This document shows, one piece after another, positions 1 through 54,835 of a stretch of DNA of 54,835 nt (the first letter of the stretch is position 1; the number at the start of each line of letters is the position of its first letter). The notes beneath the pieces are model-generated. The model saw only the letters and a program-made list of their open reading frames with translations. It did not search any database and had not been told where the DNA came from. Origin of the DNA: Candidatus Endomicrobium labiotermitis (GTDB lineage Bacteria > Elusimicrobiota > Endomicrobiia > Endomicrobiales > Endomicrobiaceae); assembly GCA_009778965.1 (NCBI GenBank), contig WRFE01000004.1, forward strand, positions 1 to 54,835, in the 5' to 3' direction. A program made the position numbers and the translations under genes.

Positions 1-207
1 ATTGTTGCTGTTATGCGTAAACTTCTGATTATTATTAACAATGTTTGTAAAGATTTTTATTTGAAAACTTCTTTTACCAGCGCTTAACTGTTTTTATATC
101 AACTTTTTAAGTGGGTTGATGACGGCTTTGTATATCAAAAGATAATTCTGAAATAAAATAGTGCCATTCGCCGTTTATGTAACAGATATTTACGGGGGAA
201 TGGTATT

Positions 208-897
208 ATGAAAAAGTTTTTAGCAGTTTGTGTGTTTTGTTTAGCTGCAGTTTCCGCGGTTATGGCGGAAGGGCTAAATTATCAGTTTAAAGATAAATTC
301 GAAGCCTCTCTGCTACTGGGTTCGGCAATAAGAAATGAAATCGTTGATTTTACTTTTTACAATACCGATGTGTCCGCAGACAAAGCTTCTTTTAGCGGCG
401 GTGTGCAGTTGCTATATTATTTTACAAATCATCTTGGTCTTGGTATGGAATTGATGCTTCATTCTTTAGGACAAGAGAAACAAGAAAGTCTCCGCCCTTC
501 TGAGATATACTATTATATTAATGAAGATATAACAAAACGTGTTTCATTAACGCAGCTTTTCGTTGCCGGTACATTTGTTATAAATCCGCAGAATAAGGTT
601 AAATTTTATATGCCTTTTGGCGGAGGATTTGCGTTTTATAGAACTACCGATGAATTTCGCGCTTGGTACCACGACTATTATTTGGAAGAAGATATTACGC
701 TTTATAAGAGATCTTCGGGAGATACATATACAAAAGCTGCATTTTATGCCGGATTTGGCATTGAATTTCCTTATAGTAATAGTACATCATGGAGTCTGGA
801 GTCTCGTTATAGTGTTGCGCGGCTTCCTGAAGCGATAACAGAATCTGAAACATTAAAAAGTATAGAAGTATTTTTAAAGTTTTCATTCAGGGCATAA
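208..897 (+). CDS. Secreted outer-membrane beta-barrel protein, function unknown
   Basis: Residues 1 to about 20 form a clear Sec signal peptide (MKK start, hydrophobic core, VMA cleavage site). The rest alternates aromatic and polar residues in the pattern of a small outer-membrane barrel (about 210 mature residues), with short glycine turns and a final strand ending near FLKFSFRA. A GGGGG-rich ribosome binding site lies 8-14 bases before the ATG. The gene stands alone and is followed by a strong hairpin terminator. No catalytic motif is visible. It resembles the porin/OmpW/opacity type of fold only in general character, so the ligand or role cannot be named. The three small barrels at 25395-27276 have the same size class but share no obvious sequence with it. 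Confidence 0.75.
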   Translation: MKKFLAVCVFCLAAVSAVMAEGLNYQFKDKFEASLLLGSAIRNEIVDFTFYNTDVSADKASFSGGVQLLYYFTNHLGLGMELMLHSLGQEKQESLRPSEIYYYINEDITKRVSLTQLFVAGTFVINPQNKVKFYMPFGGGFAFYRTTDEFRAWYHDYYLEEDITLYKRSSGDTYTKAAFYAGFGIEFPYSNSTSWSLESRYSVARLPEAITESETLKSIEVFLKFSFRA

Positions 898-912
898 AAT
901 TATTTTATAAGC

Positions 913-949
913 AAAACACCCTTTGGATATTTTTCCAAAGGGTGTTTTA
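913..949 (+). terminator. Rho-independent terminator after the barrel gene
   Basis: AAAACACCCTTTGG pairs perfectly with CCAAAGGGTGTTTT across an 8-base loop, with a T-rich 3' side. It lies 15 bases after the stop codon at 897. The flanking A/T tracts could also let it end the tRNA transcript coming from the opposite side. Confidence 0.9.
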
Positions 950-970
950 TAATGAGATTAAATAAAAAAG

Positions 971-1042
971 CTCCGACGATTGGACTCGAACCAATAACCG
1001 ATCGGTTAACAGCCGATTGCTCCACCATTGAGCTACGTCGGA
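971..1042 (-). tRNA. tRNA-Asn (GTT)
   Basis: The minus strand reads as a complete cloverleaf. The acceptor stem TCCGACG pairs with CGTCGGA and the discriminator is G. The D-arm contains TAGCTC, the anticodon loop CTGTTAACC gives anticodon GTT, and the T-loop contains GGTTCGAGTCC. The 3' CCA is not encoded. Confidence 0.93.
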
Positions 1043-1111
1043 ACTAATTTATTTAATATGATAGTTTCAAAGACATGCTTTTTGGTACGAATGTATTAAT
1101 TATACATATTT

Positions 1112-1141
1112 TTGAAAAAAATTCAAATTTTTTGGTATAAT
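1112..1141 (+). promoter_or_regulatory. Sigma70-type promoter for the acyltransferase/ligase gene
   Basis: TTGAAA and a perfect TATAAT are separated by 18 bases. The expected transcription start (about 7 bases after the -10 box) is near 1148, only about two bases before the ATG at 1150, so the message would have almost no leader. Confidence 0.6.
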
Positions 1142-1149
1142 TATTAATT

Positions 1150-3564
1150 ATGAATAAAATAAAAAGTATAAACAAGATCAAAAGACTTATCGTAACTTTA
1201 GTTTTTCCCAGAATGATAGTGTTTCTGTCGATTCTTTTTGCCGGGCTCATAACTTTTACAATTCTTGATTATATACCTGTATTTTTTGGAGTAAAACTTA
1301 CCGTTATCCTGCTTAGTCTTGTAGTGTTTTTACTTTTGATGATAATATACAAGCCCGTGCAGCTGCTTTATGCGGCTATTTGGGTTCTTAGTCATACTAT
1401 ATATAGAATAAGAACAGTAGGTCATGAAAACATACCTTTAACAGGCGGCGCTCTCTTGGTTTCTAACACTGTTTCCTATATAGATCATGTAATTATATTT
1501 TCTGCTATTAAGCGTCCCGTGAAATTTTTTGTAGGAAGAGAATTTAAAGAACATCCTTTTCTTAAACCCTTTTTAACCCCGGAAAACAGTATTCCTATAG
1601 ATGCAAATGACAGCCCCAAAGTTATCGGCAGAGCGCTGGAAGAAGCCCGCAAGTCCATAAGAAACGGCGAGCTTGTGTGTATATTTGCGGAAAATGATGT
1701 AACTCATACTGGCAATATGCTTCCTTTCAAAAGAGGACTCGCATTTATAATGAGAAATAATCTTGACGCGCCGATTATACCTTTGCATTTGGACAGAATG
1801 TGGGGATCGGCGTTTTCTTTTGAGGGTGGAAGGCTTAGATGGAAGCTTCCCAAAGTTATACCTTACCCCGTTACCGTAAGCGTCGGAAAACCGATGCCGT
1901 CATCTTCTCCGGTATTTAAGGTTCGTCTTGCCGTTCAGGAATTGTCGGCGGAAGCTTTTAAATTAAGAGGTGACAGCCAGAGAAAACTTCATATAGGTTT
2001 TATACATGAAATGAAAAAGCATCCGTTCAGATTTTGTTTCGGAGATTTAAGCGGTAAGAAGCTAAATTATTTAAAAGTGTTTGTGGCTGCGGTTGCTTTA
2101 TCCAGAAGACTAGGCAAAACCGACAAAGAAGGCGAAATGATAGGCGTTTTCCTTCCTACCACGATAGTCGGCGCTATATTAAATATAGGCGCGGCGTTTG
2201 CGGGAAAAGTCCCGGTAAACCTTAATTTTACTTCTTCTCTCGAAACTTTGGAATCGTGTATTAAGCAATGTGACATTAAACAGATAGTTACCGCGCGCGC
2301 TTTCACGGAAAAAATAGATTTTCATCATTTTGACGACAGGGCGGATTTCGCAGAAGATATAGGAGCGAAAATAGGTTCTTTTGAAAAACTGGCAATTCTT
2401 ATAACCGCCTTAATAATGCCCGCGAAGTTTCTTATAAAAAAATATGTCAAAGGCGATACGAAAAATATTGACGATTTGGCGACTGTTATTTTTTCGAGCG
2501 GAACTACCGGCGAACCGAAAGGTATAATGCTTACTCATCAAAATATTGTTTCAAATATAGAAGCTTCAGCGACTATTATTGCTCTTAAAGACAATGACGT
2601 ATTAGCCGGAATGCTTCCGCTATTTCACGCTTTCGGATACACTGTAACTGTCTGGCTTTGCGTCTATTACGGAATAGGCGCTGCGCTGCACCCGAATCCT
2701 ACGGAACCGCAAAAGATCGGCGAGCTTGTGGAAAAATTTAAGTGTACTCTTTTAGTAGGCACTCCGACTTTCCTAAACTCATATACCAGAAAATGCTCGG
2801 AAGAACAATTTGAATCTTTAAGAATTATTATCGCTGGCGCTGAAAAATTGAAACAGGTAGTATCTGTGGCGTTTCGCGAAAAATTTAAAAAAACCATATT
2901 TGAAGGTTACGGAGCGACTGAACTTTCGCCTATAGTTTCGTTCGGAACACAGTGTTTTATAGATCCTAAAACAAAAAAAGTACAAGTCGGAAATAAAGCC
3001 GGAACAGTAGGGCATCCTATACCCGGAGTAGCCGCAAAAATCGTTAATCCGGAAACTTACGAACTTCTTCCTTTCGGTCAGGAAGGAATGCTTATGATAA
3101 AAGGTCCTAACGTTATGAAAGGTTATTTAAATAATCCCGAAAAAACTGCCGAAGTAATTAAGGACGGCTGGTATGTGACAGGCGATATCGCGATTATAGA
3201 TGACGACGGATTTATAGCGATAACGGACAGACTAAGCAGATTCAGTAAGATCGGCGGAGAAATGGTGCCTCAGATAAGAATAGAAGAAGAAATACACAAT
3301 GTCGTCGGTACTGAAGAGCATTTTGCGGTTGTTACCGCTGTTCCCGATGACAAAAAAGGCGAAAGGCTTGTTGTATTGTATAAAGGCGACATAGATGTTT
3401 CTATGATTGTCAGTAAGTTGAAAGATGAATGCAATCTTCCTAATTTATGGATACCTAAAAAAGAAAATTTCTATAAGGTTGAAGATTTTCCGATACTAGG
3501 CAACGGAAAAGTAGACCTGAAAAAAATCAAACAAACAGCTTTGGAACACGCCGGTAATAATTAA
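1150..3564 (+). CDS. Aas-like acyltransferase / acyl-ACP(CoA) ligase fusion
   Basis: 804 residues. Residues 20-65 hold two membrane segments. Residues about 85-240 form a PlsC-type glycerophospholipid acyltransferase domain. Residues about 290-800 form an ANL-family adenylating ligase with the P-loop FSSGTTGEPKG (448-458), GYGATE, the GWYVTGD motif and a C-terminal GNGKVDLKK catalytic lysine region. The family activates fatty acids as acyl-AMP and reacylates lysophospholipids at the inner membrane. Oddity: the HX4D motif reads T107-V-S-Y-I-D112, so the catalytic His is Thr, and the usual FPEG block reads FAEN (179-182). The ligase half looks intact. No ribosome binding site is visible, and the promoter lies so close that the mRNA may be leaderless; the next in-frame ATG is codon 22. 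It stands alone between tRNA-Asn and a convergent terminator. Confidence 0.85.
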   Translation: MNKIKSINKIKRLIVTLVFPRMIVFLSILFAGLITFTILDYIPVFFGVKLTVILLSLVVFLLLMIIYKPVQLLYAAIWVLSHTIYRIRTVGHENIPLTGGALLVSNTVSYIDHVIIFSAIKRPVKFFVGREFKEHPFLKPFLTPENSIPIDANDSPKVIGRALEEARKSIRNGELVCIFAENDVTHTGNMLPFKRGLAFIMRNNLDAPIIPLHLDRMWGSAFSFEGGRLRWKLPKVIPYPVTVSVGKPMPSSSPVFKVRLAVQELSAEAFKLRGDSQRKLHIGFIHEMKKHPFRFCFGDLSGKKLNYLKVFVAAVALSRRLGKTDKEGEMIGVFLPTTIVGAILNIGAAFAGKVPVNLNFTSSLETLESCIKQCDIKQIVTARAFTEKIDFHHFDDRADFAEDIGAKIGSFEKLAILITALIMPAKFLIKKYVKGDTKNIDDLATVIFSSGTTGEPKGIMLTHQNIVSNIEASATIIALKDNDVLAGMLPLFHAFGYTVTVWLCVYYGIGAALHPNPTEPQKIGELVEKFKCTLLVGTPTFLNSYTRKCSEEQFESLRIIIAGAEKLKQVVSVAFREKFKKTIFEGYGATELSPIVSFGTQCFIDPKTKKVQVGNKAGTVGHPIPGVAAKIVNPETYELLPFGQEGMLMIKGPNVMKGYLNNPEKTAEVIKDGWYVTGDIAIIDDDGFIAITDRLSRFSKIGGEMVPQIRIEEEIHNVVGTEEHFAVVTAVPDDKKGERLVVLYKGDIDVSMIVSKLKDECNLPNLWIPKKENFYKVEDFPILGNGKVDLKKIKQTALEHAGNN

Positions 3565-3590
3565 TAAAAATCAAACAATAACGACAAAAT

Positions 3591-3624
3591 AAAAAAACCG
3601 CCCTTTTTAAAAGGCGGTTTTTTT
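3591..3624. terminator. Bidirectional terminator between convergent genes
   Basis: An A-tract followed by ACCGCC, a short AT loop, then GGCGGT and a T-tract. The symmetry gives a U-tail on both strands. It lies between the ligase stop (3564) and the histone-like gene stop (3642, minus strand). Confidence 0.9.
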
Positions 3625-3641
3625 ATAGATACAAAAATTAA

Positions 3642-3797
3642 TTACTTCTTTTTCGCTACAGCTTTTTTCTTCGGTGCTGCTTTTTTTACTACTTTTTTTG
3701 CTGCAACTTTTTTCTTTGGAGCTGCTTTTTTTACTACTTTTTTCGCTGCAACTTTTTTCTTAGGTGCTGCTTTTTTTGCTTTGCATCCGCAAGCCAT
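3642..3797 (-). CDS. Histone H1-like Lys/Ala/Pro-rich small basic protein
   Basis: The 51-residue product starts MACGCKAKK and then consists of a 15-residue unit, KKAAPKKKVAAKKVV, repeated twice plus a variant third copy ending KKK. This is the composition of bacterial histone H1-like/AlgP-type C-terminal tails, which bind DNA or RNA through charge alone. The start at 3797 is chosen because AAGGAG lies 8 bases upstream; a start nine codons earlier lacks such a site. The Cys-Gly-Cys near the N-terminus is unusual for this composition and might bind metal or be redox-active (speculative). At DNA level the units are near-identical 45-bp tandem repeats, so copy number may vary by slippage. Confidence 0.8.
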   Translation of the reverse strand: MACGCKAKKAAPKKKVAAKKVVKKAAPKKKVAAKKVVKKAAPKKKAVAKKK

Positions 3798-3913
3798 CGT
3801 TAAGCTCCTTTTGCCTTTCGGCATTTTTTATCTCCGCAGTTAAGCGGAAGTAAATCTTGTCTCTATTATAAGAAAGAAAACAAAAAAAAGCAATAGCGTT
3901 TTTATTTTTTGTT

Positions 3914-4711
3914 TTAATTTTTTAAATCGGCGGGTGTTTCTCTCGGCGGAAGTTTGATGCTTTTTAATGTAAAAATTCCTGAAACTATCGCGCCTATAAA
4001 ATAAATAACCCAGACGTAAGTATAGTAACTTCCGAATACAACAGCCGCTCCGGCGACGAGAAACGCGATTGCAAAAATCATAAGGCTTGCTTCAAGATAT
4101 CTCCATTTCGTCGGCATAAGATTATAAATATTTGCAAGCTGGTAGTTGTGCCGTCTGTGTCTGACGTATGCCGCGGCGAGCAATAAAAAGCCGACGGGAG
4201 AAACAAACTGGCATATCAAATGTATAGCGATAAGCTGCATTACGGGTTTTCCGTTTGAAAACCATACCGGATCAAACACCTGAATTATACCCCAGGAATA
4301 AATAAGTTTTGATTCGCTTACAGCGAGAGAATTTGCCAAAACAAAAATTATTCCCATCAGAGTACCGATAGTGTAAGCGGCAAAAGTCGAAGAGCGCGGA
4401 GCGCCGCTCGGAGTCGGCACCCAGTGAAATATCGCGACCAGAATTGACGGAGCTATTACAGCCATTAAAAAAAATTGTCTTGCTGAATTTATTATCAAAG
4501 GCATCGGATGAGGTCCTAAAAAGTTTTGCAGAGGACGCGTTATAAAATAAATTCCGAAAAGTATAAAAGCAAGTTCAATTTTTTTAAATCCTATTTCGCC
4601 AAACATCATCGAGCGGAATTTGCTAGTCCTTCTTACTTCATATGCCATCGCGAAATACATAAGACCGGCAAAGACCGGCAGGCAAAAAGTTATAAGCAAA
4701 TCATAATTCAT
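3914..4711 (-). CDS. Polytopic inner-membrane protein (about 7 TM), unknown
   Basis: 265 residues with about seven hydrophobic helices, roughly at 3-26, 45-65, 79-98, 109-130, 157-182, 207-226 and 229-250. The start overlaps the stop of the upstream gene by four bases (ATGA), a sign of translational coupling. The soluble loops are short and basic on the presumed cytoplasmic side. The layout recalls 7TM sensor modules found at the N-terminus of kinases, but no output domain follows. I do not recognise the family. It is the last gene of the PilZ-folD-unknown run. Confidence 0.7.
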   Translation of the reverse strand: MNYDLLITFCLPVFAGLMYFAMAYEVRRTSKFRSMMFGEIGFKKIELAFILFGIYFITRPLQNFLGPHPMPLIINSARQFFLMAVIAPSILVAIFHWVPTPSGAPRSSTFAAYTIGTLMGIIFVLANSLAVSESKLIYSWGIIQVFDPVWFSNGKPVMQLIAIHLICQFVSPVGFLLLAAAYVRHRRHNYQLANIYNLMPTKWRYLEASLMIFAIAFLVAGAAVVFGSYYTYVWVIYFIGAIVSGIFTLKSIKLPPRETPADLKN

Positions 4712-5259
4712 ATTTTCTCCGCTAACGTTATATCATAAATTTTTGTTGTAAGTTTGTGATCTTTAAGCTTTGACGATTCTGTAACAAAAAATACAGGATG
4801 TTGTTCACGCTCATCATTTGTTATCTCGCAGTGAACCGTGTGTTTAAGCATTGTCCAAAAACTTAATTTTGGATTATTGAATTCAAGTTCTATTGCGAGT
4901 AAATCTTTGGATGTTAATTTTCCGGAATAGAATTTTTTCAAAAATTTAGTCTTTTTAAAAAGAGAAACAATTAAATATAAAGGTTTAAATTTCAAACCCG
5001 ACGGATTAATCAAAATAAAATCTTCATTATCTTCGTGCCAGCTTAAACGGATGTTTTGATTTCTTTTTCCTACGCACATCAAAGTATGAGTTCCGTATTC
5101 CGGTTTTGAAGTGTAAAATCTGCTTACTGCTCCCGTTTTTGTTTTTGTAGTAATCGCGGCTTTTGAAGGTTTTATGAGTTTGATAAGTTTTTTCTTTTCA
5201 AGATTTTCGAAAAGTTTCAAATTTGCCTTTACGGGATTTAATACAATTTCTTGTTTCAT
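4708..5259 (-). CDS. Conserved-looking cytoplasmic protein, unknown
   Basis: 183 residues starting at the ATG at 5259 (MKQEIVLNPVKANLK...); an upstream TTG at 5283 would overlap folD. No signal peptide or membrane segment is seen. The N-terminal 60 residues are very lysine-rich (ENLEKKKLIKLIKPSK) and the middle is hydrophobic/aromatic. This pattern of basic N-terminus then mixed beta recalls PilZ/YcgR-N-like proteins, but no diagnostic motif is present, so this is only a guess. Translational coupling (ATGA) to the following 7TM protein suggests the two act together. The C-terminus ends YDITLAEKI. Confidence 0.6.
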   Translation of the reverse strand: MKQEIVLNPVKANLKLFENLEKKKLIKLIKPSKAAITTKTKTGAVSRFYTSKPEYGTHTLMCVGKRNQNIRLSWHEDNEDFILINPSGLKFKPLYLIVSLFKKTKFLKKFYSGKLTSKDLLAIELEFNNPKLSFWTMLKHTVHCEITNDEREQHPVFFVTESSKLKDHKLTTKIYDITLAEKI

Positions 5260-5266
5260 TTTGATA

Positions 5267-6133
5267 TTATGTACGGTTTGCAAAAGCTTTTAGAGTGTTT
5301 TCCAAAAGCATTGTAATTGTCATCGGACCGACTCCGCCAGGAACCGGAGTTATCGCTACATTACTGTCTCTGAAACTGTCAAAATCGGCGTCACCATAAA
5401 GTTTTCCGTCAACCCTGTTTATACCTACGTCTATTACCGTTGCACCGTCTTTGACAAATTCTTTCGTTACGAATTTAGGTTTTCCTATGGCAGGCACTAC
5501 AATATCCGCGGTTTTGCATAAATCTTTTAAATTTTTTGTTTTGGAATGCGCCATAATTACTGTGGCATTGTTTGCCAGTAACAGCATGGAAAGAGGTTTG
5601 CCCACAAGATTAGATCTTCCTATAACAATCGCGGTTTTTCCTTCTATGGATATGTTAGACTTTTGCAGAAGATGTATAACGCCTAAAGGCGTGCATGAAA
5701 CAAGAATATTTTTTTCTATTATATCGTTCCAGCTTTTAGCCAAATTCAGCATGCCCGCGTTAAAAGGATGCAGTCCGTCAACATCTTTTAAAGGGCTTAT
5801 AGCGTTGATGCATTCCTGTGCATCCTGATTATTCGGCAACGGAAGCTGAAGTAATATTCCGTCAACTTCAGGGTTTTCGTTTAATTGTTTTATCAATAAA
5901 ATAATTTCTTTTTGCGTTGCTGTTGCCGGCATGCTGTTATGCATTGATTTTATTCCTGCGTCCCGGCAGGCTTTAATTTTTGAATTTATATAAACTTGGC
6001 TTGCGGGATCTTCTCCTACGAGAATTGTGGCAAGACCGGGAATTTTTCCGGTTTCTTTTTTTATTTTTTCAACTTTCTCTTTAATTTCTGTTCTTTTAAG
6101 ATCAGAAATTTTTTTACCGTCTATAATAATCAT
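5267..6133 (-). CDS. folD: FolD methylene-THF dehydrogenase / cyclohydrolase
   Basis: 288 residues, the normal length. It interconverts methylene-, methenyl- and formyl-tetrahydrofolate in the cytoplasm using NAD(P). Visible signatures are Y48-INS-K52 (the catalytic Tyr-x3-Lys), the DVDGLHP segment, CTPLGV, the nucleotide-binding GRSNLVGKP, VIDVGINR and the C-terminal TPVPGGVGPMT. The residue before CTP is Ser rather than the commoner Pro. It starts 9 bases after the PilZ gene stop and is followed at 7 bases by an unknown gene, so it sits in a four-gene minus-strand run. Confidence 0.95.
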   Translation of the reverse strand: MIIIDGKKISDLKRTEIKEKVEKIKKETGKIPGLATILVGEDPASQVYINSKIKACRDAGIKSMHNSMPATATQKEIILLIKQLNENPEVDGILLQLPLPNNQDAQECINAISPLKDVDGLHPFNAGMLNLAKSWNDIIEKNILVSCTPLGVIHLLQKSNISIEGKTAIVIGRSNLVGKPLSMLLLANNATVIMAHSKTKNLKDLCKTADIVVPAIGKPKFVTKEFVKDGATVIDVGINRVDGKLYGDADFDSFRDSNVAITPVPGGVGPMTITMLLENTLKAFANRT

Positions 6134-6142
6134 AGCAGCCTC

Positions 6143-6475
6143 TTAATAGAGATTATAATACTTAAGGAGATATACGTTAAGTTCGGAAAGCCTGTGAAGG
6201 TCGGTTTCATAAAATTTTGCTCCGTAAAGAGTAGCGAACCCGCCTTGCGAGGAATATAAAATCTGGGTCATAAAGGAAATTTCTTTGTTTTCGGGAGTGT
6301 AAAGAGAAACTAAAACTTTTTCGCCGAGAGGAAAATGTTTTTTGCTTTCCAGAGCTATTCCGCCTTTACTTATGTTTACCATAACGCATTTGTCTAAATA
6401 TGAAATCTTATCGGCGTCATAACATTCTATATTTGTTGCGGAATATCGTCTTATATATTTTCTTTGTTCGTTCAT
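6143..6475 (-). CDS. PilZ-domain protein (putative c-di-GMP receptor)
   Basis: 110 residues made of a single PilZ domain. The N-terminal RKYIRR basic motif matches the RxxxR c-di-GMP-binding arm, and VNISKGGIALES matches the (D/N)xSxxG motif at the start of the barrel. Later strands (VLVSLYTPENKEISF, YGAKFYE) fit the six-stranded barrel. PilZ proteins relay cyclic-di-GMP to pili, secretion or adhesion; the pilus and autotransporter genes elsewhere in the window are possible targets (inference). It is the first gene of the minus-strand run with folD. Confidence 0.85.
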   Translation of the reverse strand: MNEQRKYIRRYSATNIECYDADKISYLDKCVMVNISKGGIALESKKHFPLGEKVLVSLYTPENKEISFMTQILYSSQGGFATLYGAKFYETDLHRLSELNVYLLKYYNLY

Positions 6476-6552
6476 GATAAATTCCTTATTTAAAATAAAT
6501 CTTTTTGCGACACCGGATTATAAGGAAGCGTAAACTTCTAAGGTGAAACAAA

Positions 6553-6679
6553 AACGGAAGGGGAGGGATTTCTCCTCACCCATAGCCGGCGCTCCTCCTT
6601 CGGAGCCGGCCGCCCTCTCTTTATTCCCGCTCTTCGCAGGCGTTCGGGTCGGCTTCAAATCCCAGCAAGCTTTGTCGAA
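6553..6679 (-). repeat. 127-bp GC-rich unit duplicating the tRNA-Ser 3' end
   Basis: ACGGAAGGGGAGGGATTT occurs at about 6553-6570 and again at 6679-6696, where it is the 3' end and T-arm of tRNA-Ser. Between them lies a segment far more GC-rich than its surroundings, with a GCCGGCGCTCC...GGAGCCGGC hairpin at 6585-6610. Downstream of the tRNA the unit therefore ends in a second copy of the last 17-18 tRNA bases. It contains no gene. It could be an integration scar, a small tRNA-targeting element, or an rtT-like transcribed repeat. Confidence 0.65.
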
Positions 6680-6771
6680 CGGAAGGGGAGGGATTTGAAC
6701 CCTCGATACGGACTTTCATCCGTATACCGGTTTAGCAAACCAGCGCACTAGGCCAACTATGCGACCCTTCC
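6680..6771 (-). tRNA. tRNA-Ser (GCT)
   Basis: 92-nt minus-strand tRNA with the long variable arm of a class II tRNA. The acceptor GGAAGGG pairs with CCCTTCC and the discriminator is G. The anticodon loop TTGCTAA gives GCT, and a strong variable arm (ATACGGA...TCCGTAT) and T-loop GGTTCAAATCC are present. CCA is not encoded. Confidence 0.93.
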
Positions 6772-6873
6772 ATGAACCGACAGGAGAATTATACAAAAAA
6801 ATAGTCTGAATTGACAAGCAAAATATTTGTGAAAAACACGCATTAAAAATTTTATTTTTGATTGTAAGTTTGG

Positions 6874-7515
6874 TTAAAGTATTTTAAATTTTTTGCCTTT
6901 AAAATTTATAAGTTTATCTTTTTTCATTGCTGCAAGTTCTCTTGTCATTGCGCTTCTGTTTATAAAAAGGAAATCAGCCAATTCTGTTTTATTAATAGGA
7001 ATAACAAACTCATTTTTTCCGGATTTAATTCTTTGTGTCGAAAGGTAAGAAAATATCTTTTTTCTGATATTATTTTTGCTTACATGTTCAAGCTGTGTAA
7101 ACGTATTATTGGCTTTATTCGCCAGTATTGAAATCAGATTTTTAGATAGTTTTAAATGGAGTTGAATTGCAGATAGCGGTAAGGACATAATATTTTTATA
7201 AGGTAAAGTCATTATGCGAGAATTAGTTTTGACATAGTAATTGATAGAACTTTGTGCCTTGACAGAAGCAAAAGTTTCACAAAAACTAGTTCCCGGCATA
7301 GTATATTGCGCTATTAATGAGCGCGCTCCTGAACTGTCTTCTCTTATTAATTGTATGCAGCCTTCCAAAAGAAAGAATATATCTTTAATATAATCCCCTG
7401 CCATATATATATATTCACCTTTTTTGTATTCACGAAAATCGGGTTTAAGGTAAGGGATTAAAGACTCGATCTCTTCTTTGGACATTCCTTCAAAAATACG
7501 ACATTTTGTTATCAT
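6874..7515 (-). CDS. Crp/Fnr-family transcription regulator
   Basis: 213 residues. Residues about 5-120 form a cyclic-nucleotide-binding-like beta barrel (YKKGEYIYMAGD, FFLLEGCIQL, PGTSFCE). A dimerisation helix follows, then a winged helix with NKTELADFLFINRSAMTRELAAMKKDKLI, matching the Crp/Fnr recognition helix where Ser-x-x-x-R contacts DNA. The effector residues of true Crp (RxS in the phosphate cassette) are not evident, and there is no N-terminal Fe-S cysteine cluster as in Fnr, so the ligand is unknown. It is transcribed divergently from the giant autotransporter across a 312-bp spacer containing a palindrome, so it may control that gene and itself. Confidence 0.88.
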   Translation of the reverse strand: MITKCRIFEGMSKEEIESLIPYLKPDFREYKKGEYIYMAGDYIKDIFFLLEGCIQLIREDSSGARSLIAQYTMPGTSFCETFASVKAQSSINYYVKTNSRIMTLPYKNIMSLPLSAIQLHLKLSKNLISILANKANNTFTQLEHVSKNNIRKKIFSYLSTQRIKSGKNEFVIPINKTELADFLFINRSAMTRELAAMKKDKLINFKGKKFKIL

Positions 7516-7553
7516 AATATATTTAAATATACATTATTTTGCATATCATTTTT

Positions 7554-7567
7554 GGTGTATATGCACC
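7554..7567. promoter_or_regulatory. Candidate operator palindrome between crp-like gene and autotransporter
   Basis: GGTGTATATGCACC is a 14-bp palindrome with a single mismatch, 39 bases upstream of the Crp/Fnr-type gene start and in the spacer shared with the autotransporter. Size and symmetry suit a Crp-family dimer, but it does not match the E. coli consensus. The rest of the spacer (7568-7810) is very AT-rich with no further element I can support. Confidence 0.35.
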
Positions 7568-7827
7568 TGATTTTATTTATTTAATTAAATATATTATTTG
7601 TAATAGCAGTCAGAGCAGGTTATCTTTAAAACTTGATTCAATAGATTGAGGTAAGTTTTTTGTCTTTATGGGCAAATTAAAGAATTATCTTTCTATCATC
7701 CTATCTTCGTTATTTTTTCTATGAATTCATACTTCTATGGATCTGTGCCTCTAAAGGGGGTTATTTTTTCTATTTATGTGTAGTTATTGTCAGTCAATAT
7801 TCTCAGCAAAATAAAAGGAGAAAGTAG

Positions 7828-10800
7828 ATGAAAAAGACAGCGTGTTTAAAAAGCAGCAGGCTTTTTCGGGTATTGTTGTCATTATTTATGGTTATGCAAG
7901 CGTTCTCTTCCGTGTACGCGCAGGTGAATGTGGTTACGTCCGCGGATTTTGCGGCTAATTGGAACGGCGGAATATCGCCGATTGTAGTTCTCGGAGCTCC
8001 TCTTGACGCGGCCGGCAATTACGGAATATCCCTGGCAAATTCCTTAAATGCGTTTAGCGGAGCGAGCATATCGCTTAACGGTTATAGCGGCACGCCCAAC
8101 GGAAATGCGCTGATAATGAACGGGTATACTTTGTCTTTTGCTCCCGGCTGGAATAACAACATGAGCGCGAGCATCTCTGACTTAAGCATTTACGGAGCTA
8201 CTAACGGCGCAGTCTCATTTTTTGGAAACGGCGTCGGAGCACACACTTTTACGATTGACGGAACATATTTTTACGGAAACATAAACAGCTCAAGCGGCGG
8301 AGCAGTTAATATTCAGTCTCAAATGCAAAGCGCCGCCGCAAACTCTTATATGTTAACCGATAATGATTTTATAAGCAATCAAGCATTTGGCGGCGGCGGC
8401 GCGGTTTATATGGCTTCCAATAATTCCATTTATAGCGGCGGCAGTCCGAGCGTTTTTTCCGTAGTGGACAACACGGGGACAAACAGCCATTACATATCGC
8501 TAAATCAGTCCGGCGGCGGAGTCACTGATAACGGTCAAGGAAATACCGGTAAAAATACCGGTAATGACGCAAGTAAAAAGATGACTATTGCCAACGGCGG
8601 CGGTATATATTTCATGGCCAATAACGCCAATGGCGGAAATGTTATCAATCAATTTACCGCGCAGGGCTATACGTATTATCAAAACTATGCAACCGGCATG
8701 GGAGGCGCTATTTATAACGGCGTTCTCAACGGTAATAATCCGGCGGTAAACAATTTTAATATAACAGGCGGGGTATTTTCTCAAAACCAAGCCGGCGCAG
8801 GCGGCGGCGGAGCTATAGCTAATGAAATAAACGGCGGCAATACGACGGTAAATTTTAATATCAACGGACAATTTTATTCCAATTTAACATCCGGCAACGG
8901 CGGTGCGATTTCTAACCTCGTTGGCGACCAGGATTCTCCTTACGGCGGAACAGTCACTTTTAATATAGAAGGTTCGTTTGACAGCAATAAAGCTGTAAAC
9001 GGCGGAGCACTTTACAATAATATACAAGCCGGTCAGTCAAACGTGACGGTAAATATTAATAACGTCAACGGCTCTTCGGTCACAAACAATATTACAAATA
9101 ATTTCGCAAGCGGCAACGGCGGGGCAATATATAATACTTCGGGCAACAACAATCCCGGCACAGCCGTCGTTAATATAGCAGACGGCATTAACTTTTACGG
9201 AAACGGAGCCAACTACGGCGGAGCGATTTATAATACAGGTAACGGAGTAATAAATCTTAATACCGTTAGCAGTTTATCCGGCGGATTCGGCATAAGTTTT
9301 CAAAACAACTACGCCGGTGCTTCAACGCAAGGCGCAGACATTTACCAAAGCTCTTCTACGTCCGTTATAAACATAGCGGGCGACGGCCAGGTTAATATTT
9401 TTGGAGGGATCGGCGGCAAAGGTACTATTAACCAGTCCTCAGGCACCACTCTGTATTTGGACGGCGCAAGCGAAAGCTTTGGTTACACCGGCGTATTCAA
9501 CCAGGCGTACGGCGCAATTCTGGACTCTGCAGGACAGATGTTTGGCGGAGCAAATAATTTCGGAGGGGTTGCCAATATAACAAGCATTGCCGTGGATTTT
9601 TATTTTAACGCCAATATGCTAAGCGGCTCCGTAATGAACTATACAGCCGACTCCGCGGGACGCACATCTGTCGGCGCTGCGACCGGAGCAGGTACGCCCG
9701 GAATAAGTTTTGCCGGTACAGGCGCGACAGTAAACTTTGGCACCAACCAGCTGCAAGGTTTGTATTTGCTGCAAAATGACATCTTCAACGGGCAGGCAAA
9801 TACTATTAACTTTGGCAACAGCGATATTACTTTCGGTTCTGTCAATTATACCGGCGGAACTACCTACAATTTTTTTAATAATTCCATATTAGATCTTTCT
9901 AATTCTAAGCCCAATTCCAATGAATACAACCAATATGCTTTCGGCAGTCTGAACGCCCCGGACGGCACAACGCTGCTCAGCTTTAAAATAGGCAATGACA
10001 TGACTTCTACGCAGGCCGATACTATTAATGCTCTGACAGGCAGCGGCATCTTAGGACTGGGCAAAATATATGTTAACGACTCAAACGGCGTTATAACCGG
10101 CCAATACCGCATTATCTACGGCAATGTACTGGATTGGACGGCAAACGGTCTTACCCAGTACGTAGCGACAAGCTCAGGAACTTATACGTTAGAAACAATA
10201 AGCGATCAATATATAAATTTCACCAGCATAGGCACCGGCATTTCGTCAGGCACAACGTCAACGGTTAATCCCGGCGGCGGCACAACTACTACTACGGACA
10301 ATCCCGGCGGCGGCTCAACCACTACTACGACTGATCCAAGCGGCGGCTCAACCAGCACGACCACTGATTCCGGCTCCAACACGACTTCTACAACTACGAC
10401 AGATCCCAACGGTACCACCACCACGACTACCGGCTCCGGCGGTTCCACAACCACAACTACTACGGATACCGGCGGCGGCTCAAGCTCCACGGTGTACAAC
10501 GTCGACGGTTCCACAACAACTACTACTACGAATTCCGACGGCAGCACAACAACAACGACAACAAATACTGACGGAAATTCGACTACCACAACCACGAATC
10601 CCGGCGGCGGCACTTCCATTACAAATAATAATCCGGGTGGAACTGCGACAAGTACCATTACCACCAACTCCGATGGTAACACTACAACCACCACAACCAC
10701 TATTATAGATTCTAACGGCAGCACCGCAGCCACTACTACTAATTCCGACGGCAGCACCAGTACGACATACACGGATTCAGGCGGAACGGTTACCGTTACC

Positions 10801-13800
10801 ACTAACCCGGATGGCAGCGTTACTATTAATTCTACCGATCCGAGCGTTCCTTCCGGCACCGTACCTCCGGGAGGCGGTGACATTATAACAACATCGGATG
10901 GCGGTACTATTACCATAGCGCCCGGAGCGGGAGGCACAATCGTAATCACGGTAGATACGCCTGATGGCGGCGAAAGTATCGTCACGGCAGACCCGGGCGG
11001 TGCAGGCGGTTCTAAGTGCGATACGACAGATTCCGGCGGCAATACTATTAATACGACAACCGATTCCGGCGGGAATTCATCTACGACAAGCACTTCGCCC
11101 GACGACGGCGGCGGCAATAACAGCACTACCGCTACCAATACTAACCCCGACGGAAGCACAGACAGTTCAACGACGGATACCGGCGGCAGTAACGTAGGCA
11201 TTACGACTGACCCCAACGGAAACACCGAGAGTACCACAACCGACGGCTCAGGCGGTACCACCACTACCACCACTGACGGCAGTGGCGGCACTAGCACTAC
11301 CACAAACGACGGTTCCGGCGGCACTACAACCACCACGACCGACCCTAACAACGGAAACACAACTACTACCGTAAACAACGGCGGCGGCGACACCACAACC
11401 ACGACCGACCCTAACGGCGGCAGTGTTACCGTTACCAACCCTGACGGCAGCACCGCCGGCACAACGACTGACCCCAGCGGCGGCGCGACAGGCACGGTTA
11501 CAACTCCGCCTCCGACCACCCCTACGGTTCTTGTATTGAATGATGTCAATGACCTTGACAGCATTGCGACTTCCATAGGTATGTCTTCCGCAGCGGCACG
11601 TGCTTATCAAATCAGCGCGGGCGAGACTTATTATAACGATATGCCCCTTAGCGATATGGCGGAAGGTGTATTCTCCGTATACGGCGCGGACAGAACATCG
11701 GTATTAAGCGGGTTGAATCTGACTGAAGTGGAAGCCGGCTCAAGCACAGTAACACATCAATCTCTTTTCAAAATCATTAATGACGGAACGGCAAAAACGT
11801 TTATATTAGAAGATTTAACCATACAGGATGCTTACTCCTCGGCCGGCGGTGCAGTTATTAATATGAGCGACCCGAACGCAACGGTCTCGGTTACCAACCT
11901 GCTTATACAAAATAATCATTCCGACGGGGACGGCGGCGTGTTTAACGTAACAGCCGGCGTTATGACAGGATGGAATATTGTTTATGATCATAACACTTCC
12001 TCAGGCAATGGCGGTGCTGTTTATAATACTGCTTCTATAACTAAACACGGCGGCTCGTTTACAAACAACTATGCGGTGGGCAACGGCGGCGCTGTTTATA
12101 ATGACGCGTCCGATCCGAATAATATGCTGTCAATATGCGCCGGCAGCGGCGGTGACTATGTTACTCCTTTGGGTACATTTAGCGGTATGCTTATTACCGG
12201 CAATAAAGCAGGCGGTTTAGGTGGCGCTGTTTACAATGCCGCGGGAAGCTATATGTCCATGGCTTCACTTGCAGGCGCGGATGTGGTACTTGATGAAAAT
12301 TACTCCAACTGGAACGGTACTACCGGAACACGCAACGACATTTATAACGAGGGCACACTTAATTTTGACAGCACAGGCGGCTCCTGGTATGTAGGTGGCG
12401 GTTTCGCGGGCAGCGGCACGATAAATAAATACAGCCCCGTTGTGCTGAATCTCGCCGCGACCAGCGACAGTTCGAATTTTGTCGGTAATTTCAACCAATA
12501 TAACGGCATTGTAAATATTAACGGGACATTTTTTGGCGGACAAAGTATCATAGCAAGCGGCATATTGAACTGGAATGCAGGCGCCGTAAGACCTGCTACG
12601 GCATTACTTCAGGTAATAAGCGGTACTATCAATATATACGGCGATTTAATTCTGGACAAGCAGTATGATATTATAGGTCCGGCTTCAACGCTTAATCTTT
12701 ATCCGGGCGGATCTTACAATATAGCGGGCGGCACGGTTTTCCTTAACACGACTGATATGCTTGTAACTCCGCAGGGTACTTACGGCACGGCAAGCCAGAG
12801 CGACGGCTATCTTGTTATAGGCGGGGCTGATATGCTTGTCTATTCCGGCGCATTTGAACAGACCGGCGGCGTAATACGGCTGGAGAACCAGGCCACAGCC
12901 TATCTTAATTATAATCTGCCCGGAAGCGGCATTTACGGCGGGGATATTGTCATTACAAATGCAACGTTATTCGCGGAAAATTATACTATTACTTACGGCG
13001 CGGGCATTGGGACAATAGTTCCCACAAGCGGCTCTCTTGCGATGGGAGACAATGCTGCTTTTAATTCCATAGACGGAGTTATACAAACGCATAATTTCGC
13101 GGGTTCGTTTGGCTTATTCTCCGTAATGTCCAGTTCAGGACAGACTACCGCCAACTTTATGGTGGATGTTGACGCGCGGGCATGTAAATCCGATACTCTC
13201 GTATTCGCGCAAGGAGCGGCCGTTATCGGCAGTACAACGCCTTTCATATACGGCAACGGCGTTAACGTTTCAAGTCATCCCGAATTTACAGTGAAGGACG
13301 TTTATGCGACCGGAGGCTTTATTATGCTGGAAGACATAAATCTTATAAATATGCCTATAACCGAGGTTGTTCCTTTCACTATTATAGACCCGCCGGCGGC
13401 GCCGTTTAGCGATCCGCGACTTATATTTGTAGCAACAGATAAAAAATATGAAACGGCAGCCGGTATATACGGGCTTTATTCGATGGGAATGGGCAATTAC
13501 GAGTTGCGTATGGAATCTATTAACCCGGCTGCTCCACGCGGACAAGCGGCGCTGCTGGCAATGTTTGAAGGGCAGCTTACCGCAAACGGCGTTTTGTTTG
13601 ACCACGTATTTTTTGACAGCAATCAAATGGTTGTGGACGAATATAAGTATGAGTATAAATTTTTGCCCAGACAGTTTTTCAAAGAGAACAGGGAAAAATC
13701 CTATTGGGTAAAAACCTATTATGAAAACGAAAGATTATCTGTTTCGGATAGCGTTGACTTGAAAAACAATCTTTACGGCGCGATTTTCGGGCTTGATTTT

Positions 13801-14460
13801 GCCGCTAAAGACATCGGCGGCAATTCATATTTTATGCCAAGCGTCTTTGCAGGTTATACCGGAGAATCACAAAGCCTTGCTTCGGCGTCGATGAGCCAAA
13901 ACGCCGTAAGAGCCGGGTTTATGGCATCGGTAATGGTTAACGACGTTTATACGGCTTCGGCTTTGGTTTACGGCGGCGGATACGGCAACAATATGGAAGT
14001 CAAAGGAAACGAAGAAAATCTTTACGGTTTGTTTGCCGGAGCGGCCGTTAAAAATTCTTATAATATGTATATGAACAATTTTGTTTTGCAGCCTTTTGCC
14101 ATGGCGTCTTATATTTTTTACGGCAAGCAAAGCTGGAATTCTTCTTACGGCAATATAGAAATGGAAACGGATTCTATGAACGGCTTTACTCTTTCGCCCG
14201 GAGCCAACCTTATTTACGCTCTGGATACGTGGAGTTTCTTAGCCGGCGGCGCGTACGTTTATAATCTTGGAGACAGAATTACCGGAAGAATAGGAAATAT
14301 AGAACTCCCGGCTTTCAACGCGGGACTTGGCTATTTTGAATGGACGGCGGGCGCTTCCAAAATATTTTCGAAAAACTTGAATATTTGGCTTAAAGGCGTT
14401 TATAAAACCAACCGCTATTCGGATATCGGCGTAAAAGCGGGCGCAGGGTGGAGGTTCTAA
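7828..14460 (+). CDS. Giant Pmp-like autotransporter adhesin with Thr-rich stalk
   Basis: 2210 residues. A long signal peptide (about 1-32, ending SVYAQ) is followed by a beta-helix passenger (about 33-800) with many GGAIYN / GGAVYM repeats, the pattern of chlamydial polymorphic membrane proteins and autotransporter adhesins. Residues about 809-1229 are an extreme Thr/Gly/Ser/Asp/Pro-rich tract (TTTTTDPNGGS type). A second GGAVYN beta-helix occupies about 1230-1950, and the C-terminal 255 residues form an autotransporter beta-barrel (from SYWVKTYYENE) ending in aromatic Phe (GAGWRF). The product should be exported by type V secretion and displayed on the surface. AAGGAG precedes the ATG. The next gene begins 2 bases after its stop, with its ribosome binding site inside this gene's 3' end. 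The barrel half and passenger are intact. Confidence 0.9.
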   Translation: MKKTACLKSSRLFRVLLSLFMVMQAFSSVYAQVNVVTSADFAANWNGGISPIVVLGAPLDAAGNYGISLANSLNAFSGASISLNGYSGTPNGNALIMNGYTLSFAPGWNNNMSASISDLSIYGATNGAVSFFGNGVGAHTFTIDGTYFYGNINSSSGGAVNIQSQMQSAAANSYMLTDNDFISNQAFGGGGAVYMASNNSIYSGGSPSVFSVVDNTGTNSHYISLNQSGGGVTDNGQGNTGKNTGNDASKKMTIANGGGIYFMANNANGGNVINQFTAQGYTYYQNYATGMGGAIYNGVLNGNNPAVNNFNITGGVFSQNQAGAGGGGAIANEINGGNTTVNFNINGQFYSNLTSGNGGAISNLVGDQDSPYGGTVTFNIEGSFDSNKAVNGGALYNNIQAGQSNVTVNINNVNGSSVTNNITNNFASGNGGAIYNTSGNNNPGTAVVNIADGINFYGNGANYGGAIYNTGNGVINLNTVSSLSGGFGISFQNNYAGASTQGADIYQSSSTSVINIAGDGQVNIFGGIGGKGTINQSSGTTLYLDGASESFGYTGVFNQAYGAILDSAGQMFGGANNFGGVANITSIAVDFYFNANMLSGSVMNYTADSAGRTSVGAATGAGTPGISFAGTGATVNFGTNQLQGLYLLQNDIFNGQANTINFGNSDITFGSVNYTGGTTYNFFNNSILDLSNSKPNSNEYNQYAFGSLNAPDGTTLLSFKIGNDMTSTQADTINALTGSGILGLGKIYVNDSNGVITGQYRIIYGNVLDWTANGLTQYVATSSGTYTLETISDQYINFTSIGTGISSGTTSTVNPGGGTTTTTDNPGGGSTTTTTDPSGGSTSTTTDSGSNTTSTTTTDPNGTTTTTTGSGGSTTTTTTDTGGGSSSTVYNVDGSTTTTTTNSDGSTTTTTTNTDGNSTTTTTNPGGGTSITNNNPGGTATSTITTNSDGNTTTTTTTIIDSNGSTAATTTNSDGSTSTTYTDSGGTVTVTTNPDGSVTINSTDPSVPSGTVPPGGGDIITTSDGGTITIAPGAGGTIVITVDTPDGGESIVTADPGGAGGSKCDTTDSGGNTINTTTDSGGNSSTTSTSPDDGGGNNSTTATNTNPDGSTDSSTTDTGGSNVGITTDPNGNTESTTTDGSGGTTTTTTDGSGGTSTTTNDGSGGTTTTTTDPNNGNTTTTVNNGGGDTTTTTDPNGGSVTVTNPDGSTAGTTTDPSGGATGTVTTPPPTTPTVLVLNDVNDLDSIATSIGMSSAAARAYQISAGETYYNDMPLSDMAEGVFSVYGADRTSVLSGLNLTEVEAGSSTVTHQSLFKIINDGTAKTFILEDLTIQDAYSSAGGAVINMSDPNATVSVTNLLIQNNHSDGDGGVFNVTAGVMTGWNIVYDHNTSSGNGGAVYNTASITKHGGSFTNNYAVGNGGAVYNDASDPNNMLSICAGSGGDYVTPLGTFSGMLITGNKAGGLGGAVYNAAGSYMSMASLAGADVVLDENYSNWNGTTGTRNDIYNEGTLNFDSTGGSWYVGGGFAGSGTINKYSPVVLNLAATSDSSNFVGNFNQYNGIVNINGTFFGGQSIIASGILNWNAGAVRPATALLQVISGTINIYGDLILDKQYDIIGPASTLNLYPGGSYNIAGGTVFLNTTDMLVTPQGTYGTASQSDGYLVIGGADMLVYSGAFEQTGGVIRLENQATAYLNYNLPGSGIYGGDIVITNATLFAENYTITYGAGIGTIVPTSGSLAMGDNAAFNSIDGVIQTHNFAGSFGLFSVMSSSGQTTANFMVDVDARACKSDTLVFAQGAAVIGSTTPFIYGNGVNVSSHPEFTVKDVYATGGFIMLEDINLINMPITEVVPFTIIDPPAAPFSDPRLIFVATDKKYETAAGIYGLYSMGMGNYELRMESINPAAPRGQAALLAMFEGQLTANGVLFDHVFFDSNQMVVDEYKYEYKFLPRQFFKENREKSYWVKTYYENERLSVSDSVDLKNNLYGAIFGLDFAAKDIGGNSYFMPSVFAGYTGESQSLASASMSQNAVRAGFMASVMVNDVYTASALVYGGGYGNNMEVKGNEENLYGLFAGAAVKNSYNMYMNNFVLQPFAMASYIFYGKQSWNSSYGNIEMETDSMNGFTLSPGANLIYALDTWSFLAGGAYVYNLGDRITGRIGNIELPAFNAGLGYFEWTAGASKIFSKNLNIWLKGVYKTNRYSDIGVKAGAGWRF
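10252..11515 (+). repeat. Low-complexity Thr/Gly/Ser-coding tract in autotransporter
   Basis: About 1.26 kb of degenerate repeats coding runs of 2-6 threonines punctuated by DPNGG, NSDGS or DGSGG. All four Thr codons are mixed, so the DNA repeat is much less regular than the protein repeat. A lone Cys sits at about residue 1063. The tract separates two beta-helix blocks and probably acts as an extended stalk or O-glycosylation region (inference). Confidence 0.8.
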
Positions 14461-14462
14461 CA

Positions 14463-16133
14463 ATGAGGAAATTACAAATTACGAATGACAAATTACGAAT
14501 CAACGGCAGAAGCTTTTTTGTTGGCATTGTGAAGAGCATCGTAGATGCGACGAAGCAATCCAAGTTAGCGGGCATTATTGCGCTTATTGCAATAACGTTT
14601 ATCTTTTCCGTATCTCAAGCTCAGGCTGTTGAGAATGCCTTTTCTCTTTCGGCGTTAAATTCCGCCGTTCTTAAATCAGGGACTAATTCTATTAATAAAA
14701 GGCTTGGCGATTTGAGAAGAACAAAAGAAGAAGTCACAAGCGCTGTATGGATGAGAGGTTATTATAATGAACTCTCAAAATACGGCGGGCTTGAATTGGA
14801 CGCGAATATTTCAGGTGTAGAGGCTGGCGTTGATTTTCGTGTACTAAAAGACAGTCCCAACAGAATTTATGCGGGCGTTTTGACCGGGTATATAGGAGCG
14901 GAAAATTTCGACAAGATAAACAACATTAAATCCGGCGCACCTGTAATCGGCTTATACGAAACCTGGCTTAATCCCGACGGCTGGTTTATAGACGCCGTTG
15001 CCAGATATTTTTTCTATAACGCGCAGAATGTTTTGTCCGGGCAGAAAACGGACTTTGGAATGTTTGCCGCAAGCATTGAAGGCGGAAAAGAGTTTAAATT
15101 CCTTACTAATTCTTCCGATTTTTTTATGGTCGAGCCTAAGCTTAAAGGAACATTCGGGCATATTCAGGGAAGAACATTTAATTATCTTGAGTATGACGCG
15201 TCGCATACTTTAATTTTCCGGCCCGCTGTTTTTGCCGGATATTCGGCGACGCTAAAGAACGGCGCTATTGTTGAACCGTATGTTGAAGGCGGATACAGTC
15301 AGGATTTATCGTCCGATATGAAAATAAGCGGATATGGTTCCCGCGGAATTTCCGGAGGAAGCTTTGATATCGGCGGCGGGTTCAACGCCATAATAACAAA
15401 AATTCTTTCGATTTACACATACGCCGGCTATGAAAAAGGGGATAAAATAGAGAATTTGTCGGTTAACGCGGGGTTTAGAATAGCGTTAACAGGCGCAAGA
15501 TGTTGCGGATGCGTCAAAAATAAGTGCGAAAACTGTAAATGCGGGCAATCATGCAAAAATAAAAAAGCGGATGAATCTACAGATTCCGCAGGATCAGGCT
15601 CTGTTTCAGAATCGCCGCTAACAGGGAATGAAACATCCGTAGAAACATCGGAAAATTCAACAAATTTCGCAAGCGCAGATATGTCTGATGATTTAAAAAA
15701 TGCTTTAAGCGGAGACAGCGGCGGCGCAACGCAGGATTTTTCAGAAGAAACTCTTTCGGACTATAAAGATATGGTTAATATAAACACCGAGATAGAAGGC
15801 GTGGTTTCTTCGCATCCGGTTCATTTTGCGTTCGACAAATACGAAATAATGACCGAAGACGAATATTATCTTAAAGATCTTGCGGACAAAATAGACAAAT
15901 CCGGAAAGAATTATGAAATCAACGGATACACAGACAGAATCGGAGACGCGGAGTATAATCAGGCTTTGTCGGAACACAGAGCAAAAACGGTTTATGATGA
16001 ACTTATAAGATTTGGCGTGTCACCAGATAAACTCATCTATAAAGGGTTTGGTTTTGCTAATCCGGTAAATACCGACGATACCTTGGAAGCTGATGCCGAA
16101 AACAGAAGAGTCGAAATAAAAGCAGTCCAGTAA
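14463..16133 (+). CDS. Autotransporter-type barrel fused to OmpA peptidoglycan-binding domain
   Basis: 556 residues starting at the ATG with GGAGG 8 bases upstream (a GTG at 14448 lacks one). Residues 1-56 hold a long basic n-region and a signal peptide ending SQAQA. Residues about 94-345 are a beta-barrel with pertactin/autotransporter-like strands (VWMRGYYNE, GVEAGVDFRV). Residues 347-364 hold seven cysteines (CC-x-C-x4-C-x2-C-x-C-x3-C). An acidic Ser-rich linker follows, then residues 451-556 form an OmpA/MotB domain (FDKYEI, NGYTDRIGD, NQALSEHRA, NRRVEI) that binds peptidoglycan. It is coupled to the giant adhesin and may anchor or assist it. The N-terminal 33 codons coincide with two dispersed repeat types. 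A terminator follows. Confidence 0.85.
   Translation: MRKLQITNDKLRINGRSFFVGIVKSIVDATKQSKLAGIIALIAITFIFSVSQAQAVENAFSLSALNSAVLKSGTNSINKRLGDLRRTKEEVTSAVWMRGYYNELSKYGGLELDANISGVEAGVDFRVLKDSPNRIYAGVLTGYIGAENFDKINNIKSGAPVIGLYETWLNPDGWFIDAVARYFFYNAQNVLSGQKTDFGMFAASIEGGKEFKFLTNSSDFFMVEPKLKGTFGHIQGRTFNYLEYDASHTLIFRPAVFAGYSATLKNGAIVEPYVEGGYSQDLSSDMKISGYGSRGISGGSFDIGGGFNAIITKILSIYTYAGYEKGDKIENLSVNAGFRIALTGARCCGCVKNKCENCKCGQSCKNKKADESTDSAGSGSVSESPLTGNETSVETSENSTNFASADMSDDLKNALSGDSGGATQDFSEETLSDYKDMVNINTEIEGVVSSHPVHFAFDKYEIMTEDEYYLKDLADKIDKSGKNYEINGYTDRIGDAEYNQALSEHRAKTVYDELIRFGVSPDKLIYKGFGFANPVNTDDTLEADAENRRVEIKAVQ
14469..14502 (+). repeat. ATTACGA-type 7-bp repeat inside coding sequence
   Basis: ATTACAAATTACGAATGAC followed by AAATTACGAAT: imperfect tandem ATTACGA units, coding LQITNDKLRI near the N-terminus of the barrel-OmpA protein. 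The same unit occurs at 21932, 36512 and 41814. Confidence 0.7.
14521..14561 (+). repeat. Palindromic repeat remnant inside coding sequence
   Basis: GGCATTGTGAAGAGC and GCGACGAAGCAATCC flank a short centre. They resemble the two arms of a hairpin repeat (CATTGCGAGGAGC ... GACGAAGCAATC) scattered through many bacterial genomes. Here it encodes GIVKSIVDATKQSK in the signal-peptide n-region. Confidence 0.45.
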
Positions 16134-16147
16134 TTATAACGATAAAC

Positions 16148-16182
16148 AAAAAGCGGGGATTTAGCTTATTCCCCGCTTTTTT
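16148..16182 (+). terminator. Rho-independent terminator after barrel-OmpA gene
   Basis: AAAAAGCGGGGA pairs with TCCCCGCTTTTT across a 10-base loop and is followed by T. It lies 15 bases after the stop at 16133. Confidence 0.9.
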
Positions 16183-16222
16183 ATTCTAATTATTCATAGA
16201 AAAATTTTTGTAAAAATATACA

Positions 16223-16252
16223 TTGTATTGTTTATTTTTAATTGTGTATAAT
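16223..16252 (+). promoter_or_regulatory. Sigma70-type promoter for the helicase gene
   Basis: TTGTAT, an 18-base spacer and TATAAT in the intergenic region. The expected start is near 16259, giving a 35-base leader to the ATG at 16294. Confidence 0.5.
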
Positions 16253-16293
16253 TATGTTCCTATAATTAAGCAAAATGGCAGGCATAAAAAGCT

Positions 16294-17577
16294 ATGAATT
16301 TAGAAATCAACGAAGAATTTAAACAGGCTTACGATTTAATTTCAAAAACCGGCGATTGCGTTTTTGTTACGGGAAACGCCGGTACCGGGAAAACCGCGTT
16401 TTTGAAATATTATGCCATGCGCGCGCAAAAGAAAACCGTAATTCTTGCGCCCACAGGAGTTGCCGCTCTTAACGCGGGCGGCGAAACCGTCCATTCGTTT
16501 TTTAATTTCAAGCCGGATGTAACTCTTTCCAAAATAAAAAAGAAAAAACTAAGCGATGATTCAATATATAAAAAAGTCGAAACAATAATAATAGACGAAG
16601 CCTCAATGCTGCGCTGCGATTTGTTGGACTGCATTGATAAATTTTTAAGAATGAACAGAGATTCGCACGCCGAACCTTTCGGCGGCGTTCAGATGGTTTT
16701 TATAGGAGATTTATTTCAGCTTCCGCCTGTCGTAAAAAAAGATGAAGCTCATATTTTTAATTCAATTTACAAAACTCCATATTTTTTAAGCGCGCATTCC
16801 TTAGACTGCTGCATGCTTCACACTGTGGAACTTAAAAAAATATACCGCCAGACGGAAAATTATTTTGTATCGCTTCTAAACAGCGTGCGAAACGGGTCTG
16901 CGGGCAATGATGAACTTGCCATCTTAAACCAAAAAACGGTATCAACGCAAAAACAGGATTTAAAAGAAAGCCAAAGTCTTCCTGTATATCTTACAACTAC
17001 AAACAAAAAAGCCGCGGGAATAAATTATCAGTATCTTTCAAACCTTAAAAGCGAGAGAGTTTCTTTTGTGGCGGAAACTGAAAATATTGATGAAGATTTA
17101 AACGTTTTGCCGGCAGAAAACGAACTTGTGATAAAAAAAGGCGCGCAGGTCATGATGGTAAATAATGACGTTAAAGGACGCTGGGTAAACGGAAGCATCG
17201 GCGTTGTGGAAGACGTTAAAAAAGGCATTTACAGCGATAAAGTTTTTATATGCGTAAAATTTCCCGACGGCAGAATCGAACAGGTGGAGCCTTACAAGTG
17301 GGAACTTTTTAAATACAAATGGAACGATGAGCTTAAACAAATAGAAACCGAAAGCGCGGGATTTTTTAAACAGTATCCGTTAAAATTATCGTGGGCGGTA
17401 ACAATTCACAAAAGTCAGGGTAAAACTTTTGACAATGTTATTATAGATATGGAGTACGGCGCTTTTGCTCCGGGACAATTGTATGTGGCATTAAGCCGCT
17501 GTACGACATTTGACGGAATATCTCTTTCAAGGCCTCTGACAAAAAGGGATATGATGTCGGCTCGCTTCTCATTCTGA
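16294..17577 (+). CDS. Pif1/RecD2-like superfamily 1B helicase
   Basis: 427 residues. The Walker A motif is GNAGTGKTAFL (about residues 27-37), motif Ia is LAPTGVAALNAGGETVHSF, and Walker B is IIIDEASML. Motif III is FIGDLFQLPPV, and the C-terminal UvrD-C-like block has SWAVTIHKSQGKTFDNVIID and QLYVALSRC. This set and length fit a Pif1-family 5'-3' DNA helicase, which unwinds stalled forks, G-quadruplexes or recombination intermediates in the cytoplasm. No N-terminal nuclease or C-terminal extra domain is present. It precedes bioD by 15 bases and may be co-transcribed with it, though the functions are unrelated. Confidence 0.88.
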   Translation: MNLEINEEFKQAYDLISKTGDCVFVTGNAGTGKTAFLKYYAMRAQKKTVILAPTGVAALNAGGETVHSFFNFKPDVTLSKIKKKKLSDDSIYKKVETIIIDEASMLRCDLLDCIDKFLRMNRDSHAEPFGGVQMVFIGDLFQLPPVVKKDEAHIFNSIYKTPYFLSAHSLDCCMLHTVELKKIYRQTENYFVSLLNSVRNGSAGNDELAILNQKTVSTQKQDLKESQSLPVYLTTTNKKAAGINYQYLSNLKSERVSFVAETENIDEDLNVLPAENELVIKKGAQVMMVNNDVKGRWVNGSIGVVEDVKKGIYSDKVFICVKFPDGRIEQVEPYKWELFKYKWNDELKQIETESAGFFKQYPLKLSWAVTIHKSQGKTFDNVIIDMEYGAFAPGQLYVALSRCTTFDGISLSRPLTKRDMMSARFSF

Positions 17578-17592
17578 CAAATAAGGAAAAAT

Positions 17593-18270
17593 ATGAACAA
17601 ATCAGTTTTTATAACCGCCACAGACACCGAAGTCGGTAAAACTTATGTCAGCTGCAAAATTGCAGAAGCTTTAAAAAAAGCCGGTATTAATTGCGGGGTT
17701 TTTAAACCTGTTTCTACCGGAGACAGAAGCGACGCCGAAAAATTAATAAAAGCCGCTAAAATAAATGAAAAGCCTGAAACAGTTACTCCGGTATTTTTTA
17801 AAAATCCGATGTCTCCTTACGCGGCTTCTTTAATAGAGAAAAAATCATTTGATTTGAAAAAAGTATATAAAAGCTACGAATACTTTAATAAAAAATATGA
17901 ATTCACAATTGTTGAAGGCGTAGGCGGACTTTTAGTTCCTTTAAAACAAAACTTTTTTGTTAATGATTTAATAAAGAGACTTTGCCTCCCGGTAATTCTG
18001 GTTGCAAGATTCGGACTGGGTACTATTAATCACACTTTGTTAACCGTGGATAAGTTAAAAAAAGATAAAACAAAAATTGCGGGAATAATATTAAGCGGTA
18101 AAAAAAACATCAATGATGTTTCGGCTAAAAGTAACGCAGATATTATAAGAGAACTAACGAAACTGCCGGTGCTGGAGCTTGGTTTAAACAAACAAGTAAA
18201 AGCGCAAATAATAAAGAATAAAGTGCAAATAAAAACAGAAATAACTTCAACTGAAAAAATAGCGTTATGA
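17593..18270 (+). CDS. bioD: Dethiobiotin synthetase
   Basis: 225 residues, normal length. It closes the ureido ring of dethiobiotin from 7,8-diaminopelargonate, CO2 and ATP. The P-loop TATDTEVGKT at residues 7-16 is the BioD version of Walker A; FKPVSTGDRSDA and VEGVGGLLVPL are the other family motifs. AAGGA precedes the ATG. The stop overlaps bioA by four bases (ATGA), so the two are translationally coupled. Confidence 0.94.
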   Translation: MNKSVFITATDTEVGKTYVSCKIAEALKKAGINCGVFKPVSTGDRSDAEKLIKAAKINEKPETVTPVFFKNPMSPYAASLIEKKSFDLKKVYKSYEYFNKKYEFTIVEGVGGLLVPLKQNFFVNDLIKRLCLPVILVARFGLGTINHTLLTVDKLKKDKTKIAGIILSGKKNINDVSAKSNADIIRELTKLPVLELGLNKQVKAQIIKNKVQIKTEITSTEKIAL

Positions 18271-19664
18271 ATATAAAACAACAGCTTATAAAAAAAGATA
18301 AACAAAATGTATGGCATCCGTATACACAAATGGCGGACTGGATAAACAACGATCCCTATGAACCGTTAATTATAGAAAAAGCAAAAGATTCTTATTTATA
18401 TGATATTGACGGCAAAAAATATCTTGACGGCGTGTCGTCTTTATGGGTAACTCTTTTAGGGCACAGAAATCCTAAGATAGATAAAGCCGTAAAAAAACAA
18501 ATAGATAGAGTCAGTCATACGACTTTTTTGGGTCTTACTCATAAACCTGCGATAGAATTGTCTGAAAAACTTTTAAATATTCTTCCCAAAAATCTTACAA
18601 AAGTTTTCTATTCCGACAACGGCTCAACGGCTGTTGAGGTAGCCTTGAAAATGGCGTATCAGTATTGGCAGTTTAAAGGTGAGCAGCGAAACTGCTTTCT
18701 GTCTTTAAAAAATGCTTATCACGGCGATACTATAGGTACTATGGCTGTCGGCGGTACGGATTTATTTCACTCAAAGTTTAAGCCGCTTTTTTTTAAAAAT
18801 TATTTCGCGCAATCTCCTTATTGTTACAGATGTCCTTATAGAAAAAACGAAGTCCCTTTTCCTAATAATGTCAAAAATTTTAAAGAACATAAAAAAATTA
18901 TGGGTTGTTCGGGGCAATGTATAAAAGAAGTTGAGATAATCTTATCCAAAAATCATAAAGAAATTGCCGCTGCAATAATAGAGCCGATAAATCAGGCGGC
19001 GGCAGGTATGATTATTATGCCTAAAGGCTATGTTAAAGAGTATGCGATTCTTTGTAAAAGATACAATGTGCCTTTAATATGCGATGAAGTTGCTGTGGGT
19101 TTTGGCAGAACAGGAAAAATGTTTGCTATAGAGCACGACGGCGTAAAACCTGATTTTATCTGTCTTTCGAAAGGTATAACAGGCGGCTATCTGCCTTTAG
19201 CTGTTACTGTAACCACAAATAAAATATATGATGCCTTTTTAGGCAAATACGAAGAATTCAAAACCTTTTTTCATGGTCATTCTTATACCGCAAATCCTCT
19301 TGCCTGCGCCGCCGCAAACGCAACTCTTGATATATTAAAAAAGGACAATGTCCTGAAAAAATTACAGCCAAAAATAGTTCATTTAGAAAAGGAACTTCTT
19401 TCCCTTTATAAACATGACAAAGTCGGCAATATTCGTCACAGCGGGGTTATGGCCGGAATAGAAGTAGTGAAGGATAAGAAAAAAGGCAAAGCCTTTGATT
19501 ATAAACTTAAAACCGGCGCGAGAGTTTGTGCGAATTTGCGTAAAGAAGGTATAATAATCAGACCTCTTGGCGATACATTGGTGTTATTTTTACATCTTAC
19601 AATGACAAATAAAGAGATTTCAAAAATAATATCGGCAATCAGGAAACAGTTGGATAAGCTTTAA
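18267..19664 (+). CDS. bioA: Adenosylmethionine-8-amino-7-oxononanoate aminotransferase
   Basis: 465 residues, a class III PLP aminotransferase that makes diaminopelargonate using S-adenosylmethionine as amino donor. Signatures are WHPYTQM near the N-terminus, YSDNGSTAVEVALKMAYQYW, NAYHGDTIGTMAVGG, the PLP-contacting CDEVAVGFGRTG, and LSKGITGGYLPLA, whose Lys forms the Schiff base. Together with bioD it gives the two middle-to-late steps; bioF, bioB and the pimelate steps are not in this window. A hairpin repeat and a convergent terminator follow. Confidence 0.94.
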   Translation: MNIKQQLIKKDKQNVWHPYTQMADWINNDPYEPLIIEKAKDSYLYDIDGKKYLDGVSSLWVTLLGHRNPKIDKAVKKQIDRVSHTTFLGLTHKPAIELSEKLLNILPKNLTKVFYSDNGSTAVEVALKMAYQYWQFKGEQRNCFLSLKNAYHGDTIGTMAVGGTDLFHSKFKPLFFKNYFAQSPYCYRCPYRKNEVPFPNNVKNFKEHKKIMGCSGQCIKEVEIILSKNHKEIAAAIIEPINQAAAGMIIMPKGYVKEYAILCKRYNVPLICDEVAVGFGRTGKMFAIEHDGVKPDFICLSKGITGGYLPLAVTVTTNKIYDAFLGKYEEFKTFFHGHSYTANPLACAAANATLDILKKDNVLKKLQPKIVHLEKELLSLYKHDKVGNIRHSGVMAGIEVVKDKKKGKAFDYKLKTGARVCANLRKEGIIIRPLGDTLVLFLHLTMTNKEISKIISAIRKQLDKL

Positions 19665-19675
19665 TTTAGCTGTTT

Positions 19676-19741
19676 GTCATGCTGAACTTGATTCAGTATC
19701 TAATTTTTAAAATCAGATTGCGGATCAAGTCCGCAATGGCA
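19676..19741. repeat. Two-hairpin intergenic repeat (CTGAA/TTCAG and TTGCGGA/TCCGCAA)
   Basis: The left hairpin is CTGAACTTGATTCAG and the right is ATTGCGGATCAAGTCCGCAAT, joined by about 26 AT-rich bases. The outer bases GTCAT...ATGGC echo the ends of the other palindromic elements here. The right hairpin has the same loop (TCAAG) as the one at 37131-37151, but with an A-T pair in place of G-C, a compensated change. Confidence 0.65.
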
Positions 19742-19756
19742 TATCAAAATAAAAAA

Positions 19757-19798
19757 AGAAAGAAAGCGTTTGAAGTTAAAATCAAACGCTTTCTTTTT
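19757..19798. terminator. Bidirectional terminator between bioA and HEAT lipoprotein
   Basis: AAAGAAAGCGTTTGA pairs perfectly with TCAAACGCTTTCTTT around an 8-base loop, with A- and T-tracts outside. It serves the two convergent genes ending at 19664 and 19819. Confidence 0.9.
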
Positions 19799-19818
19799 AT
19801 TATTACAGGTTAGTGTTA

Positions 19819-20505
19819 TTACTTCAGCAAAGATAATGCTTTTACCGCTTTTGTTACTACGTCGCCGTCGCTGAAAGCCAAAAGCGCTGTTATTGGCGCT
19901 ATGGAATCCGGTCCTATTTTTATCAATGTGTCAAAAGCAAGGTCTCTTGCATTTTTGTTGCCTTTAACAAGCGAAATCAAAGTAGGTATTGCCGCTGATG
20001 CCGCAGGACCGTAATTTCCAAGAAGTTCCATAGCGGAACTCTGGGTAGTCGGGTTTACGCTTATTAAAAGAGGAATCAAAAGCGACGGAACGTTCGCTCC
20101 GCCGATATTTGCTATAGCTTCAACTGCAGTTCTTTGCGCCTTAGCGTCCTTATCTCCTAACATGGTTATTAAATCAGGTATTGCCGCGTTTGCTTTAGGA
20201 CCTATCTGTCCTAATGCGAAAGCTGCGTTTGAGCGGACATTAGCGTCAGGGCTTGCAAGAAAAGGCAATAAAGCAGGAACTGCCTGAGCTCCTGATGCGC
20301 CAAGTTTCGCAATTCCTTGTATAGCGCCCATTCTTACAAGCGCATTATCGCTGTTTAGCTGTCCAAGCAAATAATTAAGCGTAGTTGATCCGGCTGCCAT
20401 TCCTCCTACTACTCCGATGGCTGTATCTGTGCCGTTACTGCCGTCAGTTGAGCAACCCGAGAAAATCAAAGCAAATGCAAAAACAGATAATAAAAAATTT
20501 TTCAT
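19819..20505 (-). CDS. HEAT/PBS-lyase-repeat lipoprotein
   Basis: 228 residues. The start at 20505 is chosen because AAGGAG lies about 8 bases upstream. A lipoprotein signal ends FSG-C18, so the mature protein is lipid-anchored. The rest is about five HEAT-type helical repeats of 30-35 residues (DALVRMGAIQGIAKLG-like, NVRSNAAFALGQIGPKA, KAQRTAVEAIANIGG, TTQSSAMELLGNYGPAA, NARDLAFDTLIKIG). Such solenoids usually bind other proteins; no enzyme motif is present. It is monocistronic and convergent with bioA. Confidence 0.8.
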   Translation of the reverse strand: MKNFLLSVFAFALIFSGCSTDGSNGTDTAIGVVGGMAAGSTTLNYLLGQLNSDNALVRMGAIQGIAKLGASGAQAVPALLPFLASPDANVRSNAAFALGQIGPKANAAIPDLITMLGDKDAKAQRTAVEAIANIGGANVPSLLIPLLISVNPTTQSSAMELLGNYGPAASAAIPTLISLVKGNKNARDLAFDTLIKIGPDSIAPITALLAFSDGDVVTKAVKALSLLK

Positions 20506-20655
20506 AATACTGCTCCTTTTTGTTTCAAACATTATCTGATTCTATAAAAATATTTTATAAAAAACAATTATAGATTTCGAATTGTGTTTGTTTTCAAAAA
20601 AAAGTAAAATCTATACTGTTGCAATAAAAATAAAATTTAAAGCGTTAAACTAATT

Positions 20656-21927
20656 ATGAAAAAAACAATTTTTGCAGTAGCTATTCTTTTTTTAACAAGT
20701 TTTGCCTTTGCCGAAAAAATCAATTGGGAGATTGTTGTTCAGCAGACTCTTGAGAAAAATCCCTTGATACAATCCGCCAAACTCAGGCTTGAAAACGCGC
20801 AGCAGGCGTATAACCGTTCTTTAAGCGGCTATATGCCGATGGTATCTTTGCGGGGAAGCGCGTCGCAAAGAGGCGGCGATGCGGCGGATGGTATAAACAC
20901 GACATTTTCAAGAAGTTATTCGTACGGTTTAAGCGCGAATCTTTCCATATTTTCAGGATTTGACACTTATAATGATGTCAGGCAAAAATCCACGGAACTA
21001 AAAATCGCTCAGCTTTCTTACGACAGAGTAGTTTCGGATGTGGCATACGAAGTTACAAGCCAGTACATAAATCTTATGTGGGCATATGAGTCTGTCGAAC
21101 TTTCAAAAAGAATTTTTGAGAGACGCAAAGAAAACAGAGATATGGTTCAGCTGAAATATAATTCAGGCAACGTTGACGCAGGTTCTTTAAAAAGAATTGA
21201 AGCCGACGTGGAACTTACATCTTTCAATTTAAGAAAAGCCCAAAGATATATAGAAACAGCGTCTGCCGCTTTGTTAAAAGCGATAGGCAGAAAAGATAAC
21301 GTGATTCTTGTGACCGAAGAGAAGCTGAGTATTCACGAAAGAATGATCGCAAGACCCGATTTTGCGGATATAATTACAAAAATCCCTGAATTTTTAACAG
21401 CTCAATTTAATGTGGACGTATCGAGATTTCAGTACGCGAAAGTGAAAAGCGCGTGGTTTCCGAATATCGGTTTGTCGGGCGGTATGTCAAGAGCCGGGCG
21501 CGAGTGGGCTCCGGACAGAGACAGCTGGGACGCCGGTCTTTCAATATCATATATGCTATTTAACGGCGGAGCCAGATTTGCAGATACAAAAATTTCTTCA
21601 AACCAGTTAAAAATAACAGAAGAAACGTTTAAAAACGTAACAAACTCGCTGAGATCTTCTGCAGTATCATATTTCAACAGTTTGACTGATTCCATAGAAA
21701 ACATGTCGGTAAGGGAATTCTATTTGGCGGCTTCGCAGCTTCAGGCAGAAATTTCTATGAGGAAATATATAAACGGTCTTTCGTCATATCAGGATTGGTA
21801 TTCTATAGAAAATGACTATATAAATTCGCAGACAATGTTTTTGGATACAAAAAGATCTTCAGCGATGGAAAAATCCAGATGGCGAAATTTTTTAGGTGAA
21901 GGATTTGCTGATGAGCCGGGGAAATAA
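20656..21927 (+). CDS. TolC-family outer-membrane efflux protein
   Basis: 423 residues with a Sec signal peptide (1-19, ending SFAFA). It shows the duplicated outer-membrane-efflux-protein pattern: an N-terminal half starting NWEIVVQQTLEKNPLIQSAKLRLENAQQAYNRS and a second helical hairpin with NLRSSAVSYFNSLTDSIENM. The length matches TolC/CusC-type trimeric channels. It heads an operon with the periplasmic adaptor (22019) and MacB-like ABC transporter (23376), together a tripartite exporter. The 91-bp gap to the adaptor carries a degenerate ATTACGA repeat. Confidence 0.88.
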   Translation: MKKTIFAVAILFLTSFAFAEKINWEIVVQQTLEKNPLIQSAKLRLENAQQAYNRSLSGYMPMVSLRGSASQRGGDAADGINTTFSRSYSYGLSANLSIFSGFDTYNDVRQKSTELKIAQLSYDRVVSDVAYEVTSQYINLMWAYESVELSKRIFERRKENRDMVQLKYNSGNVDAGSLKRIEADVELTSFNLRKAQRYIETASAALLKAIGRKDNVILVTEEKLSIHERMIARPDFADIITKIPEFLTAQFNVDVSRFQYAKVKSAWFPNIGLSGGMSRAGREWAPDRDSWDAGLSISYMLFNGGARFADTKISSNQLKITEETFKNVTNSLRSSAVSYFNSLTDSIENMSVREFYLAASQLQAEISMRKYINGLSSYQDWYSIENDYINSQTMFLDTKRSSAMEKSRWRNFLGEGFADEPGK

Positions 21928-21931
21928 ACGG

Positions 21932-21950
21932 CAATTACGAATGACGAATC
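21932..21950 (+). repeat. ATTACGA-type 7-bp repeat, intergenic copy
   Basis: CAATTACGAATGACGAATC lies just after the TolC-like stop codon. It is a degenerate copy of the unit also found in coding DNA at 14469 and 36512 and after rpsA at 41814. Confidence 0.55.
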
Positions 21951-22018
21951 AGCAACAGAGACAAAAACGGCAAATACGAACAAAAAGCAAAAAATGAATA
22001 TAAGAAAAAAGGATTTTT

Positions 22019-22948
22019 ATGAAAAAATTATTGATCATCTTAATCGTATTGATAGCGGCAGGAGCAGCGCTATTCTTTGTTTTCAAATCGCCCAAACAGG
22101 CGATAGATAAAGAAGCCCAGTTAAAACAAAGAAACCTGAGCGTTGAGTTTAGGGCAACGGGTATGGTAAGTCCGAGAAACAGGCTTGAAATCAAGCCTCC
22201 TTTTGCCGGAAGAATCGAAGAAATTCTTGTCAATGAAGGCAATGACGTTAAAAAAGGACAAATTATAGTTTGGATGAGCTCAAGCGAAAGAGCCGCAATG
22301 ACCGATGCGGCGCGCGCGATGGGCGAAGAAGAGTACGAAAGATGGAAAAATATATATAAACCTACCCCTATAGTAGCTCCAATGGACGGTTTTATAATCG
22401 CAAGGCAAAAAGAACCCGGTCAGACAATAACGGCTTCCGAAGCAGTGCTTGTTATGGCTGATGATTTGATAATAGAATCAAACGTTGATGAAACCGATTT
22501 AAGGTACATAAAAATCGGCAATGAATTAAAAATGTTTCTTGACGCTTATCCGGACGAAAATTTTAAAGGAGTCGTCGAACATATATCTTATGAATCTACG
22601 GTAGTAAGCAACGTTACCGTATACAAAATAAAAATCCGTCCGTTAAAAAAACCTTCTGTTTTCAGAGCGGGTATGACGGCTACAATAACTATTACCGCTG
22701 AATCAAAAAATGACGCGTGGTCTATTCCCAATAATTTTATAACCGACTCCAGAACCAGAAAAACTGTTTTAGTAAAGGGAGACAGAAATATTATTGAGAC
22801 AAGAGAAATTAAAACAGGAATAACCGACGGACGTTATACGGAAGTCGTCTCGGGACTTGAGAAAAACGAAACAGTAGTAACTCTTAGAACCCAGGCAAAA
22901 CAAAAAGCCACATCGTTTATTAATGCCGGCGGAACAAGAACTAGGTAA
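22019..22948 (+). CDS. Periplasmic adaptor (MacA/HlyD-like), short-hairpin type
   Basis: 309 residues. An N-terminal membrane anchor (about 1-23) is followed by a lipoyl-type half domain (LEIKPPFAGRIEEILVNEGNDV), a short helical link, the second lipoyl half (TPIVAPMDGFIIARQKEPGQ), a beta-barrel domain and a membrane-proximal domain. In MacA-type adaptors the link between lipoyl halves is a long alpha-hairpin that meets TolC; here only about 30 residues separate them, so the hairpin is almost absent. AAAGGA lies 5-6 bases before the ATG. It is co-oriented with the TolC and MacB genes but separated from MacB by an inserted palindromic element. Confidence 0.85.
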   Translation: MKKLLIILIVLIAAGAALFFVFKSPKQAIDKEAQLKQRNLSVEFRATGMVSPRNRLEIKPPFAGRIEEILVNEGNDVKKGQIIVWMSSSERAAMTDAARAMGEEEYERWKNIYKPTPIVAPMDGFIIARQKEPGQTITASEAVLVMADDLIIESNVDETDLRYIKIGNELKMFLDAYPDENFKGVVEHISYESTVVSNVTVYKIKIRPLKKPSVFRAGMTATITITAESKNDAWSIPNNFITDSRTRKTVLVKGDRNIIETREIKTGITDGRYTEVVSGLEKNETVVTLRTQAKQKATSFINAGGTRTR

Positions 22949-22957
22949 CAGTTTTTT

Positions 22958-23358
22958 GTCATTCCCGAGAGTTGTTATCGGGAATCCACGTTAGCCGTTA
23001 AAAAACTTAAATAGCAATAAAATGTAATGAAAGAAAATTTCTTTGTGTATATAATGACAAATGATAACAGAGGAACATTATATACAGGTATTACAAGTAA
23101 TTTAATCAAGCGCGTCTATGAACACAAAAATAAATTATGTGATGGTTTTACTGAAAAATATTCTTTAACAAAACTTGTGCATTATGAAATTTTTAAAGAT
23201 GCAGAAAACGCAATTGAAAGAGAAAAAGTTTTAAAGAAATGGAATCGTATTTGGAAAATAAGATTGATTGAAAATAGTAATAAAGACTGGAAAGATTTAT
23301 ATGATGAGATTATAGCTTAGTAAAAAATGGATTCCCGACTACGGATTTCGGGAATGAC
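22958..23358 (+). mobile_element. Palindrome-ended element carrying a GIY-YIG nuclease gene
   Basis: The left end (22958-22988) is GTCATTCCCGA, 9 bases, TCGGGAATCCA. The right end (23328-23358) is TGGATTCCCGA, 9 bases, TCGGGAATGAC. Each 31-bp end is a hairpin, and the stems and outer bases of the two ends are exact inverted repeats of each other. They bracket one small nuclease gene whose stop codon lies 7 bases before the right end. The inner sequence CCACGTTAGCCGTTAAAA after the left end and TTAGTAAAAAATGG before the right end recur in the 109-bp element at 38463-38571, which has no gene. The element splits the adaptor and MacB genes of one operon. Confidence 0.75.
23027..23320 (+). CDS. 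Small GIY-YIG nuclease, element-encoded
   Basis: 97 residues forming a bare GIY-YIG catalytic domain. It begins FFVYIMTNDNRGTLYTGITSNLIKRVYEHK, where Y..I and LYTG are the GIY/YIG strands and Arg in LIKRVYEH is the catalytic Arg; the Glu in AENAIEREKVLKKW is the metal-ligand region. Compact members of this family are common, scattered and mostly uncharacterised (UPF0213/YhbQ-like). Its position inside inverted hairpin ends, in the middle of an unrelated efflux operon, suggests it nicks or cuts DNA for the spread of the element. That role is inferred. Confidence 0.85.
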   Translation: MKENFFVYIMTNDNRGTLYTGITSNLIKRVYEHKNKLCDGFTEKYSLTKLVHYEIFKDAENAIEREKVLKKWNRIWKIRLIENSNKDWKDLYDEIIA

Positions 23359-23375
23359 GACAGGATCTAATTACA

Positions 23376-25340
23376 ATGAAAGTAGTTGAACTTAAAGGTT
23401 TAAAAAAAACATATCATCTTGAAAAAATCGACGTGCCTGTTCTTCACGGCATAGACCTTGAAATAAATCAGGGCGAATTTGTCGCGATAATGGGGCACTC
23501 GGGAAGCGGAAAATCGACCCTGCTTAATATTTTGGGATTGCTTGATAAGCCCAGCGAAGGATCGTTTAAGCTTGCCGGTATAGAAGTTTCAAAATATTCC
23601 GATGATGAACTTGCCGCTTTAAGAAACGAGTATCTTGGATTTATTTTTCAGCAGTTTAACCTTTTAAGCAAACTTACCGCTCTTGAAAATGTTCATCTTC
23701 CGGTTATTTATTCCAATTCAAAAGATGAAAAAAAACACGAAGATCCTAAAAAACTTTTAGAGCTTGTCGGTCTTAAAGACAGAATGGATCACCGGCCCAA
23801 TGAAATGTCGGGCGGTCAGCAGCAGAGAGTCGCCATAGCGCGTTCTCTTATAAATAAACCGCTTGTTATTTTCGCGGACGAGCCTACCGGAAATCTTGAT
23901 ACCAAATCAACAAAAGAAATCATCAATATATTAAAGCAGTTAAACGAGTCCGGAATAACCATAGTAATGGTAACGCACGAACCGGAGCTTACCGCTTATG
24001 CCACAAGAACGATAACCGTTAAGGACGGTTTAATAATTTCCGATCAAACCACGAAATCTGTCAGCAATAAAAATAATAACAATGCCGCTCAGGATTTTAA
24101 ACATAAAGCATTTTCAATATCGAGAATTAAAGATTATTTTGTACAGGCGTCAAGAGCGCTGATAGGCAATAAAATGAGGTCTATTCTTTCTATACTCGGC
24201 GTTATGATAGGCGTGGCAAGTTTGATAGCCATGCTTGCCGTAGGTACCGGCGCGCAAAAAGCCATTCAGGATCAAGTCGCGGGGCTTGGTTCCAATCTGC
24301 TTACTGTAATGCCCGGAACTTCGCAAAGAGGCGGAGTTTCAATGGCGGATGGAGCAAGACTCAGATTAATCCCCGAAGATATAGCGGATTTAAAGAAAAA
24401 CGTGCGCGGAATAGCTGCTATTTCAGGTTATGTAAGCGGCAGGGCGCAGATAGTCGCAAACGGCAAAAATTATAATACCCGCGTTGACGGCGTTTCCGTG
24501 GACTATTTTGAAATGAGAAATTCAATACCTTCAAGCGGCCGAGCTTTTACCGAAGTCGAAAACAAAGATAAACAAAAAGTTGTTCTTTTGGGCAAAACGG
24601 TTATTAATCAAATTTTCGGCAGTCCTGATTTTAATCCCATAGGCGAATTTATAAAACTTAATAGAATAGATTTTCAGGTTATAGGAGTGCTTCCCCAAAA
24701 AGGGTCAAGCGGGATGAGGGATGAAGACGATAAAGTTGTTATTCCTTTAAATACCGCTCTATACAGAGTAATGGGTACGCAGTATTTAAGCAATATGGAT
24801 GTGCAGGTAAAAGAAGATTTTGATATGCAGCTTGTAGCCGATGATATAACCACCAGGCTTTTGATTTCGCACAGATTAAGCCCGTCAAGCAGAGATTTGA
24901 TAAGAGTGCGTAATATGGCGGAAATTCAGGAAACAATGTCTTCAATGGCAAACGCGTTTTCGCTTCTTTTGGGCGCTATAGCGTTTATAAGCTTGCTTGT
25001 CGGCGGTATAGGAATTATGAACATAATGTTTGTTTCGGTTACCGAAAGGACAAAAGAAATAGGTTTAAGAAAAGCGATAGGAGCAAACAACGTTGATATA
25101 TTGTTTCAATTTATAATAGAATCTATAGTAGTGTGTTGCGCGGGCGGAATTATGGGAATAATTTTCGGAGCGGGCAGCGCGATTGTGATAAGTAAAATGG
25201 CCGGATGGACAACCGCGGTAACGCCTTTTTCAATAGGATTGGCATTTGGTTTCTCGGCTGTTACGGGTTTAGTTTTTGGAGTATGGCCTGCCAGAAAAGC
25301 TTCGCTTTTAAATCCTATAGACGCTTTGAGACAAGGCTAA
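23376..25340 (+). CDS. MacB-like ABC transporter (ATPase-permease fusion)
   Basis: 654 residues. Residues 1-225 form the ATPase with Walker A GHSGSGKS, Q-loop FQQFNLL, signature MSGGQQQRVAIARS and Walker B VIFADEPTGNLD. A linker is followed by a first membrane helix (about 270-295), a large periplasmic domain, and three helices in the last 130 residues with the MacB/FtsX permease motif GGIGIMNIMFVSVTERTKEIGLRKAIGA. Such mechanotransmission ABC proteins drive efflux of macrolides, peptides or lipoproteins with an adaptor and TolC, both encoded just upstream. The substrate is unknown. It starts 17 bases after the inserted palindromic element, so part of its leader derives from it. Confidence 0.92.
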   Translation: MKVVELKGLKKTYHLEKIDVPVLHGIDLEINQGEFVAIMGHSGSGKSTLLNILGLLDKPSEGSFKLAGIEVSKYSDDELAALRNEYLGFIFQQFNLLSKLTALENVHLPVIYSNSKDEKKHEDPKKLLELVGLKDRMDHRPNEMSGGQQQRVAIARSLINKPLVIFADEPTGNLDTKSTKEIINILKQLNESGITIVMVTHEPELTAYATRTITVKDGLIISDQTTKSVSNKNNNNAAQDFKHKAFSISRIKDYFVQASRALIGNKMRSILSILGVMIGVASLIAMLAVGTGAQKAIQDQVAGLGSNLLTVMPGTSQRGGVSMADGARLRLIPEDIADLKKNVRGIAAISGYVSGRAQIVANGKNYNTRVDGVSVDYFEMRNSIPSSGRAFTEVENKDKQKVVLLGKTVINQIFGSPDFNPIGEFIKLNRIDFQVIGVLPQKGSSGMRDEDDKVVIPLNTALYRVMGTQYLSNMDVQVKEDFDMQLVADDITTRLLISHRLSPSSRDLIRVRNMAEIQETMSSMANAFSLLLGAIAFISLLVGGIGIMNIMFVSVTERTKEIGLRKAIGANNVDILFQFIIESIVVCCAGGIMGIIFGAGSAIVISKMAGWTTAVTPFSIGLAFGFSAVTGLVFGVWPARKASLLNPIDALRQG

Positions 25341-25394
25341 TAACAGCAATTACGAGTTGTGTTGTTGCTACACAAAATAGAAAGTGGGGGAGAA

Positions 25395-25937
25395 ATGAAG
25401 AAATTTGCATTAGCAGTTGCATTGTCTTTTATTGTAAGCGCGTCGTCTTTTGCGTCGGAAAAAATTTACATTGGCGGAACCTTAGGTTTTTCCAGCAATT
25501 CCAGCTCTTACAGTGGGGGAGGTTCGGCTTCAAATTCGTACTTAACACTTGCTCCTCAAATCGGATATATAATAGATGATAGTCTTGACGTCGGCGTAGA
25601 CATTCAGCTTTATACGGGAGACACCACCGGTCACGGGTTTATACCGTATGTCCGTTATAATTTAGTGCAGTCCGGAGATTTTACTGTTTTTGCAAAAGGT
25701 TCTTTTGGTTATAAAAGCGAAAAAGCAAATGTAAGCGGAGCGAAAGCCTTAACTTCCGTAATTTTTTCAGCGGCTCCGGTCATACAGTATAATTTAGTTG
25801 ATTCATGGTTTTTATTTGTAAGCGCTGATGTACTTACTTTGTCTTTTGGTTCACAAGATAATTCCAGCAGAACAATTTTTGGATTAAACAGCGGAAATAC
25901 TTTGGGAAATGTCGGGATTACATACTATTTTAATTGA
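25395..25937 (+). CDS. Small outer-membrane barrel protein (first of three)
   Basis: 180 residues from the ATG at 25395, which has GGGGGAG directly upstream; an earlier ATG at 25359 would lengthen the product without a ribosome binding site. The signal peptide ends SSFAS. The mature part is an OmpA/OmpW-like eight-strand pattern (IYIGGTLGFSSNSS, LTLAPQIGYIIDDSLDVGVDIQLYTG) ending FGLNSGNTLGNVGITYYFN with a C-terminal aromatic/Asn. It has a Ser/Gly-rich early loop. It is less similar to the next two genes than they are to each other. Confidence 0.72.
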   Translation: MKKFALAVALSFIVSASSFASEKIYIGGTLGFSSNSSSYSGGGSASNSYLTLAPQIGYIIDDSLDVGVDIQLYTGDTTGHGFIPYVRYNLVQSGDFTVFAKGSFGYKSEKANVSGAKALTSVIFSAAPVIQYNLVDSWFLFVSADVLTLSFGSQDNSSRTIFGLNSGNTLGNVGITYYFN

Positions 25938-25998
25938 TAGATTTTTTATATACTTATAAAAGCAGTACCGCAGTTAAATAAACTCAAGGGGGAAACGA

Positions 25999-26562
25999 AT
26001 GAAGAAGTTAGCATTAGCAGCATTGGCGACAGTTTTTATGGCAGGCACGGCGTTTGCGGCAGAAGGCGACAGTTTTATACATATTAGAGCCGGAGTGGAT
26101 CCTATCGGAACTCTTGAAGTAGGTTCGCAATCTGGAGATATGAAACTTGGAATTACTTTGTCAGGCGAGTATTTGCGTCAGGTAAACGATATTTTCAGTT
26201 TTGGCGTCGGAGCCGAATACTTGATCGGCAGAGAAATTGATAATAGTAATAACAATACGAAGTTATCCTATCTTCCTATCTATGTAACCGTAAAAGCAAA
26301 TCCTATTTTTACCCTTAAAGAAGTATTTGTTAAAGCCAATCTGGGATACAATATTCTTTTCGGCGTTACTGATTTAAGCAGTTCGGTGGACACAAAAGGC
26401 GGTTTATACTATGGTCTTGCGGCAGGATATGAGTTTCCTTCCGGTTTGACTCTCGACGTATCTTACGGAGTTTACGAAACAGGACTCAAGTATGGCCCTA
26501 TAACGGTTGATTATTCTTACAGCAAAGTAGGTATTAATCTAGGGTATAAATTCAAAGTATAA
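25999..26562 (+). CDS. Small outer-membrane barrel protein, paralogue A
   Basis: 187 residues. The signal peptide MKKLALAALATVFMAGTAFA is followed by a barrel with strands such as FSFGVGAEYLIGREID, LSYLPIYVTVKANPI and YYGLAAGYEFPSGLTLDVSYG, ending VGINLGYKFKV. It aligns along its full length with the gene at 26710 (shared KANPI..KEVF.KAN.GY and GGLYY...GYEFP blocks), so the two are tandem duplicates. GGGGGA precedes the ATG and a terminator follows. It may be a pore or an adhesive barrel; no ligand can be named. Confidence 0.78.
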   Translation: MKKLALAALATVFMAGTAFAAEGDSFIHIRAGVDPIGTLEVGSQSGDMKLGITLSGEYLRQVNDIFSFGVGAEYLIGREIDNSNNNTKLSYLPIYVTVKANPIFTLKEVFVKANLGYNILFGVTDLSSSVDTKGGLYYGLAAGYEFPSGLTLDVSYGVYETGLKYGPITVDYSYSKVGINLGYKFKV

Positions 26563-26577
26563 ATTTTTGAAATATTA

Positions 26578-26618
26578 AAAAGGGTTGCGGAGGCAAATTT
26601 TCCGCAACCCTTTTTTCT
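26578..26618 (+). terminator. Rho-independent terminator after paralogue A
   Basis: GGGTTGCGGA pairs with TCCGCAACCC across a 9-base loop, followed by a T-tract. It is placed 15 bases after the stop. Confidence 0.9.
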
Positions 26619-26630
26619 TTTGTCGTCTTT

Positions 26631-26678
26631 GCTGCATTTGACAAGAAAATCTTTTTTAGATTAAATAATAAATGCAGC
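26631..26678 (+). promoter_or_regulatory. Promoter of paralogue B with flanking inverted repeat
   Basis: TTGACA (26638-26643), a 17-base spacer and TTAAAT (26661-26666). The promoter is bracketed by GCTGCATTT (26631-26639) and AAATGCAGC (26670-26678), a perfect 9-bp inverted repeat covering the -35 edge and the start region. This symmetry suggests a regulator site or DNA-looping operator. Confidence 0.5.
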
Positions 26679-26709
26679 AGGAAGTTAAATAAATAAAAAG
26701 GGGAAGCAG

Positions 26710-27276
26710 ATGAAAAAGTTAGTATTAGCAGTATTGGCTGCAGTTTTTATGGCAGGCGCAGCGTTTGCGGCAGAAAGCGACAGTTTTATCAATTTTAAGG
26801 TAGGTCTTGATGTAATGGGAAACACTAAAAGTGATATGCCGGGAGATGACGAGAATACAAAGATGGGTTTTTCAGTAGCTGCGGAATATTTGTTTGCAGC
26901 AAATGACATTTTCTGTTTTGGCGGCGGTCTGGAATATGTGCTGCCCAGAGAAATTGATAATGAATACGGTCAAAAAATTTCATTTCTTCCTGTTTATGTT
27001 ACAGTAAAAGCAAATCCTATTGAAACGGCAAAAGAAGTATTCTTTAAAGCGAATATAGGATATGTTGTTATGTTTGATGTTACTGATTTGCCTAGCAATT
27101 ATGATAAAAGCGGCGGTTTATATTATGCTATCGGAGCAGGATACGAATTTCCTGCCGGATTGGCTGTTGATCTGACATACGGTATTTATAATACTAAAAT
27201 CACTGCAGGCGGAAAGGATTATGACGGTTCTTACAGTAAAGTAGGTATTAATGTAGGATATAAATTCAAATTGTAG
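26710..27276 (+). CDS. Small outer-membrane barrel protein, paralogue B
   Basis: 188 residues, the tandem duplicate of the gene at 25999. The signal peptide MKKLVLAVLAAVFMAGAAFA is nearly identical to that of paralogue A, and the KANPI, GGLYYAIGAGYEFPAGL and SKVGINVGYKFKL segments are conserved, while loops differ (for example DMPGDDENTKMG near residue 42). Divergence concentrated in presumed surface loops suits a pair exposed to host or phage pressure (inference). It has its own promoter and terminator, unlike an operon arrangement. Confidence 0.78.
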   Translation: MKKLVLAVLAAVFMAGAAFAAESDSFINFKVGLDVMGNTKSDMPGDDENTKMGFSVAAEYLFAANDIFCFGGGLEYVLPREIDNEYGQKISFLPVYVTVKANPIETAKEVFFKANIGYVVMFDVTDLPSNYDKSGGLYYAIGAGYEFPAGLAVDLTYGIYNTKITAGGKDYDGSYSKVGINVGYKFKL

Positions 27277-27291
27277 TTTTTTGAAATATTT

Positions 27292-27333
27292 AAAAGACTT
27301 CGGAAGATTAATCTTTTTCCGAAGTCTTTTTTT
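27292..27333. terminator. Bidirectional terminator between paralogue B and autotransporter 2
   Basis: AAAAGACTTCGGAA pairs with TTCCGAAGTCTTTT around an 11-base loop, with T-tracts on both strands. It serves the convergent genes ending at 27276 and 27349. Confidence 0.9.
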
Positions 27334-27348
27334 GCCAGATCTATAGGT

Positions 27349-30300
27349 TTATTTTCCCAACATATACCTTATTCCTATATTTCCGTATATGTTTTGATAT
27401 CTTGACGCTGTGTAAAAATTACCGTTCGCAAACAGTTTCCAGTCTTGCGCTATAAATATTTCTCCGCCAAGACCTAAACCTAACTGTATCTTTCCTTCTT
27501 CTGTTCCTCTGCTCTTAAAACTTACGTTCGTTCCTTCAAATACGCTTTCTATTTCAGGCTCTTTACCCGTCATCAAATATTTTCCTTCTAATTTGCCGTA
27601 AATATTCCAATCTTTTTTGTCATACTCTATTCCTGCTCCCAATCTTGCGGCGCTTCTTATATACTTTCCGCCTTTTACATTCAAATTCACTGCCTCTGCT
27701 CCGCTTTCTTTAAACCCTTTATAATTTACATTTTGAAGTTCTAATCCAAAATACGGTTTAACGTTAGTATTTTCTTTTATCTCTACTCTCAAAGCTCCCT
27801 CTATATCCGCGCTTATCGTAAATGCGTCCACATCGCCTTTCGCTGTACTGTTTAGTAATGCTATACGTCTTTCAGTACTGAAGCTGTCAAAACTTCCCAA
27901 CAGCAATCCTTTCAATTCCCACTTTTCATCTATTGTATAGCCGCCGTATACACCCAAACCTTTTTTATTTCCTTTAGCGCTGTTGTCGCCTTGGCTTATA
28001 TTGTTGCCGATAAATCTCGCAAACACGCCCCAAAGTATTTCCTTGTCACCTATGTATCTGTCAAATCCTGCCATTAGTCCCCAGGAGTTGTCTTTGTAGT
28101 TGCTCGCGGAATTCTCATTTTCTTTAAATATTTCTACTCCGCCTTTTACCTGCGTCCAGATTCCGCTGTTAGTCACATCTTCTATCGCATGATTTTTTAT
28201 TTTGTCATATATTTCATTATTCGGACTATCTGCTGCGGCATTTCTTATTACGTTTGAATTAAAGTATCCTGAAACTTGCGACAAAGCCGCTTTCTGATTT
28301 GCTTCGCTCTCTAATATTAAATCTGTTATAATATCCGCCATTTCGTCGCTTAGCGTTGGAGTATCCGATAGTCTATCTAATGCGTTTGCTGCTTCTTTTT
28401 GGTTAAAGCTTAAGCCGTTTATATTTCTAAAAGTACTTAACCATTTTCCGTTTACTACCAATTGTGCTATATTCGCATTTTCCGGATTTGCCTGCACCGT
28501 GAAAGTCAGCTGTTCGTTTTGCAGACTTCCGTAATAACTGCTTGTACTGGAAAACATTCCTGTCAGCTGTGTTGATATTACTATGTCATACACCACATTA
28601 TCATATCTTCCTGCTCTGGATTTTATATCTAAATTTCCGCCGATTGTCGCGCTTCCTGCATATATTTTGTCATTGTTTCCGTTTGCCCATATATCTATTT
28701 TTGTGTTTGATGTGATTGAAAATTCCTCTACCGTTATGGTATTTACTGTTTCATTTTGCATATTTAATATATTGCCCGCAGGCAATACAATACTTGGGCC
28801 GGTAAATGTCGCGTTATCCAGAAATATGATGTCTCCGTCAGTTATGTTAAACACGGTGCTGTTTATTATTGTGTTTCCGCCAAATGTTAAACTTCCGGGT
28901 CCGGTTTTGTTTATTATTCCGCCTGAGTCTACATCAACTCTCATACCGTTTGGTAATATGATATTTCCATTTATAGCGTTAAAATTAAGATATCCGTTGT
29001 TGCTCAAGAATATATCATTCAAATCGTTGCCCGCATAGTTGTTTTTAAACAATATTGTTAAATCCGAGTTTGTCGTATTAAAATCTACAATACTTCCGTT
29101 GTTATGTATTGCTCCTCCGACCCATGCTGAATTATTTTCAAATTTTACCAGTTTTGCGCTAAATGTTATTGTGGAATAATTAGCGTAAATAGCACCTCCA
29201 TAACCATAGCTGGAAGCAGTATTGTTTAAGAAATTGATATTGCCTTGACTCACAAAGGAAAAATAAGAGTTGTAATAATCATAAATCGCTCCGCCATGTC
29301 CATAGTCAGAACCGGAAACAGTATTGTTGTTGAAATTAATATCTCCTGAACTCACAAAAGAATATGATGAGGAATAACTGCAAATAGCGCCGCCATAGAC
29401 AATAGATCCGCTGGATATGTTGTTTAAGAAATTAGTATCACCGTAACTTACAAATGAAAAAGAAGAATTGCTAAAACCGTAAATCGCGCCGCCTTCTCCG
29501 TAGGCAGTATTTTTTAAGAAATTAATATCACTGTAACTCACAAAAGAAAAAGAAGATTTATTATTGCCGTAAATCGCTCCGCCGTTACCAGAAAAAGTGT
29601 TATTGTTTGAGAAATTAATATTGCCGTGGCTGAGAAAGGAAAAATAGGAGCCGTTGCCGTCGTAAATCGCGCCGCCGGAGCCAGCGGTGTTGTTTACGAA
29701 GTCAATGTCTCTGAAACTCATAAAATAGAAATTAGAAAAAAAAGAGTTAATAGCGCCGCCGCCATAGGAAGCAGTGTTGTTTTTAAAATTAATACTGCCG
29801 AAACCATAACTGGCAAAGGAATATGTAGATGAACTGTCGTAAATCGCGCCGCCGGCATTGGCAGCAGTGTTGCTTGTGAAATTAATATTACCAAAACCGT
29901 AACTGACAAAGGAATACGCAGAGAAATAGCTATAAATGCTGCCGCCGGAGGCGTAAGCAGCGTTGTTGAAGAAAGCAATATCATCAAAGCTGGAACTGGC
30001 AAAAGAAAAATATGAACCTGAAGAAAAAATCGCTCCGCCAAATCCGCTTGTTCCGCTTGATATATTATTGCTAAACAGTATATTAGAACCGCTGAAGTTC
30101 CATGTTGAATTTTGGGCAGAATATATCGCTCCTCCGCTGCTTAGGGCTATGTTTCCGCCAAATATAGTTTCTCCGCTGAAACTCCATATTGAATATTGGG
30201 ACGAATATATAGCTCCGCCTATGCCGCTTGAGATATTATTAAAAAACAATGTTTGATTACTGTTAAAATTTATGTTTGGAATAGATTCGTTATTTGTATA

Positions 30301-31149
30301 CATTGAAGATATAGCTCCGCCATATCCGCCTGCTTTATTATCTGAAAATACAGCCGAATTCCCGTTAAATGTCATCGTAGAAAATACAAAGATCGCTCCG
30401 CCATAACCGGAACTGCCGGATGATATATTATTATTAAATGTTATATCAGGAGAAGTAAAAGTCATTTCGTTAAAACGATATATCCATATCGCGCCGCCGT
30501 TCACGGCTAAATTTGAATCAAATACTATATTATTTCCGGCAGCAAATGTCATTAAGCCGCTGTCAGCATATATTGCTCCGCCTGTATTACTTGAAAACAC
30601 TATATTATTGCCTGCAAAACTAATTATAGAGTTCATTGCATATATTCCGGCGCCAAGACCGTTGTTATAAACCGCATTATTTTTAAACAATACGTCATCA
30701 TTAAAATATATTTTTGCCGCGCTTGAATATATTACTCCGCCGTATGAATTGCTTACAGATGCTGATTTATTTGATTCAAATACTGCAGGCCCGTTAAATA
30801 TTATATGTGCGTTTGCCGCAGTTGATGCTATTACCCCGCCCCCATAAGGGTTTATATTGTTTCCGTTTTTTATCGTTATCCCGCCGTTAAAAGTTAAAGT
30901 TATACCCGGCTCGTATATGCTTAACAAATTGCCGTTGTTGCTCAAATCTATAGTATTGCCGTTACCTGTAATAGTCAGGCTTGACGGTATAACAGGGTTT
31001 GAGATATTCCAAGATTCTTTAGTTATGTCTCCGGTAAGTATTGCATTTATTCCTGTTGTTATGCTGGACTGAAACGCATCATAATCCGCAAATACATTGA
31101 CCGCTAAAACAGACATTACAAAGGAAACTGTCAACAATACTTTCTTCAT
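27349..31149 (-). CDS. Second Pmp-like autotransporter adhesin
   Basis: 1266 residues. The signal peptide (1-21) ends VNVFA. Residues about 70-700 are a beta-helix passenger built of roughly 20-30-residue units, each with NN(T/I)A..GGAIY followed by SSYSFVSYG.INF-type strands. Residues about 980-1266 form the autotransporter barrel (from WTQVKGGVEIF), ending RYMLGK rather than the usual aromatic residue. The GGAIY motif family matches that of the giant autotransporter at 7828, but the Thr-rich stalk is absent and the repeats are Phe/Ser/Asn-rich. GGGAG lies about 7 bases before the ATG. A 12-bp hairpin sits just upstream of that site. It is probably exported by type V secretion. Confidence 0.88.
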   Translation of the reverse strand: MKKVLLTVSFVMSVLAVNVFADYDAFQSSITTGINAILTGDITKESWNISNPVIPSSLTITGNGNTIDLSNNGNLLSIYEPGITLTFNGGITIKNGNNINPYGGGVIASTAANAHIIFNGPAVFESNKSASVSNSYGGVIYSSAAKIYFNDDVLFKNNAVYNNGLGAGIYAMNSIISFAGNNIVFSSNTGGAIYADSGLMTFAAGNNIVFDSNLAVNGGAIWIYRFNEMTFTSPDITFNNNISSGSSGYGGAIFVFSTMTFNGNSAVFSDNKAGGYGGAISSMYTNNESIPNINFNSNQTLFFNNISSGIGGAIYSSQYSIWSFSGETIFGGNIALSSGGAIYSAQNSTWNFSGSNILFSNNISSGTSGFGGAIFSSGSYFSFASSSFDDIAFFNNAAYASGGSIYSYFSAYSFVSYGFGNINFTSNTAANAGGAIYDSSSTYSFASYGFGSINFKNNTASYGGGAINSFFSNFYFMSFRDIDFVNNTAGSGGAIYDGNGSYFSFLSHGNINFSNNNTFSGNGGAIYGNNKSSFSFVSYSDINFLKNTAYGEGGAIYGFSNSSFSFVSYGDTNFLNNISSGSIVYGGAICSYSSSYSFVSSGDINFNNNTVSGSDYGHGGAIYDYYNSYFSFVSQGNINFLNNTASSYGYGGAIYANYSTITFSAKLVKFENNSAWVGGAIHNNGSIVDFNTTNSDLTILFKNNYAGNDLNDIFLSNNGYLNFNAINGNIILPNGMRVDVDSGGIINKTGPGSLTFGGNTIINSTVFNITDGDIIFLDNATFTGPSIVLPAGNILNMQNETVNTITVEEFSITSNTKIDIWANGNNDKIYAGSATIGGNLDIKSRAGRYDNVVYDIVISTQLTGMFSSTSSYYGSLQNEQLTFTVQANPENANIAQLVVNGKWLSTFRNINGLSFNQKEAANALDRLSDTPTLSDEMADIITDLILESEANQKAALSQVSGYFNSNVIRNAAADSPNNEIYDKIKNHAIEDVTNSGIWTQVKGGVEIFKENENSASNYKDNSWGLMAGFDRYIGDKEILWGVFARFIGNNISQGDNSAKGNKKGLGVYGGYTIDEKWELKGLLLGSFDSFSTERRIALLNSTAKGDVDAFTISADIEGALRVEIKENTNVKPYFGLELQNVNYKGFKESGAEAVNLNVKGGKYIRSAARLGAGIEYDKKDWNIYGKLEGKYLMTGKEPEIESVFEGTNVSFKSRGTEEGKIQLGLGLGGEIFIAQDWKLFANGNFYTASRYQNIYGNIGIRYMLGK

Positions 31150-31167
31150 ACTTTCTCCCTTAAATAG

Positions 31168-31206
31168 ATTGCAGGTTCCCGTATTAAGGCACTAGGAACC
31201 CGCAAT
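31168..31206 (-). repeat. 12-bp hairpin directly upstream of autotransporter 2 ribosome site
   Basis: On the minus strand ATTGCGGGTTCC pairs with GGAACCTGCAAT (one G-U) across 15 bases. The base of the stem is 18 bases from the start codon and about 6 bases before the ribosome binding site. The ATTGCGG outer stem matches the hairpins at 19717 and 37131. It has no U-tract, so it is a poor terminator for guaB; it may be a dispersed repeat used as a leader structure. Confidence 0.55.
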
Positions 31207-31233
31207 GATGATAGAATTTAAAATTCAATTATA

Positions 31234-32727
<1,494 letters not shown>

Positions 32728-32773
32728 TTAATTGCCCGATATTTCGCAAGGGTTTGAAGTATACAAAAATTAA

Positions 32774-32802
32774 ATTGTAGCTCCTGTCGTTTTTTTGTAT
32801 AA
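32774..32802 (+). promoter_or_regulatory. Sigma70-type promoter of the aromatic operon
   Basis: TTGTAG, a 17-base spacer and TATAAT. The -10 box covers the first codons of an in-frame ATG at 32795, so that ATG cannot be in the transcript. This supports the GTG start of pheA at 32849. Confidence 0.65.
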
Positions 32803-32848
32803 TAAAGACAGCCTTTTTAGAGGGGTTATTTTTTATTTGGAGATAATA

Positions 32849-33910
32849 GTGAAATCAAATTTACAGCAGACAAGAAAACAGATAGACAAAGTAGACAAAG
32901 AAATAGCGGTGCTTATAAACAAGCGTGCTAAACTTGCTCTTGAAGTCGGGAAAATAAAAGACGTTTCCGGTAAAGCGATTTATGTTCCGTCGCGCGAAAA
33001 AGAGGTCATGAAAAATGTTTCTTCCGTAAAAAGCATTTTAAGTCAGGAAGCGATAGAAGCAATTTATACGGAAATTATAGGCGTATGCAGAGATTTAGAA
33101 TCTCCCGTTAAAGTTGCTTTTTTGGGACCATGGGCGACATTTACGCATCAGGCTGCTATAAAAAAATTCGGTTCGGCGGGATTCTTTGTTCCGTGCGTTT
33201 TGCCGCAGGAAGTTCTTGCTGAAGTTGAAAGCGGCCGTGCGAATTTCGGCGTTATTCCGGTAGAAAATTCAAATGAAGGTTCTGTAAACGTTACACTTGA
33301 TTTGCTTGTTGATACGGAGCTTTCCATATGCAATGAGATAGGCTTGAAAATAGAGCAGTGTTTTTTGGCAAAAGATCCGAAAGCGACAATATTAAGAATT
33401 TATTCTCATCCTCATGCGCTGGCACAGTGCAGAAGCTGGCTTAGCAAGAATTATCCCGACGCTGAGCTTATTTCGGTTTCGTCAACAGCCGAAGCGGCGA
33501 AAAATGCGTCAAAAGAAAGTCACGCCGCAGCGATAGCATCGGAAGCCGCGTCGAAAATATACGATTTGAAAATTTTAAATAAAGGTATACAGGATAGCAA
33601 GCAGAATTTTACAAGATTTTTCGTAATAGGAAAAATTCAGACGCATCCTACGGGAAAAGATAAAACCAGTCTGGTTTTTATGGTAAAAGATAAAGTCGGA
33701 ATACTGCATCACATTTTGGGAATTTTTGAGAAGAATAAAATAAATCTTACAAAAATTGAGTCGCGTCCTACTAAGAAAAAGGCATGGGAGTATGTATTTT
33801 TTGTTGATTTGGAAGGACATATAGAAAATACAAATGTATTGAAAGCCTTTAAAGAACTTGAACAAAATTGCGTATTTGTAAAAGTTTTAGGGTCTTACCC
33901 AAGAAACTGA
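32849..33910 (+). CDS. pheA: Chorismate mutase / prephenate dehydratase (P-protein)
   Basis: 353 residues from the GTG at 32849, which has GGAG 6 bases upstream and lies downstream of the promoter. Residues about 1-85 form an AroQ chorismate mutase (RKQIDKVDKEIAVLINKRAKLALEVGKIK). Residues about 90-270 form prephenate dehydratase (VAFLGPWATFTHQAA, VPVENSNEGSV, and the catalytic TRF in QNFTRFFVIG). A C-terminal ACT domain (KTSLVFMVKDKVGILHHILGIF, IESRP) is the site of phenylalanine feedback inhibition in the family. It makes phenylpyruvate and heads the run pheA-hisC-aroF-tyrA-aroA. Confidence 0.95.
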   Translation: MKSNLQQTRKQIDKVDKEIAVLINKRAKLALEVGKIKDVSGKAIYVPSREKEVMKNVSSVKSILSQEAIEAIYTEIIGVCRDLESPVKVAFLGPWATFTHQAAIKKFGSAGFFVPCVLPQEVLAEVESGRANFGVIPVENSNEGSVNVTLDLLVDTELSICNEIGLKIEQCFLAKDPKATILRIYSHPHALAQCRSWLSKNYPDAELISVSSTAEAAKNASKESHAAAIASEAASKIYDLKILNKGIQDSKQNFTRFFVIGKIQTHPTGKDKTSLVFMVKDKVGILHHILGIFEKNKINLTKIESRPTKKKAWEYVFFVDLEGHIENTNVLKAFKELEQNCVFVKVLGSYPRN

Positions 33911-33926
33911 AACAATCGGAGAAAGT

Positions 33927-35045
33927 ATGATAAAAAAACTTGTAAGAGAAACTTGTCACGGATTTGAGCCGTATATAGCCGGAAAACCAATTGAAACCAT
34001 AAAAAGAGAACTTGGTTTGAAAACCGTTATAAAAATGGCGTCAAACGAAAATCCTTTAGGCGCGTCGGTTAAAGCAATGAAAGCGGTAAAAGAAAATATT
34101 GAAAAAATATTTTTTTATCCGGACTCAAATTCTTATTTATTAAAGCAGGCTTTGTCTAAACGATATAGACAGCCGGCGGGTAATATTTTTACCGCAGCCG
34201 GCGGAGACGAGATTATAGAACTTATCGCAAAAGTGTTCTTTAATCCCGAGGACGAAATTGTATATTCGAAACACTCTTTTATAAGATACGGTATGGCGGC
34301 AAAGCTGATGGGTTCTAAAGCGGTGGTTGTACCTATGAAAAAATGTTTCACCCACGATTTAAAAGAGATGATTAAAGCATGCGGGCCAAAAACAAAAGCG
34401 GTCTTTATAACAAATCCCAATAACCCTACGGGAACATATAATACGAAAGCGGAACTTGCGCAATTTTTGAAAAATCTTCCTGAAAATAAATTCGGCATGA
34501 AACCGATAGTAATTTTAGATGAAGCTTATTTTGAATACGCGAAACTCGAAAAAGATTATCCCGACGGATTAACGTTTTTAAAAGATAATCCGAATTTAAT
34601 AGTATTTAGGACTTTTTCGAAAATTTACGGGCTTGCCGGTTTAAGAGTAGGCTACGGTTTTTCAAGCGGAGCCATTGTGGACCATATAGAAAGGATAAGA
34701 CCTCCGTTTAACGTAAATATTTTGGCTCAGGCTGCCGCGGTCGCCGCGATTGACGATACCGCGCAGGTTATAAAAAGCCAGAAGCTTGTTAAAGCCGAAA
34801 AAAAGTTTTTGTATAAAGAATTTGCAAAACTTAAAGTTCCCTTTTTAAAGTCTGCGGGAAATTTTATTTTGTTTAACTGCGCTCCGCTTAAAGGAAAAGA
34901 ATTTTTTGTGAGTATGTTAAAAGAAGGAATAATTACAAGATCCATGGATGAATATGATTTGTGCGACTGGGTAAGAATGACTGTAGGATTGCATAAAGAA
35001 AATGTTTTGTTCATTAAAAAACTAAAAAAAATAATTAGAAGTTAG
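33927..35045 (+). CDS. HisC-family aminotransferase, probably aromatic
   Basis: 372 residues, a class I/II PLP aminotransferase of the histidinol-phosphate type. It has MASNENPLGAS near residue 38, NPNNPTGTY, DEAYFEYA, and FRTFSKIYGLAGLRVGYG with the PLP-binding Lys. HisC homologues inside aromatic gene clusters often transaminate phenylpyruvate and hydroxyphenylpyruvate, and no his genes are visible here, so that role is favoured. A true HisC function, or both, cannot be excluded. It starts 16 bases after pheA with GGAG upstream. Confidence 0.85.
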   Translation: MIKKLVRETCHGFEPYIAGKPIETIKRELGLKTVIKMASNENPLGASVKAMKAVKENIEKIFFYPDSNSYLLKQALSKRYRQPAGNIFTAAGGDEIIELIAKVFFNPEDEIVYSKHSFIRYGMAAKLMGSKAVVVPMKKCFTHDLKEMIKACGPKTKAVFITNPNNPTGTYNTKAELAQFLKNLPENKFGMKPIVILDEAYFEYAKLEKDYPDGLTFLKDNPNLIVFRTFSKIYGLAGLRVGYGFSSGAIVDHIERIRPPFNVNILAQAAAVAAIDDTAQVIKSQKLVKAEKKFLYKEFAKLKVPFLKSAGNFILFNCAPLKGKEFFVSMLKEGIITRSMDEYDLCDWVRMTVGLHKENVLFIKKLKKIIRS

Positions 35046-35124
35046 GAAGATAAGAAAATGAGATGTTGGGCAAAGGCTTTTGTAGTTGCTCATCTTCTCA
35101 ACTTCTCATCATCCCATCTTCTTA
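35043..35124. repeat. GAAGATGAGA-type short repeat between hisC and aroF
   Basis: A purine-rich left arm (GGAAGATAAGAAAATGAGATG) and a pyrimidine-rich right arm (CATCTTCTCAACTTCTCATC...) form an imperfect inverted repeat of GA(A)GATGAGA units inside an otherwise tight operon. No open frame of note is present. Confidence 0.5.
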
Positions 35125-35143
35125 AAAATTACGGAGAAAATTT

Positions 35144-36163
35144 ATGATAATAACACTCAGAAAAGGCGCAAAGAAAAAAGAAGTTGATATAGTTTTAAAT
35201 AAAATAAAAAAGCTCGGGTATAAGCCTCACGTATCTAAAGGTAAAGACGTGACCATTGTCGGTATGATAGGAGAATATGCCGAAAAATATAAAGATTCTT
35301 TTGAAGCAATGGATGCAGTTGAACATATAAGTGAAATTCAAAAACCGTATAAGCTTGCTTCAAGAGAATTTAAAAAAGAAAATACCGTAATTAAAATAAA
35401 CAGAAATATTGAAATCGGCGGCAAACAAATACATGTTATGGCCGGTCCGTGCGCTATAGAAAGCAAAGATATAATGTTCAATACCGCGAAAGCAATTAAA
35501 GCTGCAGGCGCGACTATTCTTCGCGGCGGAGCGTTTAAACCGAGAAGTTCTCCTTATGCTTTTCAAGGGCTTGGCGAAAAAGGTTTGAAATTGATTGAAG
35601 AGGCAGGCGAAAAATATCATATGCCTACGGTTAGCGAAGCCATGACTGTCGAGCAGGTAGATCTTTTATCAAAATATTGCGATATTGTTCAAATAGGCGC
35701 CAGAAATATACAAAATTATGATTTGCTTAAAGCCGCGGGAAAACAGCCAAAGCCTGTTTTATTAAAAAGAGGTATGGCTACTACTATAAAGGAACTTTTG
35801 CTTTCCGCGGAATATGTTCTTTCGCAGGGGAACTATAATGTTATGCTTTGTGAAAGAGGTATAAGAACATTTGAAGATTCCACAAGATTTACTTTGGATT
35901 TAAATGCGGTTCCCGTTCTTAAAAAGCTTACGCATTTGCCCGTGATTTTAGACCCGTCGCATGGAATCGGCATAAGAGAACATGTCGGTACAATGGCTAA
36001 AGCCTGTATTGCAGCCGGAGCTGACGGTCTTGTTTTAGAAGTTCATCCAAAACCTGAGGAAGCTCTTTCCGACGGACCTCAAAGTTTACTGCCTGAGCAG
36101 TTTGCTGCTCTTATGAAAGAGTTGGATCTGGTTGCAAAAGCTGTTGGCAGAGAACTGTTATAA
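35144..36163 (+). CDS. aroF: 3-deoxy-7-phosphoheptulonate (DAHP) synthase
   Basis: 339 residues, type I-beta DAHP synthase. It has an N-terminal ferredoxin-like regulatory domain of about 70 residues and a TIM-barrel with [52 protein letters not shown] and [14 protein letters not shown]. It condenses PEP and erythrose-4-phosphate, the entry to the shikimate pathway. The N-terminal domain is the usual feedback site for tyrosine in this group (family knowledge). GGAG lies 9 bases before the ATG. Confidence 0.94.
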
Positions 36164-36184
36164 AGGCAGAGTGGAGTGTTTAGA

Positions 36185-37042
36185 GTGAAGATTGGAGTTA
36201 AAAAGATACGTATAGGCATTATTGGTTTAGGGCAAATGGGCGGTTCTTTAGGGCTTGCCTTAAAAAAGAACGCCGGAAGCAAATACTATATAATAGGTAT
36301 AGCAAGAAGACAGGAAACTTTGAAAACCGCGCATAAAATCGGCGCGGTTGACAAAGTTTCTTTGTCTTTGCAAGACGTCAAAGGCTGCGATATTGTTGTT
36401 ATATGCACTCCGGTAGACACTATTGTTTCCATTTATAAGCAGTTATCTAAAATAGTTGGGGAGGATACAATTATTACTGATGCTGGAAGCGTGAAAGAAC
36501 AGATAGAACAACAATTACGAATTACAAATTACGAATTACGAAAAGAACGCTTGTCTTTTGTCGCGGCTCACCCTATGGCGGGTAATGAAAAAAACGGGAT
36601 TCTTTCCGCAAGCGCGGAAATGTTTAAAGCGGCGAATGTCGTAATAACCGGTTCATTAAAAAAATCATTGAAAAATGAAAAATTTGTTGCGAAAATGTGG
36701 AAAGATACAGGCGCTAATATAATAAATATGTCTGCGAAAAAACATGACGAACTTGTCGCTTTGACAAGCCATTTGACGCACTGTATAGCTTTTTCGTTTA
36801 ACAAAGTATATAAAGACGTTAAAAAGAAAAGTCCTGAAGTCGATAAAATCACGGCAGGATCGTTTAAAAGCATGGTGCGCGTCGCGTCATCAGGCGCGGA
36901 TATGTGGGCTCCTATATTTGCGGCAAACAGTAAAAACATAATTAAACATATGGATGCTTTTATAAAAGAGTTTAATATTTTTAAAAAAGTTTTGAAGAAC
37001 AAAGATAAAGTAAAAAAAGAAATTTTGAAAACGCAAAAATGA
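36185..37042 (+). CDS. tyrA: Prephenate dehydrogenase with repeat-derived insertion
   Basis: 285 residues from the GTG at 36185, which has GGAG 8 bases upstream (a GTG at 36176 overlaps that site). The NAD-binding GLGQMGGSLG is near residue 12, followed by VVICTPVDTI, DAGSVKEQI, HPMAGNEKNG with the catalytic His, and SHLTHCIAFSF. It converts prephenate to 4-hydroxyphenylpyruvate. Between GSVKEQIEQQ and LSFVAAHPMAG lies about ten extra residues (LRITNYELRKER) coded by an ATTACGA repeat. The frame is kept, so the enzyme may still work with a longer loop before the active-site strand. No ACT domain is present. Confidence 0.92.
   Translation: MKIGVKKIRIGIIGLGQMGGSLGLALKKNAGSKYYIIGIARRQETLKTAHKIGAVDKVSLSLQDVKGCDIVVICTPVDTIVSIYKQLSKIVGEDTIITDAGSVKEQIEQQLRITNYELRKERLSFVAAHPMAGNEKNGILSASAEMFKAANVVITGSLKKSLKNEKFVAKMWKDTGANIINMSAKKHDELVALTSHLTHCIAFSFNKVYKDVKKKSPEVDKITAGSFKSMVRVASSGADMWAPIFAANSKNIIKHMDAFIKEFNIFKKVLKNKDKVKKEILKTQK
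36512..36543 (+). repeat. ATTACGA-type 7-bp repeat inside tyrA
   Basis: CAATTACGAATTACAAATT followed by ACGAATTACGA: four to five imperfect ATTACGA/ATTACAA units in frame, coding QLRITNYELRK. The unit is found at three other places in the window. Confidence 0.75.
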
Positions 37043-37070
37043 CAAAAGCAGGTTTCAAATCCTCTCTTTT

Positions 37071-37151
37071 GTCATCCCCGAGATTTGTAATCGGGGATCC
37101 ACGTTAGTTGTTAAAATACATTAGGAAGAGATTGCGGGTCAAGCCCGCAAT
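37071..37151 (+). repeat. Palindromic element, hybrid copy between tyrA and aroA
   Basis: The left hairpin 37071-37101 (GTCATCCCCGA, 9 bases, TCGGGGATCCA) is the same 31-bp end as at 22958 and 38463, followed by the shared CCACGTTAGTTGTTAAAA. The right hairpin (37131-37151, ATTGCGGGTCAAGCCCGCAAT) belongs to the other family, also seen at 19717. The two ends therefore combine different families. Confidence 0.7.
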
Positions 37152-37166
37152 TACGATAATAGCAAA

Positions 37167-38450
37167 ATGGAAATTACATTAAGCAAGGTCAACAAAATAG
37201 AAGGTATAATAGAAGTTCCCGCGGATAAATCCATAACGCACAGAGCTGTTATGTTTTCTTCTATAGCTGAAGGTAATTCGGTAATAAAAAATTATCTTCC
37301 CTCCGAAGATTGTTTAAGAACTGTTGACGCTTTCCGAAAAATGGGTGTAGAAATTGAAAGCGTTGAAAACACTTTGTATATAAAAGGCAAAGGATTAAAA
37401 CTTAATAAGCCTGAAAATGATATTTACTGCGGTAATTCAGGAACCACGACAAGACTATTGACCGGAATACTTTGCGGACAAGATTTTGATACAAAAATCA
37501 CGGGAGACGCAAGTCTTTCAAAAAGACCCATGCAAAGAGTCATAGATCCTCTTTCAAAAATGAGTTCTCAAATACAATCAAATAACGGTTTGCTTCCTTT
37601 AATTATTAAGGGTGGAATGTCTCTTAAAGGGATTCGTTATGAAAGCGATAAGTCCAGCGCACAGATTAAATCTGCGATTTTGCTTGCCGGCTTGTACGCA
37701 GACAGCGCGACAACATATGTTGAACCTGTAAAATCCAGAGATCATACCGAAAGAATGCTTGCGGCTTATGGCGCGGATGTTAAGGTTGACGGTAATTCGG
37801 TTACCGTGTTTCCTGCGAAAAAATTGACGGCTAAAGAAATTTATATTCCCGGAGATATATCTTCAGCCGCTTTTTTTATTGCCGCGGCATTAATTGTGCC
37901 CGGGTCAAATTTAACTATAAAAAATGTCGGAATAAACCCTACAAGAGACGGAATCATAGAAGTTTTCAAGAAAATGGGCGCTTCTATAAATTTAGAAAAC
38001 ATCAGGGATGTTTCTGGAGAGCCTGTAGCTGACATAAATGTAAAATATTCAAAACTTAAAGCTGTGGATATAGAAGCTTTGATAATTCCGAGAATGATTG
38101 ATGAGATTCCGATATTTGCGTTAGCCGCCGCAAAGGCTGACGGTATTACAAAAATTACCGGCGCGAAAGAATTAAGAGTTAAAGAAACCGACAGAATAAC
38201 AGCAACAGTTTCCCAACTTAAGAAAATCGGCGCGGAAGTTGAAGAACTGGAAGACGGAATGATTATAAAAGGGCAATCGGATTTTAAACCCGAGGGAACG
38301 ACAATTGAAAGTTTCGAAGACCATAGAATAGCTATGACTTTTGCCGTAGCATCTTTGATTGCGAAAAGCGATATGACTATAAAGGATGCGGATTGTGTAA
38401 ATATTTCTTTCCCGAATTTTTATGAGTTGTTAAATAAAGTTAGCAGTTAA
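37167..38450 (+). CDS. aroA: EPSP synthase
   Basis: 427 residues, standard length. It transfers enolpyruvate from PEP to shikimate-3-phosphate. Signatures are VPADKSITHRAVMFSSIAEG with the shikimate-binding Lys-Ser, CGNSGTTTRLLTGIL, DASLSKRPMQRV, KSSAQIKSAILLAGL, ELRVKETDRI and FEDHRIAMTFAVA. It lies between two palindromic elements (37071 and 38463) in the same orientation. No strong ribosome binding site is seen before the ATG. Confidence 0.96.
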   Translation: MEITLSKVNKIEGIIEVPADKSITHRAVMFSSIAEGNSVIKNYLPSEDCLRTVDAFRKMGVEIESVENTLYIKGKGLKLNKPENDIYCGNSGTTTRLLTGILCGQDFDTKITGDASLSKRPMQRVIDPLSKMSSQIQSNNGLLPLIIKGGMSLKGIRYESDKSSAQIKSAILLAGLYADSATTYVEPVKSRDHTERMLAAYGADVKVDGNSVTVFPAKKLTAKEIYIPGDISSAAFFIAAALIVPGSNLTIKNVGINPTRDGIIEVFKKMGASINLENIRDVSGEPVADINVKYSKLKAVDIEALIIPRMIDEIPIFALAAAKADGITKITGAKELRVKETDRITATVSQLKKIGAEVEELEDGMIIKGQSDFKPEGTTIESFEDHRIAMTFAVASLIAKSDMTIKDADCVNISFPNFYELLNKVSS

Positions 38451-38462
38451 TAATATTTAACT

Positions 38463-38571
38463 GTCATCCCCGAATGTCTTAATCGGGGATCCACGTTGGT
38501 TGTTAAAAGATATAAGGAATAAAAGTATTTTTAGTAAAAATGGATTCCCGATTACAGATTTCGGGAATGAC
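38463..38571 (+). mobile_element. 109-bp non-autonomous palindromic element (MITE-like)
   Basis: The left end 38463-38493 (GTCATCCCCGA, 9 bases, TCGGGGATCCA) and right end 38541-38571 (TGGATTCCCGA, 9 bases, TCGGGAATGAC) match the ends of the GIY-YIG element at 22958-23358. Only 47 bases lie between them, starting CCACGTTGGTTGTTAAAA and ending TTTAGTAAAAA, the same inner flanks. The nuclease gene is absent. Relative to the other left end, the T-A pair in the stem is C-G on both arms, a compensated change. Confidence 0.75.
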
Positions 38572-38591
38572 AAAAAATAATGGGATTTAAG

Positions 38592-39179
38592 ATGAAAAAA
38601 GAAAAAGCATCTCTTTTGTATACTGTGATTGTCCGCTGTTTCAGAATAATGTTTGCTTTATTTTACCGTTGGGAAATTTACGGAACGGAAAATATTCCGG
38701 CAGATTCGGGAGCGATAATTGCTCCAAATCATATAAGCTGGTTTGATCCGCCTTTATCCGGATCGGCTATGAAACGTCCTCTGCATTTTATGGCTAAAAA
38801 AGAGCTTTTTGATATACCTGTTTTTAGCAGTATTATAAGGCGTACAAATGCTTTTCCCGTTAAGCGCGGAGTGCAGGATATGGCAGCAATGAGAAATGCT
38901 TTTGCTGTTTTAGAAAGAGGAAGTCTTCTTCTGATGTTTCCCGAAGGTACCCGTTCAAAAACCGGGCAAATTGGCAAAGCAAGGGCAGGCGCCGGAATGG
39001 TTGCCTGTAACGCGCATGTTCCTTTAATTCCTACAAAAATAGAAAACACAAATACAATGTTAAAATTTAAAAAAATCAAAATAAAGTTTGGTAAACCGAT
39101 ATATCCTCCGGAAAATTGTACGAAAAACGATTATACCGAGCTTTCGCAAAAAGCATTAGACGCTATAGCAGCGATGTAA
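38592..39179 (+). CDS. plsC: 1-acyl-glycerol-3-phosphate acyltransferase
   Basis: 195 residues from the ATG at 38592 (a GGGA lies 6 bases upstream; an ATG at 38580 is also in frame). It makes phosphatidic acid at the inner membrane. Motif I NHISWFD has the HX4D pair intact, motif III FPEGTRSKTG is complete, and PLIPTKI matches motif IV. An N-terminal hydrophobic segment is present. In many bacteria cmk lies between aroA and this position; here no cmk is present and a palindromic element occupies the gap. Confidence 0.93.
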   Translation: MKKEKASLLYTVIVRCFRIMFALFYRWEIYGTENIPADSGAIIAPNHISWFDPPLSGSAMKRPLHFMAKKELFDIPVFSSIIRRTNAFPVKRGVQDMAAMRNAFAVLERGSLLLMFPEGTRSKTGQIGKARAGAGMVACNAHVPLIPTKIENTNTMLKFKKIKIKFGKPIYPPENCTKNDYTELSQKALDAIAAM

Positions 39180-39205
39180 AAAGAGTGAAGTTTGGAGCGT
39201 GAAGA

Positions 39206-40060
39206 GTGAAAATGAAAACTAAAATCAGTATTGCTGATAAATCAGGGTTTTGCTTCGGTGTTAAAAGAGCCATAGATTTGGCTGAAAAAACCGCATGCTT
39301 AACCAAAAAAGTTTATACCTTGGGACCTGTAATTCATAATCCGCAGGAAGTTAAACGCCTTGAAAAGCAGGGGATCAAAACATTAAAAGACATTAAAAGC
39401 GTGAAAAGCGGTACTATAATTTTGCGGACGCACGGGATTCCGTTAGAACTTCACGATAAGTTGAAAAAAAGAAAATCTGTAGAAATTATAGATGCTACTT
39501 GTCCTTTTGTAAAAAAGGCGCAGGACATAGTAAAAGAACTCGGCAAAAAAGATGAAACCATAGTTATTGTCGGAGAAAAAATTCATCCTGAAGTTGTAGC
39601 CCTTGTCTCTTACGGAAACGGCAAATGCGTTATTGTTGAAACTGTAAAAGAGGCCGAAAAAGTTAAAAGCAAAGGGGATTTAAACATAGTAAGCCAGACT
39701 ACGCAGACGCCGGAAAATTTTAACGCTATTGTAAAATGTTTAAAAAAACGCTATAAAGTAAAAGTTTTTAACACTATATGTAAGGCAACTTTTGACAGAC
39801 AGAAGTCTGCCGAGAAACTTGCCAAGACCGCGGATTTGATGATAGTAGTCGGCGGAAAAAATTCGGGTAATACAACAAGGCTTGCCCAGATTTGCGAAGC
39901 GAAAACCGAAACGCATCACATAGAAACGGTTAAAGACATAAAAGACGGATGGTTTAAAAATAAAAAGAAAATAGGGCTGACGGCAGGCGCTTCAACGCCG
40001 GGCTGGATTATAAATAAAGTTAAAGAGGAGGTTGAAAAACAATTAGGAATGAGAATTTAG
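39206..40060 (+). CDS. ispH: 4-hydroxy-3-methylbut-2-enyl diphosphate reductase
   Basis: 284 residues from the GTG at 39206 (GGAG 8 bases upstream); the ATG at 39212 is the alternative. It makes IPP and DMAPP in the MEP pathway through a 4Fe-4S cluster. The three cluster cysteines are visible in SGFCFGVKRA, DATCPFV and TICKAT. RTHGIP, HPEVVAL, SQTTQT and TAGASTP are further family motifs. It precedes rpsA, as in many bacteria where the two are fused or adjacent. Confidence 0.95.
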   Translation: MKMKTKISIADKSGFCFGVKRAIDLAEKTACLTKKVYTLGPVIHNPQEVKRLEKQGIKTLKDIKSVKSGTIILRTHGIPLELHDKLKKRKSVEIIDATCPFVKKAQDIVKELGKKDETIVIVGEKIHPEVVALVSYGNGKCVIVETVKEAEKVKSKGDLNIVSQTTQTPENFNAIVKCLKKRYKVKVFNTICKATFDRQKSAEKLAKTADLMIVVGGKNSGNTTRLAQICEAKTETHHIETVKDIKDGWFKNKKKIGLTAGASTPGWIINKVKEEVEKQLGMRI

Positions 40061-40133
40061 AAGTAAGGAATGTATTTTTGTATGTACGGATAATCTTAAG
40101 GGTTAAAACATTTAAATATTCACGGAGAAGATA

Positions 40134-41810
40134 ATGGCTTTAGATAAAACAATAACCAATTTTGAAGACAATGAAGAACTCAGTATGGCTGACCTGATGA
40201 AAGAGTATGATGATTTTGGCAGTTTGTCCGTAGGTAAAGAGCTTGAAGTAACAATTATAGAAGAAAATGCGGACGGTTTTATGGTTGATTTGGGAATAAA
40301 GTCCGAAGGCTTGATTCCTAAAAAAGAATATGAAGAAGGTAAAGTTCCAGCCGAATTAAAAGTAGGAAACAAAGTGAAAGTGAAAGTTGTTAATCTTCAC
40401 GGCCAGCCTGTTCTTTCTTACAGGGAAGTTGTTGAAAAAGCTAAATGGGACAATGTCGAAAAGGCTTTTAAAGAGAGTAAGCACGTTAACGGAACAGTTA
40501 CAAAAGCCGTTAAAGGCGGTTTGATGGTGGATATTGGAGTCAACGCATTTCTGCATATTTCGCAGATTGACACTCATTTTGTTAAAGACACCGAAAAATA
40601 TGTCGGAAAATCTTATGAGTTTGCAATAATAGAGTTTGACAGAAGAGATAAAAAAGTTGTTGTGTCGCGTAAAAAGATTTTGGAAGATGAAAGACTGACG
40701 AAAAGAAACGCGGTTTTAAATTCTATAGCCGAAGGACAAATTCTTGACGGGACTGTCGCGAGAATTACCGATTTCGGAGCTTTTATAGATTTGGGCGGTA
40801 TGGACGGACTTCTTCACATAGGCGAACTTGCATGGCATAAAGTAAAAAAAGTCGACGAAATATTGCATAAAGGACAAACCGTACGCGTGCAGGTTGCCAA
40901 AGTTGATAAAGCTGCCGGAAAAATTTCTTTGAGCATGAAAAATCTTGCCGCAAATCCATGGGATTCTGCAGCGGAAAGATTTCCCGTAGGTCTTATAATG
41001 AAAGGCGTTGTAACTTCAGTTATGGATTACGGCGCTTTTGTTGAGCTTGAACCCGGCGTTGAAGGTCTTTTGCACGCTTCGGAATACGCGTGGAATGACA
41101 GCGAAGGCGAATTTAAACGTAATGTTAAAAAAGGTATGGAGTTAGAGGTTAAAATTGTTGAAGTTGATAAAGAAGGAAAAAAAATATCTTTGTCTGTTAA
41201 AAAAATGCAGACAAATCCGTGGGATGAAGCTTATAGGCATTATGTTCCGGGAACAAAAGTTAAAGGCGTAGTTCAAAATATTATGCCGTTCGGGGCGTTT
41301 GTAAAGCTTCCGGAAGGCATTGAAGGTCTTGTTCATATAAGTGATTTTTCTTGGACAAGCAGAGTTAAACGCCCTGAAGATGTTGTAAAAAAAGGACAGG
41401 AAGTTGATGTGATGATTTTGGAAGTAAATCCGCAAAATGAAAAAATTTCACTTTCTATAAAACACACTCAGCCGGATCCAAGTAAAAAGTATAAAGTAGG
41501 AACTGTTGTAACCGGTAAAGTTGTGAGAGTTGCCGAATTCGGCGCTTTTATGGAACTGGAACCGGGAATAGAAGCGTTGATTAAAAATAACGAAGCCTCG
41601 TCAATTAAGCCGGCGGACAGAAATCAGCCGCAGCAAATTCTAAAAGAAGGCGATGAAGTCGAAGCTAAAATAGTGAAAAACGATTTCAGAGAAAGAAAAA
41701 TAGAAGCTTCAATAAAAAAACTTGAGTTTGACAGAGAAAAAGAATTGGTAAAGAAATATGCCAATAATGACGATAAGCCGACCTTGGGACAAATTTTGTC
41801 GGAAGAATAA
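40134..41810 (+). CDS. rpsA: Ribosomal protein S1
   Basis: 558 residues with six S1 RNA-binding repeats, roughly at 29-95, 112-180, 197-266, 283-353, 370-440 and 457-525. Each shows the G.V...V..(Y/F)GAFV.L..G.EGL.H.SE pattern (for example ITDFGAFIDLGGMDGLLHIGEL, VMDYGAFVELEPGVEGLLH). It delivers mRNA to the 30S subunit. The repeat number and length match the full-length proteobacterial type rather than a shortened form. GGAG lies 8 bases upstream. It ends the ispH-rpsA pair. Confidence 0.95.
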   Translation: MALDKTITNFEDNEELSMADLMKEYDDFGSLSVGKELEVTIIEENADGFMVDLGIKSEGLIPKKEYEEGKVPAELKVGNKVKVKVVNLHGQPVLSYREVVEKAKWDNVEKAFKESKHVNGTVTKAVKGGLMVDIGVNAFLHISQIDTHFVKDTEKYVGKSYEFAIIEFDRRDKKVVVSRKKILEDERLTKRNAVLNSIAEGQILDGTVARITDFGAFIDLGGMDGLLHIGELAWHKVKKVDEILHKGQTVRVQVAKVDKAAGKISLSMKNLAANPWDSAAERFPVGLIMKGVVTSVMDYGAFVELEPGVEGLLHASEYAWNDSEGEFKRNVKKGMELEVKIVEVDKEGKKISLSVKKMQTNPWDEAYRHYVPGTKVKGVVQNIMPFGAFVKLPEGIEGLVHISDFSWTSRVKRPEDVVKKGQEVDVMILEVNPQNEKISLSIKHTQPDPSKKYKVGTVVTGKVVRVAEFGAFMELEPGIEALIKNNEASSIKPADRNQPQQILKEGDEVEAKIVKNDFRERKIEASIKKLEFDREKELVKKYANNDDKPTLGQILSEE

Positions 41811-41813
41811 CGA

Positions 41814-41841
41814 TAATTATAAATTACGAATTACGAATTAA
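41814..41841 (+). repeat. ATTACGA-type 7-bp repeat after rpsA
   Basis: AAATTACGAATTACGAATT plus an ATTAAA tail, starting a few bases after the rpsA stop. A small GCGGC-AAA-GCCGC hairpin with a T-rich tail (41852-41876) follows and could act as the rpsA terminator. Confidence 0.65.
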
Positions 41842-41866
41842 AAATTTTGGAGCGGCAAAGCCGCAT

Positions 41867-41896
41867 TTGCTTTTTTGATTTAAAAATGTGTATAAT
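41867..41896 (+). promoter_or_regulatory. Promoter of the rplM-rpsI operon
   Basis: TTGCTT, an 18-base spacer and a perfect TATAAT. The leader of about 100 bases before rplM holds a CTTCTT/AAGAAG hairpin (41901-41922), which could be an L13 autoregulatory leader as known for this operon in other bacteria (inference). Confidence 0.5.
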
Positions 41897-42003
41897 ACTA
41901 CTTCTTTGGTAATTTCAAGAAGCGAGTTCGTCTGCCCCGATGAATGTTTTCTTTAATTATCAATTATAATCAGAAGTGAATTTAAACAGGACAGGGTTTT
42001 AAG

Positions 42004-42444
42004 ATGAACAAAAAAACGTATTTACCAAAAGTTGACGCGATTGACAGAAAATGGCATTTAATAAATGCCGATGGAAAAGTTCTTGGAAGATTGGCTGTTA
42101 CAATAGCCGATATTTTAAGAGGAAAGAAAAAAGTTATCTATACTAATCATATAGATTGCGGAGATTTTGTCGTTGTTACAAACGCCGGCAAAATAACGCT
42201 TACCGGAAAGAAACTTGATCAGAAAACTCATTTTTCGTATTCAGGATATCCGGGCGGAGCAAAACTTACTCCTTATTCCGTTTTGATGCAGGAAAATCCG
42301 GAAAAGGCTTTGACCGTTGCGGTTAAAGGTATGCTTCCCAAAAACAAGCTTGCTGCGAAACAGCTTAAAAGACTTAAAGTTTTCAGAGACGAAAATCACG
42401 AACACGGCGCTCAGTTAGCGTCCGGAAGTAAAGAGGTAAAATAA
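42004..42444 (+). CDS. rplM: Ribosomal protein L13
   Basis: 146 residues, normal length. RKWHLINADGKVLGRLAVTIADILRGK, VVVTNAGKITLTGKKL, THFSYSGYPGG and AVKGMLPKNKL are all L13 signatures. The stop overlaps the rpsI start by one base (TAATG), the conserved rplM-rpsI pairing. Confidence 0.97.
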   Translation: MNKKTYLPKVDAIDRKWHLINADGKVLGRLAVTIADILRGKKKVIYTNHIDCGDFVVVTNAGKITLTGKKLDQKTHFSYSGYPGGAKLTPYSVLMQENPEKALTVAVKGMLPKNKLAAKQLKRLKVFRDENHEHGAQLASGSKEVK

Positions 42445-42839
42445 TGAATAAAGTTTCCTATTTAAGCACAGGACGCAGAAAAAATGCTATAGCGCGCGTA
42501 AGAATTGAAGAAGGCAGCGGAAAATTAATAATCAATGATAAAACTGTTGATGAATATTTTGGCGGACTTGAAAGAAATAAACGCGTAGTTATGAAACCTT
42601 TTGAAATCTGGAAAGGCGCGAAAGGATACGATTTCTTCGTAAACGCTTGCGGCGGCGGAATAAGCGGTCAGGCAGGCGCGGTAAGCCACGCTTTGGCAAG
42701 AGCTATTTTAAGTCTTGATGAAACTGCGAAAGCAGCGTTGAAAAAAGAGGGGCTTTTGACCAGAGATTCAAGAATGGTTGAAAGAAAGAAACCCGGCAGA
42801 CCGAAAGCAAGAAAACGCTTCCAGTTCTCTAAACGTTAA
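42444..42839 (+). CDS. rpsI: Ribosomal protein S9
   Basis: 131 residues, normal length. YLSTGRRKNAIARVRI, GGGISGQAGAVSHALARAIL, LLTRDSRMVERKKPGRPKARKRFQFSKR: the C-terminal SKR tail that reaches the P-site tRNA is intact. It is followed by a terminator. Confidence 0.97.
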   Translation: MNKVSYLSTGRRKNAIARVRIEEGSGKLIINDKTVDEYFGGLERNKRVVMKPFEIWKGAKGYDFFVNACGGGISGQAGAVSHALARAILSLDETAKAALKKEGLLTRDSRMVERKKPGRPKARKRFQFSKR

Positions 42840-42855
42840 ATTTTATTTAAAATTC

Positions 42856-42891
42856 AAAACGCCTTCCATATTTCCCGGAGGGCGTTTTTTA
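42856..42891 (+). terminator. Rho-independent terminator after rpsI
   Basis: AAAACGCCTTCC pairs with GGAGGGCGTTTT (one wobble) around a 9-base loop and ends in a T-tract. It lies 16 bases after the stop. Confidence 0.9.
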
Positions 42892-42980
42892 TTCGGTTAT
42901 TGACTTTTTTGTCGAATTGAAATATCATTATAGTATTCGCAATCCGAAAATATAGGTTTATTGCAAAGAGAGGGATTAAA

Positions 42981-43991
42981 TTGATAGGTCTTGATTTAGG
43001 CTCACAGTTTATAAAAGCGTGTTCGATTATCCCCAAAAATGACGGTACTTATATAGTGTATGCTTCAATGGTTTCCGCGGAGTTGCCGAGCGGGAATAAA
43101 AGCGTCGCTGTTGGAATGAGAAATAAAATTAAGAAGCTTACCGATCAATTGAAAGTAAGCAGTAATGATACTGTTTTGTCAGCGGGCGGTACGGATTTAA
43201 TTTTCAGAGATTTTTCTTTTCCCGACTCTTTAACCGGTAAAGATCTTCGCAAGGCAATCAAGGCAGACGCGCAAAACGGTATATCCGAAAAGTTAGACAA
43301 TTTATATTATGATTATCAGCCTCTTCCTGTTTCTTCCGGTGAAAATACAGATTTTATTTTTACCGCTTTCCCAAAAAAAATTATTGACCAAATGATTTCC
43401 AATCTTTCCCTTGCGGAACTTAATATTAAAGGAGTCGGCGTTGACAATATAGCGCTGGCTAATTCTTTTACGGCGTTTAATACTCAAAAAGCTTTAAATT
43501 CAGTTGTTGTTGTAGATATAGGGCATGAAACGTCAAAAATTGTTGTGATAAACAACGGCAAACCTATATTTATGAAAAATGCGGCTTTCGGCGGGAAATT
43601 TGTTACTCAGGAAATTGCGAATGTTTACGGGATAAGCTATTATGAGGCAGAACAAATTAAAAGACAGCCGGAAATTTGGAATAACATAGGTTTAAATATC
43701 AAGACTATTCTTAAAAAAAGTTCCGGAAATCTGTTTGAAGCGGTTTCTCAATCAATAGCCCACTGCGTTTCAAAACAAAAAATTTCTAAAATTGATGAAA
43801 TATTTATAACCGGCGGCGGCTCCATACTTAAAGGCATAAACGGTTTTATGTGGGAAACGCTCGGTATAAGTACGGTAAAATGGAATCCTTTTGAAACCGA
43901 CAGAATTAAAGGAGTATTTACCGTGGAAAAAGGGTTTTTTATGCCTGTTGTGTTAGGACTTGCCCTTAATAAGGAAATTGCCAATGTATAA
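42981..43991 (+). CDS. pilM: PilM-like actin-fold pilus assembly protein
   Basis: 336 residues from a TTG start with GAGAGGGA just upstream. The actin-fold phosphate loops are visible (IGLDLGSQFIKACSI at the N-terminus; VVVDIGHETSKIVVINNG near residue 175; FITGGGSILKGI near 275). PilM is the cytoplasmic ATP-binding ring protein that recruits PilN in type IV pilus or type II secretion assembly. It overlaps pilN by 8 bases, and the order PilM-PilN-PilO-like confirms the call. Confidence 0.88.
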   Translation: MIGLDLGSQFIKACSIIPKNDGTYIVYASMVSAELPSGNKSVAVGMRNKIKKLTDQLKVSSNDTVLSAGGTDLIFRDFSFPDSLTGKDLRKAIKADAQNGISEKLDNLYYDYQPLPVSSGENTDFIFTAFPKKIIDQMISNLSLAELNIKGVGVDNIALANSFTAFNTQKALNSVVVVDIGHETSKIVVINNGKPIFMKNAAFGGKFVTQEIANVYGISYYEAEQIKRQPEIWNNIGLNIKTILKKSSGNLFEAVSQSIAHCVSKQKISKIDEIFITGGGSILKGINGFMWETLGISTVKWNPFETDRIKGVFTVEKGFFMPVVLGLALNKEIANV

Positions 43992-44583
43992 TATAAATCT
44001 TCTCAGAAAAACTCTTGCGTCTGCGCGGATGAAACAGCGTATTGTTAATTTATTAAAACGCTTTTCGCTGTTTTTGACATTTGTCTTTTTCGGTGTATGC
44101 GCGTTGTCGGCGGTTAAATTTTTAGAAACAGAATCAGCTGCGGAACGAATCAATAAACTTAAAAAAAATATTGAAGAAGAAAGAAGAATTAATGAAGTTG
44201 AAAATGCTGAGTCTGAATGGGAAACAAAATATTATGAATTACTTGCCATACAAGACATAATAACAACAAATACCGAAATGGGATTATTATTAAGAGACGT
44301 CGGTTTTTTTATGCCTGAAGGCAATAAAATACTGCGTTTTGAAATGACTCCGAGGCAAATAACAAAAGAAGTGGTTCTTGTAAGAACTTTTGCTAAGGGT
44401 GAAAAATATGATTTTGAAGCTCATGCCCGCGAACTTAGAAGCTCTTATCAGTTTATCAGCGATTTGATAGACGGGCATATTGATGTTTTAGTGCAGCAGC
44501 CTGTGAGCGTGAAAGGACAGATGCTAAATACGGTAAAGATAGTAATTCCTTTAAAAGACACCGAAATCTATTCCGGAGAATAA
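43984..44583 (+). CDS. pilN: PilN-like inner-membrane pilus assembly protein
   Basis: 199 residues from the ATG at 43984 (AAGGAAA upstream; an earlier in-frame ATG would overlap pilM further). It begins MYNINLLRK, the conserved (I)NLL(P/R) motif that inserts into PilM. A membrane helix lies at about 20-45, then a coiled-coil (NKLKKNIEEERRINEVENAESEWETKYYELL) and a periplasmic ferredoxin-like domain. This is the standard PilN layout. Confidence 0.85.
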   Translation: MYNINLLRKTLASARMKQRIVNLLKRFSLFLTFVFFGVCALSAVKFLETESAAERINKLKKNIEEERRINEVENAESEWETKYYELLAIQDIITTNTEMGLLLRDVGFFMPEGNKILRFEMTPRQITKEVVLVRTFAKGEKYDFEAHARELRSSYQFISDLIDGHIDVLVQQPVSVKGQMLNTVKIVIPLKDTEIYSGE

Positions 44584-44584
44584 A

Positions 44585-45805
44585 ATGTCAGGGTATTCAA
44601 TAAAAAATATAATTTTTGTATTATTCAGAAATATTTTGTTTCTTGCCGGTATTTTTTTTGTATATACTCATGTGTATATAAACTATGGAGAGAGAGTTGA
44701 AGAGCTTTCCGCATTGGAAGACAGGAGTAAGGCTATTCTCGCTTCCGTTTCTGATTTTGTAAGAATAAATGAAGATATGTATGATACGAAAATGAATATT
44801 GACGATAAAATAAAAAGCATTTCCGTAGAATACGCTTCGAATCAGGCTTTGACAGATAGTTATAAAGACAGGGTTTTTGCCGCAGCTGCAGCAAACGGCA
44901 TTACCATAACAAACGATTCCGTTAAAAAAGACAATAACGGAAATGTAGTCATGAATTTTACGTTTAATGCTAAATTCGAAATAATTTATAAATTTTTGTT
45001 TGAGATTGAAATGTTTTCGCGGATCAAAAGTTTTTCAATAGATGAAAACAGTAATGTCACCGTTGTGAGCAGCCCTATTTTATACAGCCCTGAAGTCAGC
45101 GATTTTTTTGCAGGAAAGGCTGAAAAGAAAGGTGGTTTAAGAGTTCTCGGATATTTTAGCGAATTGTTTGAAAAATCTTCTCAGATTTTAAAAAACATAG
45201 GACATATTCCTTCGGGAAAAGATATAGTTCCGGCGCCTGATAATCCTTTTTATAACGATAAAGTTACACCGGTTAAGCAGCCTGTCGAGGCTGTTGCGCC
45301 TCCTAAGCCTGAGCCGGCGCCAAAACCAGCTCCGGCACCTAAACCTGCACCAGCGCCTAAGCCTGTTCCAGAGCCAAAACCAGCTCCTGCTCCTAAACCT
45401 GTTGAACCTGCTGCCCCCAAGCCTGTTCCTGAACCAAAACCGGTTCCTGCACCTAAGCCTGCAGAGCCAACGCCAAAACCTGAGCCTACACCTGCTCCTG
45501 TTACTCCGGCTCCGGCGACGGAAACTGTGCCGAAACCTGAGCCAGCGCCAAAACCCGCTCCGGCACCTGCGTCTAAACCTGAGCCGGCAAAGCCTGTTCC
45601 GGCGCCAGCTCCAAAACCTAAACCTGCGCCTCCGGTAATTATAATTGATGATATATTTTATGACGCCAATAATCCTATAGTTATGATAGAAGACAAAGTA
45701 TTCCGTCGCGGCGATACTTATAAAAATGCAAAAATTACCCAAATAAAGGAAACCAGCATAACCGTTGAAATGGATGGACATAAGTTTATAATCAATCTTG
45801 ATTGA
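44585..45805 (+). CDS. PilO-like protein with Pro-rich linker and PilP-like C-terminus
   Basis: 406 residues. One membrane helix lies at about 8-28, then a coiled-coil and a PilO-type periplasmic domain (about 60-180). Residues about 234-350 are a Pro/Lys/Ala/Glu tract of (PAPKPxPxPKP)-type repeats. The last 56 residues (IIIDDIFYDANNPIVMIEDKVFRRGDTYKNAKITQIKETSITVEMDG) look like the PilP/GspC homology-region barrel that docks on the secretin. No separate PilP is in the cluster, so this appears to be a PilO-PilP fusion. It begins 1 base after the pilN stop. Confidence 0.78.
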   Translation: MSGYSIKNIIFVLFRNILFLAGIFFVYTHVYINYGERVEELSALEDRSKAILASVSDFVRINEDMYDTKMNIDDKIKSISVEYASNQALTDSYKDRVFAAAAANGITITNDSVKKDNNGNVVMNFTFNAKFEIIYKFLFEIEMFSRIKSFSIDENSNVTVVSSPILYSPEVSDFFAGKAEKKGGLRVLGYFSELFEKSSQILKNIGHIPSGKDIVPAPDNPFYNDKVTPVKQPVEAVAPPKPEPAPKPAPAPKPAPAPKPVPEPKPAPAPKPVEPAAPKPVPEPKPVPAPKPAEPTPKPEPTPAPVTPAPATETVPKPEPAPKPAPAPASKPEPAKPVPAPAPKPKPAPPVIIIDDIFYDANNPIVMIEDKVFRRGDTYKNAKITQIKETSITVEMDGHKFIINLD

Positions 45806-45839
45806 AAATAAATATTCAGCCGTATAAAAAGGAAAAACA

Positions 45840-46403
45840 GTGTATCAGAATATCAAAGTCCTTATTGTTGAAGACGAAGAAGCGTTACGGAACACTTTGG
45901 CCGAAAACCTTAGGGCTAAAGGCTTTAATGTTGCTGTTGCCGCCGCTGCCGGCGAAGCTTTGGATTTGGCAAAACAATTCCGTTATGAAATTTTGCTTGT
46001 TGATTACAGGTTGCCCGACAAAGACGGGCTTTCTTTGATTAAAGAAATTTCGGATTTTGATAAAGAAGCTGTTCCGATAGTTATTACTGGATACAGTTCC
46101 GTTGAAACTTCTATTGAGTCTATGAAGGCTGGTGCGCACGATTTTTTGACAAAGCCTTTGGACATGGGTGTTCTTATGTTCAAAATTGAAAATATAATGA
46201 AAGAAAAAGAAGTTCTTAATAAAGGTAAAGTAAATCTTCGTAATTCCATTATGAAGGAACTCAGAAACTTTAACGACGATCAAGCAGTAATACTTTCAAG
46301 TAAAGACAGTTTGATGCTTTTAAGAACGGAAGGTTTTTTCAGAAAAGTTATTTTGTTTTTCGGTAAAATTCTAAGAAAGTTGAAAAGATTTTATTGGGGT
46401 TAG
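45840..46403 (+). CDS. Receiver-domain response regulator without known output
   Basis: 187 residues from a GTG start with AAAAGGA about 8 bases upstream. Residues 4-120 form a CheY-like receiver with EDEE, phospho-acceptor D55 in LLVDYRLPD, VITGYS and K105 in LTKPLD. The remaining about 65 residues (KVNLRNSIMKELRNF...FFRKVILFFGKILRKLKRFYWG) are basic and hydrophobic with no helix-turn-helix, ATPase or cyclase motif. The extreme C-terminus could be an amphipathic membrane-binding helix. No kinase is adjacent. It lies between pilO/P and a TPR lipoprotein and may steer pilus assembly by protein contact. Confidence 0.82.
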   Translation: MYQNIKVLIVEDEEALRNTLAENLRAKGFNVAVAAAAGEALDLAKQFRYEILLVDYRLPDKDGLSLIKEISDFDKEAVPIVITGYSSVETSIESMKAGAHDFLTKPLDMGVLMFKIENIMKEKEVLNKGKVNLRNSIMKELRNFNDDQAVILSSKDSLMLLRTEGFFRKVILFFGKILRKLKRFYWG

Positions 46404-46411
46404 GCTTTTGT

Positions 46412-47209
46412 ATGAAAAACGTATTTGGCTGTATTGTCATCTCGTTTATTATGGCTGTTTGTATTGTTTTTGTTTCCTGTTCTTCTGCCGAGAAAAATGT
46501 TAAAGGAGGTTCTTCTTTATCAGATGAACGTGGAAAACACGAATCATCGAATTCTTCTCTTTTTGCCAAAGCCCGCCGTTATTACCTTGACGGAAAAATT
46601 GACAAAGCAGAACTTACTCTAAATAAAATTCTGCTTTCAAACCCAGGTGATTATAAAGCCGCGGAACTCAAAAACAAAATTTTGATACTGAAAGAAAAGA
46701 TGTTTGTTTTTGTAAGAGATACTGCGGATGAATATATGTTTAAGGCTGACATAGCTTTTAAAGACAAGAATTTTTACGAAGGACTGTTGTTTTATAAAAA
46801 AGCGGTAGATTTAATGCCTGAAAATCATGATGTCCAAAAATATAAAGCCATTGTTGCCGATATAAATGACGAGGCTTTGAAATATCTGCCTGAAGACAGA
46901 AAGAAATTTATGGATTCTCTTGAAGCGTTCCAAGCCGAAAATCTAAAAAAAACCGAAAAAATAGTAAAAAAACTATCCAAGAAATATAAGAGTATGGACA
47001 GATTTAATGAAATGATGGATTCTTATAAGGCAATGATAATTTATTCTGATGCCAACGCAACAAAAAATTTTTATAAAAACGCTTTAAATTATTTTAAAAA
47101 AGGCGAAATTGATATGGCGCAGACTTATATAGATGATGCCTTAGAACTTGATCCTAAAAACCCTGATTTTGTGTTTTTGTCGGAACAAATCAATCTGGAA
47201 CAGAAATAG
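46412..47209 (+). CDS. TPR-repeat lipoprotein of the pilus cluster
   Basis: 265 residues from the ATG at 46412, eight bases after the response regulator. A lipoprotein signal ends VFVS-C23. Helical TPR-like pairs follow (ARRYYLDGKIDKAELTLNKILLSNPGDYKAAELKNKI; FYEGLLFYKKAVDLMPENHDVQKYKAIV; ALNYFKKGEIDMAQTYIDDALELDPKNPDFVFLSEQ). In type IV pilus systems the TPR lipoprotein PilF/PilW helps secretin assembly; the position here suggests a similar role, but sequence alone does not prove it. Confidence 0.78.
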   Translation: MKNVFGCIVISFIMAVCIVFVSCSSAEKNVKGGSSLSDERGKHESSNSSLFAKARRYYLDGKIDKAELTLNKILLSNPGDYKAAELKNKILILKEKMFVFVRDTADEYMFKADIAFKDKNFYEGLLFYKKAVDLMPENHDVQKYKAIVADINDEALKYLPEDRKKFMDSLEAFQAENLKKTEKIVKKLSKKYKSMDRFNEMMDSYKAMIIYSDANATKNFYKNALNYFKKGEIDMAQTYIDDALELDPKNPDFVFLSEQINLEQK

Positions 47210-47292
47210 AATAAAATCAGAGTCTGGAATGCAGATGCATTGCAGCAGTTTTTGTTATGCATTTATGTGTCTGGCTTATGCGCATTTTTTGA

Positions 47293-47321
47293 TTGACTTT
47301 CACAGTCTTAAATTATACAAT
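47293..47321 (+). promoter_or_regulatory. Sigma70-type promoter of ppdK
   Basis: TTGACT, a 17-base spacer and TACAAT, in the gap between the pilus cluster and ppdK, about 44 bases before the start codon. Confidence 0.55.
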
Positions 47322-47364
47322 CTACAAACTGCGGTTATAAAAATATATACAAAGGAGTTTGACG

Positions 47365-50160
47365 ATGTCTAACAAGTACGTTTATTTTTTCGGCGGCGGT
47401 AAGGCCGACGGAAACGGCAGTATGAAAAATTTGCTCGGCGGCAAGGGCGCTAATCTTGCGGAAATGGCGGGACACAAAGATTTGAAGCTTCCCGTTCCTC
47501 CCGGATTTACAATTACAACAGATGTTTGCACGTATTATTATGATAACGGCAAAAAATATCCCAAAGAACTTGAAAAACAAGTTAAAGCTGCTATGGCTTC
47601 TGTTGAGAAAGTTATGGGGAAGAAATTCGGCGATGAAAAAAATCCGCTGCTTCTTTCCGTGCGTTCGGGCGCGAGAAGCTCGATGCCCGGTATGATGGAA
47701 ACTGTTTTAAACGTAGGTCTTAATGCAAAAACAATTCCCGCTTTGATAGCGAAAACCGGCAATGAAAGATTTGTCTATGATGCATACAGAAGGCTTATCA
47801 TGATGTATTCCGACGTTGTTATGGAAAAAGCCGCTGGCATAGAACCCAAAGACGATATGGGAATCCGTAAACAGCTTGAAAGAATAATGGAAGGAATGAA
47901 AAAGGACAAAGGTGTGGAATTGGATACCGAGCTTGACGCCGGCGATCTTAAATATCTTTGCGATCTTTTTAAACTTAAAGTAAAAGAAGTTCTAGGAAAA
48001 GCATTTCCGGATGATCCATATCAGCAGGTTTGGGGCGGAATCGGTGCGGTTTTCTCTTCTTGGAACGGAAAAAGAGCGATAGCGTACAGAAGAATCGAAG
48101 GTATTCCTGATGAATGGGGTACTGCTGTTAACGTTCAGGCAATGGTGTTTGGAAATATGGGCGACAGATCAGCTACGGGCGTTGCGTTTACAAGAAACCC
48201 CGGAAACGGCGATCCGAGATTTTATGGAGAATATTTGATTAACGCTCAGGGCGAAGACGTCGTTGCGGGTATTCGTACTCCTGCTCCGATAAACGCGGCA
48301 TCGCAGAGCGAACACAATAAAGGCGAAACGACTCTTGAACAGGCAATGCCTAAAGATTATAAAGAATTGTTTGCCATACAGAAAAAACTTGAAAAACATT
48401 ATAAAGACATGCAGGACATAGAGTTTACTATTGAAGAAGAAAAACTCTGGATGCTCCAGTGCCGTTCCGGCAAAAGAAATGGTCCCGCAGCCGTGAAAAT
48501 GGCTATGGACATGTTGAAAGAAAAGCTTATAACAAAAGAAGAAGCCGTTTTAAGAGTTTCTCCTGCGCAGTTGGATGAACTTCTTCATCCTATTATAGAT
48601 CCTAAAGCCGAAAAAACTACAAAAGTTGTGGCAAAAGGACTTCCCGCAGGTCCCGGAGGAGCTACAGGAGTTATCGTTTTCTCAGCAGAAGAAGCGGTTA
48701 AATGGAACGAAGCAGGCAAAAAAGTAATTTTAGTAAGAGAAGAAACTAATCCTGAAGACGTAGAAGGTATGAGAGCCGCTCAGGCAATTCTTACGGCGCG
48801 CGGCGGTATGACTTCGCACGCAGCTCTTGTAGCTCGCGGCTGGGGAAAATGCTGTATAGTAGGCTGCGCATCTTTGGATATAGATTTAGGCGCTAAAACT
48901 TTAAAAGTTGACGGAAAAACTTATAAAGAAGGCGATTGGTTCACGCTTAACGGAACGAAAGGATATGTTTATGAAGGTAAGCTTGAAATGGTTGACGCTA
49001 CTGAAAACCCGCTTCTTTTTGACTTCTTAAAAGTTTGCGATACAATAAGAACCCTTAAAGTCCGCACTAATGCTGATACTCCGGAAGATTCAAAAAAAGC
49101 AAGAATGTTTGGTGCTGAAGGCATAGGTCTTTTCAGAACGGAGCATATGTTCTATGGTGAAAATTCCGAGAAACCTCTTTTTGCGCTTAGAAAAATGATA
49201 TTGGCCGGTAAAATAGAAGAAAGAGTAAAAGCGCTTAATGAACTTTTCCCTTTCTTTAAAGATTCCATAAAAGGTACTTTGGCTGCTATGGACGGATATG
49301 CGGTAACCGTAAGACTTCTTGATCCGCCTTTACATGAATTTATTCCGAAAGAAGCATCAATGAAGCAAATTGTTGCCGACAGTATAGGCATAACTGTTGC
49401 AGAATTTGATAAAAGAGCAGCTGTTCTTCATGAAGTAAATCCGATGATGGGTCACAGAGGCGTAAGACTTGGCGTAACTTACCCTGAAATAACCGAAATG
49501 CAGATTCGTGCTATATTTGAAGCTACAGCGGAACTTGTAAAAGCCGGCAAAAAAGTTTTTCCTGAAATAATGGTTCCTGTAACATGCTCGGTTAACGAAA
49601 TTAAGCACCAGAAAGCTATAGTAGAATTGGTATATAAGCAAGTTATTGCGAAATATGGTCTCAAAAAAATTAACTACTCTTTCGGTACAATGATTGAAAT
49701 ACCCAGAGCCTGCTTGCTTGCCGACCAGATGGCAGAAGTAGCAGAGTTCTTCTCTTTCGGAACTAACGACTTGACGCAGATGAGTTTTGGTTTTTCAAGA
49801 GACGACATAGGCGGTTTCTTGGGTGATTATCTCGGCAAAAAAATTCTTGCCGACGATCCGTTCCAGACAATAGACGTTGACGGAGTAGGGCAGCTTATAG
49901 AATATGCCGTAGAGCTCGGCAGAGATGTAAGAAAAGATATGAAAATAGGTATCTGCGGCGAACACGGCGGAGATCCGAAATCTATAGAGTTCTGTCATGA
50001 AAAAGGAATGAGCTATGTTTCCTGCTCGCCTTTCAGAGTGCCGATTGCAAGACTTGCGGCAGCTCAGGCCGTTGTAAAACAGGCAGTCAAGCCTGTTGCT
50101 AAAAAAGCTAAAGCAAAACCTGCGGCGAAAAAGGCAAAAGCGAAATCGAAAAAGAAATAA
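47365..50160 (+). CDS. ppdK: Pyruvate phosphate dikinase with histone-like C-terminal tail
   Basis: 931 residues from the ATG at 47365 (AAAGGAG 7-8 bases upstream). It interconverts PEP, AMP and PPi with pyruvate, ATP and Pi. The N-terminal nucleotide-binding domain has LLGGKGANLAEM and SVRSGARSSMPGMMETVLNVG; the phosphohistidine domain has GGMTSHAALVARGWGKCC with His485; the C-terminal PEP barrel has SFGTNDLTQM and the active Cys864 in CGEHGGDP. The catalytic part ends near residue 903; about 27 further residues are Lys/Ala/Pro (KPVAKKAKAKPAAKKAKAKS then KKK), unlike ordinary PPDK. A strong terminator follows. Confidence 0.95.
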   Translation: MSNKYVYFFGGGKADGNGSMKNLLGGKGANLAEMAGHKDLKLPVPPGFTITTDVCTYYYDNGKKYPKELEKQVKAAMASVEKVMGKKFGDEKNPLLLSVRSGARSSMPGMMETVLNVGLNAKTIPALIAKTGNERFVYDAYRRLIMMYSDVVMEKAAGIEPKDDMGIRKQLERIMEGMKKDKGVELDTELDAGDLKYLCDLFKLKVKEVLGKAFPDDPYQQVWGGIGAVFSSWNGKRAIAYRRIEGIPDEWGTAVNVQAMVFGNMGDRSATGVAFTRNPGNGDPRFYGEYLINAQGEDVVAGIRTPAPINAASQSEHNKGETTLEQAMPKDYKELFAIQKKLEKHYKDMQDIEFTIEEEKLWMLQCRSGKRNGPAAVKMAMDMLKEKLITKEEAVLRVSPAQLDELLHPIIDPKAEKTTKVVAKGLPAGPGGATGVIVFSAEEAVKWNEAGKKVILVREETNPEDVEGMRAAQAILTARGGMTSHAALVARGWGKCCIVGCASLDIDLGAKTLKVDGKTYKEGDWFTLNGTKGYVYEGKLEMVDATENPLLFDFLKVCDTIRTLKVRTNADTPEDSKKARMFGAEGIGLFRTEHMFYGENSEKPLFALRKMILAGKIEERVKALNELFPFFKDSIKGTLAAMDGYAVTVRLLDPPLHEFIPKEASMKQIVADSIGITVAEFDKRAAVLHEVNPMMGHRGVRLGVTYPEITEMQIRAIFEATAELVKAGKKVFPEIMVPVTCSVNEIKHQKAIVELVYKQVIAKYGLKKINYSFGTMIEIPRACLLADQMAEVAEFFSFGTNDLTQMSFGFSRDDIGGFLGDYLGKKILADDPFQTIDVDGVGQLIEYAVELGRDVRKDMKIGICGEHGGDPKSIEFCHEKGMSYVSCSPFRVPIARLAAAQAVVKQAVKPVAKKAKAKPAAKKAKAKSKKK

Positions 50161-50183
50161 AATGCGAAATCCATAAAGCAATA

Positions 50184-50221
50184 AAAACCGCCCTGCCTGA
50201 AAACAGGGCGGTTTTATTTTT
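50184..50221 (+). terminator. Rho-independent terminator after ppdK
   Basis: AAAACCGCCCTG pairs with CAGGGCGGTTTT around an 8-base loop and is followed by T's. It lies 24 bases after the stop. Confidence 0.92.
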
Positions 50222-50240
50222 GTCAAAGAGTTATTATAAT

Positions 50241-51014
50241 ATGCCTATGTTGAGAAAATTTGTAGTATTATTATTTATTTTTATATTTTCCGTTGCATAC
50301 GCTAATCAAAAACCATCTTTGAGCGTTGTGCAGGAAAATACTTTCTTTTCTGTTTTGTCAAAAACAAAAGAAGGCATTGTGTTTTATCCGCATGTAAAAG
50401 GCGTTAATAAAATAAAATCATGGACATTTATGGTAAGAGACGAAGATAATAATTTAGTCAGGATTATAAGCGGTAAAAAAAATATTCCCGAAAAAATAGT
50501 TTGGGACGGGGTGGATAATTTTGGTCAGCCTGTCAGTGACGGTCATTATAAAATCGAAATTTATATAAACGCTGACAAGGGCGATTTGAAATTTGAGGAT
50601 TCTGAAATAATTATAGATACTGTTCCGCCGTTTGTTTCCGTTAAAGCCGCTAATGATACTTATTATATATACAGCGGCAAGTTAAATAAAAATATAAATT
50701 TATATTTAAGCTGCGGTGATGAGAGCGGAATAGATTATTCGGATAGTTTTATCAGTATATTAAATTTTAAGAATAAGGAAATAAATAAATTTAGATTTAC
50801 GGAAGAAATTCCTGAAGTTATTGAATGGGACGGAACAGACTATATATATGATGCTCTTGTTCGTCCGGGAAATTATAAAATAATTTTTTCTGTTTTTGAT
50901 AAAGCGGGAAATAAAGAAAGCTCGATATATGAAATAAGCATAGTAGAAATCGTGCATGAATCTTTTGAAAGCAATAAGCTGGAGGAATCTTCGTCGGAGT
51001 TTTTGGCAGAATAA
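50241..51014 (+). CDS. Secreted protein with two FlgD-Ig-like repeats
   Basis: 257 residues from the ATG at 50241 (50247 also possible; no good ribosome site is visible). The signal peptide ends VAYAN. Two beta-sandwich repeats each carry the FlgD-Ig signature: IVWDGVDNFGQPVSDGHYKIEIYI near residue 90 and IEWDGTDYIYDALVRPGNYKIIFSVFDKAGN near residue 195, with a DTVPPFVSV linker typical of Ig-like cell-wall proteins. An acidic Ser-rich tail ends the protein. It is likely a periplasmic or surface structural protein. It is immediately followed by the rRNA promoters. Confidence 0.72.
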   Translation: MPMLRKFVVLLFIFIFSVAYANQKPSLSVVQENTFFSVLSKTKEGIVFYPHVKGVNKIKSWTFMVRDEDNNLVRIISGKKNIPEKIVWDGVDNFGQPVSDGHYKIEIYINADKGDLKFEDSEIIIDTVPPFVSVKAANDTYYIYSGKLNKNINLYLSCGDESGIDYSDSFISILNFKNKEINKFRFTEEIPEVIEWDGTDYIYDALVRPGNYKIIFSVFDKAGNKESSIYEISIVEIVHESFESNKLEESSSEFLAE

Positions 51015-51021
51015 AAAATAC

Positions 51022-51050
51022 TTGACATATTTTTTTGAATGTGGTATAAA
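51022..51050 (+). promoter_or_regulatory. rRNA promoter 1
   Basis: TTGACA, a 17-base spacer and TATAAA, starting eight bases after the stop of the Ig-like gene. Confidence 0.8.
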
Positions 51051-51091
51051 TATCAAACATTAAACGGAAGGTTGAAATAAAAAACAACTAC

Positions 51092-51120
51092 TTGACAAAA
51101 TTTTGAAGTTGTGATATAAT
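51092..51120 (+). promoter_or_regulatory. rRNA promoter 2
   Basis: TTGACA, 17 bases and TATAAT: a full consensus match. It lies 70 bases after promoter 1 in a repeated context (CGGAAG-TTGAAA upstream). Confidence 0.88.
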
Positions 51121-51158
51121 TTACCGGAAGTTGAAAAAATAAGATCTTTAAAAAACAC

Positions 51159-51187
51159 TTGACAAAAAAATATAATTTTAGTAAACT
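51159..51187 (+). promoter_or_regulatory. rRNA promoter 3
   Basis: TTGACA, 17 bases and TAAACT, 67 bases after promoter 2 and preceded by a CGGAAGTTGAAA context like that of promoter 2. Confidence 0.75.
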
Positions 51188-51208
51188 GGTGAAGTTCGCT
51201 AAAAATGC

Positions 51209-51237
51209 TTGACAAAATTTTCAAAATTTTGTTTAAT
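51209..51237 (+). promoter_or_regulatory. rRNA promoter 4
   Basis: TTGACA, 17 bases and TTTAAT, 50 bases after promoter 3. This is the last promoter before a 420-base leader to 16S. Confidence 0.72.
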
Positions 51238-51385
51238 TAAAAAGCGGCGCAAAAAGTTCTTTTGTTTTAAATAGTAAATAATATGGTTTTGAAAATCTTC
51301 AAAAGAAGATTATATAGTTACAAGGGTCATTAAGATTCTTTCCTAGAGGAAGACACCCTAACTAAATATGTATTAACAAAATGAA

Positions 51386-51441
51386 ACCTTTGTTAGATTT
51401 ATTAAGCTTGAAAAGTTTAATAAACAATGAAAAACAAAGGT
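51386..51441 (+). other. Long hairpin in the 16S leader
   Basis: ACCTTTGTT pairs with AACAAAGGT at the base, and TTTATTAA with TTTAATAAA further in. It is an interrupted stem of the pre-rRNA leader, possibly an RNase III processing or antitermination structure. A GGGTCATT motif occurs on both sides (51324 and 51561). Confidence 0.45.
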
Positions 51442-51584
51442 GTATTATTTTTCTCTCTAAAAAATAGACGCAAAGGCGTCTTTTGAATAGTCAAGAAGTT
51501 CTTTGAATACTAAATAACACGCAGACAAGCGCCTCTTAAATGAGGCAATCATGTAATTCAAGGGTCATTTGTAAAAATCAATTC

Positions 51585-51609
51585 ACTATACATATAATAT
51601 ATGTATAGT
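51585..51609 (+). other. Perfect 11-bp hairpin in the 16S leader
   Basis: ACTATACATAT, AAT, ATATGTATAGT about 50 bases before the mature 16S 5' end. It is likely a leader structure. Confidence 0.5.
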
Positions 51610-51658
51610 AAAGAGTAGTATCAGTAATTAAGAGCTTATTAACAAATCTCTATAATTT

Positions 51659-53179
<1,521 letters not shown>

Positions 53180-53330
53180 TAAGGAGTAAATACACGTTTA
53201 AGCTTCGCGCTTACGGGGTATTAACGGTCGATTCTTGAATTACTCATTCGGGATTGTCCGATTTTATGGGGCGTTTGTCCGCGTGTTATTTAATATTAGT
53301 TTATTATATTTGGGATTTTAGGTGCACGAT

Positions 53331-53404
53331 GGGCCTATAGCTCAGTTAGTTAGAGCGTACCCCTGATAAGGGTAAGGTCTGTGGTGCAACTCCACATAGG
53401 CCCA
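53331..53404 (+). tRNA. tRNA-Ile (GAT)
   Basis: Spacer tRNA of the rRNA operon. GGGCCTA pairs with TAGGCCC, the discriminator is A, the anticodon loop CTGATAA gives GAT, and the T-arm is GTGGTGCAACTCCAC. CCA is not encoded. Confidence 0.96.
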
Positions 53405-53433
53405 TGTCTTTAAAACGATGTGGATAATATGAT

Positions 53434-53506
53434 GGGGGCATAGCTCAGCTGGGAGAGCGCCTGCTTTGCAAGCAGGAGGCCGTCGGTTCAATCCCGTCTG
53501 CCTCCA
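53434..53506 (+). tRNA. tRNA-Ala (TGC)
   Basis: Second spacer tRNA. GGGGGCA pairs with TGCCTCC (one G-T), the discriminator is A, the anticodon loop TTTGCAA gives TGC, and the T-loop is GGTTCAATCCC. It lies 29 bases after tRNA-Ile, the classical Ile-Ala spacer arrangement. The 296-base stretch to 23S holds only AT-rich spacer with a CCGCTT/AAGCGG hairpin near 53776. Confidence 0.96.
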
Positions 53507-53802
53507 TTTTTTTTCTAAAAAAATCCAGGCAAAAAACAAATCAGAATTTATAGTTAGTACAATATAATAAGCAGTAATGTTCATTGAAAACTTAATAGTA
53601 GTAAGTTTTTTCGTATTAGAAATTAACCGTTTCTAATATAAAAAGCAAAGGTAAATCAAGCGTCTTCAAACGGTCTTGTCATTTCGATTAAATTCGGAAT
53701 ACAAGTTTGTTTGAAACAACACAATTTCAAAGAATGAAGTATAGAAGTAAATAGATATTTGACCATTATGATATCCGCTTTTTAAGCGGGATTAGATAAT
53801 GT

Positions 53803-54835
53803 GATCAAGCTACTAAGTGCATATGATGAATGCCTTGGCTAAGACTGTCGATGAAGGACGTGGTAAGCTGCGTTAAGCGTCGGGGAGGAGCAAACATCCT
53901 TTGATCCGGCGATATCCGAATGGGGTAACCCAGTATAGAGTAATCTATATTATCCGAAAGGAAGGCAACCCAGGGAAGTGAAACATCTCAGTACCTGGAG
54001 GAAAATAAATCAACCGAGATACCGGTAGTAGTGGCGAGCGAACCCGGTATAGCCTAAACCAGCGTGTTTACACGCTGGGGTTGCAGGACCGCGTAAGTAG
54101 AGTTACCAATCAGAAAATTAGTCGAACGGTTTGGAAAATCCGACCATAGAAGGTGAAAGTCCTGTAAGCGAAAATTTTCTGACTCGAAGCGGTATCCTAA
54201 GTACCATCGGACACGTGAAATCCGGTGGGAATCCGGGGGGACCACCCTCCAAGGCTAAATACAAGTCTTAGACCGATAGTGAACCAGTACCGTGAGGGAA
54301 AGGCGAAAAGAACCGCGGGAGCGGAGTGAAATAGAACCTGAAATCGTATGCATACAAGCAGTTCGAGGGTTATGCCGGAAACGCAAGTGACCGGAATGCC
54401 TGAGATCGTGCCTGTTGAAGAATGATCCGGCGAGTTATTGGTAGGTGCGAGGTTAATTGTTATGTGAGAGCATATCAAGCAGCCGTAGCGAAAGCAAGTC
54501 TGAAAGGGCGAATAGTACCTATCATTAGACCCGAAGCCAAGTGATCTATGCCTGGACAGGGTGAAGTCTCTTTAACCGGAGACGGAGGCCCGAAGTGTCG
54601 AACGTTGAAAAGTTCTTACATGAGCTGGGTATAGGGGTGAAAGGCCAATCTAACTTGGTGATAGCTGGTTCTCCTCGAAATAGTTTTAGGGCTAGCCTGT
54701 AGCGTTAAGTCAGAGAGGTAGAGCACTGGATAGTTTAGCGGGTGTAACCCACTTTGCGACATTAACCAAACTCCGAATTCTCTGATGTATTACTACGGAG
54801 TCAGTACGTGTGGGATAAGCTTCACGTGCAAAAGG
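53803..54835 (+). rRNA. rrl: 23S ribosomal RNA, 5' part (cut by window end)
   Basis: The 5' end ATCAAGCTACTAAGTGCA aligns with the E. coli 23S start. Domain I-II landmarks follow, such as GTACCGTGAGGGAAAGGCGAAAAG and GTTAAGTCAGAGAGGTAGAGCACTG. The gene runs off the end of the window after about 1 kb. Confidence 0.97.

Follow-up and report, generated by a model that had tools for sequence, protein, structure and literature searches.

A single-domain GIY-YIG nuclease as candidate mobility partner of gene-less CGTC-tagged REP dimers in Candidatus Endomicrobium labiotermitis and other bacteria

The element at 38462-38572 of the window (the whole 54,835-nucleotide stretch analysed) is a gene-less, head-to-head dimer of CGTC-tagged REP units, and we propose that its mobility partner is quite probably the GIY-YIG nuclease encoded at 23027-23320 together with three paralogues in the same genome. 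The best reading of the data, all of them comparative, is that nuclease and hairpins would form one mobile system, similar to that of RAYT and REPINs with a different enzyme, of which we infer the cleavage and transposition steps. More generally, and with somewhat less assurance, we favour the view that a single-domain GIY-YIG nuclease, the only enzyme that these elements encode, would recognize GTC-tagged hairpins at both ends and spread itself along with hundreds of gene-less dimers, so that it would be to CGTC REPs what RAYT is to GTAG REPs. Two enzyme lineages (with and without a tryptophan at position 76, W76) would each go with a hairpin architecture of their own.

Three related elements lie in intergenic parts of the window (22957-23359, which carries the gene; 37070-37151; and 38462-38572). 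Hairpins bound all of them, with an unpaired TGTC or CGTC tag at the outer end and, in those that are intact, a CCA tail at the inner end. Their features are listed below, the REP units of the first and last elements being assigned from sequence and the left unit at 38462 also from family context.

22957-22988, plus strand: left REP of the GIY-YIG element, TGTC[ATTCCCGA..TCGGGAAT]CCA
23027-23320, plus strand: GIY-YIG nuclease gene, 97 aa (Pfam PF01541, E=6e-15)
23328-23359, minus strand: right REP of the GIY-YIG element, CGTC[ATTCCCGA..TCGGGAAT]CCA, inverted
37040-37074, no strand: 9-bp palindrome TGACAAAAG-n-CTTTTGTCA, which extends into the tag of the 37070 REP and gives the upstream gene its stop codon
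37070-37101, plus strand: left REP of the third element, same class, ATCCCCGA stem
37131-37151, minus strand: right hairpin of the third element (stem and loop), other class, ATTGCGGG/CCCGCAAT, tag decayed
38462-38493, plus strand: left CGTC-type REP unit, tag TGTC, stem ATCCCCGA/TCGGGGAT, tail CCA
38494-38540, no strand: middle of the gene-less dimer of about 110 bp, which other copies conserve and which matches the GIY-YIG element in its inner flanks
38541-38572, minus strand: right REP unit, inverted, tag TGTC, stem ATTCCCGA/TCGGGAAT, tail CCA

The 37070 copy is likewise a pair, its right hairpin being of a different class, and the tag that has decayed at 37131-37151 is an intact GACG at the same place in the sister species (G058). 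Nine of the ten palindromes of the TGACAAAAG-n-CTTTTGTCA kind in the 756 kb sampled adjoin a REP, and such a palindrome may be a target or the outer part of some elements. Two other genes of the window (7828-14460 and 27349-31149) are very large and repetitive, resemble genes of surface proteins and are rich in GGA(I/V)Y repeats.

The two hairpins at 38462-38572 face outward, the left one reading TGTC[ATCCCCGA..TCGGGGAT]CCA with a 9-nt loop (atgtcttaa) and its inverted partner having the ATTCCCGA stem and the loop aatctgtaa; as single-stranded DNA the element folds with z = -4.6. Its ends and inner flanks are the same as those of the GIY-YIG element at 22957-23359, and the sequence is as the preliminary description gave it, which had called the element a gene-less relative of the GIY-YIG element with a compensated change in the left stem (ATCCCCGA/TCGGGGAT) and an unchanged right stem (ATTCCCGA/TCGGGAAT). 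The whole of the ~110 bp recurs at three other places in the genome, in both orientations and at 83%, 82% and 74% identity over the full length (E-values 2e-26 to 2e-13), and again at the orthologous site in G058; because the middle is included in this recurrence, a chance match of the inner flanks is ruled out. In the full-length copies the variable position of each stem, left or right, holds T-A or C-G independently of the other stem and is always paired. The ends are not peculiar to this copy, since the family to which they belong has about 290 units per Mb throughout the genome, and most of the hundreds of REP copies have the tagged hairpins in common and not the middle. The earlier proposal of a non-autonomous copy depending on the nuclease fits well, but its wording as a derivative of one element was too narrow, because the unit is a head-to-head CGTC-type REP dimer and hundreds of copies share only the tagged hairpins. 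Like MITEs, the element is short and gene-less, has inverted ends, and shares those ends with a longer element of the same genome, the putatively autonomous 22957-23359; unlike MITEs, its ends are self-contained tagged hairpins and its putative partner is not a DDE transposase.

By their features the window repeats are CGTC-tagged REPs, a known superfamily with a CGTC/TGTC tag, stems of 8-9 bp starting with AT, a CCA tail, head-to-head dimers and many stem variants, which includes dRS3 of Neisseria and RPE-4 and RPE-6 of Rickettsia (Di Nocera, De Gregorio and Rocco, 2013; PMC3733652). A de novo hairpin search was run on 756 kb (40% of the genome), the remainder being searched by pattern. GTC preceded 141 of the 548 perfect hairpins found in this sample, mostly followed by C[CT], and ranked first of the 64 trinucleotides for enrichment in that position. 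The sample contains 219 REP units, largely intergenic, of which 142 are of type A (stem of at least 7 bp) and 77 of type B (base stem of 5-6 bp, GA bulge and variable inner stem). Close pairs (within 100 nt) are head-to-head in 60 cases, head-to-tail in 14 and tail-to-tail in 2, the predominance that is typical of the superfamily. The window units share with published CGTC REPs the unpaired CGTC/TGTC tag, the AT-starting stem, the CCA tail, the head-to-head dimers and the intergenic position; the stem of 8-9 bp with an unpaired CCA tail is found in them and in the 142 type A units, whereas the type B architecture, with its shorter base stem, is absent from the four families of the survey (PMC3733652). 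Loops are 9 nt in the window units as against the published 4-5 nt, a length seen in other classes of this genome, and we treat loop length as variable and not as a strict criterion because the survey itself lists odd loops for some families (PMC3733652). The Elusimicrobiota lie outside the phyla listed there, and a dedicated enzyme is proposed here where none was found in that survey.

Covariation of the stems, which the preliminary description had put forward as a check, is overwhelming. A pattern with both stem positions left free (TCATNCCCG..CGGGNATCCA) found 47 units in the genome, all 47 with C-G or T-A at these positions, and its reversed control found none. When units of the same genome were picked by tag, tail and span alone, the inner stem letters being unused, all seven free pairs were formed in 64 of the 158 units of span 21, representing 14 different stems, and pairing was all-or-none; control tags and control tails gave no fully paired unit at any span. 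Among 23 different stems, which had been preselected as fully paired, there were 45 both-side changes compared with 9.6 in shuffles. Shared descent of one or two subfamilies is ruled out as the source of the pairing by the 14 fully paired stems at one span and the empty controls. In type B repeats across the phylum, a fixed ATTGC-GA outer part is combined with an inner stem that varies freely and is still paired, which adds covariation at a second level within one hairpin.

The GIY-YIG subfamily to which the gene at 23027-23320 belongs has four members in this genome, the other three being the paralogues. Proteins of this subfamily are ~95 aa long with a single GIY-YIG domain, and Y8, Y19, R29, E66 and N85 are invariant in the 39 compared; by analogy with I-TevI and UvrC, we take these Tyr, Tyr, Arg, Glu and Asn residues to be catalytic. 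The structure model of the nuclease (pLDDT 91) is nearest in fold to UPF0213, followed by the branched-DNA nuclease Slx1. Small proteins of the UPF0213/COG2827 kind (PDB 1zg2, 1ywl) have the same single-domain fold and are the nearest solved structures, and the distant small GIY-YIG relatives tested in the phylum, unlike the subfamily, are without flanking hairpins. Slx1, a structure-selective enzyme that cuts branched DNA, has the GIY-YIG fold in common with the window nuclease, which has neither a RING domain nor an Slx4 partner and is ~20% identical to it. No member of the subfamily was found in the phage collection searched.

All four subfamily genes of this genome have an outward-facing tagged hairpin on either side, the hairpins being of differing sequence classes, and in an unbiased enclosure test on the 756 kb the subfamily was the only gene family repeatedly enclosed by outward REPs within 1.5 kb. 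The 248 genomes searched in the phylum (one per species) supplied the flanks of 53 subfamily members and of 20 distant GIY-YIG genes, and 80 named loci were added from all bacteria; loci with enough flank were scored for GTCA followed by at least five paired bases and C, within 250 nt and with the tag outward. Such hairpins stood on both sides at 36/47 phylum loci and 45/72 loci from all bacteria (at least ten phyla), and most of the loci scored negative carry variant hairpins on inspection. At shifted positions in the same loci both-side hairpins were found in 0/194 (phylum) and 0/282 (all bacteria) cases, and the distant GIY-YIG group had them at 0/19 loci, which rules out these relatives as part of the system. 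As named in the records, the hosts are Nitrospirota, Planctomycetes, Patescibacteria, alpha-, beta-, gamma- and deltaproteobacteria, Cyanobacteria, Omnitrophota, Zixibacteria, Chloroflexi and Leptospiraceae; in a Neisseria gonorrhoeae record the GIY-YIG gene lies between CGTC-1 (dRS3-like) hairpins. The bracketing of this subfamily by outward GTC hairpins in many phyla is new here, and because hairpins of the same kind bracket its genes outward across at least ten phyla, the nuclease is the best candidate for the enzyme that spreads the repeats. If the hairpins were instead host RNA elements (terminators or mRNA 3' ends) that nuclease genes adjoin by chance or by hot-spot insertion, their largely intergenic position would be expected and their pairing would be kept in the RNA too; we consider this very unlikely given the 0/476 shifted positions, the outward orientation, the agreement of left and right ends with each other and with the enzyme type, a copy number that follows the gene, and the presence or absence of dimers at orthologous sites.

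The agreement between ends and enzyme is close: 60 loci have type A hairpins on both sides, 28 have type B on both and one is mixed, and position 76 of the protein is tryptophan in 93/93 proteins of type A and 0/32 of type B. Paralogues in one genome follow the same rule (two A and two B in G000, three A and one B in G185, one of each in G136), so host background is not the cause of the match. State changes of W76 and hairpin type number 4-7 on the best tree and one on well-supported branches, and because these changes are few W76 is a candidate for specificity and not a proven determinant; convergent evolution of W76 with hairpin type is not established, the supported transitions being too few. 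Judged from these comparisons there are many distinct nuclease lineages, each with its own hairpin types.

Repeat abundance was compared with the presence of the gene in the 248 genomes, type A-like repeats being counted by a covariance model and type B by pattern. With this home-made model, whose E-values are rough and whose counts saturate near 30 per genome, at least 10 REPs were found in 43/63 genomes with the gene and in 20/185 without it (OR 17.7, p=7e-18), and the link is kept within genera (permutation p=5e-5). The suggestion made at the outset that copy number would track the GIY-YIG gene thus holds across the phylum. The distant GIY-YIG group has no effect on repeats (at least 10 REPs in 5/36 genomes). 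There are 20 REP-rich genomes without a detected gene and 13 gene-bearing genomes that are almost free of repeats, some of which carry gene copies broken by stops. The association has the opposite sign to that expected if the nuclease restrained or removed hairpins in a host or addiction-like function, which predicts fewer repeats with the gene, and we hold that reading to be highly improbable even with a fold that resembles structure-selective Slx1.

The tagged hairpins and head-to-head dimers also resemble the REPINs of RAYTs, and Y1 transposases occur in many of the phylum's genomes, so that a RAYT/Y1 tyrosine transposase might move the repeats as it does GTAG REPs, with the GIY-YIG gene as a passenger. 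However, no match to PF01797 (Y1 transposase) was found in this genome, which is 99.97% complete and has hundreds of REP units, and this rules out such a mover here. The phylum data are also unsupportive, since at least 10 repeats are present in 35/117 genomes with Y1 and 28/131 without (OR 1.6, p=0.14), with a weak trend within genera (p=0.02), whereas in a four-way table of the 248 genomes the GIY-YIG effect is present both with and without Y1. No Y1 gene flanked by CGTC repeats was found in the 2013 survey (PMC3733652), and as a general account of the repeats we give a Y1 mover hardly any credence.

Orthologous sites differ in the presence of these elements. The 38462 dimer, at the junction of aroA and plsC, is present in the sister species G058 and absent in G054 and G023, and the GIY-YIG element of 22957 is missing from the corresponding spacer in G054. 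In the G058 dimer downstream of aroA (L255), the loop of the right REP encloses another hairpin. The sufB-sufC interval of Azospirillum lipoferum contains the gene together with REP dimers, and three relatives lack them there. One site on Sphingobium plasmids exists in two forms, CGTC-hairpin-gene-hairpin-GACG in some strains and, within identical boundaries, a single palindrome, CGTC[hairpin]GACG, in others. The palindrome would be either the product of a collapse of the two ends into one or a target that is still unfilled; it is the form of TomTYG64 and TomTYG74 (L278, L281), whose sister strains have REP-gene-REP. No direct repeat, target duplication or fixed target is evident at the junctions compared (sister species; Azospirillum, Shinella and Sphingobium plasmids), the relatives being too diverged for base-exact empty sites. 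A repeat of ~650 bp that adjoins the GIY-YIG gene in Rhizobium plasmids (L264:1935-2614) is dispersed over other Rhizobium plasmids, and three records filed as plasmids (NZ_CP119142.1, CP090106.1 and NZ_CP104135.1) are chromosome-sized.

The main rival explanation is homing, in which the nuclease gene parasitizes pre-existing REPs by cutting a gene-less REP or dimer, so that repair copies the gene in, while the REPs themselves spread by other means. GIY-YIG enzymes are among the classic homing endonucleases, and the two states of the Sphingobium site are what filled and unfilled homing sites would be expected to look like. The single palindrome could equally well be a collapse product, however, and that of the main class, GTC[hairpin]GAC, is absent from this genome, which also rules it out as a required target. 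Homing alone does not predict that REP copy number rises with the gene, and some sites have neither the gene nor a REP; taken together, these points make homing rather unlikely in our view.

If nuclease and hairpins are one mobile system, the nuclease would recognize the folded hairpin at each end, as a single strand or cruciform, by its structure and not its sequence, and would cut beside the unpaired GTC tag. Whatever lies between two outward hairpins, gene included or not, would be released or copied, and host replication or repair would join it again elsewhere. No GIY-YIG nuclease is known to rejoin DNA, and host factors must therefore be assumed. Gene-less dimers with the right hairpin architecture would spread in trans, the 109-bp element being one such non-autonomous passenger, and selection would then act on pairing and not on stem sequence, giving the covariation; recognition by structure would likewise let stems drift while pairing, tag and tail stay. 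The arrangement resembles that of RAYT and REPINs in having a small nuclease gene between outward tagged hairpins, many gene-less dimers, and several pairs of paralogue and hairpin per genome, and differs in that the enzyme is GIY-YIG and not HUH/Y1, the tag is YGTC and not GTAG, and this genome has no Y1 gene.

In the open literature, with preprints and most subscription journals outside the scope of the search, no paper linking GIY-YIG nucleases to REPs was found. CGTC REPs are widespread in bacteria, and the 2013 survey, in which they 'apparently lack a dedicated transposase', left their mover open (PMC3733652). The GIY-YIG gene, which is easy to miss since it encodes no transposase, is a direct candidate for that role. 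If this is true, hairpin-based mobility would have been solved a second time, independently of the HUH/Y1 enzymes; the finding would explain the multi-copy 'GIY-YIG nuclease family protein' genes of many genomes, and it would offer biochemistry natural pairs of enzyme and hairpin with differing specificity.
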